A stretch of DNA of 64,000 nt, taken from the NCBI RefSeq assembly GCF_001531445.1, contig NZ_LQYA01000004.1, positions 62,001 to 126,000 of the forward strand, given 5' to 3'. Origin of the DNA: Sporosarcina koreensis (lineage in GTDB: Bacteria; Bacillota; Bacilli; Bacillales_A; Planococcaceae). How positions within the stretch are numbered: position 1 is the stretch's first letter; each line of letters starts with the position of its first letter. A program made the translations under genes and the position numbers. Positions 1 to 64,000 of the stretch are shown in pieces. The notes beneath the pieces are model-generated. The model searched no databases. It was given only the letters and a program-made list of their open reading frames with translations, and was not told where the DNA came from.

Positions 1-954
1 ATTGCCCATCGGAGGTGTGTCGCCGAAATCGGTTACGATGACGTCGCCCGTGAAAATATTGACGTTCAAACGGGAGCGGCCGTCCGGGTCGTTGCGCACC
101 GAGACGTTTTTACTGCTGTGAATGCGTTTCAACAACTTCAAATCCTCTTCATTTTGGCTGCAAGGATAAAACGGCAATGTGCCGAATAGCATCCACACAT
201 CTTCATCCCGCATATCTAATAATTGATGGATCGCTTCCCGCGTTTCATCGAGCGACAGCACTTCAAGCTGTGAGGCAAAATCACTTGGGTACATAGGATG
301 CACCTCGTGCCTCGCGCACTTCATCTCCTCGACGATTTGGCGATGGATATGGCCGAGATGCGGGAGTGTCCGTTTATTCAACATCGTTTCTGCGGAAACC
401 ATAACGCCAGCCTCTGCTAAAGCGCGGCTATTGTCGATCATGCGTTGGAACTGTTCGGCACGGCGTTCCCTTGGCGGTTTTCTTTCCATATTCGCGAAGC
501 CGCCATCTACGAAATCATCGACTGTGCCCCAGTTATGGGATATATGCAAAACGTCCAAGTAAGGTGCAATTCCCATATAACGCTCAAGCGGCATCGTTAA
601 ATTCGAATTCATTTGCGTTCGAACGCCACGTTCATGTGCATATTTCAATAAAGGCAAAACATATTGTTCAACCGACTTTTTGGAGAACATCGGCTCGCCG
701 CCTGTTATGCTGATCGTCCGTAAATGCGGTATTTCATCGAGTCGGGACAGGAGCAAGTCAATTGGCAATGCGTCCGGATCTTTATGTTGCAGCATATAGC
801 CGACCGCGCAATGCTCACATCGCATATTGCACAAATATGTAGTTGTAAATTCAATGCTCGATAATGTTAATTTACCATGCTCCTGCACGTCCAAGTAGGC
901 TTCCCACGGGTCATAGGCAGGTGACATTTTTTTCAATGTTGCTACATTCTTCAT
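1..954 (-). CDS. yfkAB: Radical SAM protein YfkAB (3' part missing)
   Basis: The frame is open from an ATG at 954 to the window edge, giving 318 codons with no stop. I translated it by hand. Residues 42-49 read CNMRCEHC, the CxxxCxxC site that binds the radical SAM 4Fe-4S cluster, and ITGGEP about 40 residues later is the SAM-binding GGEP motif. The length, the N-terminus (MKNVATLKKMSPAYDPWEAY) and the general composition fit the Bacillales YfkAB family, which has an extra C-terminal cysteine cluster that would lie outside the window. The substrate of the family is unknown to me. An AGGGAG ribosome site lies just upstream of the ATG. It is probably monocistronic, with the VOC gene upstream closed off by a terminator. 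Confidence 0.85.
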   Translation of the reverse strand, partial: MKNVATLKKMSPAYDPWEAYLDVQEHGKLTLSSIEFTTTYLCNMRCEHCAVGYMLQHKDPDALPIDLLLSRLDEIPHLRTISITGGEPMFSKKSVEQYVLPLLKYAHERGVRTQMNSNLTMPLERYMGIAPYLDVLHISHNWGTVDDFVDGGFANMERKPPRERRAEQFQRMIDNSRALAEAGVMVSAETMLNKRTLPHLGHIHRQIVEEMKCARHEVHPMYPSDFASQLEVLSLDETREAIHQLLDMRDEDVWMLFGTLPFYPCSQNEEDLKLLKRIHSSKNVSVRNDPDGRSRLNVNIFTGDVIVTDFGDTPPMGN

Positions 955-1040
955 TTCTAAGACTCCCTATTAGTTAATTACATTAAAATAGTATGAGCTT
1001 CATTCTGCTCATTTGCAACCTCAGACCCTTATACCAAAAA

Positions 1041-1082
1041 GACAAAAAGTATCAGGAGAGTGTTCTCTCGATACTTTTTGTC
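1041..1082 (-). terminator. Rho-independent terminator of the VOC/GyrI-like pair
   Basis: A long perfect-arm hairpin (GACAAAAAGTATC pairing with GATACTTTTTGTC) is followed on the minus strand by TTTTTGG. It sits 17 bp after the stop of the VOC gene. Confidence 0.8.
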
Positions 1083-1099
1083 ATAGCTGAAAAATTTCG

Positions 1100-1507
1100 T
1101 TATTCGGATTCCGGAACGATTGGCCAGTCGCTCCAAATGTCTAGTTTGTTTCCATCGGGGTCGTACACATAGAAGTTTTGTCCACAATCATGATTGTCTT
1201 CAATCGCCGTTATTTCCGCGCCATTCACCAGTAGTTCTTCATAAAGGCGATGAAAATCGGTAACTTGCAATGTAATCGAACATTGATCCTCGCCGCCAAT
1301 TTCCGTGAAGTTTGCATTCACCCGATCCTTGCTTTGGATTAAAAAGATGAATTGTCCGGATTCTAATGTGAGTTGGACTTGCGTAGCATCTGATTCGACT
1401 GGACCAAGCGCTTTCAATTTCAAATGCTTGGCATACCAATCTGCAGATGCTTTCGGATTGGCAACCGGCAAATAGATCGTTTCAATTCGTTTGATGAAAC
1501 TAGCCAT
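1100..1507 (-). CDS. VOC family protein (glyoxalase/bleomycin-resistance fold)
   Basis: This 135-residue protein has the paired beta-alpha-beta-beta-beta layout of a vicinal-oxygen-chelate domain. The start IKRIETIYLPVANPKASADWY is the usual first strand and helix, and the ending YVYDPDGNKLDIW carries the conserved DPDGN turn and the final metal-side strand. Family members are metalloenzymes or drug-binding proteins, and the substrate cannot be read from the sequence. The ATG follows a GGGGGAGAACG ribosome site. The gene begins 12 bp after the GyrI-like gene, so the two are probably one transcript, perhaps for handling small toxic molecules (inference). Confidence 0.8.
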   Translation of the reverse strand: MASFIKRIETIYLPVANPKASADWYAKHLKLKALGPVESDATQVQLTLESGQFIFLIQSKDRVNANFTEIGGEDQCSITLQVTDFHRLYEELLVNGAEITAIEDNHDCGQNFYVYDPDGNKLDIWSDWPIVPESE

Positions 1508-1519
1508 CGTTCTCCCCCT

Positions 1520-2002
1520 TTAGTTTCGTAACGGAACAAACAAGTCAATTTCGCTATTTTCGCTTTCCCCTTGATATCGGTCATCCCAATATTCGATGTC
1601 TATTTCCCTCGATGGATCGCAATATTGCGTCCGCATCCATTCAGTGATTCCATCATACGTTTGGTGAATATTCGATTCCGGACCTTGGTGTAAAAAGTGA
1701 GCATAGCGACCCGCCGGTATTCTATACTCCACCATTCCCTCAGGGATGTGCTGATCAGTCGTTGCCCCGACGCCAACTATATTTTCATACGGGATGTCTG
1801 GTGTAAACGCCTTGTCTGTCGGATAAATTTGAATGAGATAGACTCCATCCCCAGTCCGTGCTTCCAATTCAGCCATTCGATTCTTAATCGTGTTATGCAT
1901 ATCCCGCACAAACCCTTTTTCAATGATATTGCGAAGACTGTCGGTTACTGTGAAGCCGATAATACGAACAGTCTCCATTTCTTTCAACTGTATTGGTTTC
2001 AT
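1520..2002 (-). CDS. GyrI-like / AraC effector-binding domain protein
   Basis: This 160-residue soluble protein opens with IQLKEMETVRIIGFTVT, the characteristic first strand of the GyrI-like effector-binding domain, and later has the IPAGRYAHFLHQGP strand-turn typical of the family. There is no helix-turn-helix, so it is a stand-alone small-molecule-binding domain. Stand-alone members bind hydrophobic or cationic compounds, and some inhibit gyrase or hydrolyse ligands. It is first in a two-gene unit with the downstream VOC gene. A GGGGGAG ribosome site precedes the ATG. The specific ligand is unknown. Confidence 0.75.
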   Translation of the reverse strand: MKPIQLKEMETVRIIGFTVTDSLRNIIEKGFVRDMHNTIKNRMAELEARTGDGVYLIQIYPTDKAFTPDIPYENIVGVGATTDQHIPEGMVEYRIPAGRYAHFLHQGPESNIHQTYDGITEWMRTQYCDPSREIDIEYWDDRYQGESENSEIDLFVPLRN

Positions 2003-2080
2003 TCTTGAACTCCCCCTTTCTTAGTCATTTCCATCATTATGCCATAATACTGATATTTTTGAAAAATATTCACCGAACAT

Positions 2081-2114
2081 AAAAAAGCAACCTCCTTTTC
2101 ATAGGAAGCTGCTT
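2081..2114 (-). terminator. Terminator of the amino-acid ABC importer operon
   Basis: On the minus strand AAGCAGCTTCCT pairs with AGGAGGTTGCTT across a short loop and runs into TTTTTT. It follows the ATPase stop by a few bases. Confidence 0.85.
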
Positions 2115-2120
2115 ATCCAT

Positions 2121-2846
2121 TCACAAATCCACCATCTCTAAAAACTGTTGTGTCCGCTCGTTTGTGGAATGGTTGAAAAAGGTTTCCGGGTCGGCATCTT
2201 CGATGATGCACCCTTCGTCCAACATGATAATTCGGTCCGCCACTTCTTTCGCAAATTTCATTTCGTGTGTGACGACAACCATTGTCATGCCGTCATTGGC
2301 GAGGTCTTGCATGACCCCTAGCACTTCGCCGACGAGCTCCGGATCGAGCGCCGATGTCGGTTCGTCGAACAATAACGCTTTCGGTTCCATCGCGAGGGCC
2401 CGTGCAATAGCAACACGCTGCTTCTGTCCACCCGACAATTTATTCGGATAGACATCCGCCTTATCGGAAAGTCCGACTTTGTCCAACAGGGAGAGCGCCA
2501 ATTGCTTTGCCTTCTCCTTCTCTTCCTTTTTGACGATCAACGGTGCTTCCATAATGTTATCAAGCACCGTCTTATGCGGAAACAGGTTGAAGTGCTGGAA
2601 CACCATGCCGACTTCCGCGCGTACTTTCGACAAGTCTTCCTTCTTCCGATCGATTCTCCGACCGTCTATCAAAATGTCTCCCTCTTGCGCCTTTTCAAGG
2701 AAATTCAGACAGCGCAACAATGTGCTCTTCCCTGATCCACTCACTCCGACGAGTACGACGACCTCCCCTGGATGGATGTCAATATCAATCCCTTTCAGCA
2801 CTTCGAGATCGCCGAATGATTTATGGAGATTTGTTGTTTTTATCAT
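2121..2846 (-). CDS. Polar amino-acid ABC transporter, ATP-binding protein
   Basis: A 241-residue ABC ATPase of the GlnQ/TcyN type. Walker A is GVSGSGKST (residues 34-42), the signature is [15 protein letters not shown], and Walker B is [14 protein letters not shown] with a following switch histidine (VVTHEM). Length and motifs match the family that powers uptake of cystine, glutamine, arginine and related amino acids. It is the last gene of an operon in the order binding protein, permease, ATPase, and begins 12 bp after the permease. Substrate is not determined; cystine or a basic amino acid are reasonable candidates. Confidence 0.9.
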
Positions 2847-2858
2847 ATCGTTCCCTCC

Positions 2859-3527
2859 TTAAGATCCGTCAACGTTCAGCCGGTTTTCATACAACTTCAA
2901 TAGTCCCGTGAAAATCAGGACGAGAACGAGGTAATACATGCCGACGACGAGGAATGTCTCGAATGGCAAGAAGGATGCTGCCGCCTCCCGATTCGCAAGG
3001 CCGAACAGCTCCGTCACCCCGATGACGTAGACGAGCGACGAATCCTTCAGTGTAATGATGAACTGGTTGCCAAGCGGTGGAATGGCGCTGCGCAATGCTT
3101 GCGGGAAAATGATCCGGCGCATCGCTTGTGTCCGATTCATGCCGAGCGCAAGACTCGCCTCCCGCTGGCCGCGGTCAACCCCTTGAATCGCCCCCCGGAA
3201 CACTTCCGCAATATACGCCCCGTTATGGACGCCGAGTGCAATCGCCCCCGCCCAGAAATTCGATAAGACGACGATCGACGTAATTCCATAGTATAAAAAC
3301 ATGATCTGTACAATGAGCGGCGTTCCGCGGATCAATGTGATATATAAGTTTGCAATCGTTTGTAAAATTTTCGATCTTGATATTTTCATTAACGCAAAGA
3401 TGATTCCGAAAACGGTCCCTAACACAATGGCAATGGCAGTTATTTTCAATGTGACAAGTGCCGCTTTCAGGAAGCCTTCGTACGTGCGCATGAACACTTC
3501 AGATAACGTTATCAATATATCAGGCAC
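2859..3527 (-). CDS. Polar amino-acid ABC transporter, permease
   Basis: A 222-residue HisM/GlnP-type integral membrane protein. It has several hydrophobic segments, beginning with LKITAIAIVLGTVFGIIFAL, and the ABC permease EAA loop is visible as GVDRGQREASLALGMNRTQAMRRIIFPQ. NLYITLIRGTPLIVQ is the signature of the His/Glu/Gln/Arg permease subfamily. It would dimerise in the membrane and couple to the ATPase encoded downstream. It sits 22 bp after the binding-protein gene in the same operon. Confidence 0.9.
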   Translation of the reverse strand: MPDILITLSEVFMRTYEGFLKAALVTLKITAIAIVLGTVFGIIFALMKISRSKILQTIANLYITLIRGTPLIVQIMFLYYGITSIVVLSNFWAGAIALGVHNGAYIAEVFRGAIQGVDRGQREASLALGMNRTQAMRRIIFPQALRSAIPPLGNQFIITLKDSSLVYVIGVTELFGLANREAAASFLPFETFLVVGMYYLVLVLIFTGLLKLYENRLNVDGS

Positions 3528-3549
3528 TGGTCACTCCCACTTTCTATTT

Positions 3550-4368
3550 TTATTCTAATAGCTCTGCATTTTCCAAGTCGATATCCAATAGATTCCGGCC
3601 GAACCACTTTTGCGAAATTTCATCATACGTGCCGTCATCAATCATTTCTTGCAGCGCTTTGTCAATCGCGTCACGGAGCTCTTCATTATCCTTTTTCACC
3701 GCGATCGATGGTTGCTCCACCCATAACGGAGTGCCGACCTCTTTAATGGCAAAGCCGTTATCTTGCGCTTCGAAACCAACAATATCCGCTGTAATGACGG
3801 CATCCAATCGATTCTCGACTGTCAAATCCTTCAGCGCAACAACATCACTGCTGTAGTATTGGATATTGTCGGACAGTTCCTTTGCCGGCTCTTCATATGT
3901 CGATTGAGCAATGACGCCAATCTTCTTCCCTTTCAGATCTTCCGGGGATTGGATTTCGTTATTGTCTTCCGCGACCCAGATCATCCCGCCCGAATAATAG
4001 TACGGCTTTGTGAAAGCGGCCTGCTCGGCACGCTTTTTCGTGTAGGCCATCGAACCGATGATGGCGTCGTATTTATTCGCAACAAGGCCTTGAAGGATCG
4101 TTTCAAATGGGTTCGTCACCGGATTCGACTCTAGACCCATTCTCTCCGCGATTTCCGCTCCGATTTCCATATCAAATCCTGTCAATTCACCATTTTCTTC
4201 AAAGTTGAACGGCTTGTACAAACCGCTTGCTGCGTATGTCAACTTGCCTTTATTAACAAGTCCGTACTCATTGTCAGCGTCGTTTGCACCGCTTTTCTTC
4301 GAACCGCACGCTGCTAAGACGAGCACTGTTGCCATAAGCAAAAATAATAGCGACTTCCATTTTCCCAT
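3550..4368 (-). CDS. Amino-acid ABC transporter, substrate-binding lipoprotein
   Basis: About 272 residues, a type 2 periplasmic-binding-protein fold of SBP family 3. The N-terminus is a lipoprotein signal, MGKWKSLLFLLMATVLVLAAC, with the LAAC lipobox. GLYKPFNFEENGELTGFDMEI is the typical first ligand-binding strand, and KPYYYSGGM and GKKIGVIAQSTYE follow at the expected places. I chose the ATG at 4368 because GGAG lies at proper distance before it; a longer reading adds MRCRLKKGVFS with no lipoprotein character. First gene of the importer operon and probably its most abundant product. Confidence 0.88.
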   Translation of the reverse strand: MGKWKSLLFLLMATVLVLAACGSKKSGANDADNEYGLVNKGKLTYAASGLYKPFNFEENGELTGFDMEIGAEIAERMGLESNPVTNPFETILQGLVANKYDAIIGSMAYTKKRAEQAAFTKPYYYSGGMIWVAEDNNEIQSPEDLKGKKIGVIAQSTYEEPAKELSDNIQYYSSDVVALKDLTVENRLDAVITADIVGFEAQDNGFAIKEVGTPLWVEQPSIAVKKDNEELRDAIDKALQEMIDDGTYDEISQKWFGRNLLDIDLENAELLE

Positions 4369-4387
4369 TGAAAAAACTCCCTTTTTT

Positions 4388-4414
4388 AACCGACACCTCA
4401 TGCCGGTTTTTTTT
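4388..4414 (+). terminator. Hairpin with T-tract pointing away from the ABC operon start
   Basis: AACCG-A-CA pairs with TG-C-CGGTT and is followed on the plus strand by eight T. It lies just upstream of the binding-protein ribosome site, so in that operon's mRNA it is a leader hairpin with an A-rich flank. As a terminator it would act only on antisense transcription, since no plus-strand gene precedes it. Confidence 0.45.
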
Positions 4415-4468
4415 GCCTACTAACTCTCTTTCCCTATCATTTTCGCGCTAAACATCAAATTTTGTTGC

Positions 4469-4496
4469 TTTATAGAGATTGAGGTTTGATTGTCGA
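4469..4496 (-). promoter_or_regulatory. Candidate sigma-A promoter of the amino-acid importer
   Basis: On the minus strand TCGACA (-35) is separated by 16 bp from TATAAA (-10). Transcription would begin near 4462, leaving a leader of about 95 bases before the ATG at 4368. I see no T-box or S-box architecture in that leader. Confidence 0.45.
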
Positions 4497-4716
4497 TATT
4501 GATTCGCCCAGCGAAATGGAAGTCTGATGAGTTATCACCGTTCGACCGATATTCCCCTTACCTTTCTTCATAACCACCGACTCGATTGAATTTATCACCG
4601 ATTGTCTACAATTCCATTTGGCGGAGCAATCACAATGCAGTTTATTTGCATAAGAACAGGGAAATGAACAGGTTAGCTAGACTTTCATTTATATAAAAAA
4701 GAGAGGTGAGGGATTC

Positions 4717-6075
4717 ATGTCGTTACAAGGGGATCAGGAAGAAGTATCACGTGCAATTGTTCATGTATTGAAGGAAGGGCAGAAAGACACCTTTCAAAAA
4801 ATCATAAGCGCATTATCTCCATATGACATATCCGTGCATTACCGCGGCCTGCCGCGAAAACGACGCATTCTATTTTTAGAATGGCTCTCTTTGGAACAGC
4901 TCATGACTCTGCTCAGATATTTGACGCGCAACGAACAGCTGCGTGTCTTAAAAAAGATTGGATCTGTTCGCTCCACGGAATTATTGGCTGGGTTGAAGAG
5001 CGATGATCTTGCCCATTTACTGTCCGACTTGCCAGATAAAGAAATCGATGAGCTGATTGCCACAATGCGTGATGAAGAGAAGAAAGATATCCGAAAAAAG
5101 ATGAAGTATCCAAAAAAATCGGCTGGTCGGGCGATGATCAGCCAATATGTATGGGTTCATGAATCTTATTCTGTTGAAAAGACGATCAGCAAATTGAAGT
5201 ACTTCAGGGATTTTGCGGATTACTTGAATTACGTGTATGTCATCAATGATAACAAGCAATTGGTCGGTGTCGCTTCTTACCGCGATCTGCTCTTGAGTGA
5301 ACCTGGAGAAGCGATTACCAATGTGATGACGACAGACATCGTCAAGGTGCGTGAAGATGCAAAAGAGAGTGAGGTCGCCAGAATGATCGGGCGACATGAT
5401 TTCCTTTCCGTGCCTGTTGTCAATGATGACAATATTTTAGTCGGCATCATTACAGCAGATGATGTGCTCGATATTGTCGTTCGAGAGGCGAATGAGGATA
5501 TTGAAATGTTGCTTGCTTCCGGCAAGGAGATCGATTTCCACACAAAACCGTTAGTTGCAACGTATAAACGGCTTCCATGGCTCATTTTGCTATTGTTTAT
5601 CGGGCTCGTGTCAGGCAGCATCATCGCGAAATTCGAGGCGACACTTGAAGCCGTCGTTGCATTGGCATTTTTCATGCCGATGATTGCGGGGATGACCGGA
5701 AATACGGGAACCCAATCGTTGGCTGTCGTCGTCCGAGGTCTTGTCACTGAAGAACTGACGATGAAGAAGACGCTCAGCCTCGTTTTCCGCGAGTTGCTCG
5801 TCGGCATCATGCTCGGAATTGTTTGCGGAGCGGTCATTTCCGTGATCGCTTATATTTGGCAAGGCAGTTTCACACTTGGACTCGTCGTCGGATCCTCCCT
5901 TGTTGCTACGCTCATCATCGGTACGTTGGCAGGGACCGTCATTCCGTTGATTTTGAATAAATTCAAAGTCGATCCCGCAGTTGCTTCTGGTCCGCTTATT
6001 ACGACAATCAACGACATTTTGTCCCTACTGATTTACTTTGGAATTGCAACGATGTTCATTTCCAAATTGATGTAG
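4717..6075 (+). CDS. mgtE: Magnesium transporter MgtE
   Basis: A 452-residue MgtE channel. The N-domain of repeated helices (about residues 20-125) is followed by a CBS pair (about 130-255) and five membrane helices. GNTGTQSLAVVVRG and ASGPLITTINDILSLLIYFG are the conserved pore-helix signatures. Cytosolic Mg2+ binding to the N and CBS domains closes the pore. A GAGAGGTGAGG ribosome site precedes the ATG. Many Bacillales mgtE genes sit behind an M-box riboswitch; I could not find its conserved elements in the roughly 300-bp upstream gap, so regulation may rest on the protein itself. The gap from 4415 otherwise shows only the divergent ABC promoter. Confidence 0.93.
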   Translation: MSLQGDQEEVSRAIVHVLKEGQKDTFQKIISALSPYDISVHYRGLPRKRRILFLEWLSLEQLMTLLRYLTRNEQLRVLKKIGSVRSTELLAGLKSDDLAHLLSDLPDKEIDELIATMRDEEKKDIRKKMKYPKKSAGRAMISQYVWVHESYSVEKTISKLKYFRDFADYLNYVYVINDNKQLVGVASYRDLLLSEPGEAITNVMTTDIVKVREDAKESEVARMIGRHDFLSVPVVNDDNILVGIITADDVLDIVVREANEDIEMLLASGKEIDFHTKPLVATYKRLPWLILLLFIGLVSGSIIAKFEATLEAVVALAFFMPMIAGMTGNTGTQSLAVVVRGLVTEELTMKKTLSLVFRELLVGIMLGIVCGAVISVIAYIWQGSFTLGLVVGSSLVATLIIGTLAGTVIPLILNKFKVDPAVASGPLITTINDILSLLIYFGIATMFISKLM

Positions 6076-6100
6076 GTGAGAAAACCTTTATTTGTCGAAA

Positions 6101-6208
6101 GGCATTTGGCACGATTAAGATTAAGGGTTATTTTTTACTTCTCCACGGAACGACGGATAGGCACGAAGTCCCAAAAAAAGCATAACTCACCTAAACTCGC
6201 GCAAAACG
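6101..6208. repeat. Inverted-repeat intergenic element, copy 1
   Basis: The stretch opens with GGCATTTGGCACG and closes with ACTCGCGCAAAACG, which are imperfect inverted ends. Its left half also contains AAGGGTTATTTTTTACTTCT followed by CCACGG. The same order of motifs (GGCATTAGGCGCG, AAGGGCTACTACTTTTTCTC, CCGCGG, ACTCGCGCCAAATGCC) recurs at 14978-15066. Both copies lie directly after the stop of a plus-strand gene. Confidence 0.4.
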
Positions 6209-6218
6209 TCCGCGCAGC

Positions 6219-6248
6219 AAAAAAGCAGCCCTAAGTGGCTGCTTTTTT
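6219..6248. terminator. Bidirectional terminator between mgtE and the CoA-transferase
   Basis: AAAAAAGCAGCC pairs with GGCTGCTTTTTT around a six-base loop. It can end transcripts from either convergent gene. Confidence 0.88.
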
Positions 6249-6284
6249 CATTATCGGTATATAGCAAAGCTTGATTAGTGGACG

Positions 6285-7799
6285 TTAGATACGTTTCTCC
6301 GTAACGGGGCGCATTGTGCCGTGCTGCATTAGATTCATATGCCATGAAAACGCCTTTTCAAGTACATGCGGTGTGTGGCCGCCTCTTTCCAGCGCCTCGT
6401 AGTAGTATTCCCATAGCTGTCCACGGTACATTGGGTGTGCGCAATTGGCGATAATCAGGCCAACGCGTTCCCTTGGTGCAAGCCCCCGTAAATCCGCGTA
6501 CCCATGCTCTGTCACGATGACATCGACATCATGCTCCGTATGATCCACATGCGACACGAATGGCACGATACTTGAAATATCGCCGTTTTTGGCAATCGAT
6601 TTCGTGACAAAGATGGCAAGTCTTGCATTCCTGGCAAAATCACCGGAGCCGCCGATGCCATTCATCATCTTCGTACCTGTAACATGCGTCGAATTGACGT
6701 TGCCATAAATGTCGAGTTCAAGCGCTGTGTTGATGGAAATCAAACCGAGTCGGCGGATGATTTCCGGATGATTCGAGATTTCCTGAGGGCGCATGATTAG
6801 CTTCTCCCGATATTTGTCCAAATTCCCAAATACCTTTTCCATCTTCTCCTGCGACAATGTGATCGATGCACACGAAGCGGTGCGGATTTTGCCCGCATCG
6901 ATCAAATCGAACACCGCGTCCTGCAGCACCTCGGAATACACTTCCAAATCTTCGAACTCCGATTCCAGCAAACCATGCAGCACCGCATTTGCTTGGGAGC
7001 CGATTCCCGATTGAAGAGGAGCTAGCCGCTTCGTCAATCGACCCGCTTCCACTTCCGAACGCAGGAATGACAGCAGATGTTCAGCCATGACTTCGGTGTC
7101 GTGGTCAGGCTGGGTGATCGTAGACGCGGAATCCGGTTGATTCGTGAAAACGATTCCCTTCACCCGATCCACATCAATCGGGATGCCGATTGTTCCAATC
7201 CGGTCATTCACTTTTGTCAGAGGAATCGGATTCCGTTCCCCTTGTTTGCCCGGATCATATAAATCATGGATGCCTTCCCATGCAGTTGACTGTGCTGTGT
7301 TTATTTCAATAATGATTGATTTTGCATGCTTTGCAAACGATAACGAGTTGCCGACGGAAGTCGTAGGAATGATCATTCCATCCTCCGTCACTGAAATCGC
7401 TTCCAAAATTGCAAAATCGATCGGTTCAGTCACATTTGAGCGAATCCACTCCGCTGTATGGGAAAGATGATGGTCGACAAAAAGAAGTTCCCCATTGTTA
7501 ATGCCATTGCGCATCGCCTTTTCCGCTTGGAATGGCAGCCTCTTTTTCACAATGCCCGCTTCCGCGAATAACTTATCGATATCCGAGCCGAGAGATGCCC
7601 CCGTGAACACATTCACTTTGAACTTTTCTGTTTCAGCGCGCTTCACCAAAGCCATTGGAACCGCTTTCGCGTCGCCTGCACGTGTGAACCCGCTAAGCCC
7701 CAATGTCATTCCGTCTTTGATCCAAGAAGCAGCCTCTTTAGCCGAAACGACCAAGTCTTTCAATTTTTCAATTCTGATACGATCCATATGGTTACCCAT
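6285..7799 (-). CDS. Succinyl-CoA:acetate (acetyl-CoA hydrolase-like) CoA-transferase
   Basis: A 504-residue class I CoA-transferase of the Cat1/ScpC/AarC group. FTRAGDAKAVPMAL near the start is the family N-terminal motif, QSGIGSQANAVLHGL lies mid-protein, YSEVLQD carries the glutamate that is catalytic in characterised relatives, and GIGGSGDFARNA is the conserved CoA-binding glycine loop. The enzyme exchanges CoA between succinate, acetate or propionate, linking acetate overflow to the TCA cycle. The ATG at 7799 has AAGGGGCG upstream; a second ATG four codons later is possible. A LytTR regulator gene lies 144 bp upstream on the same strand and may be co-transcribed. Confidence 0.85.
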   Translation of the reverse strand: MGNHMDRIRIEKLKDLVVSAKEAASWIKDGMTLGLSGFTRAGDAKAVPMALVKRAETEKFKVNVFTGASLGSDIDKLFAEAGIVKKRLPFQAEKAMRNGINNGELLFVDHHLSHTAEWIRSNVTEPIDFAILEAISVTEDGMIIPTTSVGNSLSFAKHAKSIIIEINTAQSTAWEGIHDLYDPGKQGERNPIPLTKVNDRIGTIGIPIDVDRVKGIVFTNQPDSASTITQPDHDTEVMAEHLLSFLRSEVEAGRLTKRLAPLQSGIGSQANAVLHGLLESEFEDLEVYSEVLQDAVFDLIDAGKIRTASCASITLSQEKMEKVFGNLDKYREKLIMRPQEISNHPEIIRRLGLISINTALELDIYGNVNSTHVTGTKMMNGIGGSGDFARNARLAIFVTKSIAKNGDISSIVPFVSHVDHTEHDVDVIVTEHGYADLRGLAPRERVGLIIANCAHPMYRGQLWEYYYEALERGGHTPHVLEKAFSWHMNLMQHGTMRPVTEKRI

Positions 7800-7943
7800 T
7801 TAAATCGCCCCTTTTCATAACTTTTAGATAATTGAATTATACCTCGTCAATGGTCTGAAAAGGGGTTTTATGAATGAAATACCGGATTTACAAACAGACA
7901 AGCTCATTCAACGACTGAACCAGCATATTTTCGATTAATCACC

Positions 7944-8582
7944 TCAAAACCCTAACAGTTTACGAAAATAGCTGGAATACGATTGACTGACCGGAATTTG
8001 TGAACCATCATTCATAGAGAGGATGAATGTCGAGTGGGTATCCGGATAAATCGCTTTAATTTGCGTCACGTTAACGATGAACGAACGATGGCAACGGACG
8101 AACAACTCATGCGGCAGCACGAATTCGAAGTTTTGCAATGAATGCCGATGGGTACCTGTAATATGATCGGCAACGACAACCGTTTTCCGATCCCGCACTT
8201 CAATATACTTCACTTCGGAAAATGGGACCGGCACCCAGCCATCCTGTGTTTTCACTGTGACGACCGACTTCCCTTCCGTATACGCAGGGTAGATGGCAAC
8301 GACGCAACCGTCCAAAACGCCATTATCATGAAACGGAACGGCCATGCCGTGATACGGCACACCAAACACATCGCGGTTGATGAATTCGGAAACCTTCTGT
8401 CCTTCCGTGAGAGCTTTATAGGCAATCGTCCCTTCCCGTACAGGGTCGCCTGGCCTAATTTTCAAATCGATTCGCTTGCTTGGCCGGTAATAGATATATT
8501 CTTTCGTATTCGATACAACAATGGAGATTTCATCAGCAAACAACTCGCCGACGACATCGAGGAGTGAGTCCAAGTTCAACAA
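7944..8582 (-). CDS. LytTR-family transcriptional regulator with N-terminal sensor domain
   Basis: 212 residues. The last 100 or so form a LytTR DNA-binding domain: VPFSEVKYIEVRDRKTVVV, then FVRCHRSFIVNVTQIKAIYP, which is the family signature, then SMNDGSQIPVSQSY. The first half has no phosphoacceptor receiver; it looks like a PAS/GAF-type ligand sensor, so this is a one-component regulator rather than a phosphorelay output. The start is a TTG behind AAAGGGG. Its position just upstream of the CoA-transferase suggests control of acetate or CoA-ester metabolism (inference). Confidence 0.8.
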   Translation of the reverse strand: MLNLDSLLDVVGELFADEISIVVSNTKEYIYYRPSKRIDLKIRPGDPVREGTIAYKALTEGQKVSEFINRDVFGVPYHGMAVPFHDNGVLDGCVVAIYPAYTEGKSVVTVKTQDGWVPVPFSEVKYIEVRDRKTVVVADHITGTHRHSLQNFEFVLPHELFVRCHRSFIVNVTQIKAIYPDTHSTFILSMNDGSQIPVSQSYSSYFRKLLGF

Positions 8583-8724
8583 GGTATTTCAAGCCCCTTT
8601 CGCGCTTCAGTTACTACTATTATAAGTTTTCATGTACAACAATCCAATTTTCAATTATAATGGATAGCAATCTAAACAAAAATTTAGACTTACCAGAAAC
8701 TACAGTTAATAAGGGGGAGCTATT

Positions 8725-9354
8725 ATGCACATTCGGGATTTGATCGTAGAAAGACTAGGTGTTGCTTCGGTCAAGGTGGACCAAAGCGTATCTGAAACAC
8801 TAGCAAAAATCAACGAGACAGGATACCGCTGCATCCCTGTCGTCGACAACGACGACGCCTATAAAGGGATGATTTACAAAGTTGATCTACTTTCCTATCT
8901 TTACGAGGACAAAGGGGATGGCGAAAAGTCAATCGACTTCCTGTTAAGACACCAAGACACTTACTTATATGAAAACGCTTCTTTCTTAAGCGCATTGCTT
9001 AAAATCAAAGCATTGCCTTTCATTAGCGTTGTCAGGGACGGCAAACTGCTCGGCATTTTGACGCATAATAAAATTGAGAGTGTCCTGGAAGATGCATTCG
9101 GGCTAAAAACAGGCGGCATCAATATTACACTTGCGTCGACGGAAGCACGCGGTATGATCAGAAAGCTGACAACTACGCTGAAGGACGAGAATATTGAAGG
9201 CATGCTCACACTCGACAACGGCTCAGCGCTCGCACGAAGAGTCGTCATCACACTCGAAGACGGAAAATCCGACGAAGAAATGGTCAAAATGCGCGAAAAA
9301 CTTGAAAAGCATGGGTTCCGCATTTTGCAGATGCAGCGGATTGAACCAAAATAA
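8725..9354 (+). CDS. cbpA: CBS-domain protein of the c-di-AMP-binding CbpA type
   Basis: 209 residues. Two CBS motifs fill the first two thirds (SETLAKINETGYRCIPVVDN and FLSALLKIKALPFISVV). The conserved linker EDAFGLKTGGINITL and a C-terminal ACT-like half follow (LTLDNGSALARRVVITLED). This order and length match Bacillales/Listeria CbpA, a cytosolic receptor of the second messenger c-di-AMP. It is not the shorter DarB/CbpB type, which lacks the C-terminal half. The ATG has an AAGGGGGAG ribosome site. Monocistronic, with its own terminator. Confidence 0.72.
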   Translation: MHIRDLIVERLGVASVKVDQSVSETLAKINETGYRCIPVVDNDDAYKGMIYKVDLLSYLYEDKGDGEKSIDFLLRHQDTYLYENASFLSALLKIKALPFISVVRDGKLLGILTHNKIESVLEDAFGLKTGGINITLASTEARGMIRKLTTTLKDENIEGMLTLDNGSALARRVVITLEDGKSDEEMVKMREKLEKHGFRILQMQRIEPK

Positions 9355-9372
9355 GATAAGTACTGCAAATAG

Positions 9373-9420
9373 AAGACTGTCCAGAAAGTCGATGAATCGA
9401 CGCTCTGTGACAGTCTTTTT
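9373..9420 (+). terminator. Terminator of the CBS-domain gene
   Basis: AAGACTGTC pairs with GACAGTCTT; the loop contains a second small hairpin (TCGATGAATCGA). A run of T follows on the plus strand. Confidence 0.8.
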
Positions 9421-9432
9421 CTTTGGGGGCAT

Positions 9433-9612
9433 TTTATGATCACTTGCCACGGTTTATGATCGCTTGCAACGGGTTATGATCACTTACCAGGGTTTATGAT
9501 CATTTGCCACGATTTATGATCACTTGCCGGGGTTTATGATCACTTGCAACGATTTATGATCACTTGCCGGGATTTATGATCACTTGCAACGGTTTATGAT
9601 CGCTTATACAAA
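9433..9612. repeat. 20-bp tandem array, nine units
   Basis: TATGAT recurs at 9435, 9455, 9475, 9495, 9515, 9535, 9555, 9575 and 9595, an exact 20-bp period. The consensus unit is TTTATGATCACTTGCNACGG, with variation mostly at unit ends. The array fills the gap between two convergent genes. Confidence 0.92.
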
Positions 9613-9687
9613 TGTAACGGGACTGTCCGGAATGTTGGTGAAAACCGACTTTCCGGGCAGCCCCTGTTCTTCATTTTATAACGAATT

Positions 9688-10950
9688 TCACGCAAGCTCA
9701 CTTTCCGGCTTCGGCACCATCCGGAGCAAAATACCCCCGATGATGAACAGGATGACAAGACTGAACACACCATATGCAGAGCTGCCGGTCAATGTAGCGG
9801 TCACGCCAAGCAATAGAGGGCCCATGACGGACGCGAATTTACCGAAAATATTATAGAAGCCGAAAAACTCATTGGACTTTTCTTTCGGCACCAATTGAGC
9901 GAAATACGAACGGCTCAGAGCCTGAATGCCTCCTTGCGACGTCGCAACAAGCATTGCCAGTATCCAGAAATCCAATGTTGTCGATAGGAAGAACGCATAA
10001 ATGCAGACAATAATATAAACAAATATCCCGACATACAACATCGTCTTCACAGAAAAGCGCTGCGCAAGCCTTCCATAAAGAATCGCAAATGGGGCTGCGA
10101 CAACTTGGGTGACGAAGAGGACGATGAGAAGATCGGTCGCCTCGATGCCCAGATCCGTTCCGTATGCCGTCGACATCGAAATGATTGTACCGACTCCATC
10201 AATATAGAAAAAATACGCTAATAAGAAGATGAAGACAGTCCTGTATTTCTTAATTTCCTTGAACGTTTCACCAAGCCTGCGGAAGCTGCTTGCCAAAATC
10301 CTAGGTTCACGTTCAATGGCGTGCACTTGGACAACGTTTTTCAACATCGGGATCGTAAAGGTGAACCACCAAATTCCCGTGATGACGAATGCAAGCTTAG
10401 TTGCTACACCTATCGAAAGCGGGATCACTCCATTGTCAGCCAAAAGAATGATCGCGATACTGATGATGAAAGGAATCGTACTGCCGATATACCCCAGACC
10501 GAATCCGCGAGCGGACACTTCATCCATCTTCTCCTCGGGCGTCACATCGACGAGAAATGCGTCATAGAAAATATTTGCCCCGTGGAAGCCGATCGCGGTG
10601 ATCGTATAAATGATCAATAGCGGCAGCCATGTACCCTCTGGCACAAACGCCAATGAAACTGTCGAAAGCGAACCGATCAGGAAGAAGGCGAGGAAAAACT
10701 TCTTCTTCAACCCTTGATAGTCCGCAATCGTCCCTAAAATCGGGCCGATCATCGCCAAGATGAATGTCGCAATCGCCACCGTATACCCCAAATACGCCGT
10801 CGATTGATTTAAACTGACGCCCGCCTCAGTCGCCATTGATTTATAAAAAATCGGAAATACCGCGGTTGTGATGATGATCGAATAGGCCGAGTTCGCCCAG
10901 TCATAAAACATCCAACTTTTTTCCGTCTTTGTATACTTCCCCTTTCCCAT
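9688..10950 (-). CDS. MFS transporter, UMF1 (Atg22/YxiO-like) family
   Basis: About 420 residues with roughly 11-12 membrane helices. The N-terminal [23 protein letters not shown] is the diagnostic opening of the UMF1 family, and [30 protein letters not shown] is its central loop. Yeast relatives export amino acids from the vacuole; the bacterial substrate is unknown. I used the ATG at 10950 because AGGGGTGGG precedes it at the right spacing; the 18 extra upstream codons look non-coding. Confidence 0.82.
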
Positions 10951-11051
10951 CTGTCCCACCCCTTTCTCAATCTTCAAAACTATGTCTCTACAAACAGTGT
11001 ACAACTAATGTCCGCCAAACAGTAGTGAGGAATGAATTTTTTATTCATCAC

Positions 11052-11084
11052 AAAAAAGCCAACCCTTGAATGAAATGGGCTGAC
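11052..11084 (-). terminator. Terminator of the RocB-like gene
   Basis: On the minus strand GTCAGCCC pairs with GGGTTGGC (two wobble pairs) and is followed by TTTTTT. Confidence 0.8.
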
Positions 11085-11094
11085 CTTGCGTAAA

Positions 11095-12720
11095 TCACGC
11101 TTTTATTGAAACAAACATGCTTTCAATGACTTTCGTCAACACATGAGGTGTATAGAGGAACGCGCTCTTTTTGTGTAATCGCTCTGTTAACTTATGTGCA
11201 TCTTTTCCAAACGGCCCGATATTCAGTACAGGTGCCTGAAGTTGCTGCATATCCGTGAAAGGAATGCTGTATATCTCTCCCCAAACGGGTGTGTTGTGTT
11301 GATACGACTGCCATCCCGAATCCTCTGCATCGTAGTTCACATAACTGAGATCCGAAATCCCATTGAAATAATGGACTTGCTTCGCTTCCACTTGAAACTG
11401 TTCCCGTAAAACCTTTTGCGCTAGGGCAATCTTTTCTTGGACAAGCTCGTTATTGGATGAATTGATCGCCGGATAATAGGGAGGCGCATAAAAGAGGACG
11501 ACAGCCGGTGTTAATTCCTGACAATGCAACAGCAGACGATCGCTGATGAGCATGGACATTTTCCGCTCGTCAAGCGTTTCATCCGCCATGACATCTTCAA
11601 TAATCATCTGTACTTCCTCTTCACCGATTTTATCATTTGCATACGCAAGCAATTCACGATATTCCAACACGTTAATATCCCCGATCGGCTCGACACCTTC
11701 ACGTTCACAAACCGCACTATAATCCCTTTCACATTCCGCCATGGCCCGTACAACGGTATCCTTGAATATCTTCATGATTCCGTCTGCGTTTTGCCGCATC
11801 ACAAAGACATTGTACAAAGCCGCACTATGATGGGATGTTTGAGTCGAGTAATCCTCTTTCAAATCAAGTTGCTGCAAACAAACCGGCAAAGGTGTCCTTT
11901 CCCCGTATGCCTCTTCTACGAAATCGGCATTGAACTCCATTGCTTTTGTCAGATACGACGCCATATAATGGCTTGTCATGCCACTCAATGGCTCTCCCGC
12001 GTGCGTCTCTCTCCCGTAAAACAGAGCGGAAGGCATGATCTTCCCAATTGTTCCAGAGTAAATATAATAATTCGGATCTTGTGGTTTTTGTGAAAACGAC
12101 GGCTCTCCGTTTAAAAAAAGCTCATATTCCAATTGATATTCTTCCCTTAATTCAACAAGTCCCTTCACAGCAGCCCTCATTCCAGAAGAATTCACTTCTT
12201 CGTCGGGCACTGTCAATAAAAGAAGATTGATGGGCCATTTCTCGACACTTGCCCTTTCCAATAAATGAAGATGCAAAGCAAGTCCCATCTTCATATCCAT
12301 CGTTCCGCGGCCAAAAAGGTACTCATCCGAAGCCAAATCCTCTTGCGCATCTTCCGGCAATTCCTCCATCCGGCTTTTCAATTCCTCCGTCAGCTGTTTA
12401 GGCAAGAAAGCAAGATCTTCCAAACCTGCACCAAATTCCTCTGTATGAACGGTATCAAAATGGCTGATCAACACGATTGTTTTCCTTGTCACCCCGCTGC
12501 TATAAAGGGCTGTTACCGCATTTCTTCCCTTGCCCGCATCATGGAAATGAATATATGAACTGTTCTCCTGGAAATATGGCAATTCCAGCAGCTTTTTTAC
12601 GATTCTCGTCGAAAACTCGATTTCCCCTGCTGTCCCCGTACGGCTATCCCAACTGACCAATTCACATAATAGGTCCTCCAGTTGTTCAGGTCGATTCCAC
12701 ATCAATTCCCCTACTCCCAT
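11095..12720 (-). CDS. M20-family metallopeptidase, RocB-like
   Basis: 541 residues. LISHFDTV holds the first metal-ligand histidine and catalytic aspartate, YLFGRGTMDMKMGLALHL the bridging aspartate, TVPDEEVNSSGMRA the general-base glutamates, and NIGPFGKDAHKLTERL the last ligand region. Length and motif spacing match RocB, the M20 protein of the arginine-utilisation regulon whose reaction is not established. The ATG at 12720 follows GAGGGGG; the longer frame to 12846 runs into an intergenic 20-bp repeat and is not likely coding. No other arginine genes lie beside it, so involvement in arginine use is only by family. Confidence 0.8.
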   Translation of the reverse strand: MGVGELMWNRPEQLEDLLCELVSWDSRTGTAGEIEFSTRIVKKLLELPYFQENSSYIHFHDAGKGRNAVTALYSSGVTRKTIVLISHFDTVHTEEFGAGLEDLAFLPKQLTEELKSRMEELPEDAQEDLASDEYLFGRGTMDMKMGLALHLHLLERASVEKWPINLLLLTVPDEEVNSSGMRAAVKGLVELREEYQLEYELFLNGEPSFSQKPQDPNYYIYSGTIGKIMPSALFYGRETHAGEPLSGMTSHYMASYLTKAMEFNADFVEEAYGERTPLPVCLQQLDLKEDYSTQTSHHSAALYNVFVMRQNADGIMKIFKDTVVRAMAECERDYSAVCEREGVEPIGDINVLEYRELLAYANDKIGEEEVQMIIEDVMADETLDERKMSMLISDRLLLHCQELTPAVVLFYAPPYYPAINSSNNELVQEKIALAQKVLREQFQVEAKQVHYFNGISDLSYVNYDAEDSGWQSYQHNTPVWGEIYSIPFTDMQQLQAPVLNIGPFGKDAHKLTERLHKKSAFLYTPHVLTKVIESMFVSIKA

Positions 12721-12823
12721 TTTGTTGCCCCCTCTACCTGTATCTGCTGTTTTAAACGTACGACGGCAAGAATTGAAAGTCAATTTAATTTTATCAAAAT
12801 GATCAATATGGGGGCGGATGTTC

Positions 12824-12885
12824 GATTTATAAGTACTTGCTGTCATTTATGAGTGCACCTACAAGTTATGCGCAAGTTCGGACTA
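12824..12885. repeat. Short 20-bp periodic array, about three units
   Basis: ATTTAT, ATTTATG and GTTATGCG recur at steps of about 20 bp between the divergent RocB-like and GTPase genes. The units resemble those of the array at 15895. Confidence 0.55.
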
Positions 12886-13025
12886 GCTTTGCTTTTTTCG
12901 GGACTTTAGACCCCCGCACAGGAGCAATCTACAACAAGGCTCCACTCCAAGCAAACTTCCTTTTCACCCACGTTTATGTCTAAAATAGGAGTACAATCAT
13001 CCAGAAATGAAATCGAGGTGCACCT

Positions 13026-14963
13026 ATGCATAAAACAATTGGAATCGTCGCGCACGTCGACGCAGGCAAAACGACTTTTTCCGAGCAGCTGCTTTTCCAT
13101 ACACATAGCATTCGCCAACGGGGTCGCGTCGACCATCAAGACACGTTCCTCGACAGCCATGAAATCGAAAAGAACCGTGGCATCACCGTCTTCGCGGACC
13201 AAGGTGCCTTCACATTCAACGGTTGGGACTACACGCTCATCGATACGCCGGGTCACGTCGACTTTTCACCTGAAATGGAAAGGGCCATCCAAGTGATGGA
13301 TGCCGCCATCGTCATCATCAGCGCGGCCGATGGAGTGGAAGGGCATACTGAAACGGTTTGGCAATTGCTGAAAAAGCATCGCGTCCCAACCTTTTTCTTT
13401 TTGAATAAAACCGATCGCGAAGGCGTGAACCTACAGGACGTCGTAGATGAAATCCGCGGCAGTCTGTCCGAGGACATCTTTGATTTATCGGAAATGGAAG
13501 AAGGCAGTATGACCGAAAGCCTGATTGAATTCATTGCGGAACGCGACGAGACATTGCTCGAGCACTATATGGATGCCGGCTATGATGAAGCACTGTGGCT
13601 CGGCGCTTTGAAACGGATGATCACTAATCGCGACGTTTTTGCATATGGGTATGGCTCTGCTTTGAAAGACGTCGGCGTCCTCGAATTTCTTCAAAAGTTC
13701 GACCTGCTCACCGTTACGGATTATGCCGAGACAGGAGATTTCGCGGCGCGCGTCTATAAAGTACGGCATGATGAAAACGGCAACCGGGTGACGTTCCTGA
13801 AAGTGCTGCAAGGGGGTTTGCATGTTAGGGATGAAGTGCAGTTTGCCGGCAAGCAGGAGAAAATTACGCAGATCAGAAGATATAACGGGAAGAAGTTTCA
13901 AATGATAGACGTTGCTCATGCGGGAGAAATCGTCGCTGTAACTGGGCTTTCTGAGGCAGGCGCGGGTGATCCACTCGGCGCAATCGTTGAGAAGGCGGAG
14001 TTTGACTTGATTCCTACGTTGAAATCAAAAATCATTTTTGATTCTTCCATCCACGTGAAAGAAGTGCTGCGCTGCTTTAAAATGCTGGACGCGGAAGATC
14101 CTTCGTTGCGCGTCGTCTGGGACGAGCATGTCCAAGAAGTGCATGTTCATGTCATGGGGGTCATCCAGCTTGAGGTGTTGAGGCAAATTGTGCGGGACCG
14201 CTTCCACTTCGACGTGTCGTTCGGCGATCCGAAAATCCTGTACAAGGAAACGATCCGTTCCGCCGTCAACGGCTACGGACATTTCGAGCCGCTGAAGCAT
14301 TATGCGGAAGTCCATTTGAAAATTGAGCCGGCCGTACGGAATAGCGGCATTTCATTCGACAATGTATGCCATACGAATGATTTATCCATCGGCAATCAAA
14401 ACTTGGTGCGAACCCATATTTTTGAGCGGGCGCATCATGGTTTATTGACAGGATCGGCATTGACTGATGTAAAAATCACTTTGATGACAGGAAGAGGCCA
14501 TAATGAACATACGTCCGGCGGCGACTTCAGGGAAGCGACATTCCGCGCATTGCGGCAAGGGCTGGAAAAAGCGGATAACGTCCTACTCGAACCGGTTTAT
14601 GACTTCAAAATTAAAGTCGGAATGGACCATATCGGCCGCGTTCTTTCTGACATTCAGCAAGCGTCCGGTAGTTTTGCTCCACCTGAAACGATCGGTGAAA
14701 CAACTGTCGTAACAGGCCGTGTCCCGGTTGCCACTTTCATGAATTATAGCACCGTCTTTGCCTCATACACGAACGGAAAAGGCGCGCTCACCTTACAGTT
14801 CGGCGGCTATGACGAATGCCATAATCCCGAGGAAGTGATCGAAGCAATCGGCTACAACAAAGACGCCGACCCGGAATACACATCCACATCAATTTTTTGC
14901 GCGAAAGGCAAGGGCTACCCTGTTCCGTGGCATGAAGCGGAGGCGGCGATGCATTTGTTGTGA
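13026..14963 (+). CDS. TetM/EF-G-like translation-factor GTPase
   Basis: 645 residues with the complete GTPase core: G1 AHVDAGKT (9-16), switch with RGIT, G3 DTPGHVDF, and G4 NKTD. EF-G-like domains II-V follow (LEPVYDFKIKVGMDHIGRVLSDIQQA is the domain V start). The order and length match the Tet(M)/Tet(O)/Tet(B)P ribosomal protection group rather than EF-G (about 690 residues). Chromosomal Bacillales relatives are often annotated as GTP-binding elongation-factor family proteins and their effect on tetracycline is generally untested. The ATG has AGGTG upstream. It stands alone with no mobile element nearby. Confidence 0.82.
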   Translation: MHKTIGIVAHVDAGKTTFSEQLLFHTHSIRQRGRVDHQDTFLDSHEIEKNRGITVFADQGAFTFNGWDYTLIDTPGHVDFSPEMERAIQVMDAAIVIISAADGVEGHTETVWQLLKKHRVPTFFFLNKTDREGVNLQDVVDEIRGSLSEDIFDLSEMEEGSMTESLIEFIAERDETLLEHYMDAGYDEALWLGALKRMITNRDVFAYGYGSALKDVGVLEFLQKFDLLTVTDYAETGDFAARVYKVRHDENGNRVTFLKVLQGGLHVRDEVQFAGKQEKITQIRRYNGKKFQMIDVAHAGEIVAVTGLSEAGAGDPLGAIVEKAEFDLIPTLKSKIIFDSSIHVKEVLRCFKMLDAEDPSLRVVWDEHVQEVHVHVMGVIQLEVLRQIVRDRFHFDVSFGDPKILYKETIRSAVNGYGHFEPLKHYAEVHLKIEPAVRNSGISFDNVCHTNDLSIGNQNLVRTHIFERAHHGLLTGSALTDVKITLMTGRGHNEHTSGGDFREATFRALRQGLEKADNVLLEPVYDFKIKVGMDHIGRVLSDIQQASGSFAPPETIGETTVVTGRVPVATFMNYSTVFASYTNGKGALTLQFGGYDECHNPEEVIEAIGYNKDADPEYTSTSIFCAKGKGYPVPWHEAEAAMHLL

Positions 14964-14977
14964 TTGATTTGTTAAGT

Positions 14978-15066
14978 GGCATTAGGCGCGGCGGGCAAGG
15001 GCTACTACTTTTTCTCTTCCGCGGTCATTTTCATCGCAAACGACGAGCCCACTCGCGCCAAATGCC
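14978..15066. repeat. Inverted-repeat intergenic element, copy 2
   Basis: The ends GGCATTAGGCGCG and CGCGCCAAATGCC are near-perfect inverted repeats with a second inner pair, GGGC and GCCC. The interior AAGGGCTACTACTTTTTCTC and CCGCGG match the order of motifs seen at 6101-6208. It directly follows the GTPase stop. Confidence 0.5.
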
Positions 15067-15104
15067 TTTGACAAATGCAAAAAACCTCTAGGTACAAGGT
15101 CACA

Positions 15105-15184
15105 AAATGACTATATATCTTGGGAAATGATCGATATATGCCGGGAAATGAACGATATCCTTCAGGAAATGATCGATATCTCCC
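15105..15184. repeat. Dispersed GAAATGATCGAT array, locus 1
   Basis: AAATGA recurs at 15105, 15125, 15146 and 15167 (steps 20, 21, 21). The units read like GGGAAATGATCGATATATGC. Same family as 27168, 30998, 49565 and 60546. It lies between convergent genes and reaches the methyltransferase stop. Confidence 0.85.
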
Positions 15185-15802
15185 CTACTCACCTAATCGA
15201 TAGATCAAAAACCGCTCATTTTCATTTTTATCATAAAGCCGGTCGACTTTAATTTCCTTCCAAAGCACAAACGGTGTCTGGTTGTCCATAAATTGCACAT
15301 ATTCCGCGGTCGGGTAATAAAGGATGACGTCAACTGGGCGAGCAACCTGCTCCACAGACAGTAGAACATTTCCGATAACCGTCATAAAAATTTGGATGGA
15401 AAATGGATTAAAGAAGTAAAATTTATTCTCCGAAGGATCGATGTCATACGTTTCTGCGAAGCATCGTTCAAAACGGATTGCCCCGCCATAGCGCTTCGCT
15501 TTGCGCCGGTAACGAGCCAAGTTTTCAATCGCATCTTGATAAAGCTGTCCATTCATTTCAATGCCGGTAACCGATGCCCCGAAATGATGATGAACATAAA
15601 ATGAGACACGCGCTTTGCCGCATCCGAAATCGACGAAGCCGTCCGACTGCTGCAGCTCATATGATTTGAACAGTTCATCCAACGCTTCGTAAGGTGTCGC
15701 TTCATAGCGGTTATAATGGGCAGACTGGCTTAGCAACTCAAGTGTTCCGGCCGTTTTAATTCGAAGAAGGTTGTCATATTCCTTTTCATTCAACGAACTC
15801 AC
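15185..15802 (-). CDS. Class I SAM-dependent methyltransferase
   Basis: 205 residues with a Rossmann methyltransferase core. Motif I is VDFGCGKARVSFY (from residue 57), the acidic end of strand 2 is VTGIEMN, and YFFNPFS is the motif IV region, with NPF in place of the DPPY of nucleic-acid amino-methylases. The first 50 residues are a helical cap. The substrate is unknown. An AGGGAGTG ribosome site lies upstream of the ATG. Monocistronic. Confidence 0.72.
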   Translation of the reverse strand: MSSLNEKEYDNLLRIKTAGTLELLSQSAHYNRYEATPYEALDELFKSYELQQSDGFVDFGCGKARVSFYVHHHFGASVTGIEMNGQLYQDAIENLARYRRKAKRYGGAIRFERCFAETYDIDPSENKFYFFNPFSIQIFMTVIGNVLLSVEQVARPVDVILYYPTAEYVQFMDNQTPFVLWKEIKVDRLYDKNENERFLIYRLGE

Positions 15803-15855
15803 TCCCTTTCTTCATCGCCTCATTGTAGCCGTCTTGCTTGCCGGAAGACAAGCGG

Positions 15856-15888
15856 AAAAACACGATCTCCATTTTCATGAAGATCGTG
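15856..15888 (-). terminator. Terminator downstream of the RND gene
   Basis: On the minus strand CACGATCTTCAT pairs with ATGGAGATCGTG and is followed by TTTTT. The 20-bp array at 15895-16045 lies between this terminator and the RND stop codon, so the array would be within that gene's 3' untranslated region. Confidence 0.8.
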
Positions 15889-15894
15889 TGAAGA

Positions 15895-16045
15895 CATTTA
15901 TGCGGCTTTCTAGCCATTTATGAGCAGCTATTAACATTTATGCGCCATTGTGCGATTTTATGCGTTAATCATTCAACTTATGCGTGTTTGGAACATTTTA
16001 TGCGGTAATAACTTGATTTATGCGTGTTTAGTACACTTTAAGAGT
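15895..16045. repeat. 20-bp tandem array, about eight units
   Basis: ATTTATGCG or close variants recur at exact 20-bp steps (boundaries at 15900, 15920 and so on to 16040). Only the first eight or nine bases of each unit are conserved; the rest drifts. Confidence 0.9.
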
Positions 16046-16062
16046 TTCTAGCTTCTCATATT

Positions 16063-19000
16063 TCATTTCACAGGTTCAGCCAACCGTGTCGCTACACGCT
16101 TCTTCCGCTTAGAAGTCACCGCTTCCGCCACTCTCTCAGTCTTCGTAAACAAACGGTACACCGAAGGAATGAGTAAGAGCGTTATGAAAGTCGCAAACAG
16201 CAATCCGGAGATCAACACTGTTGCGAGCGGCGCTTGGTAATTGCCCGACGCACCCGAAGCGAGTGCAAGCGGCAGCATGCCGCCGACTGTCGTCAAAGTC
16301 GTCATGAAGATTGGACGAACCCGGTTCCTTCCCGCTTCAACCAACGCCTCTTGCACAGACATCCCCTCCCTACGAAGCTGGTTCGTCCGGTCAATCAAGA
16401 GAATCGCATTATTCAACACGATGCCGATCAGCATAATGATGCCCATCCCGGACAACAGATTCAGTTCCATCTGTGTGACGAATAATCCGATGATAACGCC
16501 GATGATTGCCATCGGAATGACAGACATGACAATGAGCGGCTGGCCAAGGTGATTGAACTGGACTGCCATTACGAAATAGACGAGGAAAAGCGCAATGCCA
16601 AGCACTAGAAGCATTTCCATCATGAGTTGCTGTTGCTGTTCGATATCGCCGGCCACATCGATTGCATAGTCCGCGGGCGCATTGAATTCGCTAATGACTT
16701 TTTGCACGTCGCGATTGATTGCCCCTAAATCCCTTCCTTCAATATCCGCCGATACCGTGATGAATCGTTCTCCGCTGATATGCGTGATTGCGTTTGGCGT
16801 AAAGACAGCTTCCAAGCTAAGAAAAGCCGACAATTTCTTATCGCCTTCCATCGTCAGGATTTCCAAATCGAATAGCGCTTCACGCGTATCCGTTTTCGAT
16901 TCCCAACTAACCATTAAAGGCACATTTTCTCCCTCATGCATCATTTGACCGACAGGCATTTCAAGGAAAGCCTGCTCGATGAACTGCTTCACCTGTATTT
17001 GCGATAAGCCGGCATCCGCAATTGCCTTCTCGTTAAGCACAATTCTCTTTTCCTCGGACGTGCGTTCCATCGAATTGGTCAAGCCGACAATTCCTTCAAC
17101 CTGGCCGAGCTGTCCCATGAAGTCCTTCGCAATTGCCTGCATCTGACCAAAGTCTTCTCCTTTAATCATCACTTGGACAGGCGCGCCGCTAATTTCGGAC
17201 ATCGCCAATTGCACGGTTCGTATCAGTTCCGTATCTTGGAATTCACGAAGTGATCGTAAAATCTGTTCATTCACTTCCTTTTGCTCATGAAGGACAGCAT
17301 CGCCTTTTGTCATATTAACGATGACAAATAGTTCGTTTCCACTACTGTCCAAGACATAGCTGGACTCGACATCTTCAATGCCGGTCATCTTGTCATTCAT
17401 CAGTTGCGCCAGCCGCTCTTTTTCAGCAGGCTCCACTCCTGTTTCCAATGCTACAACGATTTCACTATACCGATTAAAAACATCCGGCATGACGGTCATC
17501 GGAATTTTATTCACGAGGAAAAGCGATCCCGCAAACAGCCCGAAAAAGACGGCCATCACTAAAACACATCGACGCTTTTTCCCGACAATCCAAGAAACGA
17601 CCGCGTTGTAGCCTTTACCGAAAAGATTCTCCTTTCGTGCATGGCGGATGCCCCGATACCGAAGGAAATTCTCCGAAAGCGCAGGGATAAGCGTAAATGC
17701 GACAAGTACAGAGCTGATCAATGTTATCGCCACGACAATTGCAAGGATGATCATGAATTCGCCCAGCCCCCCGCCGATGAAACCGATCGGCAGGAACACG
17801 ACGATCGTCGTCAGCATGGATGCGAAAACAGCGCCCGCCACTTCCTTCGTCCCCGCAAGGACCGCCTCAAACTTTGAAAGTCCGAGTTCCCGTTGCCGGT
17901 ATATCGCTTCCAAAATGACGATCGACGAGTCCACCATCATTCCAATCCCAAGCCCCAGACCGATAAGCGTCAGCATATTAAGACTGTATCCGAGCACATA
18001 TACCGTCAAAAAGGTCAACAGTACAGATGTCGGGATCGAGACCGCGATGATGACCGTGGCACGTACATTTCTGAGGAATAAAAGCAGAATCGCAATCGCC
18101 ACAATGCTGCCGATCAGAATATTGACGACGACTCCATCGATCGATTCCTGAACGATATCCGCCTGCGCCACCATTTCATTCAACGTAAAGCCTTTCACGA
18201 GCCCTTCATCACGTATCTTTTGAATCTCGGCACGAACTGCTTTCGCCATGTCAATCTGCGTAATATTCGCAGCCCGCCCTACTTGGATGAACACCAATTC
18301 CTTCGCCCCGTTCTTCCATACGAATGACGAATTTTCCAGAGGCACTAGTGTTACATCCGCAATATCTTTCAGTTGAATAAAGCCTTCTGCCGTAGGAATT
18401 TCAATCCGCTTCACTCCGTCAATGTCCGCAAGCTTCGAATTCCAACGGAGCAGCGACGCATTCCCGCCATCCTGCAGCTCGCCAATTGTCGCTTCCGAGT
18501 TCGCTTGCGCAATGAAGCCCGCAACTTGCGAAATATCCAGCCCGTACTTTTTCATTTCATCCCGTTTGAACGCAATGGACACTTCCTGCTCCGACACACC
18601 GGACAGCTGGACATCTTGAACCTCCTTTAAGCTTTCTAGCCTCGGTTCAAGTACATCCTTGGCAAATGCAGTCATCGCTTGAAGATCATCGCCCGAAAGG
18701 TCCAAGAAAAACTCATAGCCTTGCCTGACACCATATTGACTGGCCATGGCCTCCCGGATTTCAGGACGCTCGGCTTTTGTTTCATTCACCGCCGTCTCTA
18801 CTTCTTTCATGACCTTATCGCTCTGTCCGCGGGCAATCGTTATACCAATGGAACTGCTCCCCATTGCCGTCGTCGAATGAATCTCCTCGACACCTTCGAT
18901 CCCTTCCAACTTCTGTTCCAGCGGCGAAGTGATAAACCGCTCGACATCAATCGCGGCCATATCTCCCGCATCAATCATTACGTATGCGCCATCCATTCCA

Positions 19001-19119
19001 ACTGATGGCATGATTTCCTTATCCAGTTTGACTACCGCAAAACTCCCCAAAGCTACTATCAATACGGTCAACAAACCGACCAATACCTTCTTTCGAACTA
19101 TAAACTCCAATGCCCTCAC
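16063..19119 (-). CDS. RND-family efflux permease (SwrC/AcrB-like)
   Basis: About 1018 residues of the HAE/AcrB fold: TM1 at the N-terminus, a large extracytoplasmic loop, TM2-6, a second loop and TM8-12. GLGLGIGMMVDSSIVILEAIYR is the TM4 segment carrying the proton-relay aspartate, and GIVLNNAILLIDRTNQLRREG is the TM10-11 counterpart. The closest known relative type in Bacillales is SwrC (YerP), which exports surfactin. I prefer the GTG at 19119, since AAAGGGG lies seven bases before it; the ATG at 19143 has no ribosome site. There is no adjacent membrane-fusion protein, as usual for SwrC-like pumps. Divergent from an AraC regulator. Confidence 0.87.
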   Translation of the reverse strand: MRALEFIVRKKVLVGLLTVLIVALGSFAVVKLDKEIMPSVGMDGAYVMIDAGDMAAIDVERFITSPLEQKLEGIEGVEEIHSTTAMGSSSIGITIARGQSDKVMKEVETAVNETKAERPEIREAMASQYGVRQGYEFFLDLSGDDLQAMTAFAKDVLEPRLESLKEVQDVQLSGVSEQEVSIAFKRDEMKKYGLDISQVAGFIAQANSEATIGELQDGGNASLLRWNSKLADIDGVKRIEIPTAEGFIQLKDIADVTLVPLENSSFVWKNGAKELVFIQVGRAANITQIDMAKAVRAEIQKIRDEGLVKGFTLNEMVAQADIVQESIDGVVVNILIGSIVAIAILLLFLRNVRATVIIAVSIPTSVLLTFLTVYVLGYSLNMLTLIGLGLGIGMMVDSSIVILEAIYRQRELGLSKFEAVLAGTKEVAGAVFASMLTTIVVFLPIGFIGGGLGEFMIILAIVVAITLISSVLVAFTLIPALSENFLRYRGIRHARKENLFGKGYNAVVSWIVGKKRRCVLVMAVFFGLFAGSLFLVNKIPMTVMPDVFNRYSEIVVALETGVEPAEKERLAQLMNDKMTGIEDVESSYVLDSSGNELFVIVNMTKGDAVLHEQKEVNEQILRSLREFQDTELIRTVQLAMSEISGAPVQVMIKGEDFGQMQAIAKDFMGQLGQVEGIVGLTNSMERTSEEKRIVLNEKAIADAGLSQIQVKQFIEQAFLEMPVGQMMHEGENVPLMVSWESKTDTREALFDLEILTMEGDKKLSAFLSLEAVFTPNAITHISGERFITVSADIEGRDLGAINRDVQKVISEFNAPADYAIDVAGDIEQQQQLMMEMLLVLGIALFLVYFVMAVQFNHLGQPLIVMSVIPMAIIGVIIGLFVTQMELNLLSGMGIIMLIGIVLNNAILLIDRTNQLRREGMSVQEALVEAGRNRVRPIFMTTLTTVGGMLPLALASGASGNYQAPLATVLISGLLFATFITLLLIPSVYRLFTKTERVAEAVTSKRKKRVATRLAEPVK

Positions 19120-19277
19120 AACCATTCCCCTTTCCAGCTTCATTGTCCATTAGCTTAGCAAGTTTTTCCACATCCTATAACAAGCCCCAGTCCGATTCCC
19201 TCTCAGACTTTTGATGTAGATAACTTCGGGAAGTGGTATACTTTTGATTAATCAGAAAGTACCGTCAGGGTGAGATT

Positions 19278-20138
19278 ATGAATGTAAAAGAGTCCTCCAA
19301 TTTTATATTGCATGCAAAAAGCAACGAGTTCTATTGGGAAGGCAACGGACAGCTTTCCATTAAGACATTCTCGAATGGCAGAGCCCTTTACAAAACGAAT
19401 AGAGGTTTCTTTGCGGTCGAGGAAAATCGATATCTTCTTCTGAATGAAGGGCCGTACACAATCGGGATTGAAGAGAAACAGGATGTCGAATCGTTTTGCA
19501 TGTTTTTCGGCGATGGATTTGCTGAAGACGTCTATCGGACAATGGACGCCTCGACAAATGAACTTCTGACCGATCCTTATAAAAAGGCGAGTCCCCTCTA
19601 CTTTTTCGAAAGAACGTATACAACTAGCCCTCTCTTAGACGGGCAGATCAATACGTTGAAAAGACACCATAAACAATTGGATGCGTGTTGGCATGAAGAG
19701 CAATTCCATCAAATTATGCAAACTCTGATTGTCGAGCAATCAACGACTCTACGGGAAATTGAATCGCTTCAAGCATTGCGCAAATCCACACGTGACGAAT
19801 TATTCCATCGGGTGACAACCGCCCACGAATATATCCGCGCATTTTTTGCAGAGCCCCTAAAGCTAGCTGATATTGCAAGAATCGCCTGTTTGTCGCCAAA
19901 TCATTTATTGCGTTCCTATGCGCAAGTTTATGGGAAAACGCCACACCAACATATTTCGGAGCTGCGGATTCAAAAAGCGAAAAAACTGTTGGCAAACTTC
20001 GAACTCAATATGACCGATATCGCATTTGAAATCGGATTTTCAAACCCTGTTTCATTCAGCAAAATGTTCAAGCAGCACATAGGCATGTCTCCTCTCCATT
20101 ATCGTAAAAAGGTGATTTTGGATAAGAAATCGGATTAA
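19278..20138 (+). CDS. AraC-family transcriptional regulator
   Basis: 286 residues. The first 120 or so form a cupin-like sensing domain, and the C-terminal 100 a double helix-turn-helix of the AraC type: LKLADIARIACLSPNHLLRSYAQ is the first HTH and MTDIAFEIGFSNPVSFSKMFKQHIGMSPLHYR the second, with the usual family ending. The ATG has AGGGTGAG upstream. A VOC gene follows 45 bp downstream and is probably co-transcribed; the divergent RND pump gene is a possible target (inference). Confidence 0.85.
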   Translation: MNVKESSNFILHAKSNEFYWEGNGQLSIKTFSNGRALYKTNRGFFAVEENRYLLLNEGPYTIGIEEKQDVESFCMFFGDGFAEDVYRTMDASTNELLTDPYKKASPLYFFERTYTTSPLLDGQINTLKRHHKQLDACWHEEQFHQIMQTLIVEQSTTLREIESLQALRKSTRDELFHRVTTAHEYIRAFFAEPLKLADIARIACLSPNHLLRSYAQVYGKTPHQHISELRIQKAKKLLANFELNMTDIAFEIGFSNPVSFSKMFKQHIGMSPLHYRKKVILDKKSD

Positions 20139-20183
20139 TAGTTATGTATGATAAAAGAAACAGAGAAAAGGGAGAGATTTCAC

Positions 20184-20558
20184 ATGGGGTCAATTACGAA
20201 AATCGGGCAAATCGCTTTACCTGCAACAGACATCATGCGAGCAACTGCTTTTTACAAAGATCGTTTAGGTTTGCAGCTTTTATTCACAACGGAAACGATG
20301 GCGTTTTTCGATTGCGACGGCGTACGACTTTTCATAAGCCTTCCTGAAAAAGAGGAGTTCGGCCATTCAAGTTCCGTCCTTTATTTCCACGTGGAAGATA
20401 TTCGACTGGCCTATGAGGAATACAAGAAAAAAGGAATTGTTTTCATCGATGAACCGCATATGGTCGCGAAGATGGGGCAAACGGAAACGTGGATGGCGTT
20501 TTTCAAGGATACAGAAGATAATATGCATGCGTTGATGAGTGAAGTTGTGGTGGGATAA
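20184..20558 (+). CDS. VOC family protein
   Basis: 124 residues. ITKIGQIALPATDIMRATAFYKDRLGL is the classic first beta-strand and helix of a glyoxalase-type domain, and the end MAFFKDTEDNMHALMSE is the final strand with the metal-side glutamate. I start at the ATG at 20184, which has GGGAGAG seven bases before it; twelve extra upstream codons lack a ribosome site. The neighbouring AraC regulator suggests an inducible detoxification or catabolic role, substrate unknown. Confidence 0.8.
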   Translation: MGSITKIGQIALPATDIMRATAFYKDRLGLQLLFTTETMAFFDCDGVRLFISLPEKEEFGHSSSVLYFHVEDIRLAYEEYKKKGIVFIDEPHMVAKMGQTETWMAFFKDTEDNMHALMSEVVVG

Positions 20559-20559
20559 A

Positions 20560-20596
20560 AAAAGCTTTGGATTCCGTAATGGCATCCAAAGCTTTT
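20560..20596. terminator. Bidirectional terminator after the VOC gene
   Basis: AAAAGCTTTGGAT pairs perfectly with ATCCAAAGCTTTT. A-tract and T-tract on the two sides allow use by the convergent MFS fragment as well. Confidence 0.85.
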
Positions 20597-20600
20597 CTAT

Positions 20601-20915
20601 TTATGCATTATCCAATATTTTTCGCTTACGGAACAAGTACACGAACGCCGCTAGCGATAGCAGAATGACAATCGTCAACACTTCATACATGCCCCCATAG
20701 CCGAGGCTCGGAATGACAACACCTAAAAAATATGGCCCAAATCCTATGCCGGAATCCAGGAAGATGTAGAAGGTAGAGGTGTCAATGCCGAGCCGTTCAA
20801 CAGAAATCCCTTTCAATGCAATCGCTTGGGCACATGATTGGAAATTCCCGTAGCCAAGTCCGAAAATGGCACCTGCCGCAAGGAGCATGATGCCACTTGC
20901 TAACTTGAGCGAAGT
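20601..20915 (-). pseudogene. C-terminal fragment of an MFS transporter
   Basis: About 95-105 codons encode only the last three membrane helices of an MFS permease: LAAGAIFGLGYGNFQSCAQA, a hydrophobic pair around GIGFGPYFLGVVIPSLGYGGMY, then VLTIVILLSLAAFVYLFRKRK and a stop. The motif GLGYGNFQS is typical of TM10 of drug-export MFS proteins. Nothing upstream supplies the first nine helices; the reading frame emerges directly after the terminator of the neighbouring ABC gene. I read it as the remnant of a deleted transporter gene. Confidence 0.7.
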
Positions 20916-20937
20916 AATAGACAGTCGACAACAAATG

Positions 20938-20974
20938 AAATACTCCTTCTGTCGCGTTGAACAAGAAGGAGTAC
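20938..20974 (-). terminator. Terminator of the ABC-2 exporter operon
   Basis: TACTCCTTCT pairs with AGAAGGAGTA; a broken T-tract (TTTCATTTGTT) follows on the minus strand. Confidence 0.7.
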
Positions 20975-20983
20975 TCTTTATTT

Positions 20984-22621
20984 CTATCGAACAGGCACGT
21001 CATTTTTCATCGGAAACACCTTGCGCCATCCGATGAATATCGCAATCAGCAACAAAGCAATATATACGTAAATCCCGCCCGTTATGGCAAGCGCTATTAG
21101 ATGACCGACAACAAAAATCCCCGCCAGCAACGTAACCAAAAACAGTTTTGCAGAGCCTTCTGATTGGGCAAACTCAAAGGATTGCGTAAACGGAAAGGTA
21201 CTTGAATTAAGCCATTTATACGTAAGCAATGTCTGAAGGATCGCTCCCAACAATACAGCGAACAGATCGGGCACAATACGCCACGAAAAAATTGCGATGA
21301 ATGCGATCGACAGTAAGACGAAAACTGGCATGTATAGCTTCACTAAAAACGCCTTTAGCGTCCCACTGTATGCTGCAGCAGGCTTCTGGATCGGTGCTGC
21401 CATGAACAGCCAATTCCCTTTATAATTCACGGAAAATTGCATAGTGTGAATAATCGTCGGGATCATCATATTGCCGAAATAGATGAGCAAAAACATTTTT
21501 CCTGTGGAGATATCCGCCAGCGTCCTCGTTTGCAGTTCCATAAAGATGAAAATGAACGGAAAGACGAGTGAAAAGCCGAGTGAAGGATAAACTTTCAGCT
21601 TGAATTCCCGTTCCTGCTGCATCATTAAAGCGCCAAAACGGAAAAACGTCTTCTCTTCCCTGTTTCGGCAGCAAAGCTTCGCCCAAACATCTACCCACCA
21701 GCTCGATTTCTTCTTCCTATTTTTCGACTCGCTCATCAACTTATCCATATTGCGTTCGAATGAAGGCATGAGCCGTACGTAGATATACATGGAGATGATC
21801 GGGACGAGCAAGGCAAGTACTGATAACAGAATCAGCACATTTGAATAGTCTTGATTCAACAACAGCTCAAACGCTGCACCAAACCACATCGGCGGTAAAA
21901 ACAGATGCCACCAGCTGAATGTATATGTCAAATCCAAGTCGACAAAATCGAAGGCGCGTATAACAATCTGATAGCCGACGATGACGCCGATAGACAGCAA
22001 AATCTGCACATAGTTAATAATATCCTTTAGCTTTTCGCCGTCAAAGAATCGCAGAACGACAAAATAGACGAGCGACGTCATCACAACGATAAAGAGCATC
22101 GTGAACAGCAAAGCAGCAAGGAAAATGAGTGTAAATACAATTCCTTTTGAAAACAGCCCGACAACAAGCGGGATGGCAATGAAAGCCCCTGTTATGAAGA
22201 ACATATAGATCAATATATGAATGATTTTTGCGGTATTGATCGTCTTGCTGCTCACCGGTTTCGTCTGCAAAATCGTCTTATCTCTCACATCCAATAAGAC
22301 TGACGAGAAGTCGGACACCATCGTCGTTGCCAAAATGAACATGATGATGCCGAAGACGATACTCATTTGAAAAATATAATGACCGTCCCCGAACAGAAGG
22401 AACGGGATCACCATGAGTCCATATAATCCATAGATCCATAAAGACTTCAGGAACTGATTGCCGTCCTTTTTCTTTTGCCCATTGAAAATGGTCGGCGTTC
22501 GTCTGCCATCCATCGTCAATTTCATGCGCAAAATGGTTTCCATTGCGCCATAATCAATTCCTGCTTTAATGAAAATCCGTTTAAATCTAGAAAGGATCGC
22601 CAGCGTCCGGAATTCATGCAT
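20984..22621 (-). CDS. ABC transporter permease, YthQ-like
   Basis: About 545 residues with some 12 hydrophobic segments in two halves, separated by a basic linker (SESKNRKKKSSWW). Length and partner match the Bacillales YthP/YthQ exporter, related to EcsAB. I start at the ATG at 22621, which overlaps the ATPase stop as ATGCATGA; the upstream ATG at 22633 abuts its potential ribosome site. Translationally coupled to the ATPase. The substrate is unknown. Confidence 0.75.
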   Translation of the reverse strand: MHEFRTLAILSRFKRIFIKAGIDYGAMETILRMKLTMDGRRTPTIFNGQKKKDGNQFLKSLWIYGLYGLMVIPFLLFGDGHYIFQMSIVFGIIMFILATTMVSDFSSVLLDVRDKTILQTKPVSSKTINTAKIIHILIYMFFITGAFIAIPLVVGLFSKGIVFTLIFLAALLFTMLFIVVMTSLVYFVVLRFFDGEKLKDIINYVQILLSIGVIVGYQIVIRAFDFVDLDLTYTFSWWHLFLPPMWFGAAFELLLNQDYSNVLILLSVLALLVPIISMYIYVRLMPSFERNMDKLMSESKNRKKKSSWWVDVWAKLCCRNREEKTFFRFGALMMQQEREFKLKVYPSLGFSLVFPFIFIFMELQTRTLADISTGKMFLLIYFGNMMIPTIIHTMQFSVNYKGNWLFMAAPIQKPAAAYSGTLKAFLVKLYMPVFVLLSIAFIAIFSWRIVPDLFAVLLGAILQTLLTYKWLNSSTFPFTQSFEFAQSEGSAKLFLVTLLAGIFVVGHLIALAITGGIYVYIALLLIAIFIGWRKVFPMKNDVPVR

Positions 22622-23411
22622 CGGCAGTTCCATCCTCTACAATCGAGATGAATCGCTCCGCCCGACTCGCGTGATCCGTGAATCCTGTCAGCTGGTTGAA
22701 GATGTCGGAAAGAGACCCCTCTTCACTCATTTCCTGCAATTCCTCAAAGCTGCCATCCGCGACAACTGTCCCTTTGACGAGGAGCACGATCCGATTGCTG
22801 ATCTTCTCGACGACATCCATTATATGTGATGAATAAAAGATCGTTTTTCCTTGCGCCGCCAGTTGCGCGAGCATTTCACGGATGACCATCATGCTGTTCG
22901 CATCCAATCCGCTTAACGGTTCATCGAAAAACAACAGATCAGGATTATGCAGTAAGCTCGAAATAATAAGCACCTTTTGCCGCATCCCTTTGGAGAAGGA
23001 AGAAAGCCGCGAGTGCATGACGTCGCCCAGTTCAAATTCAACCATCAGTTTCTGCGCTTTTTCTTCCACAAACGCACGGTCAAGTCCGTACAACTCCCCT
23101 GTGAATGCCAAGTATTCCAATGCCGTCAAGTTATCGTACAACTCCGCTTGCTCCGGCACATAGCCAATTCTCTTTTTATAAGATGGATCTCCTGAAGCAA
23201 TATCCTCGCCAAAGATGACGACTTGCCCCTCATAATCTTGAATCATGCCGAGCATGATCTTCACAGTCGTACTTTTCCCAGCACCATTCGGACCGATATA
23301 TCCGATGATCTGCCCCCGTTCCACTTCCAAATTCACGCCATTTAATACAGCATGCCCGCCGTATGATTTTGTCAGATTCCGAATTGAAAGCACTTTTTCA
23401 GACACTTCCAT
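22614..23411 (-). CDS. ABC transporter ATP-binding protein, YthP-like
   Basis: 265 residues. Walker A is GPNGAGKST, the signature motif is LSSFSKGMRQK (SSFSKGMRQ instead of LSGGQ, as usual in ABC-2 exporters), and Walker B is LLFFDEPLSGLD, followed by the H-loop SSHIMDVVEK. These are the features of drug/bacteriocin/Ecs-type exporter ATPases. GGGGGTG precedes the ATG. First gene of a two-gene operon with the permease. Confidence 0.87.
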   Translation of the reverse strand: MEVSEKVLSIRNLTKSYGGHAVLNGVNLEVERGQIIGYIGPNGAGKSTTVKIMLGMIQDYEGQVVIFGEDIASGDPSYKKRIGYVPEQAELYDNLTALEYLAFTGELYGLDRAFVEEKAQKLMVEFELGDVMHSRLSSFSKGMRQKVLIISSLLHNPDLLFFDEPLSGLDANSMMVIREMLAQLAAQGKTIFYSSHIMDVVEKISNRIVLLVKGTVVADGSFEELQEMSEEGSLSDIFNQLTGFTDHASRAERFISIVEDGTADA

Positions 23412-23697
23412 TCCAACACCCCCTCTATCTATTCTTCGAGTCTACCATTTATTATCCAACAAATGTACAAAATCACGAATACTCAAAAAGCCTTTTGTCT
23501 TCCATAAGTGGACTCTGCTCCATGTGTAATAAAAACCATTTTCATAGATTCATCATTTACTGAGCTTCCAGTCCTCACTTGGAGGGATTTCTAGATAAAA
23601 GGCGAGGAAATTCTCACCAATCTCTCATTTATTTCACAGAGTCCTTTAAAAAAGCGAGGGTAAAATTAAGTCATGCCAAAAAAAGGAGAGAAAAAAC

Positions 23698-24351
23698 ATG
23701 AAAAAAATTTTCACAACTACATTGAGTGCAGTACTACTAACTACAGGCAGTTTCGGAGCAGCAAACGTTCTTCACACAGATAAGGTGGAGGCCGCTGCAA
23801 CAAAATATGAATCTTCCTACTCGAACCATGAAGCAAGATACCAATTGAGCATCACAGCAGATGCACTGAAGAAACTTCCTGAATACGCAACAATAGCTTC
23901 CAAGATCGACGTGAACGGACTAACCGCAAAAGTGACGGAAGACAATAACTACAAACGCGTCATCCTATTCAGCGACGCACGTGGACAAGGCAAATGCAAA
24001 TCCATCTTCTTGAAAAACACAAACAACTTGAAAGTCATCGACTTCCGCGGAGGCGAAATCTTTTTTGGCACTGTACAGCCGTCTGAAATTGCACCGGAAG
24101 CAACGAAGCCTGAGAGCAAGCCGGATGCAGACCAAAACAGCACGCTTGCTGAACATTCTAAGCTTTCTTCTATTGTTAATGTGGACAACTTAAACTTGCA
24201 AGTCATCGAAGACAATGCAAGCAAACGCGTTATTACTTTGAAGGATCAAAACGGACGCACGCAGTATAAATCAATCTTCATAAAACGCACCAATATGTTG
24301 AAAGTTATCGACACAAGAAACGGCCAAATCTTCTACGGGTCTATCAACTAA
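23698..24351 (+). CDS. Secreted protein with two internal repeats, unknown function
   Basis: 217 residues. A Sec signal peptide (MKKIFTTTLSAVLLTTGSFG, cleavage likely near KVEAAA) is followed by two copies of a domain of about 60 residues. Each copy has the form D-V-N/D-x-L-x-x-(K/Q)-V-x-E-D-N, then K-R-V-I, then K-S-I-F-(L/I)-K, then LKVID-R-G-x-I-F-(F/Y)-G. An acidic proline-rich linker (PEATKPESKPDADQN) joins them. I do not recognise the family. No sortase or lipobox motif is visible, so it is probably released or wall-associated. A GGAGAG ribosome site precedes the ATG. The gap 23412-23697 shows nothing else I can support. Confidence 0.7.
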   Translation: MKKIFTTTLSAVLLTTGSFGAANVLHTDKVEAAATKYESSYSNHEARYQLSITADALKKLPEYATIASKIDVNGLTAKVTEDNNYKRVILFSDARGQGKCKSIFLKNTNNLKVIDFRGGEIFFGTVQPSEIAPEATKPESKPDADQNSTLAEHSKLSSIVNVDNLNLQVIEDNASKRVITLKDQNGRTQYKSIFIKRTNMLKVIDTRNGQIFYGSIN

Positions 24352-24372
24352 CAAGCAATTTCTACAAGAAAA

Positions 24373-24398
24373 CACCCAGAGACGAAAATCTCTGGGTG
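24373..24398 (-). terminator. Strong hairpin with T-tract on the minus strand
   Basis: CACCCAGAGA pairs perfectly with TCTCTGGGTG. The T-rich tail (TTTTCTT) is on the minus strand, so it best serves the decayed minus-strand frame at 24428-24625, though the hairpin may also slow plus-strand transcripts. Confidence 0.6.
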
Positions 24399-24427
24399 CA
24401 CTTGTACGTGGTGGTCTTCATTTATTT

Positions 24428-24625
24428 TCATTCACGAGGCACCTGAATCGACCTAAGCGTAAACGTTTCTAATGCTTTTTTAGGGTCATCAAATACAAAA
24501 GCTCCGGAGTAATGATGATAGAAGTAACTTCGGAATCGAAAACCGATGTCATAGTTTTTCAATTTATCGTCTAGTAGTCGATTTGTATTTCTATTTACAA
24601 AAAAGAAGAAATCAAGGAGAAACCT
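24428..24625 (-). pseudogene. Possible C-terminal gene remnant
   Basis: A minus-strand frame open for over 60 codons ends in a stop at 24428 and translates to protein-like sequence (LKNYDIGFRFRSYFYHHYSG, then AFVFDDPKKALETFTL). There is no ATG or GTG start with a ribosome site, and the upstream end breaks down into low-complexity F residues. With a terminator just downstream, it looks like the tail of a lost gene. Family not recognised. Confidence 0.35.
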
Positions 24626-24640
24626 CAGAGACTTTACTGT

Positions 24641-25195
24641 TCATTCAAAAGATCGGTCATCCCTTAAAAGTGAATACATGTACAAATCGTCAAATTCACC
24701 ATTGACCTTTTCGTATTTCCGCAATAAACCTTCTTGCATGAACCCTTGTTTTTCAAATAGCTTTTGCGAGGCGGTATTATCAGGTTCAATCAATGCCTGA
24801 ATCCGCATGAGCGCCATCTTTTTAAAGCCATAGTGAACGACAGCCGCTAAAGCTTCCGTCATGATGCCGCTTCTCCAATATTCCTTTGCAAGCTCCGCAC
24901 CTACTTCCGATCTAGCGTGACGTTCCTCGTACTGAAGAAAACCGCAGCTTCCAATCACTTTGGACGTGCCTTTTAACGTTATTCCCCAACGGATACCTGT
25001 CCCTTCGTCAAAAATACGGCGATACCAGCCGATCTCCTCTTCTGCTTCCCTTACATCCGTCATCGGGGATATTCCGTAATACTCCATCACTTCTTCATCT
25101 GAAAGATAATGAAATACACTTGTTGCATCTTCCGGTTTCACTTCCCGCAATAACAACCGTTCCGTTTCCAATACCGGAAACTCTTTTTCTTCCAT
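24641..25195 (-). CDS. GNAT-family acetyltransferase (RimJ/RimL-like)
   Basis: 184 residues. LETERLLLREVKPEDATSVFHYLSDEEVMEYYG is the usual RimJ-type opening, IGSCGFLQYEERHARSEVGAELAKEYWRSGIMTEAL holds the acetyl-CoA-binding strand and loop (here WRSGIMTEA in place of Q/RxxGxG/A), and IEPDNTASQKLFEKQGFMQEG is the conserved C-terminal NxxSxxLxEKxGF motif. The ATG at 25195 follows GGGGGG by seven bases; the longer frame to 25306 lacks support. Targets of such enzymes range from ribosomal proteins to small molecules. Confidence 0.82.
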   Translation of the reverse strand: MEEKEFPVLETERLLLREVKPEDATSVFHYLSDEEVMEYYGISPMTDVREAEEEIGWYRRIFDEGTGIRWGITLKGTSKVIGSCGFLQYEERHARSEVGAELAKEYWRSGIMTEALAAVVHYGFKKMALMRIQALIEPDNTASQKLFEKQGFMQEGLLRKYEKVNGEFDDLYMYSLLRDDRSFE

Positions 25196-25282
25196 GTCGA
25201 TTCCCCCCATACGAGCGCTCTTCCCACGCACTTTTAATTGTATGCTACTCTTTCCATAAAGCAACTTGGAAGAGGTGAACGA

Positions 25283-25694
25283 ATGCCCATGAAAAACGAT
25301 GAGCAAGGGTCCAAAAAACAGGCTATGCTGATCTGTGGGAAGCAGAACTTGCTGCTGGATTCATTCTAACTTTTCAAATGGAGAACCCTTTTCACTAGAA
25401 AAGATTGCGGTCAGTGTGAATGAAAAAAGCGTCAATACAACATACCGGGTAAAGGAAAGTGGAACCATCGTCGTTTCACAAGTATTCGCGAGCCTTCAAC
25501 TTTCTCCAGAAGGAATTGTTGGCGATTACCCTATCGATTACGACGATCTGAATATGATCAAACAGGCAAACGCCGATGCGATTGTGGAAGTGGACAGTGA
25601 AAAGTCGGCAATTGCTAGGATTTATTTGAAACGATTAGTACGGCAAGTCTCCACAGGTATATGGACAGTTGTTGGATATGATTTGAAGAAATGA
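25283..25694 (+). pseudogene. Unknown protein gene with two apparent one-base deletions
   Basis: An ATG at 25283 with a GAGGTG ribosome site starts MPMKNDEQGSK and then loses frame at an A6 run (25313-25318). The next frame reads TGYADLWEAELAAGFILTF until a T4 run (25371-25374), where the third frame takes over as SNGEPFSLEKIAVSV and continues to a stop at 25694. Adding one A and one T in these runs would restore a single protein of 137 residues. The family is not recognised; there is no signal peptide. The breaks could be real mutations or homopolymer sequencing errors. The longest intact frame (from a GTG at 25335) starts inside the gene and is not a credible start. Confidence 0.65.
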
Positions 25695-25700
25695 AACACG

Positions 25701-25731
25701 AAACGGCAACGCATTGCGCGCTGCCGTTTTT
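25701..25731. terminator. Bidirectional terminator
   Basis: AAACGGCA pairs with TGCCGTTT around an inner CGC/GCG pair; T5 follows on the plus strand. It separates two convergent genes. Confidence 0.8.
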
Positions 25732-25735
25732 GATT

Positions 25736-26974
25736 TCAGTCAATAAATACGGTCTTCACCTTGGGATCCCACAGTATCGAATTACCAAATGAAGCACTTA
25801 CTAACTGTAGTGGGATCATCGTTTGCCCATTCACAATGATCGGTGCCGTTGAAAGCGTGATGTCCTTTCCATTCACTGTTGCTCTCTTCGAACCAATGGC
25901 CATTTTCACGGACGGTTTCGCTATTGTAATAACATCGTCTTTTTTCTGCAGCTTCACTCCCGGATTAATCGCCTCGAAGACTGCCCGCAGTGGAACGAGT
26001 ACTTCACCGTTTTGCAGGACTGGCGGTTGGTGAAGCGCAAACCATTTCCCATCAATCATCACTTGGTTCTCGCCCAAGTCGGGAATGAGTATTTCAAATG
26101 TAATTCCTTCACCGAAATACTCGGCTCGCATGTCTGAAATGGTCTGAAGTGAGTTCTCGCGTTGGTCAAGGATGCCATTCACAGTTTTCGATTTTTGTGA
26201 AAGGATTTTATCAGTCGTGGAATCAATTGTCCGGCTGATGTCCTTGTTTAACTTTGAAATTTCTGATTGAATATGTTTGCGCTCTTTTTGAAGCATTGCA
26301 TTCCATTGCTTCAGTGCTTCTTTTTGGGATAGTTTGCCTCGTTTATGCTGCTGTATAATTCCGCCCAAATAGCTGTCTCGGCTATTGTTTTTGAGTTTCG
26401 TCATCGGACCGCCCAAGTAATTTTCATTCACAGTGTTTTTATAGGCAGTCATCGGGCCCCCAAGGTAGTTTTCATTCACCGCGTTCTTGTAAGCTGTCAT
26501 CGGGCCGCCCAAATAGTTTTCATTGATAGCATTTTTATAGTGGGTCATGAGCCCTCCCAAATAATTTGGATTGATGCTTTGCGCGTATCTCTGCATCGGG
26601 CTTCCTAGCGATGTTGGGCTGATTTGGCTGTTATACTTTCGGAGCTTTTCAGCAAAATCTTTGTTCCCGCCATATTGAGATTCGAGGCGTGTCAAATCTT
26701 CACTCAAAAATTTCGTCAGTTTCGTCAAGTCTGCATCCGTCTGCTTATCAAACGCATCAAAAGACGCCTGCTCTTTGTCACGAAATACCTCATATGCCTT
26801 CCTCGTCTTCTCACGGTACGTCTCAAAAGTGTTTGTCGTTTTCTTTTCATAGGAGGCATATTCATTTTTCACTTGGTCAAAAATCTTCTTATTTGCCGCA
26901 GATGCATTGCCTGCCAAACCGAAAAGCAAAATAAAGGCTGCCGTGATACAGAATATCCGTTGAATGCCTTTCAT
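25736..26974 (-). CDS. Secreted surface protein with 16-residue repeats and a stalk domain
   Basis: 412 residues. A signal peptide with cleavage near GNASAA is followed by a charged, probably coiled-coil segment (30-115), six repeats of 16 residues (118-213, consensus NENYLGGPMTAYKN), a second helical segment (215-285), and a C-terminal copper-amine-oxidase N-terminal-like stalk domain (about 300-412: VMIDGKWFALHQPPVLQNGEVLVPLRAVFEA and ATVNGKDITLSTAPIIVNGQTMIPLQ). Stalk domains of this type are common on Bacillales cell-surface proteins. An AAGGAGTG ribosome site precedes the ATG. Function unknown; architecture suggests an extended extracellular protein. Confidence 0.8.
   Translation of the reverse strand: MKGIQRIFCITAAFILLFGLAGNASAANKKIFDQVKNEYASYEKKTTNTFETYREKTRKAYEVFRDKEQASFDAFDKQTDADLTKLTKFLSEDLTRLESQYGGNKDFAEKLRKYNSQISPTSLGSPMQRYAQSINPNYLGGLMTHYKNAINENYLGGPMTAYKNAVNENYLGGPMTAYKNTVNENYLGGPMTKLKNNSRDSYLGGIIQQHKRGKLSQKEALKQWNAMLQKERKHIQSEISKLNKDISRTIDSTTDKILSQKSKTVNGILDQRENSLQTISDMRAEYFGEGITFEILIPDLGENQVMIDGKWFALHQPPVLQNGEVLVPLRAVFEAINPGVKLQKKDDVITIAKPSVKMAIGSKRATVNGKDITLSTAPIIVNGQTMIPLQLVSASFGNSILWDPKVKTVFID
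26336..26623 (-). repeat. 48-bp coding repeats, six copies
   Basis: These encode the 16-residue units of the surface protein. The four central units (YLGG at residues 138, 154, 170 and 186) are close to identical; the first and last are degenerate, the usual pattern for expansion from the middle. Confidence 0.9.
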
Positions 26975-27167
26975 ATTGAAACACTCCTTCCATAATTGGG
27001 TATTTTACAATTAAGAGTAAATGAAATGCTACTATTTCGAAATATGCATGAAGCACCAATTAACAAACCATGGTTTTAGTTTCATATATTTCAATCTTAT
27101 CCGAGGGATAACTATCCATCTTCCCTCTTTGAAACTTTCTCCGAACAATCCAGTTAGGTTAAATGCC

Positions 27168-27231
27168 CCAAAATGACAATAACTTTTGGGAAATGATCGA
27201 TATCTTTCGGGAAATAACCGGTAACTCCCCG
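27168..27231. repeat. Dispersed GAAATGATCGAT array, locus 2
   Basis: AAATGA or AAATAA recurs at 27171, 27191 and 27212 (steps 20 and 21). The units match those at 15105. It lies beyond the terminator of the membrane-anchored protein gene. Confidence 0.82.
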
Positions 27232-27249
27232 ACACCCTCTTTTCCGACG

Positions 27250-27287
27250 AAAAACCGCTCCAGTCACATTCGACTGAAGCGGTTTTT
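27250..27287 (-). terminator. Terminator of the membrane-anchored protein gene
   Basis: AAAAACCGCT, CAGTC pair with GACTG, AGCGGTTTTT around a small loop. The hairpin abuts the stop codon. Confidence 0.85.
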
Positions 27288-27712
27288 CATTTAAACAACT
27301 CTTTATACGCCAACGCCTTCAATGCAAGCATCTCTTCGTCCGTCAGCCTGCTTTGGATTTTATCGAACAGTGCTTGTTGCTCGGACGCCGTCATGCCTTG
27401 CCTTGCTTGGATTTGTATGTCGTTAATTTCACTGAGATCAAATTTCTTCAGCAAGACGCGGGTCGCTTCCTCTTTCGTTTGGAATGGCAGCTTTGAGCTG
27501 TCCACGTTTTTCCCTTCTTCAATAAATGCGCGCAATTCAGGGTCATTTTGGACTTCTTTTTTAATGTTTTCCAGTTCGCCGCTTGCATCAAGCTCCGCAG
27601 CAACTTGGCCCATCACCTCGTCGGCAATGTACTTCGTGCCGAAATGATAGACGCCGAATGCTATAAAGGCAAGTACTATGACGGTTCCAACCAAAAATTT
27701 AAATGCTTTCAT
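27287..27712 (-). CDS. Membrane-anchored protein of unknown function
   Basis: 141 residues. One N-terminal membrane segment (MKAFKFLVGTVIVLAFIAFG) is followed by a soluble, helix-rich, mostly acidic region with two parts: DPELRAFIEEGKNVDSSKLPFQTKEEA and a C-terminal helical pair with LTDEEMLALKALAYKELF. I do not recognise a named family. The ATG at 27712 has GAGGTG six bases upstream; a GTG three codons earlier overlaps that site. Monocistronic. Confidence 0.7.
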   Translation of the reverse strand: MKAFKFLVGTVIVLAFIAFGVYHFGTKYIADEVMGQVAAELDASGELENIKKEVQNDPELRAFIEEGKNVDSSKLPFQTKEEATRVLLKKFDLSEINDIQIQARQGMTASEQQALFDKIQSRLTDEEMLALKALAYKELFK

Positions 27713-27768
27713 CTGATTCACCTCTACTTCCGTTCAGTGTCGTCTTTTCCGGCCGCCCTTAAACATCG

Positions 27769-30700
27769 CTAAACCTGTAACAAATCCAATATATCTTCCT
27801 CCGTCAATGAACCCATCTCCGCATCAATGACTTCGCCGATCAAATTCCTTTTCCTCTCCTGCAGCTCATTCATTTTATCCTCCACCGTTCCACGTGCAAC
27901 GAGCTTGATGACGTGGACAGCTTGCTTTTGGCCGATCCGATGAGCACGGTCTGCCGCTTGTTCTTCGACCGCCGGGTTCCACCATAGGTCATATAATATG
28001 ACGGTGTCTGCCCCTGTTAGGTTCAATCCAGTTCCGCCCGCTTTCAATGAAATCAAAAACAGATCACGCTCACCTGCATTGAAGCGATTGCATAATTCCA
28101 ACCGTTCTTCTGAAGGCGTCTGCCCGTCCAAATAAAAGAAAGGCATCCCTTCCATCGCCAAATCCTTGCCGATGATGTCGAGCATTTTTGTGAACTGCGA
28201 GAAAATCAGCACCCGCCTTCCCGCACGCCTCGATTCCTCAAGCAATTGCTTCAACTGCTCATATTTCGCGGACCTTCCTTCATAGCCATCGACGAACAAC
28301 ACCGGGTGGCAACAGATTTGCCGCAATCTCGTCAGACCCGCCAGAATCCTGATTTTATTCTTCCGCAATGTATCCTTATCCAAATGCCACAGCGTATCAT
28401 GCCGCAGCTTTGCCAAGTAAGCAGCGTAGAGCTCCTTCTGTTCAGGCATCAACTCCGACGACTCAATCGACTCAACCTTATCCGGCAGCTCCTCAAGCAC
28501 ATCCTCTTTTACCCGTCGCAGCAAAAACGGGCGGATACGCCGCGCGACCGTTTTCCGCGACAACTCGCTGAATTCTCGCAAGCCCATGAACAACTCCGGA
28601 AAAACGACATGGAAAATCGACCATAATTCCTCCAAGGCATTTTCGATAGGCGTCCCCGTCAACGCAAACCGGTGGGTCGCCTGCAATTTCTTCACCGACC
28701 TTGCCGTTTGAGTGAACGGATTTTTGAACGCTTGCGCTTCATCGAAAAAGACGGTATGGAAATGCTGCTTTTCATACCATACGATATCCCGCCGTATCAA
28801 CGGATAGGAAGTAATCAGGACATCTTTTCCATCCGTATCAGCTTGTCGCTCAGCCCGCTCCTTTTTATTCCCATCCAACACAATGGCTTCAATTTCCGGC
28901 GCAAACTTCTTCAGCTCACTCAGCCAGTTGTATGTGAGAGAAGACGGACAAATGATTAGCGCCGGCCGCTTTTCATCCCGAATTTTCGGCAGTTCGGACA
29001 CGATGAACGCAATGCTTTGCAATGTCTTGCCGAGCCCCATATCATCCGCCAGCACCCCACCGACTCCGAATTCAGCGATTGTCTTCATCCATTGATAACC
29101 CGTTTTTTGATAATCGCGCAATACGGTTTCCAATGACGATGGGACATCCCACGCGGCAGTCTCGGGATGCAAGAGCCTTTCAAAAAACCGGCGAGCCGAC
29201 TCCTCAATGGAGAACATTTCATCTTCACCAACTATATCTAGGAAGTGTATTCCTCGGGTGATCGGCATATTTAATCCCTTTTCCAGTTCGTCCAGCTCTC
29301 CTGACACTTCATTCATAAAGCGTCGGATTTCCTCAAACTCCCTCGTTTCCAATGAAAGAAGGGCGCCGCTCCGCAATCGATAATATTTCCGTTTTTCTTC
29401 AAGCGCCTCGAGAATGCCGCGGATCTGCTTGTCCGGAATGCCATCCATGCTGAATTTGAACTCCAGCCAGTTCGTCCGGTCTTCGAACGCTTTCACGCGA
29501 ATGCGCGGTTTTGCGCTCCCCCTGAAAATCCGAATGCGAATCGCAGTCGTTGCATAGACACGCACAAGTTTCTCAAGCTTCGGAAGGATGTTGTAGAGGA
29601 ATTCATATTCCAATTCCTCGTTATGCAATAAATACCCTTCATCCATCTGGGCGAATGAACTTTCCTCCATTAACCGCAGGATTTCCTCTTCCTTTTCCAA
29701 ATCGCGGACCAACACGGAGCTTGCCGGCAACTCCCGTTCGACTAGAGGATTGATCGCGAGATGATCGTATTGGAATTCAAGACCTGCAAGCAATCGATTA
29801 TTCACCCGGTCGAGATACAGTTTCGCGTTCAACGGGGATTTCACAAGCTGATCCAACACCGTTTCATCGAGTTGAACTTCGCCGATCCTCCGTAAGCCCG
29901 GTACAACCTTTTCGATGAAAAAGCCGATTTGTTCGTTAGAGATCGGCAACTGGCGCGTACCTGACGATTCAACCATTTGCTTCAAATCAGCGAGCCGTTT
30001 GCAATCCTCGCCGGAAAATCGGAACAATTTCCCACTGCAAAGGACAAGGTTATAAGCCTGCAATACGAGGACATGTTCCAATCCGTCGATTTTCAAGAAA
30101 TGACCTGTTTTCGGTCTTTTGTAGAATTGGAACCTGACAGGCAATCCTGTTTCCGCAATACGGAAGTCAACCGCCCGATCGCTGCCGCTTTCCAACACAA
30201 CTTCAGGCGCTTCTTTCAAAACCGACAAAAGCTTTTCCCATGAAGCAGGAGGGATAATCAATGTTTGATGTCCGACTCCGTGGTAGGTGTATGCTCCGTT
30301 GTTGACCTCAATAAGCCGTTGCAAAACAGCATCCGCCTTCCGTTTGAAACAATGTAGACTGGTGTCAAACGTGAATGCGGAATTCAATTTGCTTGTACGT
30401 CCTTCATTCACATCCTCCAAAAACTGCCGGACATCTTCTACTGATACGCCTTCCACTTGCAGCTCAATGCCGAGCATATACCCTTTTCCAGTTCTAACTG
30501 GTAGCAAGGTGAACGCCAGCCCCAGCACTTCCCTATCTTCAAAATGAAGCTGATGCCCGCTCGGCCTCGGCTTGCTATCGAAAAGGGACAGCAAGCCTTC
30601 CGATAATCCCTGTTCAGTCGGCACTTCCATCTGTTCATTCACAGCAATCAATACAGCCGCCACATGTTGGCATTTGTATCGATAGAACGGAAGGGAGGGA

Positions 30701-30906
30701 CAACTGCATTCTGTGCGGATTTCCTTGCCGTTTTCACAATCAATCTCCACATGGAAGTTTTCTTTCCCCTCCACAATCGCTTTGCAATATATGTCGTTAT
30801 ATTGTTCCAAAATCACTTTCCCTGCACGGTAATACATCTCGCCCCGTTTGAACGAAACGGAGCCGCATAGATCTATGATTTTTTTGTGAGTTAAATGAAT
30901 GCTCAA
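27769..30906 (-). CDS. SNF2-family helicase/ATPase with SWIM zinc finger
   Basis: 1045 residues. A SWIM zinc finger sits near the start: C67-x-C69, C79-x-H81. The middle region fits the bacterial SNF2-associated domain, and the last 450 residues form the two RecA-like lobes: motif I DDMGLGKT, motif II DEAQ in VFFDEAQAFKNP, motif III LTGTPIEN, motif V GGTGLNLTGAD and motif VI AADRAHRIGQ. Such proteins translocate on DNA and probably remodel protein-DNA complexes or nascent transcripts. Single gene with a short leader. Role in this organism unknown. Confidence 0.9.
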   Translation of the reverse strand: MSIHLTHKKIIDLCGSVSFKRGEMYYRAGKVILEQYNDIYCKAIVEGKENFHVEIDCENGKEIRTECSCPSLPFYRYKCQHVAAVLIAVNEQMEVPTEQGLSEGLLSLFDSKPRPSGHQLHFEDREVLGLAFTLLPVRTGKGYMLGIELQVEGVSVEDVRQFLEDVNEGRTSKLNSAFTFDTSLHCFKRKADAVLQRLIEVNNGAYTYHGVGHQTLIIPPASWEKLLSVLKEAPEVVLESGSDRAVDFRIAETGLPVRFQFYKRPKTGHFLKIDGLEHVLVLQAYNLVLCSGKLFRFSGEDCKRLADLKQMVESSGTRQLPISNEQIGFFIEKVVPGLRRIGEVQLDETVLDQLVKSPLNAKLYLDRVNNRLLAGLEFQYDHLAINPLVERELPASSVLVRDLEKEEEILRLMEESSFAQMDEGYLLHNEELEYEFLYNILPKLEKLVRVYATTAIRIRIFRGSAKPRIRVKAFEDRTNWLEFKFSMDGIPDKQIRGILEALEEKRKYYRLRSGALLSLETREFEEIRRFMNEVSGELDELEKGLNMPITRGIHFLDIVGEDEMFSIEESARRFFERLLHPETAAWDVPSSLETVLRDYQKTGYQWMKTIAEFGVGGVLADDMGLGKTLQSIAFIVSELPKIRDEKRPALIICPSSLTYNWLSELKKFAPEIEAIVLDGNKKERAERQADTDGKDVLITSYPLIRRDIVWYEKQHFHTVFFDEAQAFKNPFTQTARSVKKLQATHRFALTGTPIENALEELWSIFHVVFPELFMGLREFSELSRKTVARRIRPFLLRRVKEDVLEELPDKVESIESSELMPEQKELYAAYLAKLRHDTLWHLDKDTLRKNKIRILAGLTRLRQICCHPVLFVDGYEGRSAKYEQLKQLLEESRRAGRRVLIFSQFTKMLDIIGKDLAMEGMPFFYLDGQTPSEERLELCNRFNAGERDLFLISLKAGGTGLNLTGADTVILYDLWWNPAVEEQAADRAHRIGQKQAVHVIKLVARGTVEDKMNELQERKRNLIGEVIDAEMGSLTEEDILDLLQV

Positions 30907-30997
30907 TTCGTTCGTCTCCTTCCGGGAACCATCACACTAATTCTATTTTATCACTCAAACCGCGGTCCGGGTTTCATCAACCGAATGAGTCAAAGGT

Positions 30998-31045
30998 TCC
31001 GAAATGACAATATATCTTGGGAAATGATCGAAAAGTTTTCGTGGA
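30998..31045. repeat. Dispersed GAAATGATCGAT array, locus 3
   Basis: GAAATGACAATATATCTTGG is followed directly by GAAATGATCGA, a 20-bp step; a looser unit precedes. The first unit differs from that at 15105 at few positions. Confidence 0.8.
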
Positions 31046-31069
31046 GGATCTGTAACGATGCTTTTGTGC

Positions 31070-31108
31070 AAAAACCGCTGCAGTCACGTAAGACTGCAGC
31101 GGTTTTTT
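31070..31108 (-). terminator. Terminator of the short Rpn-tail-like gene
   Basis: AAAAACCGCTGCAGTC pairs perfectly with GACTGCAGCGGTTTTTT. Confidence 0.88.
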
Positions 31109-31124
31109 ACTGTTACGAAAACCT

Positions 31125-31310
31125 TCATTGCCAGTTTTCTAAAATAATGGCTTCAATTTCATTAGTTGTCAGCCTTGTCACCAAGGCTATTGTTTCCGTG
31201 GAGAAAGCCAAGCCATGCATTGTCAGCACTGTGGAAACCTTCTCTTGGCGGATGCCTTGATTCAATCCCTTCAAGCGGGCCTCCTCCAATTCCTCTTTCC
31301 AATTCTGCAT
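31125..31310 (-). CDS. Short protein resembling the C-terminal tail of Rpn/PD-(D/E)XK transposase-like nucleases
   Basis: 61 residues from an ATG at 31310 preceded by GGGAGGGAG. WKEELEEARLKGLNQGIRQEK followed by a helix-turn-helix-like end (HGLAFSTETIALVTRLTTNEIEAII) is the tail pattern seen after the nuclease domain in Rpn-family recombination-promoting nucleases. No nuclease domain remains upstream. It may be a leftover fragment that still has its own ribosome site and terminator, or an independent small DNA-binding protein. No other traces of the parent gene are visible in the flanks. Confidence 0.55.
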   Translation of the reverse strand: MQNWKEELEEARLKGLNQGIRQEKVSTVLTMHGLAFSTETIALVTRLTTNEIEAIILENWQ

Positions 31311-31503
31311 TTGACTCCCTCCCTTCAACTATATGATAGTTCCTTCCATCACTATAAAACAAACGTTCCCATTAATCAATAAAACTGTTTTTCAATTCTG
31401 AAGAAAAAACAGAGACAGATTATTCGCCTTGACGGGCCTTGTCTTATTCACTCCCCCAAAAATGCAAACACGGATAACGGTTGAATAGGCATCCTTTGCA
31501 TGT

Positions 31504-31538
31504 AAAAAAACGGCAGCATCCTCTACACGCTGCCGTTT
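31504..31538 (-). terminator. Terminator of the GGDEF/small-protein operon
   Basis: AAACGGCAGC pairs with GCTGCCGTTT and is followed on the minus strand by seven T. Confidence 0.85.
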
Positions 31539-31542
31539 ACAA

Positions 31543-31719
31543 TCAAAGCTCCTGATAATCCTTCATGAACCTTCCGCTTTCCTTCACTTCGGAGTGGTAC
31601 AATGCCTTCAAGGCAAAACTCTTCTCCAATTCGTGTTCCTTCATAATCTGTTTGAGCCGCTTCGTCAATTCCGCGTTGTTTTTCACAAGCAGTTCCATTT
31701 TCGACTTCGAATATTGCAT
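31543..31719 (-). CDS. 58-residue small protein downstream of the diguanylate cyclase
   Basis: I translated this from an ATG at 31719: it begins MQYSKSKMELLVKNNAELTK and ends RFMKDYQEL. It is basic, helical and soluble, with a likely amphipathic helix in the first 40 residues. The ribosome site GAGGAGG eight bases upstream is nearly ideal. The gene begins 20 bp after the GGDEF stop with no terminator between, and a terminator follows it, so both are on one mRNA. Function unknown. Confidence 0.7.
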   Translation of the reverse strand: MQYSKSKMELLVKNNAELTKRLKQIMKEHELEKSFALKALYHSEVKESGRFMKDYQEL

Positions 31720-31738
31720 AATCGTGTCCTCCTCGCTC

Positions 31739-33307
31739 TTATTTCATCAGTGTAGCACATTCAACCGTCCGATTACGTCCCGCCCGTTTCGCTTCATAGA
31801 GACATTGGTCGGCCAACTCCAACAGTTCCGCAGGATGTGTCCCGTCTTTAGGGTATGTAGCCATACCAATGGAAATGGTCACTACTTCTCCGCAAGGACT
31901 GATTGTGCTTTCCAGTTTTTTACGTAATCGTTCCGCGATATGAAATGCGGCACTCTGATCGGTTTCCGGCAATAGGATGACGAACTCCTCACCACCGAAC
32001 CGGCAGCAAATATCCTCTTTCCTAGTTACCTCAAGCATTGACTCAGCCAAGTACTTCAATACTTCATCCCCCACGGCATGTCCGTATGTATCGTTCACAC
32101 GTTTGAATTTATCAATATCAAATATGAGCACTGCATAAGGGATTTCTTGCTCTGTCCAAGTTTTCAAATGTGCATCCATCGCCCGGCGATTCATCAATTT
32201 TGTCAGTGGATCGATTGTTGATTGGTGAATAAAGAAGTTCACTCGGTCCTGGAAGAAATTCAAGCTATAATTCAATGCCTTCTTCAATTGAATGGCTTCA
32301 TAATACCAAGCACGCACTTTGTTAATCTTCTCTTCTTGGTTATTCTCCGTGCTGGATTCCGCATAAGATGCTAGTTTTGTTAATGGATTTGCAATTTGAT
32401 GGGCAATATATAAAATAACAAGCAAGGAAATGACTAAAAAAGGAATCGTCATCTTAGCCATTTCTTTTATCATCACGACAGACGGGGCCAAGGATTCCTC
32501 CTTTGATCGTTGCGTCACTACACCCCAGTTCGTAATTTGCAACGATGCATAGCCAGCCAGCATTTCGACGTCCTTTGTATTTACGACTTCCATTGCACCA
32601 CTTCTGCCTACTAATAGTTGCTGCACGACGGGATTCTCCAAAACAATATCATTTACACGTTCTTGATTTTGGTGATAAATGATTCTTCCGCTTTGATCGA
32701 CAACATAGACATACGAACCATTCTCATAAAAGTGTTCTCCCAAAACTTCCTGAAGGATATTGTCCTCCTTCAAATAAATTGTTCCGCCGATTAAACCAAG
32801 ATATCTCCCGTTCTCGTCAAAAATCGGGTGAGAGATGAAAATGATCAATCGGCCTGTAAGTCCGACATACGGCTGCGAGATATAGGCTTCACGCTTCTTA
32901 AGCGCTTCCTTACCGCCTTTCGAGTCTAACTTTTTCCCCATCAGATCCAATGTTTGAGGAGAAGTTGACAAGATTTCACCTTCCTTATCAACGATTAAAA
33001 CTGAATTGAATGTATTCGTCTGTTCTTTCAACCGGTTCGTTTCAGGAATCAGATATTCATCAACATATTCCGGACTCATATATGGAGAAAGATGCTTTGC
33101 GCTTACTTTTAGGGTTTGCAATGTAGAAGAAAAAAAAGAATCCGTTGACTTTGCCATTTTTTCCGCGTAAGCGCGGTTCGTTTCCAAAGTACCATCAATC
33201 AAGGACTGCTGCTCCGCACGATAACCTGATATAATGCTGGCCGCCAGTGTCAGTACTACTGATAACAACGCAACCAGTCCTATTAAATACTTCAAAGACA
33301 GCCTCAT
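31739..33307 (-). CDS. Membrane diguanylate cyclase with Cache sensor and GGDEF domain
   Basis: 522 residues: an N-terminal membrane helix, an extracellular Cache-type sensor (about 30-280, with GLTGRLIIFISHPIFDENGRYLGLIGG), a second membrane helix (IPFLVISLLVILYIAHQIA), a short HAMP-like linker, and a GGDEF domain. The catalytic site is intact as FGGEEF, and RKED five residues before it is a match to the RxxD inhibitory site, so product feedback is expected. Makes c-di-GMP in response to an extracellular ligand. The ATG at 33307 follows GAGGAG; the TTG three codons earlier overlaps that site. Co-transcribed with the 58-residue gene. Confidence 0.87.
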   Translation of the reverse strand: MRLSLKYLIGLVALLSVVLTLAASIISGYRAEQQSLIDGTLETNRAYAEKMAKSTDSFFSSTLQTLKVSAKHLSPYMSPEYVDEYLIPETNRLKEQTNTFNSVLIVDKEGEILSTSPQTLDLMGKKLDSKGGKEALKKREAYISQPYVGLTGRLIIFISHPIFDENGRYLGLIGGTIYLKEDNILQEVLGEHFYENGSYVYVVDQSGRIIYHQNQERVNDIVLENPVVQQLLVGRSGAMEVVNTKDVEMLAGYASLQITNWGVVTQRSKEESLAPSVVMIKEMAKMTIPFLVISLLVILYIAHQIANPLTKLASYAESSTENNQEEKINKVRAWYYEAIQLKKALNYSLNFFQDRVNFFIHQSTIDPLTKLMNRRAMDAHLKTWTEQEIPYAVLIFDIDKFKRVNDTYGHAVGDEVLKYLAESMLEVTRKEDICCRFGGEEFVILLPETDQSAAFHIAERLRKKLESTISPCGEVVTISIGMATYPKDGTHPAELLELADQCLYEAKRAGRNRTVECATLMK

Positions 33308-33406
33308 TGCGACCAATCTCCTCTGCTAAAAATAAAATCTTTATCCATCATATCATCTATACACGTGCCGAACACCCTTATATTGGAATATACTTTGCTT
33401 TTCGAG

Positions 33407-33435
33407 TTGACGAACAGGGAAAAATGATGTAAATT
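33407..33435 (+). promoter_or_regulatory. Candidate promoter of guaC
   Basis: TTGACG and TAAATT are separated by 17 bp. Three CGAAC cores (33369, 33411 and 33445) lie in the same region; CGAAC is the heart of the Bacillus PurR box, and guaC is under PurR in B. subtilis, but the inverted spacing of a classical PurBox pair is not seen here. Confidence 0.45.
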
Positions 33436-33496
33436 ACAAAAGTACGAACGTTTATATCTAATTAAAAAATATTATTCGCCTTTAGGAGTGTAATGA

Positions 33497-34480
33497 ATGG
33501 ATACAGTATTTGATTATGAAGATATTCAATTGATTCCCGCTAAATGTATTGTGAATAGTCGCTCAGAGTGTGACACGTCCGTCACGTTAGGTAAACATAA
33601 ATTCGCATTGCCGGTCGTACCTGCAAATATGCAGACGATCATTGATGAAAAGATTGCCATCCAGTTGGCGGAAGGCGGTTATTTCTACGTCATGCACCGT
33701 TTCAATCCAGAGACACGTGCCGATTTCATTAAAGATATGCATGCCCGTGGTTTGATTGCGTCAATCAGCGTTGGTGTCAAAGAGGAAGAATACGGTTTTG
33801 TCGAGCAATTGGCTGCTGATCAGCTTATCCCTGACTACGTGACGATCGATATTGCACACGGCCATTCAAATGCAGTCATCCGCATGATCCAACATTTGAA
33901 AAAGCATTTACCCGAAACATTCGTCATCGCAGGCAATGTCGGTACGCCGGAAGCAGTTCGCGAGCTTGAAAATGCTGGTGCGGATGCTACTAAAGTAGGC
34001 ATCGGGCCAGGGAAAGTTTGCATCACGAAAATCAAAACAGGTTTCGGAACTGGCGGATGGCAGTTAGCTGCACTCCGCTGGTGCGCAAAAGCCGCTTCAA
34101 AGCCGATCATCGCTGACGGCGGCATCCGTACGCATGGAGACATCGCGAAATCGGTTCGGTTCGGCGCTTCCATGGTCATGATCGGTTCGCTATTTGCCGG
34201 ACACGAAGAATCCCCAGGCAAGACGATCGAAGTCGACGGCAAGCTGTTCAAGGAGTATTTCGGATCTGCATCGGAATACCAAAAGGGTGAAAAGAAAAAC
34301 GTTGAAGGTAAAAAAATGCATGTGGAATACAAAGGGAAGCTGCAGGACACATTGACTGAAATGCAGCAGGACCTCCAATCGTCCATCTCCTACGCGGGCG
34401 GAACGAAATTGGATGCCATCCGTAACGTTGACTATGTAATCGTTAAGAATTCCATCTTCAATGGGGATAAGGCTTATTAA
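33497..34480 (+). CDS. guaC: GMP reductase
   Basis: 327 residues. [23 protein letters not shown] is the Firmicutes GuaC N-terminus; the catalytic loop is [11 protein letters not shown] with the active cysteine; [15 protein letters not shown] and [12 protein letters not shown] are the phosphate-binding motifs. There is no CBS pair, which separates it from IMP dehydrogenase. The enzyme reduces GMP to IMP with NADPH, in purine salvage. Taking GTG-free start at the ATG with TAGGAGTG upstream. Monocistronic. Confidence 0.93.
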
Positions 34481-34481
34481 T

Positions 34482-34518
34482 AAACAGAAGGGCTGGCGGC
34501 ATGCCAGCCCTTCTGTTT
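34482..34518. terminator. Bidirectional terminator after guaC
   Basis: AACAGAAGGGCTGGC pairs perfectly with GCCAGCCCTTCTGTT. The permease gene on the other strand ends 5 bp away. Confidence 0.85.
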
Positions 34519-34522
34519 ATGT

Positions 34523-35233
34523 TTACGTGCTAATAAGTAAGTAAACCCCCGTAAATAATAAAATGATATACATGAAGATGCGGAAGCCGGTTTGATTGAC
34601 CTTCAGGAATAAATACTGACCCGCGTAGAGGCCAAGCCAAACGAGCGGCAAAGCGAGAAGGCTCGATTTCCATACGGTCGTACTCGTACCCGCGAAGACG
34701 ATCTGGATGAGCAAACTGATGGAATAGATGAATAAATAATAAACGAGCGTCGTGCCGCGCAATGTCTCTTTCGCCGTGTCCGTGCCTGAAAAATAAAGCA
34801 GCAATGGCGGTCCCGGCATGCCGATGCTCGTCGTCAAGGATCCGGCAACTCCACCGATGGCAACGTCCCTGTTTGGTGTTTGTTTAATCCTCAACTTGAG
34901 CAGCAAAAGGGCTGTCAATAGAAGGATGACAATTCCGATGCCCAACTTCAATTTCGGAATATCGACGAGCAGAAACACAATGATTCCTAGCGGCAACCCG
35001 ATAAAGCTTCCGCCGATGAACCGCCTCAACACGCCTCTGTCAATATCCGTCCTCACTTTGCGGTACATTGCCAGTGAAATGACCAATGATAGAAGCAGAT
35101 TGATCTGGATGGCGTCTCGCGCGTCAAATAATAATAGAAGAAACGGCGTCGCGACGATGGAGAAGCCGAACCCGGTCCCCGTCTGGAGGATGGAGGCCAG
35201 TAGTATAATTGCGATGAATATAAGAATGTCCAA
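34523..35233 (-). CDS. TSUP (TauE/SafE) family permease
   Basis: About 236 residues with seven or eight hydrophobic segments. LQTGTGFGFSIVATPFLLLL is the first TSUP motif and SLTTSIGMPGPPLLLYF the second, repeating the G-x-G-x-G-hydrophobic pattern typical of the family. Members export sulfite, sulfoacetate or other small anions; the substrate here is unknown. I prefer the TTG at 35233, because GTGGGG lies six bases before it; a GTG at 35245 falls in that ribosome site. Monocistronic, convergent with guaC. Confidence 0.8.
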   Translation of the reverse strand: MDILIFIAIILLASILQTGTGFGFSIVATPFLLLLFDARDAIQINLLLSLVISLAMYRKVRTDIDRGVLRRFIGGSFIGLPLGIIVFLLVDIPKLKLGIGIVILLLTALLLLKLRIKQTPNRDVAIGGVAGSLTTSIGMPGPPLLLYFSGTDTAKETLRGTTLVYYLFIYSISLLIQIVFAGTSTTVWKSSLLALPLVWLGLYAGQYLFLKVNQTGFRIFMYIILLFTGVYLLIST

Positions 35234-35452
35234 TAGAATCCCCACTTTTATGTAGTACGTTTCTCCATTTTACCATTTCTCCGACACAAAAAAAGGAAAC
35301 ATTCCAAAAGTTATAGATGTTTTTATTCGCAAATCAATCAAACGCAGTCGCAACACCACTTCCTCCGACCATCCACCAAATCCCATGGATAACCTGCCAA
35401 TCAAAAGGGTATATATGTCATACCGCCACTACATAATTTTGGAGGGATTGGC

Positions 35453-37114
35453 TTGTTCAAGATTCGGATTCGGCATACGAAACGATATAAGGAAATCATC
35501 AATACATTTTTACGAAACGGGCTTAGCCACTTCCTATTTCGGTTGGGCCTTACAAATCGGGATCCTAAACACGAGGGAGATGGAATGAAGCTGCAAGATA
35601 TAGGTGTGAAGCTGCGGGAGTCCTTGCAGGAGCTAGGACCGACGTTCATCAAGCTAGGACAGATTGCGAGTTCAAGGCGAGATCTTGTTCCACCGAAGAT
35701 TGCGTTGGAGCTCGAGAAGCTGCAGGATCACGTCGCTTCCGTTCCATTTGAACAAATCCGCAAAATTATCGAGTCTGAGTTGGAGGGCCCGCTTGAGGAC
35801 TTTTTCGGCCATTTTTCTGAACAGCCTTTGGCAACTGCCTCAATTGGACAAGTTCATGTTGCAAAATTGCATTCGGGTGAAGAGGTTGCCGTCAAGGTGC
35901 AGCGTCCCGATATCCGGCCTACCATGGAGACCGACCTTGCCATCTTGGACGATTTGGCGAGCTTCTTGGAATCGAAAGCGGATTGGGCGAAAACCTATCG
36001 CTTGCATGATATGATCGTTGAATTTTCAAGGTCATTGAATAGTGAGCTCGATTACCACGTGGAAGGGCGCAACTGCGAGCGGATCGGACAACAATTTGAG
36101 GAACAGCGCGAGATTGTTGTCCCGAAGGTCTATTGGGATTTTTCAACGGATAAAGTGTTGACGATGGAAAGGATTCAAGGCATCAAAGCGAATGATTTCG
36201 AAAAACTTGATAAGGGCGGATACGACCGGAAATTGATTGCCCGAAGGATTGTCGATTCGATGCTTCATCAGATTTTGGACGAAGGATTTTTCCACGGCGA
36301 TCCTCATCCGGGGAATATTTTTATCCTGCCCGGCAATATTGTGTCTTTTTTGGACTTCGGCATGGTCGGACGGCTAGACAACAAAATGAGATACCACTTC
36401 GCCCCTCTTATCCTTCATATGCGCAATCAAAACACTGAGGGGATCATCGACATTCTTGCCGAAATGGGTATTCTTTCCGATGACACGGATATCTACGCAT
36501 TTTCAAGGGATATGAATGAGTTGCAAAGTAAATATTATGATGTGCCATTGGATGAATTGAGCTTGGGCACCGTTTTTATCGAGTTGTTCCAAGCCGCTCA
36601 GCAACATCATATTTTCATCCCGACCGAAATCGCTGTATTAGGAAAATCCATACTTACATTGGAAGGATTGATTTCAAAACTGGACCCTGAATTAAATATA
36701 ATGGAGGCGGTCGAGCCTTTCGGGAAAAAGTTGATGTGGAAACAGTACAACCCAAAGAGTGTTATCGAAAACTCTTGGATTGAATTCATCGAAAACTTCG
36801 GGGTCATTTCCCATTTCCCAAAGGATTTGAAAGCAGTTGCAACGACCATCCGCAAAGGGAAGCTCCAATTGAATCTCAATGTTCACCAATTGCAAAAGTA
36901 TCTGCATATGCTCGATCGAATCAGCAACCGCCTATCATTCAGCATCGCTTTGCTGTCCTTCAGCATTCTCTTGGCAGGAATGATCATCGGCTCCGCGATC
37001 ATCGGTCAGACGAATGTCCTATCGCATTTCCCAATCATCGAAGCCAGTTTCATCATCGCCTTGCTCATGTTCCTTTTCCTCTTTTACACCATCATCCGGT
37101 CCGGACGGATGTGA
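35453..37114 (+). CDS. ABC1/AarF (UbiB)-family atypical kinase
   Basis: 553 residues from a TTG preceded by GGAGGG. The UbiB family hallmarks are present: KxGQ motif as FIKLGQIASSRRDL, the alanine-rich nucleotide loop ATASIGQVH, the catalytic HGDPHPGN, and the metal-binding LDFGMVG. Two C-terminal membrane helices (SFSIALLSFSILLAGMIIG and a second before the end) anchor it. In E. coli UbiB supports ubiquinone synthesis; in menaquinone-using Firmicutes the role is unsettled. Gaps of about 200 bp on the 5' side show only AT-rich sequence. Confidence 0.88.
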   Translation: MFKIRIRHTKRYKEIINTFLRNGLSHFLFRLGLTNRDPKHEGDGMKLQDIGVKLRESLQELGPTFIKLGQIASSRRDLVPPKIALELEKLQDHVASVPFEQIRKIIESELEGPLEDFFGHFSEQPLATASIGQVHVAKLHSGEEVAVKVQRPDIRPTMETDLAILDDLASFLESKADWAKTYRLHDMIVEFSRSLNSELDYHVEGRNCERIGQQFEEQREIVVPKVYWDFSTDKVLTMERIQGIKANDFEKLDKGGYDRKLIARRIVDSMLHQILDEGFFHGDPHPGNIFILPGNIVSFLDFGMVGRLDNKMRYHFAPLILHMRNQNTEGIIDILAEMGILSDDTDIYAFSRDMNELQSKYYDVPLDELSLGTVFIELFQAAQQHHIFIPTEIAVLGKSILTLEGLISKLDPELNIMEAVEPFGKKLMWKQYNPKSVIENSWIEFIENFGVISHFPKDLKAVATTIRKGKLQLNLNVHQLQKYLHMLDRISNRLSFSIALLSFSILLAGMIIGSAIIGQTNVLSHFPIIEASFIIALLMFLFLFYTIIRSGRM

Positions 37115-37160
37115 AATAATTTATGGCTTTTTCTCCCCGCAGCCTCATTCCGTAGAATGT

Positions 37161-37196
37161 CCAACATAGAATACTATAGAAAGATTTCTATGTTGG
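37161..37196. promoter_or_regulatory. 11-bp perfect inverted repeat next to the ribosome site
   Basis: CCAACATAGAA and TTCTATGTTGG are perfect inverted repeats separated by 14 bp. The right arm runs straight into GGAAGGTGG, the ribosome-site region of the following gene. It could be a repressor operator or an mRNA hairpin affecting translation start. Confidence 0.55.
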
Positions 37197-37213
37197 AAGG
37201 TGGTGTGGGGAAA

Positions 37214-37585
37214 ATGGGGAAAACATTGATGAAGATTTCAGTTGTTTATTTCATGATCGGCATTTCTTTCGGTTTATTCATGTCTTTTACGCATGTGTTT
37301 AACATGACGACCGTGCATGTCCATTTGAACTTAGTCGGCTGGGTATCGCTTGCATTGGCGGGGGTTTTCTATCATCTTTATCCGAGTCTGGAGCAGTCCG
37401 GTTTGGCGAAAGCGCACTTTTGGCTTCACAATATCGGCTTGCCGATTATGATGATCAGCATTGCAACGGCTATTCTCGGAGGGCCGGAAATATTCTTCCT
37501 ATTGGCAACGTTAGGAGGAGCGATGACCGTATTGGGCGTCCTTTGCTTTGGCTTCAACGTGCTATTCGGTTTGAAGAGAATTTAA
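37214..37585 (+). CDS. Small haem-copper-oxidase-like (cbb3 subunit I-related) membrane protein
   Basis: 123 residues with four membrane helices. FTHVFNMTTVHVHLNLVGWVSLALAGVFYHLYP carries the histidine pattern (HxHLNxxGW) of the short single-domain proteins related to cytochrome cbb3/NorB subunit I. It lacks the length and ligand set of a catalytic oxidase subunit. Such stand-alone proteins are seen in many Bacillales, with unproven roles in haem or NO handling. I chose the ATG at 37214 to match the family start (MGKTLMKI). A terminator follows. Confidence 0.68.
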   Translation: MGKTLMKISVVYFMIGISFGLFMSFTHVFNMTTVHVHLNLVGWVSLALAGVFYHLYPSLEQSGLAKAHFWLHNIGLPIMMISIATAILGGPEIFFLLATLGGAMTVLGVLCFGFNVLFGLKRI

Positions 37586-37599
37586 TGTAATCATTATGT

Positions 37600-37630
37600 G
37601 CACCTTCGATTTGGAATTGGAGGTGCTTTT
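37600..37630 (+). terminator. Terminator of the small membrane-protein gene
   Basis: GCACCT pairs with AGGTGC (with additional weak CGATTTGG/CAATT-type pairing in the loop) and TTTT follows. Confidence 0.65.
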
Positions 37631-37666
37631 CTGATGCTTTAGTCATGATTTGGTGATAATTTTCGG

Positions 37667-37792
37667 TATTCAATAGATAACTTCCTTTATTCGACAGATA
37701 ACCGCAGGTATTCAATAGATATATTCCTTTATTCGATGGATAACTTCCTCTATTCAATAGATAACTTTCCGCTGTCCAATATTTTATGGAAA
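37667..37792. repeat. 21-bp tandem array, six units
   Basis: TATTCAATAGATAAC or a close variant starts at 37667, 37688, 37709, 37730 and 37751, with a worn sixth copy at 37772, an exact 21-bp step. It lies between a terminator and a tRNA gene. Because 21 is a multiple of three, it creates a meaningless seven-residue periodic frame on the minus strand. Confidence 0.92.
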
Positions 37793-37844
37793 TCAACATG
37801 AATAATCCCCCACATTTTGCACATGATAGGTTTACTACTATCTT

Positions 37845-37916
37845 TCCGAAATAGCTCAGCGGTGGAGCAATCGGCTGTTAACCGATAGGCCGTAGGTTCG
37901 AATCCTACTTTCGGAG
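37845..37916 (+). tRNA. tRNA-Asn (anticodon GTT)
   Basis: 72 nt. The acceptor stem TCCGAAA pairs with TTTCGGA; D-arm GCTC/GAGC; anticodon stem ATCGG/CCGAT around CTGTTAA, giving anticodon GTT; T-arm GTAGG TTCGAAT CCTAC; discriminator G. The 3' CCA is not encoded. It is a single tRNA gene, not part of a cluster. Confidence 0.96.
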
Positions 37917-37920
37917 TAAA

Positions 37921-37956
37921 GGCTGTCTCTGTCGAAATGACGGGATAGCCCTTTTT
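37921..37956 (+). terminator. Terminator after tRNA-Asn
   Basis: GGCTGTCTCTGTC pairs imperfectly with GACGGGATAGCC and CTTTTT follows. Confidence 0.75.
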
Positions 37957-37988
37957 CATTTTTATTACCAGTGTGGGAGGACATCGAT

Positions 37989-39653
37989 GTGGACACAAAA
38001 TTAGCGGTTTTTGCGTTAGGCGGCATCAATGAAATCGGGAAAAATATGTACGTCATTCAATATGAAAACGATATCGTCGTCATCGATTGCGGTTCTAAAT
38101 TTCCGGATGAGAATTTACTCGGCGTCGACCTTATCATCCAAGACATTTCCTATTTGCGCGAACACCGGGAAAACGTTCGTGCACTTATCGTAACTCATGG
38201 TCATGAGGATCATATCGGCGGCATTCCGTATTTCCTCAAACAGTTAAACGTTCCTGTCTATGCGACAAGGCTGACACTCGGACTGATCGAATTGAGATTA
38301 AAGGAGCATGGCCTGCTTCGGGAAACGAAACTTACATTAATCAACGGAGATTCAACGATTGATCTCGGTGCAATGTCCGCCACCTTTTTCAAAACGAATC
38401 ACAGCATTCCCGATTGTCTTGGCATCGCCTTTGAAACGCCTGAAGGAACGGTCGTGCATACCGGCGATTTCAAGTTCGACTTAACGCCTGTGAACGATGA
38501 ATATGCAGATCTTCATAAAATGGCCGAACTCGGGAGAAAAGGTGTCTTGCTTTTATTATCTGAAAGCACGAATGCAGAGCGTCACGGCTTTTCGCAGTCC
38601 GAACGGGTTGTCGGCGGACATATTATGGATGCATTCCGGAAAGCGGACGGTAAAATATTCATCTCGACGTTCGCATCGAATGTCCACCGTGTGCAGCAAA
38701 TCATTGAAGCTGCACAAATGACAAACCGGAAAATTGCCTTGCTTGGCAGAAGTATGGTGAACGTCGTTGCGGTCGCTGACGAGCTCGGATATTTGGACAT
38801 ACCTGAAGGAATGCTAATCGAGCCGCAGGAAGTGGATCAGATGGATCCTGAAAACGTCGTCGTCATTTGTACAGGCAGCCAAGGCGAACCGATGGCGGCT
38901 TTATCGCGTCTTTCGAGCAATAACTTCCGCCAAGTATCCGTATACCCCGGAGATACAGTCATTTTCGCCTCTAGTCCAATACCGGGGAATGAAAAAAGCG
39001 TCTCTCGCATTATCGATAATCTCTATCGTCTCGGAGCGAACGTCATTTATGGGACAGGCGGCGCAACCGGCATGCATGTTTCCGGACATGCGTATCGTGA
39101 AGAGTTAAAGCTGATGCTTTCGTTAATGAAACCGACCTATTTCATACCGATCCACGGGGAATATCGCATGCTGCAGCTGCATCGGGATATGGCAGAGTCC
39201 GTCGGTGTGGAAAGTGAAAATATTTTTATTTTGAATAACGGCGATGTTGTAGACATTGAAAACGGAGTCGCACGCCAAACGAGGCATGTTGAAGCAGGCA
39301 ATGTCTTTGTGGATGGGCTAGGTATCGGAGATGTTGGAAGGGTCGTCTTGCGCGATCGCAAACTGCTTTCCGAGGAAGGAATGCTCATCATCGTCGTTTC
39401 GATGAGCAAAAGGGATGGCCGGATAATTTCGGATCCCGACACCATTTCACGAGGCTTCGTCTACGAACGCGATGCGAATGAGCTGTATAAGGAAGTAAAT
39501 GAGCTGGTCGTCTCAACAATCAAGGAAGCAAAGCCATCCACCCGCTATCGACGGAATGACTTGAAACACGCTATCCGGAAAGCGGTTGAAAAGCTTCTTT
39601 ATACCCGAACGAAAAGAAGGCCGATGATCCTGCCTTTTATTATTGAAATATAA
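37989..39653 (+). CDS. Ribonuclease J (J1-like, intact metal site)
   Basis: 554 residues from a GTG eight bases after GGGAGG. Metallo-beta-lactamase motifs are complete: HGHEDHIGG (residues about 70-78), HSIPD, HTGDFKFD, the beta-CASP region with CTGSQGEP, and HVSGHA. The C-terminal RNase J domain ends TKRRPMILPFIIEI. J1 enzymes keep this HxHxDH site whereas J2 has lost it, so this one should be catalytic in 5'-exonucleolytic and endonucleolytic RNA decay. The gene is not beside rpoY (ykzG), the usual J1 neighbour, so it may be an additional paralogue. Monocistronic, directly after tRNA-Asn. Confidence 0.88.
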   Translation: MDTKLAVFALGGINEIGKNMYVIQYENDIVVIDCGSKFPDENLLGVDLIIQDISYLREHRENVRALIVTHGHEDHIGGIPYFLKQLNVPVYATRLTLGLIELRLKEHGLLRETKLTLINGDSTIDLGAMSATFFKTNHSIPDCLGIAFETPEGTVVHTGDFKFDLTPVNDEYADLHKMAELGRKGVLLLLSESTNAERHGFSQSERVVGGHIMDAFRKADGKIFISTFASNVHRVQQIIEAAQMTNRKIALLGRSMVNVVAVADELGYLDIPEGMLIEPQEVDQMDPENVVVICTGSQGEPMAALSRLSSNNFRQVSVYPGDTVIFASSPIPGNEKSVSRIIDNLYRLGANVIYGTGGATGMHVSGHAYREELKLMLSLMKPTYFIPIHGEYRMLQLHRDMAESVGVESENIFILNNGDVVDIENGVARQTRHVEAGNVFVDGLGIGDVGRVVLRDRKLLSEEGMLIIVVSMSKRDGRIISDPDTISRGFVYERDANELYKEVNELVVSTIKEAKPSTRYRRNDLKHAIRKAVEKLLYTRTKRRPMILPFIIEI

Positions 39654-39661
39654 GAATGAAG

Positions 39662-39690
39662 CGGAGGACATCGCTTGTCCTCCGTTTTTT
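39662..39690 (+). terminator. Terminator of the RNase J gene
   Basis: CGGAGGACA pairs with TGTCCTCCG and TTTTTT follows. The ABC-2 permease gene converges from the other side. Confidence 0.88.
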
Positions 39691-39694
39691 ACGA

Positions 39695-42217
39695 TCACGC
39701 CATTGTTGTTCGATCTCTTCTGCTCGCAATCAACCAGCCAATACCAATTAGTCCAACAGTGGACACCAATAGTACAAGGCTCCCGGTCATCCCGGTGATT
39801 TGATAATTCTCCGCCAACACCGCAATCTCCCCGTTCGTAATGCGGGCCACATCAAAATACGTGAATGGCGAAAGATGAAGCAAGTTGCCAAGTAATTTGT
39901 GGCTGCCTATATAACCGACAAACCCAATTACAGCTACAGCACCGATGACACCTGCCTTGCTTCGGATGAATTGGGATAAAAAGATCGATAACACAATCGC
40001 AAACCATAGGACAAGCAAGAAAAGCCCCATCGTTTCCAGAAGATAATTTCCGAGCGGCATGAGATGGAAGCCGTCAGTTATAGAAGTCGCTTCCTTAAAT
40101 AAGGAAAAAGGATCGTCAATCCACTTCTGGTCGTAGTGTAAAACAGGGTATGCCCAGTCTCCGAACCGATTTACCAATGTGCCGATGAGGGCTAGTAACC
40201 CGAACAAAGCAACACAACCGATGATTCCTATCATCGAATTTGTGAACACCTTCCCAAGAAACAGGTCCCGTTTCCTCACAGGCTGCGTTAGAAGTAATTG
40301 CAGCGTCGGTCTTTTCCCTCTTTCGCTTGCGAATCCCATTCCTACTAAAAAAAGAAGAACAATACCGGGAATGATATAAAACTTGTCGGTAATATTCAGG
40401 TAAAGTGAAAACAGCCCGCTGTTATCAACTTTCTTATAAGTGTCATAATAGAATTTCTCAAGTTCTTTGTCTTCATACTCATCAAAGATTGTCGGTGTAA
40501 GTTCCCCGGACAAGACCGGACGAAGATTGCGCCCCAACAGCCATTCCTTTTCCGCAATGCTCACGGCATAGGTGAAAGGACTTAACGGGTCGTAAGTGGA
40601 TTCTCTAGCTCTTCGTTCTTCATTGAGGGCAAGCTGGGATTCGTAGAACGCAGTCCAATCGTTCTGTTGATAATGATCTATCACATTTACGCGCATGGCG
40701 ACTAGATTCCGATAATCTTCTAATAGCTCCTCTTTGCGCTCTAGCGACTTAGGATCATTATAATAGACGATTAAAGTTTCATCCCCTTTCTCTTCTGCCT
40801 TTTTCTTGTCCTCATCAAAGGAAGTGATCTCCTGCTGAAGACGGTATACTAAATTAACATTATAATCATCGGCTAATGCCTGTAAGTCCTGAAAATACTC
40901 TTCTTCCTTCAGATCCGTCTGATGTGAAATGAAAATATAGTCCACAATTAAGAGAAGTATCAACACAATCGCTACTGAGGCAAATAGCGGATTGCGCCTC
41001 ATCTTCCGCCATTCAAATAAACTCACCCTCAACATGGAAGGGATCCTGGCTTTAATCTTTCCGTTAGCGAAGGGACTTTTGTTTGCGGAGGCTTGGAACA
41101 AAGCCGATGCTCTTTGAGGCATAAAGATTGCCCAAACCAGCAATAGAAGGCTCCAGCCTACAACAAATAAAAGTGTCCACCAATCGGAAAGCTCCGGCCC
41201 TTTCTCTAGGAACTGTGAAAAAAGAAGCAGACGGAATGGGTTCCACACTGCATTAAGGATATTGTAAGTGGACGTGGAAAATGCACTGATAAGTAAGATA
41301 AATCCTGTCAACATATAAAGGGTAAATGAGTTTCTTACGAATGACCCCAAAAAGAACGTGAGGCTTAGAGTGAATATGCCTGCCAGTATAAATAAAAGGA
41401 TTGCCCTCATGATGTACTGTCCTGTGGAGATAATTGAAACAGTATCACCTATTGTGACAACCGCCGGGTATTCAAATAGAACGGGATGGCCACTATGGAT
41501 CATCGGAATGATAAGACTCGCTGAAACACCAATGACAATGAACAAGATACTCATTAAACATACGCTTATATACTTTCCTACAATTAAACGCCCTTTTGCT
41601 ATAGGTTGCGTTCTGACGGTCAGCCAAGTTTTATGTTCCTTTTCAGTAGTAACGATATTTCCGAAAAGAAGGATGACTAGCCCTATCCCGACAACGCCAA
41701 ATAAGACTGTCGCGCTCTCCTTCAGAAACAAGGCTGGGGAGATCGGGAAGTCTTCATCTTCGTAAGCGAGACTTTGGGTGAGCATCCATTCATTCCTTTG
41801 CATCGTAATCTCCCGCTCAGTATCACGCAAAGATAAGAAACTATTCTCATAGCTTTCAAACAGATGCATATGAGTTAAAAAATCCTGTTCAATTGCCGGA
41901 ATGGCCTCCCATTCCTCATTATAGATTGCACTCTTCCAGTGAAAAAGGGCTGTCGCCATCAAGTTCGCATGCTCTAGCTGCTTCTCCTGCTTCTCATCCA
42001 AACCGATTGTCCTCTTCATATTGTTTAGAATTTGAAACAATTTATCCGATTCTTCGACATAAGGCTCAATTTTCTCTAACGCTCGTTCTTGAAACTTGGA
42101 TGGTTGTTTGACATTTTGGATATACAGACCGGCTGTTACGAAAAGGGTTACGGCGAATAGAACAAGCAGTTTCTTTTGACACAGGATCTTTTTGAGTTCA
42201 AAACGGATGATACTCAG
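39695..42217 (-). CDS. ABC-2 type permease, apparently starting at CTG
   Basis: 840 residues if initiated at the CTG at 42217. The strong site AAAGGAGGTG lies six bases before that CTG, and an in-frame TAA immediately precedes it. Translation from there gives a canonical ABC-2 permease N-terminus, LSIIRFELKKILCQKKLLVL, leading into the first membrane helix. Starting at the first TTG (42040) would remove that helix. The protein has two ABC-2 halves, each with an extracytoplasmic helical loop (QLEHANLMATALFHWKSAI and the segment from DLKEEEYFQDL) and five more helices. A near-consensus promoter lies 58 bp upstream. No ATPase gene is adjacent. Substrate unknown. Confidence 0.75.
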   Translation of the reverse strand: MSIIRFELKKILCQKKLLVLFAVTLFVTAGLYIQNVKQPSKFQERALEKIEPYVEESDKLFQILNNMKRTIGLDEKQEKQLEHANLMATALFHWKSAIYNEEWEAIPAIEQDFLTHMHLFESYENSFLSLRDTEREITMQRNEWMLTQSLAYEDEDFPISPALFLKESATVLFGVVGIGLVILLFGNIVTTEKEHKTWLTVRTQPIAKGRLIVGKYISVCLMSILFIVIGVSASLIIPMIHSGHPVLFEYPAVVTIGDTVSIISTGQYIMRAILLFILAGIFTLSLTFFLGSFVRNSFTLYMLTGFILLISAFSTSTYNILNAVWNPFRLLLFSQFLEKGPELSDWWTLLFVVGWSLLLLVWAIFMPQRASALFQASANKSPFANGKIKARIPSMLRVSLFEWRKMRRNPLFASVAIVLILLLIVDYIFISHQTDLKEEEYFQDLQALADDYNVNLVYRLQQEITSFDEDKKKAEEKGDETLIVYYNDPKSLERKEELLEDYRNLVAMRVNVIDHYQQNDWTAFYESQLALNEERRARESTYDPLSPFTYAVSIAEKEWLLGRNLRPVLSGELTPTIFDEYEDKELEKFYYDTYKKVDNSGLFSLYLNITDKFYIIPGIVLLFLVGMGFASERGKRPTLQLLLTQPVRKRDLFLGKVFTNSMIGIIGCVALFGLLALIGTLVNRFGDWAYPVLHYDQKWIDDPFSLFKEATSITDGFHLMPLGNYLLETMGLFLLVLWFAIVLSIFLSQFIRSKAGVIGAVAVIGFVGYIGSHKLLGNLLHLSPFTYFDVARITNGEIAVLAENYQITGMTGSLVLLVSTVGLIGIGWLIASRRDRTTMA

Positions 42218-42281
42218 TTAGGGCACCTCCTTTCCGGTTAACCTGTTCCCACTCTCCCGGTTGACTGAATAATCTAACACA

Positions 42282-42310
42282 ACTATACGATTGAAAGAAT
42301 AGTATGTCAA
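42282..42310 (-). promoter_or_regulatory. Near-consensus sigma-A promoter of the ABC-2 permease
   Basis: On the minus strand TTGACA and TATAGT are separated by 17 bp. The predicted start site is about 58 bases upstream of the CTG codon. Confidence 0.75.
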
Positions 42311-42334
42311 TAGTTTCCAAGTAACACTAATAAA

Positions 42335-42371
42335 GTGCCTACCCCTTAAAGTCCATATTTAGGGTAGGCAC
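42335..42371 (-). terminator. Terminator of the acetyltransferase gene
   Basis: GTGCCTACCC pairs perfectly with GGGTAGGCAC; a short T-rich stretch follows on the minus strand. Confidence 0.75.
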
Positions 42372-42375
42372 CTTG

Positions 42376-42924
42376 CTATTTACCGTTTATTCCATCCACT
42401 TTCACCATTCCAAATACATAATGATCGACAAACTTGTTATATAGCCATTCAGCTTGTTTAAGATGACCTTCTTGCTGGAATCCAAGCCTAACTGGTATTG
42501 CCATACTCTTTTTATTTTCAGTCGCTGTACGGATTTCAATCCGATTTAGTTCTAATTCATTGAAACAATAGTCAACAACCGCCTGGCAAGCTTTCGTCAT
42601 CAAGCCTTTGCCTTCAAAGCCACTTCCTAGCCAATAGCCAATTGATGTCGATTTGTTTGACCAATTAATGCCATGCAAGCCAATCACGCCGGCAAGCTCC
42701 CTTTTGTACCAGATGCCCGCCTGGAAGCCGTCATTTCTGCTGAACTGCTGCAAAGTGCCACCGATGAAATTCTTCGAATCCGCAACCGTCCTCGTAAAAT
42801 CGATCCACGGCAGCCATTCACGTAAGCTTTCCCTTGATTGGTCGGTCAACTGGAATAGCTGGTCGGCATGTCTATGCTCTAATAAACGCAATTCAATATC
42901 TTCATCTATTTTGTAACTAAACAT
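42376..42924 (-). CDS. GNAT-family acetyltransferase (RimL/YdaF-like)
   Basis: 182 residues. IELRLLEHRHADQLFQLTDQSRESLREWLPWID is the diagnostic opening of the RimJ/L ribosomal-protein-serine-acetyltransferase-like group; IGYWLGSGFEGKGLMTKACQAVVDYCF is the acetyl-CoA-binding segment; and ENKKSMAIPVRLGFQQEG is the C-terminal motif. Bacillus relatives (YdaF) lack a firm substrate. The ATG follows a GGGGGATC ribosome site. Monocistronic. Confidence 0.85.
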   Translation of the reverse strand: MFSYKIDEDIELRLLEHRHADQLFQLTDQSRESLREWLPWIDFTRTVADSKNFIGGTLQQFSRNDGFQAGIWYKRELAGVIGLHGINWSNKSTSIGYWLGSGFEGKGLMTKACQAVVDYCFNELELNRIEIRTATENKKSMAIPVRLGFQQEGHLKQAEWLYNKFVDHYVFGMVKVDGINGK

Positions 42925-43193
42925 TCCACTGATCCCCCTTTTTTGATGATCATTTAATCTTTAATTATAATGTAGTTTTTTGGAAAAGGTGTTTTATTAA
43001 AGACCTTTTTTCTAATTACTCTATCTTTATGTACGGAGTTAGTATATAATCACGTTATTAACTTTCGTGAATAGATATAATTTCAATTAATATTATCCTA
43101 ATTCACTTATATTATAAATCTAAACGCGAACGAATGCATTTAAAACTAATAAATAGTTCGTTTTAATCTATATGTATAGAAAGGGGTTTTACT

Positions 43194-44462
43194 TTGGAGA
43201 AATTTGAAAATAAGTGGATTCGTGCTGTACTTCCAGCTTTATTAATTCACTGTAGTATTGGTACGGTGTATTGTTGGTCATTATTCAAGAATGATATTGC
43301 AACTTACATTGAAAGGCCAGTTGGTCAAATCGAATGGGCGTTTAGTTTAGCCATTTTTGTTCTTGGTATGTCGGCTGCATTCGGCGGAAAATTTGTCGAG
43401 AAAGATATACATAAGTCGTCCCTTCTAGCAGCATTATTTTTCATCGTCGGAATGGCAGGAACAGGTTTCTTCATTTATCAAAAGTCATTGATAGGGATTT
43501 ATATTTCTTATGGAATTGTGATGGGAATTGGGCTTGGCATCGGTTATTTAACGCCGGTAAAAACATTAATGCTTTGGTTTGAGACGCAAAAAGGTTTAGC
43601 AACAGGCCTTGCTGTCGCAGGGTTCGGCTTGGCAAAGGTGATCGCAAGTCCATTAATGGAGAAACTGCTTGGAGATAGAAACAGGGAGGGTATCTTAGTA
43701 AATGCTACGAATATATATACAATGTTTTATATTTTAGCAGGTATTTATTTAATCATGATGGTGATCGGACACTTGCTTCTTAAAAAGCCAGCCGGTTATG
43801 AAGAAGAAAGTATACATACCAAAAGTTTTAGCTATCGAAAAGTGTTAACAAATAAAACATTCATCGGCATTTGGTTGATGTTCTATATTAATATTACATG
43901 TGGATTAGCGTTGATTTCACAAGAAAAAGGAATTTTGGCGTTCATTGGATTTGGAGCGATTGGTTTCGTTAGCTCGTTGACAGCTATTTTCAATGCAGGT
44001 GGACGGATTATTTTCTCTTCATGGGGCGACCGCTTAAAAGATCGCAACTCCATCTACAAAATTATCTTCATCTCCTCTATATCAGCCATACTACTAACCA
44101 TTTTGCTTGATGGCATTGAGAATTCCATAGCAATTCTTGTTATTGCGCTGCTTTGTATCGTGAATGCAGGTTATGGCGGAGGATTTTCATCATTGCCCCC
44201 ATTGTTATCTGACCGCTTTAGTCTAGATACGATTTCTACTGTGCATGGCTTGGCTTTATCTGCTTGGGCATTGGCAGGACTGTCGGGCAATCAATTGAGT
44301 GCTTTTATTCTAGAAAAGACACAATCCTACGACGCGGTGTTATATGTCATTATGGCTCTCTTCACGGTCGCGACGCTCATTAGTATTCTCGTTGTGAAAC
44401 CTGATAAAGTATCCTTGGAAAATGAAGAATCGAATTGGAAGAAAAAAATAGTAACGAATTAA
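43194..44462 (+). CDS. MFS transporter, oxalate/formate antiporter-like (OFA) family
   Basis: 422 residues with 12 membrane helices, from a TTG seven bases after AAAGGGG. The OFA motifs are visible: VYCWSLFKNDIATY near the start, GIGLGIGYLTPVKTLMLWFETQKGLATGLAVAGFGLAKVIASP in TM4-5, and NAGYGGGFSSLPPLLSDRFSLDTISTVHGLALSAWALAGL in TM9-10. Members exchange small carboxylates. It is noticeably more AT-rich than its neighbours, as is the 250-bp gap before it (42941-43193), which I read as a possible sign of later acquisition; that gap shows no other feature. Confidence 0.82.
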   Translation: MEKFENKWIRAVLPALLIHCSIGTVYCWSLFKNDIATYIERPVGQIEWAFSLAIFVLGMSAAFGGKFVEKDIHKSSLLAALFFIVGMAGTGFFIYQKSLIGIYISYGIVMGIGLGIGYLTPVKTLMLWFETQKGLATGLAVAGFGLAKVIASPLMEKLLGDRNREGILVNATNIYTMFYILAGIYLIMMVIGHLLLKKPAGYEEESIHTKSFSYRKVLTNKTFIGIWLMFYINITCGLALISQEKGILAFIGFGAIGFVSSLTAIFNAGGRIIFSSWGDRLKDRNSIYKIIFISSISAILLTILLDGIENSIAILVIALLCIVNAGYGGGFSSLPPLLSDRFSLDTISTVHGLALSAWALAGLSGNQLSAFILEKTQSYDAVLYVIMALFTVATLISILVVKPDKVSLENEESNWKKKIVTN

Positions 44463-44490
44463 AAAGGACACCTTTTTAGGCATCCTTTTA
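44461..44490. terminator. Weak bidirectional terminator
   Basis: AAAAAGGA, CCT pair with AGG, TCCTTTT. It separates the convergent MFS and LysR genes. Confidence 0.55.
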
Positions 44491-44494
44491 TTCA

Positions 44495-45376
44495 TTACTT
44501 TACCAACAAATCCCAGAATCTTGTCGAAGCCGGCGAGAGCGGCACGCTTTTCAATGAACAGACGCCGATGCTCCTATGCGGAATCTGCTCGGCCAGCTGG
44601 ACTTCATGAAGTGCCCCGCTTTCCAAATAGTCTTTTGTAAATTCCCTTGTGACACAAGCAATCCCCATATTCATCCTCGCAAACTCTACCACAAGGTCAT
44701 GCGAGCCCAATTCGAATTCAGGCGAGATCTTTACTCCTTCAGATAAGAAATGCTCTTCGACATATTTCCTCGAATTCGAACTTGGTTCAAGAAAAATGAG
44801 TGGCAACTTGGCGAGCTCCCGGAATCCGACCGGCCTTGCAAGCAATTTCCTGTATTTATCGCCGTAGACGAACGTATCGTGGATATCCATGCAAGATGTA
44901 ACATTCAACGAAGGATCGCTGACAGGCAAGTTGCAGACGACGATATCGACTTCCCCCGATTTGAGGAAGGAAATAAGTTCATCCGTCGTGCCATTTTCGA
45001 TTTTTAATTTGATATTCGGGTATCGATTACGGAAGGCTTCCAGTTGGGGCAGTAGAAAATACTTGGAAATGGTATCTCCGACGCCAATTCGAAGTTCGCC
45101 GGTCGTCAGATTTTTGAACTCAGCAATCTTTTCTTCACCGATTTCGATTAAATTGATGGCCGAATTAACATACTCCAAAAGAAGGCTTCCTTCATTCGTC
45201 AACGTGACTCCTTTAGGCGTCCGGTTGAAGAGTCGCGTATCGAGCTCCCGTTCCAGCTGCATAATCGATTGGCTGATGGCCGGCTGCGTCATAAAAAGTT
45301 CCTTCGCGGCTCCGGAAAAGCTTTCATTTTTGCCAACGACACAAAAAATGCGATACAAATCTAATTTGCTTACCAC
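44495..45376 (-). CDS. LysR-family transcriptional regulator
   Basis: About 293 residues. The N-terminal winged HTH reads FSGAAKELFMTQPAISQSIMQLERELDTRLFNRTPKGVTLT, the standard LysR helix pair, followed by a type 2 periplasmic-binding effector domain (GELRIGVGDTISKYFLLPQLEAFRNRYP). A GTG at 45376 with AGAGGTGG upstream is the best start; the ATG at 45397 has none. It is divergent from the F420-ligase-like gene with about 110 bp between, where TACCATTAAACGGTA and ATTATTAGAGATATTAAT look like LysR-type T-N11-A candidates, so control of that gene is likely (inference). Confidence 0.85.
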   Translation of the reverse strand: MVSKLDLYRIFCVVGKNESFSGAAKELFMTQPAISQSIMQLERELDTRLFNRTPKGVTLTNEGSLLLEYVNSAINLIEIGEEKIAEFKNLTTGELRIGVGDTISKYFLLPQLEAFRNRYPNIKLKIENGTTDELISFLKSGEVDIVVCNLPVSDPSLNVTSCMDIHDTFVYGDKYRKLLARPVGFRELAKLPLIFLEPSSNSRKYVEEHFLSEGVKISPEFELGSHDLVVEFARMNMGIACVTREFTKDYLESGALHEVQLAEQIPHRSIGVCSLKSVPLSPASTRFWDLLVK

Positions 45377-45487
45377 ATAACCACCTCTTATACCCATTAT
45401 TAGAGATATTAATTTTACTTATACCATTAAACGGTAGTATAGTACAAGTAGATCGTCAGTAAAGTTTTGCGATAAGGAGCGATAACA

Positions 45488-46681
45488 TTGGAAAGAGTTG
45501 TAGGAACGGTTGTCAGAGGTCTTCGTTGCCCGATCATCAATAAAGGGGACAATATTGAAGAAATCGTTGTAGATAGCGTGTTGAAAGCGTCAGAAGTCGA
45601 AGGAATTACCATCAATGACAGAGATATTGTCACAATCACGGAATCCATCGTAGCTCGTGCGCAAGGAAATTACGCAACAATCGACCATATTGCGAAAGAC
45701 GTACAATCGAAATTCGGCGACAGCACAATCGGCGTCATCTTCCCGATTTTAAGCCGGAACCGATTCGCCATCTGTCTCCGCGGAATCGCGAAAGGTGCTG
45801 CAAAGAAAATCGTTTTGATGCTTAGCTATCCATCCGATGAAGTCGGCAATCACCTTGTCGATATCGACACGCTCGACGAAAAGGGTGTCAACCCTTGGAC
45901 GGACGTATTGAATGAACAAGAATTCCGCAGCCATTTCGGCTACAATAAACATACATTCACTGGTGTCGACTACATCGACTACTATAAATCAATCGTTGAA
46001 GAGTACGGCGTGGAATGCGAGGTCATCTTCTCGAACAACGCGAAGACGATTCTCGATTACACGAAAGACGTGCTCACTTGCGATATCCATACGCGCCAAA
46101 GAACGAAGCGCATCTTGAAAGCGAACGGCGGCGAAAAGATCTATAGCCTCGATAACATCCTTGCAGAATCTGTCGATGGCAGCGGTTTTAATGAAGCATA
46201 CGGACTTCTCGGCTCCAACAAAGCAACAGAAGACAGCGTGAAGCTTTTCCCACGCAATTGTCAGCCGATTGTCGATACGATTCAAGCTTCATTGAAGGAG
46301 AAGACTGGAAAAACGGTTGAAGTCATGGTGTATGGCGACGGCGCTTTCAAAGACCCAGTCGGCAAAATCTGGGAACTCGCGGATCCGGTCGTATCACCTG
46401 CCTACACAGCAGGCCTTGACGGCACACCGAATGAAATCAAACTGAAATACCTTGCAGATAACAACTTCGCAGATTTACGCGGCGAAGAACTGAAAAAAGC
46501 GATCAATGACTTCATTGAGAATAAAGAGGAAGACCTCGTCGGCTCGATGGAATCCCAAGGGACTACTCCTCGTAAACTGACGGACCTCATCGGCTCTTTA
46601 TCCGACTTAACTTCAGGCAGCGGCGATAAAGGAACTCCGATTGTGTTCATCCAAGGATATTTTGATAACTATACGAAGTAA
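45488..46681 (+). CDS. Coenzyme F420-0:L-glutamate ligase-like (CofE superfamily) protein
   Basis: 397 residues from a TTG eight bases after AAGGAG. The N-terminal half matches the F420_ligase fold: GDNIEEIVVDSVLKASEVEGITINDRDIVTITESIVARAQGNYATI is its signature, and AKKIVLMLSYPSDEVGNHLVD continues it. The C-terminal half (MVYGDGAFKDPVGKIWELADPVVSPAYT) is seen in the long Firmicutes version. F420 is not known to be made by Bacillales, so the real substrate of this group is uncertain; an amino-acid ligation to another acceptor is plausible. Divergent LysR regulator, own terminator. Confidence 0.72.
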   Translation: MERVVGTVVRGLRCPIINKGDNIEEIVVDSVLKASEVEGITINDRDIVTITESIVARAQGNYATIDHIAKDVQSKFGDSTIGVIFPILSRNRFAICLRGIAKGAAKKIVLMLSYPSDEVGNHLVDIDTLDEKGVNPWTDVLNEQEFRSHFGYNKHTFTGVDYIDYYKSIVEEYGVECEVIFSNNAKTILDYTKDVLTCDIHTRQRTKRILKANGGEKIYSLDNILAESVDGSGFNEAYGLLGSNKATEDSVKLFPRNCQPIVDTIQASLKEKTGKTVEVMVYGDGAFKDPVGKIWELADPVVSPAYTAGLDGTPNEIKLKYLADNNFADLRGEELKKAINDFIENKEEDLVGSMESQGTTPRKLTDLIGSLSDLTSGSGDKGTPIVFIQGYFDNYTK

Positions 46682-46687
46682 TCCATG

Positions 46688-46721
46688 CCCCCTAAACCAA
46701 TGAACGGTTTAGGGGGTTTTT
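46688..46721 (+). terminator. Terminator of the ligase-like gene
   Basis: CCCCCTAAACC pairs perfectly with GGTTTAGGGGG and TTTTT follows. Confidence 0.9.
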
Positions 46722-46985
46722 GGTATTCGTCTATTTACGAATTGAAAAAAACGGAAATTAATCATATCGAAATAGCTAGAGTGCAGTAAAACTTTATAGG
46801 AACTAGTAATTATTTACTTGAAAAAAGAGAACAAATTCCATTATTAAATATTATTTTTAAAAATAGTTGATATAATCATAATTGGTTTCATTTGGAATAT
46901 TTCTTTCTTCATTACTACAGTGAATGAGTGTTTCACATGGATACTAATCTTAGAAAAAATCATAGACAATGGGGGATTTATCAAC

Positions 46986-47843
46986 ATGAAACGATTGTTG
47001 GGAATGCTTGCAGTATTCTGCTTGACGTTCAGTGCAACAGCAAGTGCGGAAAGTGAGTATAACTGGATTGAAGGAGGTGTGTCGGTTGATCTGGGAACTG
47101 TAGCCTCTATTGAACTTGACCCTGAATTTATCTTTCTTGATGCAGAGGATACGAAGCAAATGTCACTAGATTATGGTGATCCAGTTTCTGGGTTTGAGGT
47201 GGGAAGCATCTTCCCGATGGATGACAATCAAACATGGGCTGTTTTTTTCGATTATGAAGAAACAGGTCATATAAAAGACGATGAGAAAGAAAAGATCAAT
47301 GCCAAAGCACTGTTGAAGAGCTATAAAGATGGCGCGGAAGAAGTGAATAAAGAGCGTCAACCAGGAGACCGCTATTATGTAACCGGATGGGACATTGAAC
47401 CTTTCTATGACGAAAAAACCAATAACCTCACTTGGTCCCTATTACTCGAGGATGAGAATAAAGAAACCTTTTTGAATTATAATACACGTATTCTCACGAG
47501 AGAAGGAAATATCTCGGTCATTCTTGTGACAGACCCGAATAATAGAGAGATTGACAAACAAATCCTCGATGAAAAGATCCTGTCCATGCTCAACGTGAAA
47601 GATGGCAATAAATACTCCGATTTCGACAAGTCCACAGATAAAGAAGCAGGGTTTGGATTATCCACGCTTATTTTGGGAGGAGCAGGCTTAGCTGTTGCCA
47701 AAAAGGCAGGTTTACTCGCAGTCATCCTTGCATTCGGTAAAAAGTTCGGCATTTTGATCATAGCTGGCGTTGCTGCAATTTGGAGCTTTCTACGAAAAAA
47801 GAAGAAGAGTACTAGCGACCCTGTTGAACCTGCGGGAGAATAA
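46986..47843 (+). CDS. DUF2167 membrane protein
   Basis: 285 residues. A signal peptide (MKRLLGMLAVFCLTFSATAS) is followed by the DUF2167 domain, recognised by VFFDYEETGHIKDDEKEKINAKALLKSYKDGAEEVNKER, WDIEPFYDEKTNNLTWSL and LNYNTRILTREG. One or two membrane helices (GLAVAKKAGLLAVILAF and FGILIIAGVAAIWSFL) close the chain, with a basic cytoplasmic end. This layout is the normal DUF2167 form. Function unknown. The start at 46986 follows GGGGGA. The 260-bp gap before it is AT-rich with no visible gene. Confidence 0.8.
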   Translation: MKRLLGMLAVFCLTFSATASAESEYNWIEGGVSVDLGTVASIELDPEFIFLDAEDTKQMSLDYGDPVSGFEVGSIFPMDDNQTWAVFFDYEETGHIKDDEKEKINAKALLKSYKDGAEEVNKERQPGDRYYVTGWDIEPFYDEKTNNLTWSLLLEDENKETFLNYNTRILTREGNISVILVTDPNNREIDKQILDEKILSMLNVKDGNKYSDFDKSTDKEAGFGLSTLILGGAGLAVAKKAGLLAVILAFGKKFGILIIAGVAAIWSFLRKKKKSTSDPVEPAGE

Positions 47844-47846
47844 AGG

Positions 47847-47882
47847 AAGCTTGGCCCTATCGTGATAGGGCTGAGCTTTTTT
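47847..47882 (+). terminator. Terminator of the DUF2167 gene
   Basis: AAGC, GCCCTATC pair with GATAGGGC, GCTT and T6 follows. Confidence 0.85.
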
Positions 47883-47973
47883 CATTTAGACTTCCCCTCC
47901 CATTACTCCCTATTAAAATAGTTGAAACGTTTCATCCATCCCGTTCACCTAATCTATAGAAGGTGGTGATTCC

Positions 47974-48519
47974 ATGCCGAAAAAAGAGAGGCTGATAAAG
48001 CAAGCGATCAAGGGGGATCAGAATGCATTGCAACTGCTTCTGAAAGACGAGAAAGACAAACTGTATAAAATGGCATTCATTCATATGAAAAATGAACATG
48101 ATGCCATGGAAGTAATTCAGCAAACCATATTGGAAGCCATTGAATCCATACACCAACTCAGGAATCCGGCGTATTTCAGTACTTGGATTACGCGGATTTG
48201 CATTAATGTTTCATTGAAGGAACTCCGCAAAAACAAAAAGATTGTCACGATGGAAAGCTATTCAATTCCTGATGTTGTAGAGGTGAGCGGCTCTCTTGAA
48301 GAAAAATTGGATTTGACCAATGTCCTTTATGGATTAGATGAAAAGTACAAATCCGTTCTCGTTTTGCGCTTTTATCATGATTTCACAGTCAATCAGATTG
48401 CGGACATTCTTGGATGTCCTGAGGGTACTGTCAAAACGAACTTACACAGGGGTCTGGCCCTGTTGAAAACAAAAATGAAGGGAGCTTATATGGATGAAAG
48501 ACGAAACGAAAGTTATTGA
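47974..48519 (+). CDS. ECF RNA polymerase sigma factor (cassette 1)
   Basis: 181 residues. Sigma-2 region: HDAMEVIQQTILEAIESIHQLRNPAYFSTWITRICINV; sigma-4 region: LDEKYKSVLVLRFYHDFTVNQIADILGCPEGTVKTNLHRGL, the standard ECF helix-turn-helix. GAAGGTGGTG precedes the ATG. The stop overlaps the following DUF4179 gene by 26 bp, the usual sigma/anti-sigma coupling. A TGAAAC box at 47923 and CGTTCAC at 47942 upstream may form its own promoter. Related to cassette 2 at 51341. Confidence 0.87.
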   Translation: MPKKERLIKQAIKGDQNALQLLLKDEKDKLYKMAFIHMKNEHDAMEVIQQTILEAIESIHQLRNPAYFSTWITRICINVSLKELRKNKKIVTMESYSIPDVVEVSGSLEEKLDLTNVLYGLDEKYKSVLVLRFYHDFTVNQIADILGCPEGTVKTNLHRGLALLKTKMKGAYMDERRNESY

Positions 48520-49516
48520 AGAAACGATGGAAGCCATTCATGTGCCAAGTGAGAAGCTTGATTTGATCATTGAGAATTCATTTAAATCGGAGGCTCCACC
48601 CCGTAAAAGGACTGGCAAAAGACGTGCTGGATATGTACTTGCTGCCACATTGGCAATTAGCATTTTAGGCGGAACGGTACTGTTGAATCCAGCAATGGCG
48701 AATATGATAAGCCAACTGCCGATCATCGGAAATGTATTCGACTATTTCGGTTCAACGAGTCAACCAGCCTATAAGGAGTTCGGACAGCTTGCGACAGACG
48801 TCGGACGGACTGCGGAGGATAAAGGCGTTTTAATCAATATCGACCAAGGGGTGTTCGATGGGACGACCATCACTTTGGCAGTGACGATGCAAACAAAAAA
48901 AGATTATGGCTCAACCTTAATTTTTGACGGCTGGCCATCTGTTAAGGGCGTGCCTCCTGGAAATACTGGCGCCTCCTTTGAGAAAGTGAAGGGATTAGGC
49001 TACGCAGGCATTATGACCATCACTCCCCATTTTGAGGACACACCCGATGAGGTAGACATCGTTTGGAAGCCCAAAATGCTGCTTGGCGATAAAAAAGAGG
49101 TGAAAGGCGACTGGAAGCTCGATTTCTCCCTGCCGCGAATCGAAGCCGAAGTGCAGACTTTGAATAGGCAAGTTGAAAAAGATGGTGTAGCTATCCTATT
49201 CAAGGAAGTGAGAAAGACACCGCTAACCTTCAATATTTACTATCAGCAATTGGTCGATCCTGCATTGCTGGATGATTGGACGGCAGTCGAGGCGGAATTG
49301 AAAGCGACGGATGATCTGGGGAATGAATACAAAGTTCCTTATAACGGCGGGTTTACTGAGGGCGGTGCTCGCACTCGGGAGGATCTGCAATGGAGCGCAA
49401 CCATCCATAATATTGATCCGCAAGCGACTAAACTCATATTTCACCCGTTTGCGACTGTGAGTACACTTGAAGGTGCAAAAGTGATTCACTTTGAAGACAT
49501 TGAAGTTGAATTATAA
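48494..49516 (+). CDS. DUF4179-type membrane anti-sigma factor (cassette 1)
   Basis: 340 residues. A cytoplasmic N-terminal part of about 45 residues precedes one membrane helix (AGYVLAATLAISILGGTVLL), then a large extracytoplasmic domain with ISQLPIIGNVFDYFG at its start (the DUF4179 mark), ending with a second domain (YKVPYNGGFTEGG, DPQATKLIFHPF). This is the layout of anti-sigmas that hold an ECF factor at the membrane. It overlaps the sigma gene. Very similar in plan to the protein at 51873. Confidence 0.82.
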   Translation: MKDETKVIEETMEAIHVPSEKLDLIIENSFKSEAPPRKRTGKRRAGYVLAATLAISILGGTVLLNPAMANMISQLPIIGNVFDYFGSTSQPAYKEFGQLATDVGRTAEDKGVLINIDQGVFDGTTITLAVTMQTKKDYGSTLIFDGWPSVKGVPPGNTGASFEKVKGLGYAGIMTITPHFEDTPDEVDIVWKPKMLLGDKKEVKGDWKLDFSLPRIEAEVQTLNRQVEKDGVAILFKEVRKTPLTFNIYYQQLVDPALLDDWTAVEAELKATDDLGNEYKVPYNGGFTEGGARTREDLQWSATIHNIDPQATKLIFHPFATVSTLEGAKVIHFEDIEVEL

Positions 49517-49526
49517 ATAGTAGCCC

Positions 49527-49561
49527 ACTGTCGGTCGTGTAAAAATGGCCGACAGTTTTTT
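49527..49561 (+). terminator. Terminator of sigma cassette 1
   Basis: ACTGTCGG pairs with CCGACAGT and T6 follows. Confidence 0.85.
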
Positions 49562-49564
49562 ATT

Positions 49565-49641
49565 GATCATTTCCCGGGATATATCGATTATTTCCCGGAA
49601 GTTATCGATCATTTCCCAAGATATATTATCATTTCGGGACT
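49565..49641. repeat. Dispersed GAAATGATCGAT array, locus 4 (reverse orientation)
   Basis: TTTCCC or TTTCGG recurs at 49570, 49591, 49612 and 49632 (steps 21, 21, 20). On the minus strand the units read GAAATGATAATATATCTTGG, then GAAATGATCGATAAC, and so on, matching locus 3 closely. Confidence 0.85.
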
Positions 49642-49756
49642 TAATGCCCGCTTCATTTCTTCACTTTTAGCAGCAATGCCGGTCAAAAAAGCCTCTCAGA
49701 TCATTTTATATGTTAAGATACTATCAAAACATTCAATTATCAAAGGAGGCCATCAA

Positions 49757-51199
49757 ATGTTCATTCGAAAACTAAAGTTAACTGTTGGAGCACTTGTGAT
49801 TGCGGGCAGTTTACTAGTTTCTCACACAATTGCTGCGAGTGTAGGCAGCTTCACAGACGTCCCGGCGGCGAAACCATATGCGAATGCGGTTTATGAACTT
49901 GCTGAACGGAATATTATCGGCGGTTATGAGGATGGGACATTCAAGCCGGCTGCTTCCATAACACGCGGACAGGCAGCAGCCATTATTGCGAAGTTGCGAA
50001 ACCTCGATACAAAGAATGTGAAAGATCCCGGATTCAAGGACGTGTCACAATCGCAGTGGAACTACGGAGCAATTGCCGCACTCGCCAATGCAGGCGTCAT
50101 CAACGGCTACGGGGACGGGCGATTCGGCCCCAACGACTCGATTACCCGGGGGCAAATGGCTTCCATTCTCGTGAAAGCTTTCGGACTACCGCCATATCCC
50201 TACAGCAGTAGTGAAAATCCATTCACCGATACCCAAAGGCTCGCGAGCCACCAGACGACGATCAATATCTTATACAAGATGGGCATCACATCGGGTACGT
50301 CACCGACAACATTCAGCCCAAATGCACCTATTTCCAGAGCACAGGCTGCAGTGCTGATCGTCAAGACAGAGAAAGTGAAAGAGTCGACGATTACGCTAAA
50401 AGCGGCGGACTATGGATGGGACTCCTTCTATACGTATACAAGCTATGACCAATTAGACGATGTCATCCATTCAATTCCAAGTGATCGTTCCACGTGGAGG
50501 GAGATTCAAATCATTCCGATGCGCGAAGGGACAGCCACTCTTTCATTAGTAGGGAAAACAAAAGATCCTGTCACAGGAGAGGAGTCGCATGAGGATTACC
50601 GGAAGCTTTACGTACATGTGAAGCAAAAAGACGGTATATGGAAGACGACGCTCGAGCAATCGGAAGATATTAATACAACTGAAGTCAGCCTGAATACAGG
50701 GCCTGAAAAAGTGAAAAATATTTTGCTCGCCACGATGGAAGGTGCGATGCTTCAAGAGGAAGTGAAGCTAAAGTCATGTAACTACACGGTCACCCAGCCT
50801 GTGTCCTCCTGTTTCTTCATTGATAAACCAGGAGAATATATTGCGACCGTGCATTATGAAAACGAAAAGGTCGTTCGTTATGGGGTTTCGGCTGCTGTTC
50901 ATGAATCCTCTTTCAATTTACTCATCCAAACGATTGAAGAACAACCAACTGTTACGATTGAACTCCGCGGCTCTGCAAGCGAGCTCGGAAAGCATGTCAT
51001 TCCAAAGGACAGCGAAAAAATCGCCATCATAAAGAGGGATGAAAACACGAACATATTCCATATTGAAGGGATTTCGGATGGCACGGTCAACGTGAAATTC
51101 CCTGACAGTAAAGGCGCTTATGAGGAATTGTCTATAAACGTCCAAAAAATAGGATCCATTATTAAAGTGATCGCTTCCCCTTCGGATAGGTATCATTAA
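49757..51199 (+). CDS. S-layer-homology (SLH) domain surface protein
   Basis: 480 residues. Signal peptide cleaved near HTIAAS, then three SLH domains (about residues 30-195): FTDVPAAKPYANAVYELAERNIIGGYEDGTFKPAASITRGQAAAIIAK, GFKDVSQSQWNYGAI with INGYGDGRFGPNDSITRGQMASILVKAF, and NPFTDTQRLASH with FSPNAPISRAQAAVLI. SLH triads bind pyruvylated secondary wall polymer. The remaining 280 residues are beta-rich with no family I recognise. AAAGGAGG lies seven bases before the ATG. It lies between two ECF/anti-sigma cassettes. Confidence 0.88.
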   Translation: MFIRKLKLTVGALVIAGSLLVSHTIAASVGSFTDVPAAKPYANAVYELAERNIIGGYEDGTFKPAASITRGQAAAIIAKLRNLDTKNVKDPGFKDVSQSQWNYGAIAALANAGVINGYGDGRFGPNDSITRGQMASILVKAFGLPPYPYSSSENPFTDTQRLASHQTTINILYKMGITSGTSPTTFSPNAPISRAQAAVLIVKTEKVKESTITLKAADYGWDSFYTYTSYDQLDDVIHSIPSDRSTWREIQIIPMREGTATLSLVGKTKDPVTGEESHEDYRKLYVHVKQKDGIWKTTLEQSEDINTTEVSLNTGPEKVKNILLATMEGAMLQEEVKLKSCNYTVTQPVSSCFFIDKPGEYIATVHYENEKVVRYGVSAAVHESSFNLLIQTIEEQPTVTIELRGSASELGKHVIPKDSEKIAIIKRDENTNIFHIEGISDGTVNVKFPDSKGAYEELSINVQKIGSIIKVIASPSDRYH

Positions 51200-51206
51200 T
51201 ATACAG

Positions 51207-51240
51207 CCCCTTAACCGATGCAAACCGGTTAAGGGGTTTT
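51207..51240 (+). terminator. Terminator of the SLH gene
   Basis: CCCCTTAACC pairs perfectly with GGTTAAGGGG and TTTT follows. Confidence 0.88.
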
Positions 51241-51340
51241 ATTGTTAAATTAAACACTTTATGAAATGCTGCGAATTCCACCGTTCCCTATTCGTTATAT
51301 AGGGTGTAGAAGCTTTTACAAAGGAATAAAGGAGAAAACT

Positions 51341-51892
51341 ATGAAGTCTAATGAAACCAACTTTATCAAACGTCTCCAATCAGGAAAGGAAGATGCCTTG
51401 GACTATATCGTCGATCGCTATTTGCCGCTGCTGAAAAGTGTTGTGCGGCAAGTTCTCGGACCGATTCAACAGGAAGAATTGATTGGCGAATGCGTGAATG
51501 ATGTTTTTCTTTCGGTTTGGCAGAACGCAAAAAAGTTCCGCGGAGGTGATGAAAACGCCTTTAAAAACTGGATTTGTGCAGTCGCCAAATACAAAGCGAT
51601 CGACTATTACAGGAAAGAGGCGAAGAACTTTGAAATCACTTCGGAGTTTTTGGAAATCCCAATACAAGCAGCCACTGAAGACGACATGGAAGATACGGTC
51701 AATGAACTGCTTCATCAATTGGAACCGATCGACCGGCAGATTTTCATTATGAGATATCTGCTCGGGTTTTCAGCAGAAGAAACAGCGGAACAACTTAATT
51801 TGAGCAAATCCGCAGTCGATAATCGGGTGTACAGGGGAAAAAAGACTCTTCGGCATAATGGGAGGTTATTGTATGAAGAAGGACGTGTATGA
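51341..51892 (+). CDS. ECF RNA polymerase sigma factor (cassette 2)
   Basis: 183 residues. Sigma-2: EELIGECVNDVFLSVWQNAKKFRGGDENAFKNWICAVAKYKAIDYYRKE; sigma-4: LEPIDRQIFIMRYLLGFSAEETAEQLNLSKSAVDNRVYRGKK. The ATG at 51341 has AAAGGAG at good distance; the longer frame to 51266 runs through the promoter region (TGAAAT at 51262, CGTTCCC at 51282). The stop overlaps the following gene by 20 bp. Confidence 0.88.
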   Translation: MKSNETNFIKRLQSGKEDALDYIVDRYLPLLKSVVRQVLGPIQQEELIGECVNDVFLSVWQNAKKFRGGDENAFKNWICAVAKYKAIDYYRKEAKNFEITSEFLEIPIQAATEDDMEDTVNELLHQLEPIDRQIFIMRYLLGFSAEETAEQLNLSKSAVDNRVYRGKKTLRHNGRLLYEEGRV

Positions 51893-52955
51893 TCACTTAA
51901 ATGATATGAAAATGGACATCAACCAGTTTGAAGTGGAGGAAGTGGAGGAAGTGAGCGAGGCGGAAAAATCAAGAGTGATGATGGATTTGAAAAGGAAAAT
52001 CAGAAAGCCCAAGCCTGTTAGATGGAGAAAGATGGCTGCAGCGGCGTCGATTACGATTGGATTGTCTTCAGCTGCATTATTTGGACTGTCTTTCACTTCG
52101 TTTGCGCAGGAAATCCCGATTATTGGGCAAGTGTTTAAATGGTTTAACGATGATGGGTTCTATCAGGATTATGATGAGCATGCCAATACACTTGCAATGA
52201 CGCAAGAGGATAACGGGATCAGAATGACGGTGAATGAAGCGGTGTTTGACGGGAAAACGCTTTACATCACATATGATTTGATAACGGAGACGGATTTAGG
52301 AGAAACCCCTTGGCTGGATGGTATGCCCAAAATGCTTGACGAATCCATTTCGCGCCTTGTATCTGCCCAACACAATGTGAAAAAGATCAATGATACTCAC
52401 TATGCAGGAATTACAACAGCCACTCTTTGGCCGGATTATCGAGTGGAAGAAGGCAGCTTTGAATTCAATATCAATGGGATATTGATGGAGCCGCGAGATG
52501 ACGCGGAAGTCATTCCTGGAAATTGGAAGTTCCAGTTTGATTTGAAGGCGACTGATAATAAGGAACAAGTGGTCAAATTGACATCCGCCAAGAATGGCGT
52601 TGCTGTCAATATCAAAAGAGCTGTATTTACGCCAATGTCATTTATCATTTACTATGATGAAAGAGTATCAACGGAGCAACAAATAAAATGGGATTTTATT
52701 AGCGTCGATATTGAAGTTAGGGATGATTTAGGAAATATATATGCAAATGAACATAATGGCGGCTTCGACAGTCAACATTCCAATACATTTGAGAAGCTTA
52801 ATCCTAAAGCAACAAAGCTAATTATTACGCCAAGTGTAAGACTTGCGCAAAGGGATGGCACGAATGAAAATGGGTCATACTACCGCAATGAAGGCAGCAC
52901 TGCACCGATGGAAGAGTTTGAGCTGGATGAGATTGTTATTGAAATAGAAAAGTAG
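51873..52955 (+). CDS. DUF4179-type membrane anti-sigma factor (cassette 2)
   Basis: 360 residues. An acidic cytoplasmic N-terminus (about 55 residues) precedes one membrane helix (MAAAASITIGLSSAALFGLS), then the extracytoplasmic DUF4179 start (EIPIIGQVFKWF) and a C-terminal domain with NEHNGGFDSQ and NPKATKLIITP. These match the same positions of the cassette 1 protein (PIIGNVFDYF, NGGFTEGG, DPQATKLIFHP), so the two are paralogues. The ATG follows GGGAGG by seven bases and lies inside the sigma gene. Confidence 0.83.
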   Translation: MKKDVYDHLNDMKMDINQFEVEEVEEVSEAEKSRVMMDLKRKIRKPKPVRWRKMAAAASITIGLSSAALFGLSFTSFAQEIPIIGQVFKWFNDDGFYQDYDEHANTLAMTQEDNGIRMTVNEAVFDGKTLYITYDLITETDLGETPWLDGMPKMLDESISRLVSAQHNVKKINDTHYAGITTATLWPDYRVEEGSFEFNINGILMEPRDDAEVIPGNWKFQFDLKATDNKEQVVKLTSAKNGVAVNIKRAVFTPMSFIIYYDERVSTEQQIKWDFISVDIEVRDDLGNIYANEHNGGFDSQHSNTFEKLNPKATKLIITPSVRLAQRDGTNENGSYYRNEGSTAPMEEFELDEIVIEIEK

Positions 52956-52978
52956 AGGGTCCCCTCTACTTTTCTTTT
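52948..52978. terminator. Bidirectional terminator after cassette 2
   Basis: AAAAGTAGAGGG pairs with CCCTCTACTTTT. It overlaps the ends of both convergent genes. Confidence 0.82.
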
Positions 52979-53913
52979 CTTAATTCTTCCAATATCTTCT
53001 GCGCTTGGTAGCCGACTTCAAAGTCATAAAGATCCGCTTCTTGCCCATTCACTGCTTTTACCAACTCGTCAATTAAACGCGGGTGAGTGGTGGCTTCAAG
53101 GGAAATCGGTTCGAGAGTGTCACCCATTTTCCCTCCCCTTACCTCTCCCCAGTTTTCTAGCGTTAGGACGCCTTCCGTTCCATATGCTGTGAAACCGATG
53201 TGCTCCTTGCCCGCAAGTCCGCTCATTCCCTCAATCAACACAGGCGTACCATCTTCGAGTTCGGATGTGGCAATGATGCCCGTCTCGCCTAGCGTCGGGT
53301 CATCAGGGAATTCTAAACGTGTTTGGATATTGTGGATTTCACCGAATAATTTTAGCGTCTGCTGGATGAAATGGACGCCGACTTCAAGGACAAAGCCGCC
53401 TTGCTCTCGCCCGCCGACCCAGTCATTTTTCTGCCAAGCACGCGGCCATGCCGGAAAATGCATCGAAAGCTGGAGGCGGCGCAACTTACCAATGTAGTTT
53501 TCGTTGATTAGCTCAGCAAATTTCGAGGCCGCTTGGCCATAATTCAGTGGAAAATTCATGGCATGCACGACGCACGCTTCTTTCACAGCATCCGCCATCT
53601 CCCTCGCCTCTTCCAGCGAGTTCGCCAACGGTTTTTCACAAAGAATATGTTTTTTCGCCTCAATGGCATCCATCACGATGGCGTGGTGGAATTTCGGCGG
53701 CACCGCTACGTAGACGAGATCCACCTGTGTGTTGGCAAGCAGCTGTTTATAATCCGTATAGGCTTCTACGTTGCCCAATTGTTCGGATGTTTTCTTCGCA
53801 AGTGATTCATTCCGGTCGCAAACCGCAGTTATCACGACTTCATCATGCTCAGTAAATTGCTTGATCAACCTTTGACCAATGGCTCCTAGGCCGATGATGC
53901 CGATATGTATCAT
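52966..53913 (-). CDS. Gfo/Idh/MocA-family oxidoreductase
   Basis: 315 residues. The NAD(P)-binding fold opens with IGIIGLGAIGQRLIKQF, and HHAIVMDAIEAKKHILCEKPLANSLEEAREM carries the family EKP catalytic-region motif. A C-terminal beta-sheet domain follows. Members oxidise or reduce sugars, inositols and related compounds; the substrate is unknown. GGGGGAATTA precedes the ATG. Not obviously in an operon. Confidence 0.85.
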   Translation of the reverse strand: MIHIGIIGLGAIGQRLIKQFTEHDEVVITAVCDRNESLAKKTSEQLGNVEAYTDYKQLLANTQVDLVYVAVPPKFHHAIVMDAIEAKKHILCEKPLANSLEEAREMADAVKEACVVHAMNFPLNYGQAASKFAELINENYIGKLRRLQLSMHFPAWPRAWQKNDWVGGREQGGFVLEVGVHFIQQTLKLFGEIHNIQTRLEFPDDPTLGETGIIATSELEDGTPVLIEGMSGLAGKEHIGFTAYGTEGVLTLENWGEVRGGKMGDTLEPISLEATTHPRLIDELVKAVNGQEADLYDFEVGYQAQKILEELRKEK

Positions 53914-53974
53914 AGTAATTCCCCCTTTTTTCTATCGTTTAATAGGCGAGGCAGGCTGTCATTTATTCATTGCC

Positions 53975-54032
53975 AGAGAGAGAATGGGCCCTTGTGCGAA
54001 AGAATGGATCCTGACGCGAAAACGAGAACTTC
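53975..54032. repeat. Short 20-bp periodic array, two to three units
   Basis: GAGAATGGGCCCTTGTGCGA is followed by AAGAATGGATCCTGACGCGA and a partial third unit AAACGAGAACTTCTC. The step is 20 bp. It ends at the stop of the acetyltransferase gene. Confidence 0.6.
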
Positions 54033-54743
54033 TCACCTATCTATCCGGTAAATCCCTTTCCGATCCCGCAACCGGCAGCCGTTCCGCTCAAAAATACTGA
54101 TCATATGACGATTTGCTTCATCGGTGCTGCCGACATAAATCGACGCGCCAATTTCCTTCAGCACGCTTAATGAAATCCGATGAAGGACAGTTCCATATCC
54201 CTTCCCTCTCCATTCCGGCACGACGCCGAAATAAAACAGGCGCCCCTCATCGACAGTGCCTTGCTCAATAATGGGGATGCTCAATCCGATAGGCTCGCCT
54301 GATTTCCGGAAGATGAAACAAGATGCCCTCCATTCAGAACCAAGTTCATTTTCGAGCGACTCCATCACTTGCTCGATTGTGAATAGCTTGTTTTTATTCG
54401 CGGATCCACTGCGGCAACGCTCGTACAGCTCCGCAAAATCCGAATTTGGCATTTCACTATCTGTTAAAGCTTCCGATGTAATTTCAGGGTCATCGGTAAA
54501 ACTTTCATCCAACGCCCGGGTATATTCCACGATCGTTGAAATCTTGCGGAAGCCCTGTTCCAACAACCATTCTTCATTCGTAGCATCCATTAAAAGAGAC
54601 AAATACTCAACTTGATTGTCCCGCCAATCGCCAAGTAAACTCTTAAAAGCATCTCTATATTCCAGCTCGGATACTCCCTCTACTTTCACTTGGTCAACAA
54701 GCCAATACTCTTGATCCTTCTTGATTGTGTTAAATAAATTCAC
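54033..54743 (-). CDS. GNAT-family N-acetyltransferase
   Basis: 236 residues. The first 100 residues are a degenerate GNAT-like half; the second holds the catalytic fold: FYFGVVPEWRGKGYGTVLHRISLSVLKEIGASIYVGSTDEANRHMISIFERNGCR, where RGKGYG is the acetyl-CoA pyrophosphate loop. The ATG follows a GGGGGTGG site. It lies 15 bp after the broken DUF6155 gene and is likely co-transcribed with it. Substrate unknown. Confidence 0.8.
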   Translation of the reverse strand: MNLFNTIKKDQEYWLVDQVKVEGVSELEYRDAFKSLLGDWRDNQVEYLSLLMDATNEEWLLEQGFRKISTIVEYTRALDESFTDDPEITSEALTDSEMPNSDFAELYERCRSGSANKNKLFTIEQVMESLENELGSEWRASCFIFRKSGEPIGLSIPIIEQGTVDEGRLFYFGVVPEWRGKGYGTVLHRISLSVLKEIGASIYVGSTDEANRHMISIFERNGCRLRDRKGIYRIDR

Positions 54744-54758
54744 ATTGCCACCCCCTAA

Positions 54759-55295
54759 TTAGTCCTCTTCCAACCAGCCCAATGAGTAATAAATATTGCA
54801 AAGGCCGTCATGATACCCCCAACCTACCCCGTCACTTTCTTCCACGACTTTGAATAGGCGATCACTAAAAAGGCCATATAAATGTTTATCATCCTCGCAC
54901 GCTTCCACTACTTTTTCGTACATCGAGAGCATGCTATTGTAAAATGGGAGGTCAATATCCCCGTATGTATTCGTAAATTCCGTCCCAAGCTCTACGTAAT
55001 AGAGCATTAAACCTGTCGCTCCCTCAGCATCTCCTGTTATTTTCTTATATTCGCTTATCGTCTTCTTCGCAACGGACAGGCGCAGTTTCACATAACCTTT
55101 AGTAGGGAAAAATTCATTAGTAACCTCTTCCGCCGCCTTTTCGTACAGCTCCTCAATCGCCGCCTCGCCATTAATTTTAACAGCAAAATAATCTTGTACC
55201 GGCTTATTGGCTTTAAAGAGTTCCGTAATGATTCCAACTAACTCCTTATGCTCCAAATCCTAAACATACCTTTTTACATCTGTCACTTTCACCAT
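54759..55295 (-). pseudogene. DUF6155 gene interrupted by an in-frame TAG
   Basis: From an ATG at 55295, with AAAGGA ten bases upstream, translation gives MVKVTDVKRYV, then TAG (55260-55262), then DLEHKELVGIITELFKANKP and 150 more residues to a normal stop. The stretch before the stop matches the expected DUF6155 N-terminus in form (short strand-helix leading into a KEL-I motif), so the gene seems to have lost codon 12 by a single change, for example from CAG or AAG. A TTG two codons after the TAG could restart translation to give 165 residues, but has a poor ribosome site. Function of the family unknown. Confidence 0.65.
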
Positions 55296-55371
55296 TATTG
55301 TCCGTTCCTTTCTTTTTAGGGTATTTCTAATTTAATTTATTCGATGAAAACATACCAATCCCTTCTTTTTC

Positions 55372-55412
55372 AAAAAAGCAGCCTCCTATCGTCTAGGTCC
55401 GACTGCTGCACT
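55372..55412 (-). terminator. Terminator of sigma cassette 3
   Basis: On the minus strand GCAGC pairs with GCTGC, with an inner CCTA/TAGG pair, and six T follow. Confidence 0.75.
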
Positions 55413-55427
55413 TTACCTATAACCATC

Positions 55428-56597
55428 CTATTTCAGTTTAGTTGCATCCACAACGTACAACGAATAAAAATCGGTGCCTTCCACGTTAACAACTAATGAT
55501 CCTTCAGGCGTAAACCTTGGCTTCACAAGGCGTTCCTGTATATGATCCAACACCGGCAACGCATGTGCTTGATTATTTTCGATCCTATAAAGTTTGATAG
55601 TACGGGAATCCTTCACCGGGACATCGAGCGCAAGAATGTCTTCGAACACGGCATACGCAAAAAACTTTGGCGTCTCCACTATGTAGAACTGTCCATCCGT
55701 CAAGTCTACATAGCCCAAGACCGGCCCCGTATCCCCTTCATTAAAAAGCTCGGCAAACACCTTATTTCCTGAAATGGAGAGATTAATTGCGTTTTCGTAT
55801 GGAAATGAGTACTCGCCTATTTGACGCTGCGATTTAAGATCATGCACTGTAAATTTAAATTGTGAAGAATCGGATTCTCCGTAATCTGTGATGATGAATT
55901 TCCCTGTTGCTCCCCTTGTATATTCTAATTTTAACCTTTGCGAATGCAAATCAATTAGCTGGGTCTGCTCAAGCGTCTTCAAGTCCAGTTGTGTGAACCA
56001 TATATTCCCCTGACTTACAGATGTATAGTTCAGCTGATCCCCATCAATCTGCATACCATGCAATTCATCGGGAATGTTTCGGACTTCCCCGTTCAACCGA
56101 TTCAATATTGAATAACCCTCTATATCATCCTGCTTCCAAACGATCCAACGCTCATTTGCCGCGACATTATATCCCGATATATTCGCATCCTCTTCTCGTT
56201 CTACTAGGATCTCTTTTATTTTAGATTCCGTATTATACGCATAGATTCTATACCCATCCGTGAAAATCATTTCCTTCGTTTTATCCACATAAATCGCAGT
56301 AATCAATGTAGCAAGATTCTCGCCAAGTATGGAAACTTTATGGACAACTTCGGAAGGCATTGATTCTACAATTGCCTTCTCTCCCATCTCATGCTGGATA
56401 TACGGCACCGCAAGGAATCCGGCAATCCCGACAACGGCAACCGCGGATATTAGCGGCTTCAAGGCGGGCTTCCTCGTAGGCGATCCTTTTTCGAGCCGGC
56501 GATGCGCTTCCGCCACAATCGCCCTCTTCCGCTCATCCCTTAACCTCACCTGTTCAGGAATCGATTGGTCCAAGCTTTTTCGTATGTGCTCATGCAT
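55428..56597 (-). CDS. Membrane protein with beta-propeller-like domain, probable anti-sigma (cassette 3)
   Basis: About 389 residues. A basic cytoplasmic N-terminus of some 50 residues precedes one membrane helix (PLISAVAVVGIAGFLAVPYI), followed by a 310-residue extracytoplasmic region of repeated beta motifs (FTDGYRIYAYNTESK, WIVWKQDDIEGYSILN, YTSVSQGNIWFTQLDL, GYVDLTDGQFYIV) that looks like a propeller. The start at 56597 follows GGAGGGG by seven bases and overlaps the sigma stop. Position and topology argue for an anti-sigma or sensor, though no zinc-binding anti-sigma motif is seen. Confidence 0.7.
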   Translation of the reverse strand: MHEHIRKSLDQSIPEQVRLRDERKRAIVAEAHRRLEKGSPTRKPALKPLISAVAVVGIAGFLAVPYIQHEMGEKAIVESMPSEVVHKVSILGENLATLITAIYVDKTKEMIFTDGYRIYAYNTESKIKEILVEREEDANISGYNVAANERWIVWKQDDIEGYSILNRLNGEVRNIPDELHGMQIDGDQLNYTSVSQGNIWFTQLDLKTLEQTQLIDLHSQRLKLEYTRGATGKFIITDYGESDSSQFKFTVHDLKSQRQIGEYSFPYENAINLSISGNKVFAELFNEGDTGPVLGYVDLTDGQFYIVETPKFFAYAVFEDILALDVPVKDSRTIKLYRIENNQAHALPVLDHIQERLVKPRFTPEGSLVVNVEGTDFYSLYVVDATKLK

Positions 56598-57111
56598 AAT
56601 CATTCCCCTCCTCGAAGGCTATGCGCGCCAGTTTTCTTCCTCTCGCAAGCCTTGTTTTGACAGTATTCACTGGACAGTCCAACACATTTGCAATTTCTGC
56701 GACGGACAGTTCGGAATAATAATGAAGCCAAATGACTTCCCGATACTTCAGCGGCAGCCCCTCAATCAGTTTCGCAACATGATCATCTGATTCCTTTTGG
56801 ATTATCTCGCATTCAGGCGTATCCTTGTTGATTAGCAAATGACCGAATAGATTTGAGATTTCCATTTTCCTATAGGCCCAGCTTTTGAAATAGTTATGGC
56901 ACTCGTTGATGGCAACCCTGTATAAATATGTTTTAATGGACGAGCGGCCCTCGAATTTATCGAGATTCAAATAATAGCGGATGAACACTTCCTGAACGAT
57001 ATCTTCCGCCTTCTTTTCATCTTTCACAATGGCGTATGTAAGCCGCATCAAGTAATCCCCATAGGAATTCATGGCAGTTAAAAGTAATCGGTCCCGTTCC
57101 TGTTTCTCCAC
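56590..57111 (-). CDS. ECF RNA polymerase sigma factor (cassette 3)
   Basis: 173 residues from a GTG seven bases after GGAGG. Sigma-2: DEKKAEDIVQEVFIRYYLNLDKFEGRSSIKTYLYRVAINECHNYFKS, closely like the SigW/SigM/SigV group; sigma-4: LPLKYREVIWLHYYSELSVAEIANVLDCPVNTVKTRLARGR. A TGAAAC...GTCTAA promoter upstream suggests positive autoregulation. First gene of a two-gene unit. Confidence 0.88.
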   Translation of the reverse strand: MEKQERDRLLLTAMNSYGDYLMRLTYAIVKDEKKAEDIVQEVFIRYYLNLDKFEGRSSIKTYLYRVAINECHNYFKSWAYRKMEISNLFGHLLINKDTPECEIIQKESDDHVAKLIEGLPLKYREVIWLHYYSELSVAEIANVLDCPVNTVKTRLARGRKLARIAFEEGNDYA

Positions 57112-57134
57112 CCCTCCGCCTCCCTTCCCTACTT

Positions 57135-57165
57135 GTTAGACAAAGCAAATGATGAAACGGTTTCA
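57135..57165 (-). promoter_or_regulatory. Candidate ECF-type autoregulated promoter
   Basis: On the minus strand TGAAAC (-35) is followed after 17-18 bp by TGTCTAA, close to the CGTC-type -10 box of extracytoplasmic-function promoters. The predicted leader is only about 15 bases. Confidence 0.5.
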
Positions 57166-57298
57166 TTTTCTGTCATCTTTCATTCTAACGTTAAGATTTC
57201 AATGGATATTTTTAACTTTAACATGTTTGTTTGGGCAGCAGACACCCGGGTATGAATAAAAGGATCATCTCTTTCGTTATGTTAGGCAGGTGTTCTTC

Positions 57299-57895
57299 AT
57301 GTTCGGACTTTCTGATTTAGCTTCGCTGATCATCTCCGTCTTCATCATTCTGCCAGTCGTCACATTTCTAAGGGAATCCGGTTACCTTATCGCGAGTGTT
57401 ATTTTTGGCGTCAAAAATCCAAGGCTGACGATCGGATCGGGTCCCCGTTTTAAAAAAATCGGCATATTTGATATACGGAAATATTATCATTTGTATAGCT
57501 GGTTTTCTTTTGATTCTCTGAAAAGGGATGGAAAGTTTGCGTATATATGCATTTACGCGGGCCCCATCCTCATCAATTTGGTTGTGGCGTTTGCCATTAA
57601 TGCGTTACTGGCGAATGGTTTCCTTGAGGACTACAGGATCTTCTGGGAACGCTTCATTTTTTATGTATTCTACTATGTACTTTTGGATATTGTCCCGATG
57701 TTCACCCTGAACGGCAAGCCGAACAACGGGATGATCTTATACGAAATGCTGCGCTATGGGAAACGTATCGATTATAATAACGATCCTTTCATTCCCGCTA
57801 CGACTGATGTGGAAGAAGAGGTTCAAGAGCAAATGGAAAAAATCGAGGAAATGATTGAGGAAGAAAATAAGAGTGACAGCCACCCTCGCTCGTAG
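57299..57895 (+). CDS. Membrane protein resembling a degenerate M50 site-2 protease
   Basis: 198 residues with four or so membrane helices. FLRESGYLIASVIFGVKNPRLTIGSGPRFKKIGIF aligns in plan with the HExGH helix and following beta segment of M50 proteases, but the metal-binding HExxH is RESGY here. YAGPILINLVVAF corresponds to the GPxxN helix, and DIVPMFTLNGKPNNGMILYEMLRYG to the NxxPxxxLDG helix. All catalytic ligands are replaced, so it should be inactive as a protease. The acidic tail (EEEVQEQMEKIEEMIEEE) is coiled-coil-like. ATG at 57299 after GGCAGGTG. Confidence 0.65.
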   Translation: MFGLSDLASLIISVFIILPVVTFLRESGYLIASVIFGVKNPRLTIGSGPRFKKIGIFDIRKYYHLYSWFSFDSLKRDGKFAYICIYAGPILINLVVAFAINALLANGFLEDYRIFWERFIFYVFYYVLLDIVPMFTLNGKPNNGMILYEMLRYGKRIDYNNDPFIPATTDVEEEVQEQMEKIEEMIEEENKSDSHPRS

Positions 57896-57911
57896 GTTGA
57901 CTGTCACTCTT
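57869..57911. terminator. Bidirectional terminator overlapping the coding end
   Basis: AAGAGTGACAG pairs with CTGTCACTCTT. The left arm is inside the last codons of the M50-like gene. Confidence 0.8.
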
Positions 57912-57912
57912 A

Positions 57913-58224
57913 TTAGTCCTCGTCTTTTTCAGCTAATTTCCGTTCCCTTGTGAAGTCCGGTTCATCGCCAAATTCTGTATTGAAGTTAGGATTAGAGATT
58001 TGCCGGCGGGTCGTTACGACTTCCCTGTCTTCATCCGGACTGAATAAAATTGCCAAACAGATTAGACCGCTAATCGCTACAAGGGCATAAACCACCCTTG
58101 CCATAAATGCATCCTGTCCGCCAAATAAAGAGGCAACCAAGTCAAACTGGAAAAAAGCAATCAGGCCCCAATTCAATGCTCCAATGATAACCAATGCCAA
58201 TGCAATCCGTCGAACTGCTCCCAT
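57913..58224 (-). CDS. DUF378 membrane protein (YuzA-like)
   Basis: 103 residues. RRIALALVIIGALNWGLIAFFQFDLVASLFGG is the DUF378 signature, followed by a second helix (VYALVAISGLICLAILF) and a hydrophilic tail of about 40 residues that is longer than in most members. Function unknown. GAGGAGGAG precedes the ATG. Monocistronic. Confidence 0.88.
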   Translation of the reverse strand: MGAVRRIALALVIIGALNWGLIAFFQFDLVASLFGGQDAFMARVVYALVAISGLICLAILFSPDEDREVVTTRRQISNPNFNTEFGDEPDFTRERKLAEKDED

Positions 58225-58369
58225 TTCATACTCCTCCTCATGTTAACAATTACTATTATCTTTTGCTAAATGAGGATTTTCATACATCCCAGAAACATTT
58301 TTGCTTCTTCAGATGAATAAAACTTTCGTATGGACTATCCGTACATGAAAGAATAAAGGAGTGTGTAAC

Positions 58370-58858
58370 GTGAACAATAAGCCTGTCTTGGATATCCCGA
58401 AAACATTATTCGAAAAATTGCTGGATAGTATTACAGCAATCGTCTATTTGGCCGGCATCGTCTACACAATCGTCATTTGGAGCCAGCTTCCTGATCAAGT
58501 GCCTGCGCATTACAACGCCGCTGGTGACGTGAATCGATGGGGATCCAAATGGGAGCTCATCCTGTTGCCTGTCATCGCTGCCCTCCTGGCTGTTTTCATG
58601 TCCTTTCTGGAAAAGCATCCCGAGTGGCATAATTATATGAAGCTGAATGAGAACAACATCGAATTCCAATATAAAAATTCACGGATGCTATTGAATGTCC
58701 TAAAAAATGAATGCGTCCTCCTATTCGTCTTTCTTACGTACAGTACAGAGCAAGTCGCATTAGGGAACATCGACTCACTAGGCATTGTCTTCCTACCTGT
58801 TTTTCTTATTATCATTTTCGGGTCGATGGCATTCTTCATTGCCCGTTCATTAAAATAA
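58370..58858 (+). CDS. DUF1648 membrane protein
   Basis: 162 residues with four membrane helices. IVIWSQLPDQVPAHYNAAGDVNRWGSKWELILLPVIAALL is the DUF1648 signature, as in SdpI-type immunity proteins, though only the N-terminal domain of that family is present. The GTG at 58370 lies eight bases after AAAGGAG. Function in this setting unknown. A terminator follows. Confidence 0.83.
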   Translation: MNNKPVLDIPKTLFEKLLDSITAIVYLAGIVYTIVIWSQLPDQVPAHYNAAGDVNRWGSKWELILLPVIAALLAVFMSFLEKHPEWHNYMKLNENNIEFQYKNSRMLLNVLKNECVLLFVFLTYSTEQVALGNIDSLGIVFLPVFLIIIFGSMAFFIARSLK

Positions 58859-58936
58859 ATATTGTCTTTCCATAGTTTTTTAGCAAAGGGCATATCAATT
58901 TAAAATTGACTTTCTCATGTTGATACAGAAATCCTA

Positions 58937-58959
58937 CCAAGCATAACGCTTGGTTTTTT
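58937..58959 (+). terminator. Terminator of the DUF1648 gene
   Basis: CCAAGC pairs with GCTTGG around a five-base loop and T6 follows. Confidence 0.85.
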
Positions 58960-59067
58960 CGTTACTTTTTGATAAAATTGAGAGGTGAGCATTTTTATAA
59001 GAAGTTTGATTAAAAATATGCCTAAGGGCTGAAGGAGTGAGCGATTCACAATAAGGAGCTGGAATCT

Positions 59068-60474
59068 ATGACAACAGAACAAACTACTTTGCAACAAGAC
59101 ACTGGTGTTGAGGTCGTCCGGGATTATTCTTTGGACCGTGTACCTCGTGAGGATCGAACGAAAGGCTGGCTTAGCATTACCAACATTACATTTGGCATCG
59201 CTACAGCTATTTTTTACTTCCAGATGGGAAGCGTGATGGCTCTCCAATTCGGGGCTCCGAACGCCCTCATTTCCGCTGGCTACGCAATCATCGTAGCAGG
59301 CTTGCTCGGTACAGTCATCGTCTATTTATCGGCCAAGTCGGGAATGAATGTGAACCTATTATCCCGGGGCGGCGGCTTCGGCTATATAGGAGCATCGTTG
59401 ACTTCTCTCATTTACGCATCGAATTTCATTATGTATTGTGCGTTTGAAGGCCTGATTCTCATATCGGCCGTCCACCATTTTCTCCCTTCCTTTCCGAAAT
59501 GGGTTTTAATCCTCGTATTTGGACTCATTGTTATTCCTCTTAATTGGTTTGGTATTCAACAACTGGACAAGCTGCAAAAATGGTCATTACCGATTTTTCT
59601 TCTTTTCTTGATTACTGCAATTGTTGTTTCCTTCATCAAACCTGCTATTTATACGGGTCCTGTTTTCTCTTATATGCCGGAAGGAGTACAGCTTGGCGGG
59701 ACTGCGCTGCTGTTCTGCATCGGTATGCATAATGGGATTATGGGCTTGACCGCTCTTCTCGCTTCTGATTATGCCCGTTTTTTACGCCCTAAAGATATCA
59801 AAATCGGATCTTTAGCAATCGGGTTCATTCCTCAAATTTTTTGTTACGGCGTTATGGGAGGATTAGGTATCTGGTTCGGTGTCCGTTACTTGGAATCGGA
59901 TCCAGGCGTTTATATTGTACTGCTGCTCGGAATCGGCGGTGCGTTATTTACCATGTTGACGCAATTGCGTATTAATGTCACAAATATTTATAGTAGTTCA
60001 CTCTCCTTATCAAACTTCTTTGAAAATATCTTCCGTTTCACCCCCGGCCGACGGTTTTGGGTCGTTGTCTCCGCGTTGACGGCGATTGCTCTAATGCTTG
60101 GCGGCATTGTAGACCACCTCACTACGGTCATGACATTCCAAGGCGTCTTCCTGTTTGCATGGGCGTCCATCTTAGTGACGGATGCGCTCGTCGTCAAAAA
60201 ATGGTTGAAGATTGGACCGAATTATTATGTCGCGACACAAGATTATTTATATAAATGGAATCCTGTCGGTGTTGTTTCCCTCCTGGTTTCAAGTGTAATC
60301 GGCACAATTGCCGCACTTGGCTATATGGGAGTATTCCTCCAATCGACAGCTGCGTTTTTCGCTGCTGTGCTCGCCGCTATTTTGACGGTCATCATGGCGG
60401 TACTGACAAAAGGGAAATATTATTTACTGCAGGAACCAACTCATATTGTCGAAGAAGACAAACTGAAACGATGA
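59068..60474 (+). CDS. NCS1-family (CodB-like) purine/cytosine permease
   Basis: 468 residues, 12 membrane helices. RTKGWLSITNITFGIATAIFYFQMGSVMALQFG is the NCS1 N-terminal motif; GGGFGYIGASLTSLIYASNFIMYCAFEG is TM3, and SDYARFLRP the conserved loop after TM6. Members import cytosine, purines, allantoin, thiamine or hydantoins; the CodB subgroup fits best but no catabolic gene lies beside it. GGAG precedes the ATG by eight bases. Own terminator. Confidence 0.85.
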   Translation: MTTEQTTLQQDTGVEVVRDYSLDRVPREDRTKGWLSITNITFGIATAIFYFQMGSVMALQFGAPNALISAGYAIIVAGLLGTVIVYLSAKSGMNVNLLSRGGGFGYIGASLTSLIYASNFIMYCAFEGLILISAVHHFLPSFPKWVLILVFGLIVIPLNWFGIQQLDKLQKWSLPIFLLFLITAIVVSFIKPAIYTGPVFSYMPEGVQLGGTALLFCIGMHNGIMGLTALLASDYARFLRPKDIKIGSLAIGFIPQIFCYGVMGGLGIWFGVRYLESDPGVYIVLLLGIGGALFTMLTQLRINVTNIYSSSLSLSNFFENIFRFTPGRRFWVVVSALTAIALMLGGIVDHLTTVMTFQGVFLFAWASILVTDALVVKKWLKIGPNYYVATQDYLYKWNPVGVVSLLVSSVIGTIAALGYMGVFLQSTAAFFAAVLAAILTVIMAVLTKGKYYLLQEPTHIVEEDKLKR

Positions 60475-60484
60475 ATGATAAAAG

Positions 60485-60517
60485 CCATGCCCGATTGCCA
60501 ACGGGCATGGTTTTTTT
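60485..60517 (+). terminator. Terminator of the NCS1 permease gene
   Basis: CCATGCCC pairs perfectly with GGGCATGG and T7 follows. Confidence 0.9.
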
Positions 60518-60545
60518 ATGAAATTCTGATTCATCATAAATTCCG

Positions 60546-60580
60546 GAATGGCAATGAATGTTGGGAAATGATCGATTAAC
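60546..60580. repeat. Dispersed GAAATGATCGAT array, locus 5 (two units)
   Basis: GGAATGGCAATGAATGTTGG is followed by GAAATGATCGATTA, a 20-bp step. It matches loci 1 and 3 in order and phase. The rest of the gap to 60742 holds only broken frames. Confidence 0.7.
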
Positions 60581-60742
60581 ATAACGCCTTATCAAGCTAG
60601 AAAGAGGTTGATGGCATCCCCCTGCTCTCCTTATGGATCGGTTGGAGCGAATCAGCATTCATCAGGATGACGGATGAAGAGTTGCATACAGAGTATTAGA
60701 GGCGTATGGGGGAATAAATCTTTGGAAAGTAGAAAAACGTGC

Positions 60743-60768
60743 AAAAACAGCCAATTCAACATTGGCTG
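60743..60768 (-). terminator. Terminator of the small secreted peptide gene
   Basis: On the minus strand CAGCCAAT pairs perfectly with ATTGGCTG across a five-base loop and TTTTT follows. Confidence 0.8.
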
Positions 60769-60798
60769 CGCTTGTCCAAGGTAATAATCAGCTGTTCA

Positions 60799-60930
60799 TC
60801 ATGGATCTACATGGCAAAAATTTTCCCACGGTTTGCAGGGACCTATCCAATCAGCTGAAGCAGTGCCTACACCTGACAAAGTAACTGAAAGAATCAATGC
60901 AGAAAAAGTAAGAAAAAATTTCTTTTTCAA
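60799..60930 (-). CDS. 43-residue secreted peptide precursor with two cysteines
   Basis: I translated this by hand from a TTG at 60930. The ribosome site AAAGGAGGTG lies four bases before it. The first 26 residues are a Sec signal peptide: MKKKF, a hydrophobic stretch (LTFSALILSVTLSGVG), and cleavage after TASA. The mature part is DWIGPCKPWENFCHVDP, 17 residues with two cysteines seven apart that could form one disulfide. A TATAAT box at 60961-60966 and a terminator at 60743-60768 make it a complete monocistronic unit, although the -35 box is weak (TTTCAT). No homologue is known to me. Candidate secreted peptide signal or antimicrobial; function not shown. Confidence 0.7.
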   Translation of the reverse strand: MKKKFFLTFSALILSVTLSGVGTASADWIGPCKPWENFCHVDP

Positions 60931-61098
60931 ATTAGCACCTCCTTTTAAAATATTGTAATAATTATAACATCAGTTGTTTGAGTGATGAAAGGAGACTAAG
61001 GTACGGAAAAATCTTTATAATTCGACAAAATTCTATCATATTTTCAAAGTAATAAAAAAACAAATGGGCAAAATGTCTTTTCAACGGGGAGGGGAACT

Positions 61099-61332
61099 AT
61101 GAGCCCTAGAGAGAATTGCCATAATTGTGGTTTAGAAAATGGTAAGAAAGAGAGTAATTCAATCATTTTGAGCCGCGAATACGGCAATGAAAAATGCTAT
61201 TACTGTCACGATTGCAAAACAAGTTTAGGTACGCATAATAACAGCAAACAGCTTGACATAATACGTAACAAAAGATATTCAGATTTTACGAAAAGTGCGC
61301 TACAATATTTTCGATATACCTTTGGTCAGTAG
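61099..61332 (+). CDS. Small zinc-ribbon-like protein
   Basis: 77 residues, starting after GGGGAGGGG. Cysteines lie as CHNC (7 and 10) and CYYCHDC (33, 36 and 39), a pattern suited to one zinc-binding site. The rest is basic and helical (RNKRYSDFTKSALQYFRYTFG). I do not recognise a named family. The upstream gap (60967-61098) shows the divergent peptide promoter and AT-rich sequence only. Confidence 0.65.
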   Translation: MSPRENCHNCGLENGKKESNSIILSREYGNEKCYYCHDCKTSLGTHNNSKQLDIIRNKRYSDFTKSALQYFRYTFGQ

Positions 61333-61335
61333 ATG

Positions 61336-61379
61336 AAAAAAGCCATTCCTGTTATAAAAATAACAGGAATGACTCTTTC
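61336..61379. terminator. Bidirectional terminator between zinc-ribbon and metQ genes
   Basis: AGCCATTCCTGTTAT pairs with ATAACAGGAATGACT around four A. T6 follows on the minus strand, so it mainly ends the metNIQ transcript. Confidence 0.85.
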
Positions 61380-61382
61380 ACC

Positions 61383-62210
61383 TTATTCAAACGCTGGAAT
61401 TGCGGTTTCGTCATAGTTCTCTTCTAAAAACTTACGTACTTCCGGACTTGTCATTGCATCAGCCAACTTTTGAATCGGCTCCCAGTCCTTGTTGTCCTCG
61501 CGTGCTACTAATGTGATTGCAAAATCATTTTCGACGCCTTCTGTAAGCAATGCGTCGCTTTTCGGTGTCAATCCGAGCGGAGCCGCGTAAGCAGGTGTCA
61601 TGACAACTGCATCCGCATCATCGTACATGCGCGCAAGCATGAGCAAATCGACTTCCTCGAACTTAAAGTTTTTCGGATTGTCGACGATATCCGCTTGCGT
61701 ATAATACGTGTCCGTCTTTTCCCCTAATGTAATGATTTCGTGTTGTGCAAGCAATGACAACGAACGGTCAATATTGGAAACGTCGTTCGCCATTGCGATG
61801 ACAGCACCTTCCGGCAGTTCTTCCATAGAGCTGAAGTCTTTCGAATAAACACCGTAATTGGCAAAATAGATCGGTGTGATCGGAACTAAGTTTGCGTCAT
61901 TATTACGGTTGAATTCCTCCATGTACGGCACGTGCTGGAAGAAGTTTGCATCTACTTCTTTCGCTGTAAGCGCACTGTTCGGCTGCACATTGTCGCCTAA
62001 TACAACAATTTCAAGATCGATGCCTTCCTCCGCAAGCTTCGGTTTCACAAGCTCAAGGATTTCCGTCATCGGTGGAATCAAAGAAGCGACTTTCATCGTC
62101 ACTGCTTCGTCTTTCTCTTGTACGTTAGCAGGGGTATCCGCTGCTTTATCTTTGCCGCAGCCTGCCAATAAAACCATCAGCAATGCCGTCAGCAACAGTA
62201 GTTTTCTCAT
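61383..62210 (-). CDS. metQ: Methionine ABC transporter substrate-binding lipoprotein MetQ
   Basis: 275 residues. Lipoprotein signal MRKLLLLTALLMVLLAGC (LAGC box), then the NlpA/MetQ fold: LIPPMTEILELVKPKLAEEGIDLEIVVLGDNVQPNSALTAKEVDANFFQHVPYM is the family core, and FANYGVYSKDFSSMEELPEGAVIAMANDVSN follows. Binds methionine outside the membrane. Third gene of the metNIQ operon. Confidence 0.9.
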   Translation of the reverse strand: MRKLLLLTALLMVLLAGCGKDKAADTPANVQEKDEAVTMKVASLIPPMTEILELVKPKLAEEGIDLEIVVLGDNVQPNSALTAKEVDANFFQHVPYMEEFNRNNDANLVPITPIYFANYGVYSKDFSSMEELPEGAVIAMANDVSNIDRSLSLLAQHEIITLGEKTDTYYTQADIVDNPKNFKFEEVDLLMLARMYDDADAVVMTPAYAAPLGLTPKSDALLTEGVENDFAITLVAREDNKDWEPIQKLADAMTSPEVRKFLEENYDETAIPAFE

Positions 62211-62224
62211 TTTGTTTCCTCCTG

Positions 62225-62887
62225 TTATCGTTTATCTATCATTCTTGATACAGTCGTCCCGGTAAATTGGATGAACTGCACCAGTATGACCATTATGATA
62301 ATCATGTACATCATCAAATCCGTCTTGAATTGCTGGTAACCATACCGGATTGCAAAGTCGCCGATACCGCCGCCTCCAACAACACCCATGATCGTCGAAT
62401 AGGAAATGAAACTGATGATCGACGTCGTTAACCCTAACACGAGTCCGGAGCGGGCTTCGACATATAGGAATTTAAAGATGACTTGCCTGACCGAAGCCCC
62501 CATAGCAATCGCCGCCTCTATTACACCTTTTGGCACGTCGAGCAACGATTGTTCAACGAGCCGGGAATAATGCGCGATGGCGATGATGGATAATGGCACG
62601 GTTGCAGCTGTCGTCCCAATGGCAGTTCCGATGAGCATCCTTGTGAACGGGATGAGGAAGACGACCAATAATAGGAATGGGAACGAACGGATGATATTTA
62701 CGAATAAATTCAAAACCGAAAAGACGATACGGTTCTCATATATTTGCCCTTTCCTGCACAAAAAGAGCCATGTGCCAACTGGAAGTCCGATTATTACGGC
62801 CGCAGCAATCGAAACGCCGACCATGATGAAAGTTTCCTCGATCGAACTCAAGATCTCGGCTTGATATTGAAGTAAAATATCAGGCAT
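62225..62887 (-). CDS. metI: Methionine ABC transporter permease MetI
   Basis: 220 residues with five membrane helices. NIIRSFPFLLLVVFLIPFTRMLIGTAIGTTAATVPLSIIAIAHYSRLVEQSLLDVPKGVIEAAIAMGAS contains the ABC permease EAA loop with EAAxxMG. I use the ATG at 62887, overlapping the ATPase stop by 8 bp; a GTG at 62899 sits in the presumed ribosome site. Translationally coupled to metN. Confidence 0.88.
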   Translation of the reverse strand: MPDILLQYQAEILSSIEETFIMVGVSIAAAVIIGLPVGTWLFLCRKGQIYENRIVFSVLNLFVNIIRSFPFLLLVVFLIPFTRMLIGTAIGTTAATVPLSIIAIAHYSRLVEQSLLDVPKGVIEAAIAMGASVRQVIFKFLYVEARSGLVLGLTTSIISFISYSTIMGVVGGGGIGDFAIRYGYQQFKTDLMMYMIIIMVILVQFIQFTGTTVSRMIDKR

Positions 62888-63629
62888 GACCCATTTCACC
62901 GTCCTTTGTTAGCTGTTCCACAAAGAAACTAGGGCTGTTCTCAATGATGCCAATCCCTTTCGGCTCAATGGAAACCGTCTCGAAGACTTGTCCTTCGTTC
63001 ATAACAGTGACGCGGCTGCAAATGCTTTTGATCACATCCATCTCGTGACTGACAATGACAATCGTAACTCCGAAGGTCCGGTTAATGTCTTGCAATACAG
63101 TTAGAAGCTCAGCAGACGTATTCGGGTCGAGTGAAGATGTCGGTTCATCACATAGCAAAACTTGCGGATTGTTTGCCAATGCCCTCGCGATCGCCACACG
63201 CTGCTTTTGTCCGCCGCTCAATTGCGCTGGGTATTTATCCATGAAACTCGAAAGGCCGACAAACTGAAGACACTCCTTCACACGTTCACTGCGCCCTTTC
63301 CTCGGAAACTTCGCCAGTTTCAATGAAACAGCAACGTTTTCAAACACCGTTTTATTCGCGACCAAGTTAAAATGCTGGAAGATCATACCGATCGATTTCC
63401 TAGCTTGCCGAAGTTGTTTGCCGTTCAAATTTGTCAACGTTTGACCATTGACCTCCACTTCTCCTTCATCCGGGACTTCCAATAAATTCATAAGCCGCAA
63501 CAGCGTCGACTTTCCAGCCCCGCTTGCCCCGATGATGCCGTGGATTTCGCCTTTTTTTATCGATAAGGAGACTGATTGAATAGCCTGAAAACGCAAGAAA
63601 CTTTTACTCACATTATGTAATGTAATCAT
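62880..63629 (-). CDS. metN: Methionine ABC transporter ATP-binding protein MetN (no NIL domain)
   Basis: 249 residues. Walker A GASGAGKST, signature [15 protein letters not shown], Walker B VLLCDEPTSSLDP and H-loop VSHEMDVI. The N-terminal two thirds match MetN; but typical MetN is about 340 residues with a C-terminal NIL domain that senses intracellular methionine. Here the chain ends soon after the ATPase core (IENSPSFFVEQLTKDGEMGHA), so that feedback site is absent. No S-box or T-box leader is seen. First gene of the operon, behind a good promoter. Confidence 0.85.
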   Translation of the reverse strand: MITLHNVSKSFLRFQAIQSVSLSIKKGEIHGIIGASGAGKSTLLRLMNLLEVPDEGEVEVNGQTLTNLNGKQLRQARKSIGMIFQHFNLVANKTVFENVAVSLKLAKFPRKGRSERVKECLQFVGLSSFMDKYPAQLSGGQKQRVAIARALANNPQVLLCDEPTSSLDPNTSAELLTVLQDINRTFGVTIVIVSHEMDVIKSICSRVTVMNEGQVFETVSIEPKGIGIIENSPSFFVEQLTKDGEMGHA

Positions 63630-63678
63630 AAAAAAATCCCCTTTCTATCATTTGAAGGGTGATTGCGACGCTATTTAT

Positions 63679-63707
63679 TATAACCCAATCTGACTAGGTT
63701 GTCATTT
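63679..63707 (-). promoter_or_regulatory. Sigma-A promoter of metNIQ
   Basis: On the minus strand ATGACA and TATAAT are separated by 17 bp. The leader to the metN ATG is about 45 bases, too short for an S-box or T-box. Confidence 0.65.
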
Positions 63708-63796
63708 TAGGATATTTTTAACAATTCGAAAGTGAAACCTTTTTTGGTTCCATTCGACAAATGACACATAAAGAGCAAAGACTTCAGGAGGTCATC

Positions 63797-64000
63797 ATGA
63801 GAAAAATCAGCATTGTATTGGTAACAGTCGTTTTAATGATTATGGTCGGTTGTACAAAACAATCCGATAGCGGCAATAATGAAACAACAAACGCGTCATT
63901 CGATTCAATCGTAAACGCTATTAAAGAACAAATGGCCAAGGATTTAAAAGAAGCTGGGATCGAAGAGGAAGTGCTAGTGGACGGCAACATTATGAACTAC
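63797..64000 (+). CDS. Lipoprotein, N-terminal part only
   Basis: 68 codons to the window edge with no stop. The ATG at 63797 follows AGGAGG by five bases. MRKISIVLVTVVLMIMVGC is a lipoprotein signal (MVGC box), followed by a polar linker (TKQSDSGNNETTN) and the beginning of a helical domain (FDSIVNAIKEQMAKDLKEAG). Too little is present to name the family. Confidence 0.7.
   Translation, partial: MRKISIVLVTVVLMIMVGCTKQSDSGNNETTNASFDSIVNAIKEQMAKDLKEAGIEEEVLVDGNIMNY

Follow-up and report, generated by a model that had tools for sequence, protein, structure and literature searches.

A short secreted two-cysteine peptide gene of Sporosarcina koreensis belongs to an apparently unnamed family of putative signalling-type propeptides

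The open reading frame on the minus strand at 60799..60930 of the window (the whole 64,000-nucleotide stretch of DNA analysed here, from a host genome of 4.34 Mb) is confirmed by sequence comparison as a real gene with homologues. Its 43-residue product is one of what is apparently a new, unnamed peptide family of secreted propeptides, to judge by their sequences of a signalling type. We propose, at a probability of roughly 0.45, that the gene specifies an orphan secreted peptide signal timed by Spo0A, resembling Phr in plan without a Rap partner and perhaps re-imported by the oligopeptide permease Opp. The preliminary description, which had presented the frame as a gene without stating its strand, is partly supported overall. 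The frame is real, the ribosome site, TTG start, TATAAT box and terminator that it claimed are all present, and the secretion leader, two-cysteine tail and terminator are borne out by conservation in other species. Its remark that no homologue was known has been overtaken by the relatives found both in S. luteola and beyond the genus.

The precursor consists of MKKKFFLTFSALILSVTLSGVGTASA followed by DWIGPCKPWENFCHVDP, read from TTG to a TGA stop, and the plus strand across 60799-60930 is broken by stops. The leader, or predicted signal-peptide part, covers 26 codons (60853..60930) and ends in TASA, matching the pattern A/V-x-A. The tail DWIGPCKPWENFCHVDP covers 17 codons (60802..60852), with two cysteines and four residues past the last one. 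The remaining elements lie on the minus strand as well. A strong ribosome site, AAGGAGGTG (60936..60944), is placed 5 nt ahead of the TTG. A TATAAT sequence (60961..60966), the putative -10 element, lies at -36 from the start, without a -35 partner among the promoters listed by a consensus scan, and a second -10-like element, TACAAT, is found at -27. Farther upstream, 61 nt from the TATAAT, is TGTCGAA (61021..61027), the core of a Spo0A box, beginning at -97 relative to the start codon; it is accompanied by TAAAGAT (61011..61017), which may represent the degenerate second half of a tandem box with 10-bp phasing. Behind the gene, a terminator hairpin formed by CAGCCAAT and ATTGGCTG with an 8-bp stem and followed by TTTTT (60740..60768) starts 31 nt past the stop and is absent from the consensus-scan listing.

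The copy in S. luteola (genome G011) has 46 codons and shares 31 identical positions (72%) with the window peptide, including both cysteines. The two DNA sequences are similar from the upstream box through the terminator and more weakly beyond, and the neighbouring genes are not the same. Differences at codon positions 1, 2 and 3 number 9, 2 and 16, respectively, with a dN/dS of 0.27. The 72% homologue together with the bias of changes towards third positions makes the frame more than a product of chance. S. luteola carries an exact TATAAT at -60, in addition to a TACAAT at the aligned place.

Searches with a final profile model located 18 loci in 17 of the 261 genomes of the host's family (E<1e-9), 14 of these places being rows of the model itself. 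An earlier six-sequence model (A3) identified ten short-ORF places beyond its own rows, with E values from 4.4e-21 to 2.4e-5, all ten being among the final 18; a model built from only two sequences had led to G229 (E 4.4e-13). Of the 68 genomes of the host genus, two have a convincing copy. The genus-wide search (E<=1) gave matches in 49 of these 68, only two being accepted, and the two-sequence model (E<=0.1) gave matches in 54 of the 261; in both cases most of the weak matches were leaders of long open frames. The same was true of most weak matches from the further profile searches (A3, class-wide and final model), which were discarded, as were the tail-only matches L004 and L019, which sit inside longer genes. 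Beyond the host's family, five loci with short open frames were inspected from a class-wide sample of 398 genomes, and among them only G567 had secreted ORFs led by a ribosome site.

The set compared below comprises 18 ORFs of the host's family plus four of G567. G193 is part of the profile count and stands outside the 18, and its second gene is without a clear ribosome site or ATG; G134 was included despite a weak profile match (E 4.6e-4), and has neither the upstream box nor the hairpin described below. Three members, G125, G200 and G220, were admitted although the two-sequence model matched them at chance level (E 0.0503, 0.0369 and 0.0054), on the basis of a short secreted ORF led by a ribosome site, 13 + 8 loci having been inspected. 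They later gained support from the box and terminator in G200 and G220 and from close relatives of G125 adjoining Opp genes. Five of the 23 listed ORFs, namely the four of G567 and G220b, were left out of the 18, all being without box and AGCCAA hairpin. For G134 and G567, the resemblance to the family may be due to convergence.

The window peptide matched no Pfam family at E<=1 and had no relative in the plasmid and phage collections (matches at E 0.7-8); G142 and G567a likewise had no match in the phage collection, and G095 none in the plasmid collection. No model of Pfam, NCBIfam or PHROGs exceeded its cut-off for the family members scanned. Titles and abstract openings, mostly of papers outside subscription, hold no account of such peptides.

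All 22 ORFs encode an n-h-c leader closed by A/V-x-A, by a simple pattern rather than SignalP, as expected of secreted peptides. The tails of 12-24 residues have a net charge of -2 to +2, and 17 of the 18 contain exactly two cysteines, G220 having none. The loop between the cysteines varies from 3 to 6 residues, and exactly four residues follow the last cysteine in 15 of the 17 two-cysteine ORFs (three in G136 and G134), giving ends such as CHVDP, CHIPF, CVIRP, CKDRP, CLERT and CYDND; the ends of G193 (CLDRP) and G135 (CLNTN) fit the pattern too. The four ORFs of G567, arranged as two tandem pairs, have 4, 3, 4 and 3 residues past the last cysteine, one of them carrying four cysteines; two genes are also present in G110 and in G193. 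Because the four-residue end is fixed despite the variable loop, the C-terminus looks to be the anchored part of the molecule across the family. Two more short secreted ORFs with two cysteines adjoin family members, one at L064:9447-9608 (minus strand, tail ending YCIKGKGCAH) and one at L142:4721-4867 (plus strand, tail ending ICTNNGHCYYP), and possibly constitute a related group.

Comparison of closely related members reveals how leaders and tails have changed. In G095, G103 and G112 the tails are identical (15/15 residues) and the leaders are 2-9 nonsynonymous changes apart. The reverse is seen in G118 and G125, which have identical leaders and 6.5 nonsynonymous changes in the tail, and in G567a and G567c, where the leader has none and the tail 12.2, together with 6.8 synonymous changes. 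Between G111 and G118 the leader has 3 changes and the tail 7, and in G567b and G567d both parts are altered (9.3 and 26 nonsynonymous changes in leader and tail). The kept-leader pattern is therefore not clean in every pair, given G567b/d and the synonymous tail changes in G567a/c. Tails that are either kept or switched are more in line with a sequence that is recognised than with a peptide acting generally on membranes, though the counts are small.

Spo0A binds DNA in tandem mode. Nine of the 18 ORFs (9 of 23 counting the five set aside) have TGTCGAA on the coding strand, starting between -95 and -103 relative to the start codon, and contain no other copy in the 260 nt examined. Shuffled sequences gave a mean of 0.005 at that position and at most 1 in 400, a figure that overstates the certainty, since related sequences (G000/G011, G110a/b) are not independent. 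Near matches are present in G094 (TGTCAAA at -95) and G139 (TGTCATA at -93), and seven ORFs have neither form; the exact box is thus missing in nine of the 18, including seven of the nine Opp-adjacent genes, one of which is G094. A poorer second copy, at best TGTAGAA, follows ten bases on from TGTCGAA. Five ORFs, namely those of the window, G200, G142, G110b and, with its near match, G094, have an exact TATAAT at -36/-37, at a distance of 58-61 nt from the box; in G136 the distance is 71 nt. TGTCGAA is described as the core of the Spo0A box in PMC3485338, and with this 0A box in its promoter region the window gene bears the mark of the Spo0A regulon. An exact tandem, TGTCGAA-n3-TGACGAA, is found ahead of the AbrB gene in the window genome, and ahead of spo0A there is a copy with one mismatch; genome-wide, the tandem pattern is only mildly enriched (13 sites compared with 8 in a reversed control), another exact site being L219. 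A second perfect TTTGTCGAAT is located at 63752-63761 on the minus strand; the metN-like ATP-binding gene (62880-63629, minus) begins 123 nt downstream of it.

The 64-kb window contains the hairpin core AGCCAA..TTGGCT a single time (0.01 expected). Across the family it lies directly behind seven of the 18 ORFs, which represent four genera, and in 317 kb covering the 18 flanking loci it is found seven times, all explained by those seven ORFs. The hairpin alone is unspecific, with 19 viral-contig stretches carrying it and a family member within 450 nt upstream in one.

The genes sit in different surroundings. In the window they are a permease gene and a metNIQ-like operon. In one genus (g8), to which the Opp neighbourhood is limited, all eight member genomes found carry the gene after oppF, facing a second Opp-type operon, the Opp assignment resting on Pfam for one OppF and one OppA and on likeness for the others. 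OppF is present in 32 of 32 g8 genomes, and the peptide at 7 of 30 examined loci, G110 being the eighth genome; the other 23 loci have no intact copy within 1.3 kb. Downstream of oppF at L168 lies what is left of a peptide leader, matching the G094 member at 76% across 17 aa; on sequence grounds this is a sign of gene loss in the genus. The family also extends to mobile DNA. The G142 member has an identical counterpart in the IMG/VR contig UViG_2541046999_000001, and a peptide in the IMG/VR contig UViG_2744054657_000002 shares 97% identity with G567a. Both contigs are probably proviruses, because their peptide genes lie close to phage terminase genes on the opposite strand. Directly after the phage-contig peptide gene at L231, and also counter to the direction of the terminase, is a DUF3231 gene (6432-6938, plus strand). 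No receptor, kinase, immunity, export or modification gene was recognised as recurring beside the loci, mostly by eye and with Pfam for a few ORFs.

Among described systems, Phr peptides offer the closest comparison in plan (Pfam PF11131, NCBIfam TIGR04429). A Phr precursor is about 40 residues long, with a Sec leader and a short functional C-terminus, and the active pheromone is a C-terminal penta- or hexapeptide imported by Opp. Unlike Phr, the family has two conserved cysteines, as well as a Spo0A-type box in half its members. None of the family members scanned exceeded the cut-off of a Phr precursor model, the leader of G142 reaching 24.6 bits against PhrC_PhrF (PF11131; cut-off 25) and the best Phr_nterm match, in G229, 13.4 of 25 bits. 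Neither the ORF lists of the flanks nor the window at 56000-64000 contained a recognisable rap gene. RapH_N (PF18801) was found in 0 of 13 host genomes, the control matching in B. subtilis and M. jannaschii. A receptor with RNPP_C (PF18768) was found in three of the 13 (G229, G200 and G136, and not G000 or G011), and 0 of 14 control genomes passed the cut-off. These receptor tests cover RapH_N and RNPP_C. The family is accordingly not classed as Phr, given the lack of Rap, the scores below cut-off and the two cysteines. Rap-Phr systems borne by phages are described in PMC11343458. The same contrast extends to other RRNPP(A) systems, in that no receptor was recognised beside a family gene. The propeptides of those systems (PapR, NprX, AimP) are short exported precursors, some of them phage-borne. 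PMC10075063 presents RRNPP-type systems as two adjacent genes, for propeptide and receptor.

The mechanism we favour, an orphan peptide signal, would start from a self-contained one-gene cassette consisting of a Spo0A-type tandem box, promoter, ribosome site, Sec-exported precursor and terminator. Spo0A would bind some 60 nt ahead of the -10 element and so tie expression to starvation or sporulation. Signal peptidase I would remove the leader to release a peptide of 12-24 residues, with one disulfide ring and a four-residue C-terminal tail, which could act as a sequence-specific signal either outside the cell or after re-import. Uptake might occur through the oligopeptide permease, as for Phr pentapeptides, with a receptor other than Rap. 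The grounds for suggesting Opp uptake are the fixed C-terminus and, in one genus, a location flanked by two Opp-type operons, and the absence of RapH_N from all 13 hosts and of RNPP_C from 10 of 13, including the window genome, points to a receptor of another kind. Weighing against a signal are the lack of a receptor beside the loci, the box missing in half of the members, the Opp context in a single genus, and G220 without cysteines. A broader version is doubtful: these genes may represent a so far unnamed orphan class of disulfide-ring pheromones of spore-forming Planococcaceae-type bacteria. In such a class the ring would vary and the four-residue C-terminal tail stay fixed, Spo0A would time the peptides and Opp take them up, and the cassettes of ~300 bp would also spread with prophages, giving a lysogen a possible influence on its host's sporulation decision. 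If true, sporulators outside Bacillus would own a cell-to-cell peptide tied to the sporulation regulator and independent of Rap, and relatives of such a peptide would travel in phages. The peptide is short enough for synthesis, making the claim directly testable, and the anchored C-terminus and box together provide a search rule for further genes of the type, which length-limited annotation may overlook.

We consider it unlikely that the peptide is instead a small secreted antimicrobial or cannibalism factor, timed by Spo0A, closed by a disulfide, diversified in an arms race and moved by phages or insertion. SDP and SKF of Bacillus subtilis are Spo0A-linked secreted peptides with cysteines, encoded in operons with maturation and immunity genes. 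The family resembles them in its Spo0A-type box, predicted secretion and two cysteines, and the diversified tails in some pairs, the relatives in phage contigs and the patchy distribution (2/68 genus genomes) would fit such a role as well. However, the window gene is a single gene with its own terminator, without maturation and immunity genes in an operon; none was recognised elsewhere, and no immunity, export or modification gene beside the loci. The tails, at their length and charge, are unlike the usual cationic kind, and an identical tail is kept in three genomes. Tail evolution and placement lean towards a signal.

A separate question, compatible with any function, is whether the box is the site of another regulator with no role in sporulation, to which we assign a low probability. 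Its second half-site is degenerate, the tandem pattern is only mildly enriched, and, at ~70 nt ahead of the presumed start, the box is not placed as a textbook Spo0A site. Nevertheless, the core equals the Spo0A box, is found ahead of abrB and spo0A in the same genome, and no regulator gene was recognised beside the cassette.

That the peptide inhibits or binds an enzyme outside the cell, such as a protease, with the disulfide loop as contact surface, is quite improbable. It would be in keeping with the often proline-bearing loop, the retention of both cysteines in 17/18 host-family ORFs and a likeness to the short loops of plant trypsin inhibitors, but a fixed C-terminus with a loop of variable length is unexpected for an active loop, and no shared neighbour enzyme was recognised. 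A type I toxin that acts on the membrane and is paired with an antisense RNA is very unlikely: toxins of this prophage kind are short hydrophobic ORFs, and the family has a single hydrophobic stretch, small size and relatives in phage contigs, but also the cleavage-site pattern in 22/22 ORFs and a conserved two-cysteine tail, with no plus-strand promoter at 60516-60799 listed by the consensus scan. That the frame arose by chance and has no function is hardly credible, since its absence from all four relatives that keep the flanking genes is set against a reading frame, control region and terminator conserved in another species and other genera.

The preliminary description had expected the frame to persist in relatives with the same flanking genes, and there it failed. 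Among 24 other genomes of the genus with metQ, the permease gene is within 1.5 kb in four; none of these four has the peptide gene, and none of the 24 has it near metQ. This result is offset by the nature of the stretch, which is extra DNA in the window genome, the frame being kept at other sites in S. luteola and other genera. The gap between permease and metQ is 54-263 nt in the four relatives, and the window has ~0.8 kb of extra DNA between the two terminators (approximately 60517..61334), which could reflect insertion in the window genome or loss in the relatives. No clear terminal repeats bound the block, a 17-nt direct repeat (88%) being part of the two flanking terminators. In three of the relatives (L177, L178 and L179) the permease-metQ gap is filled by degenerate repeats around CGATA. 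The same extra DNA of the window harbours a 77-aa zinc-ribbon-like ORF (61099-61332, plus strand) with a weak, below-cut-off match to DUF3268; phage records that match this ORF number 50, of which 46 are from Enterococcus phages, with 32.5% identity at best (E 3e-4).
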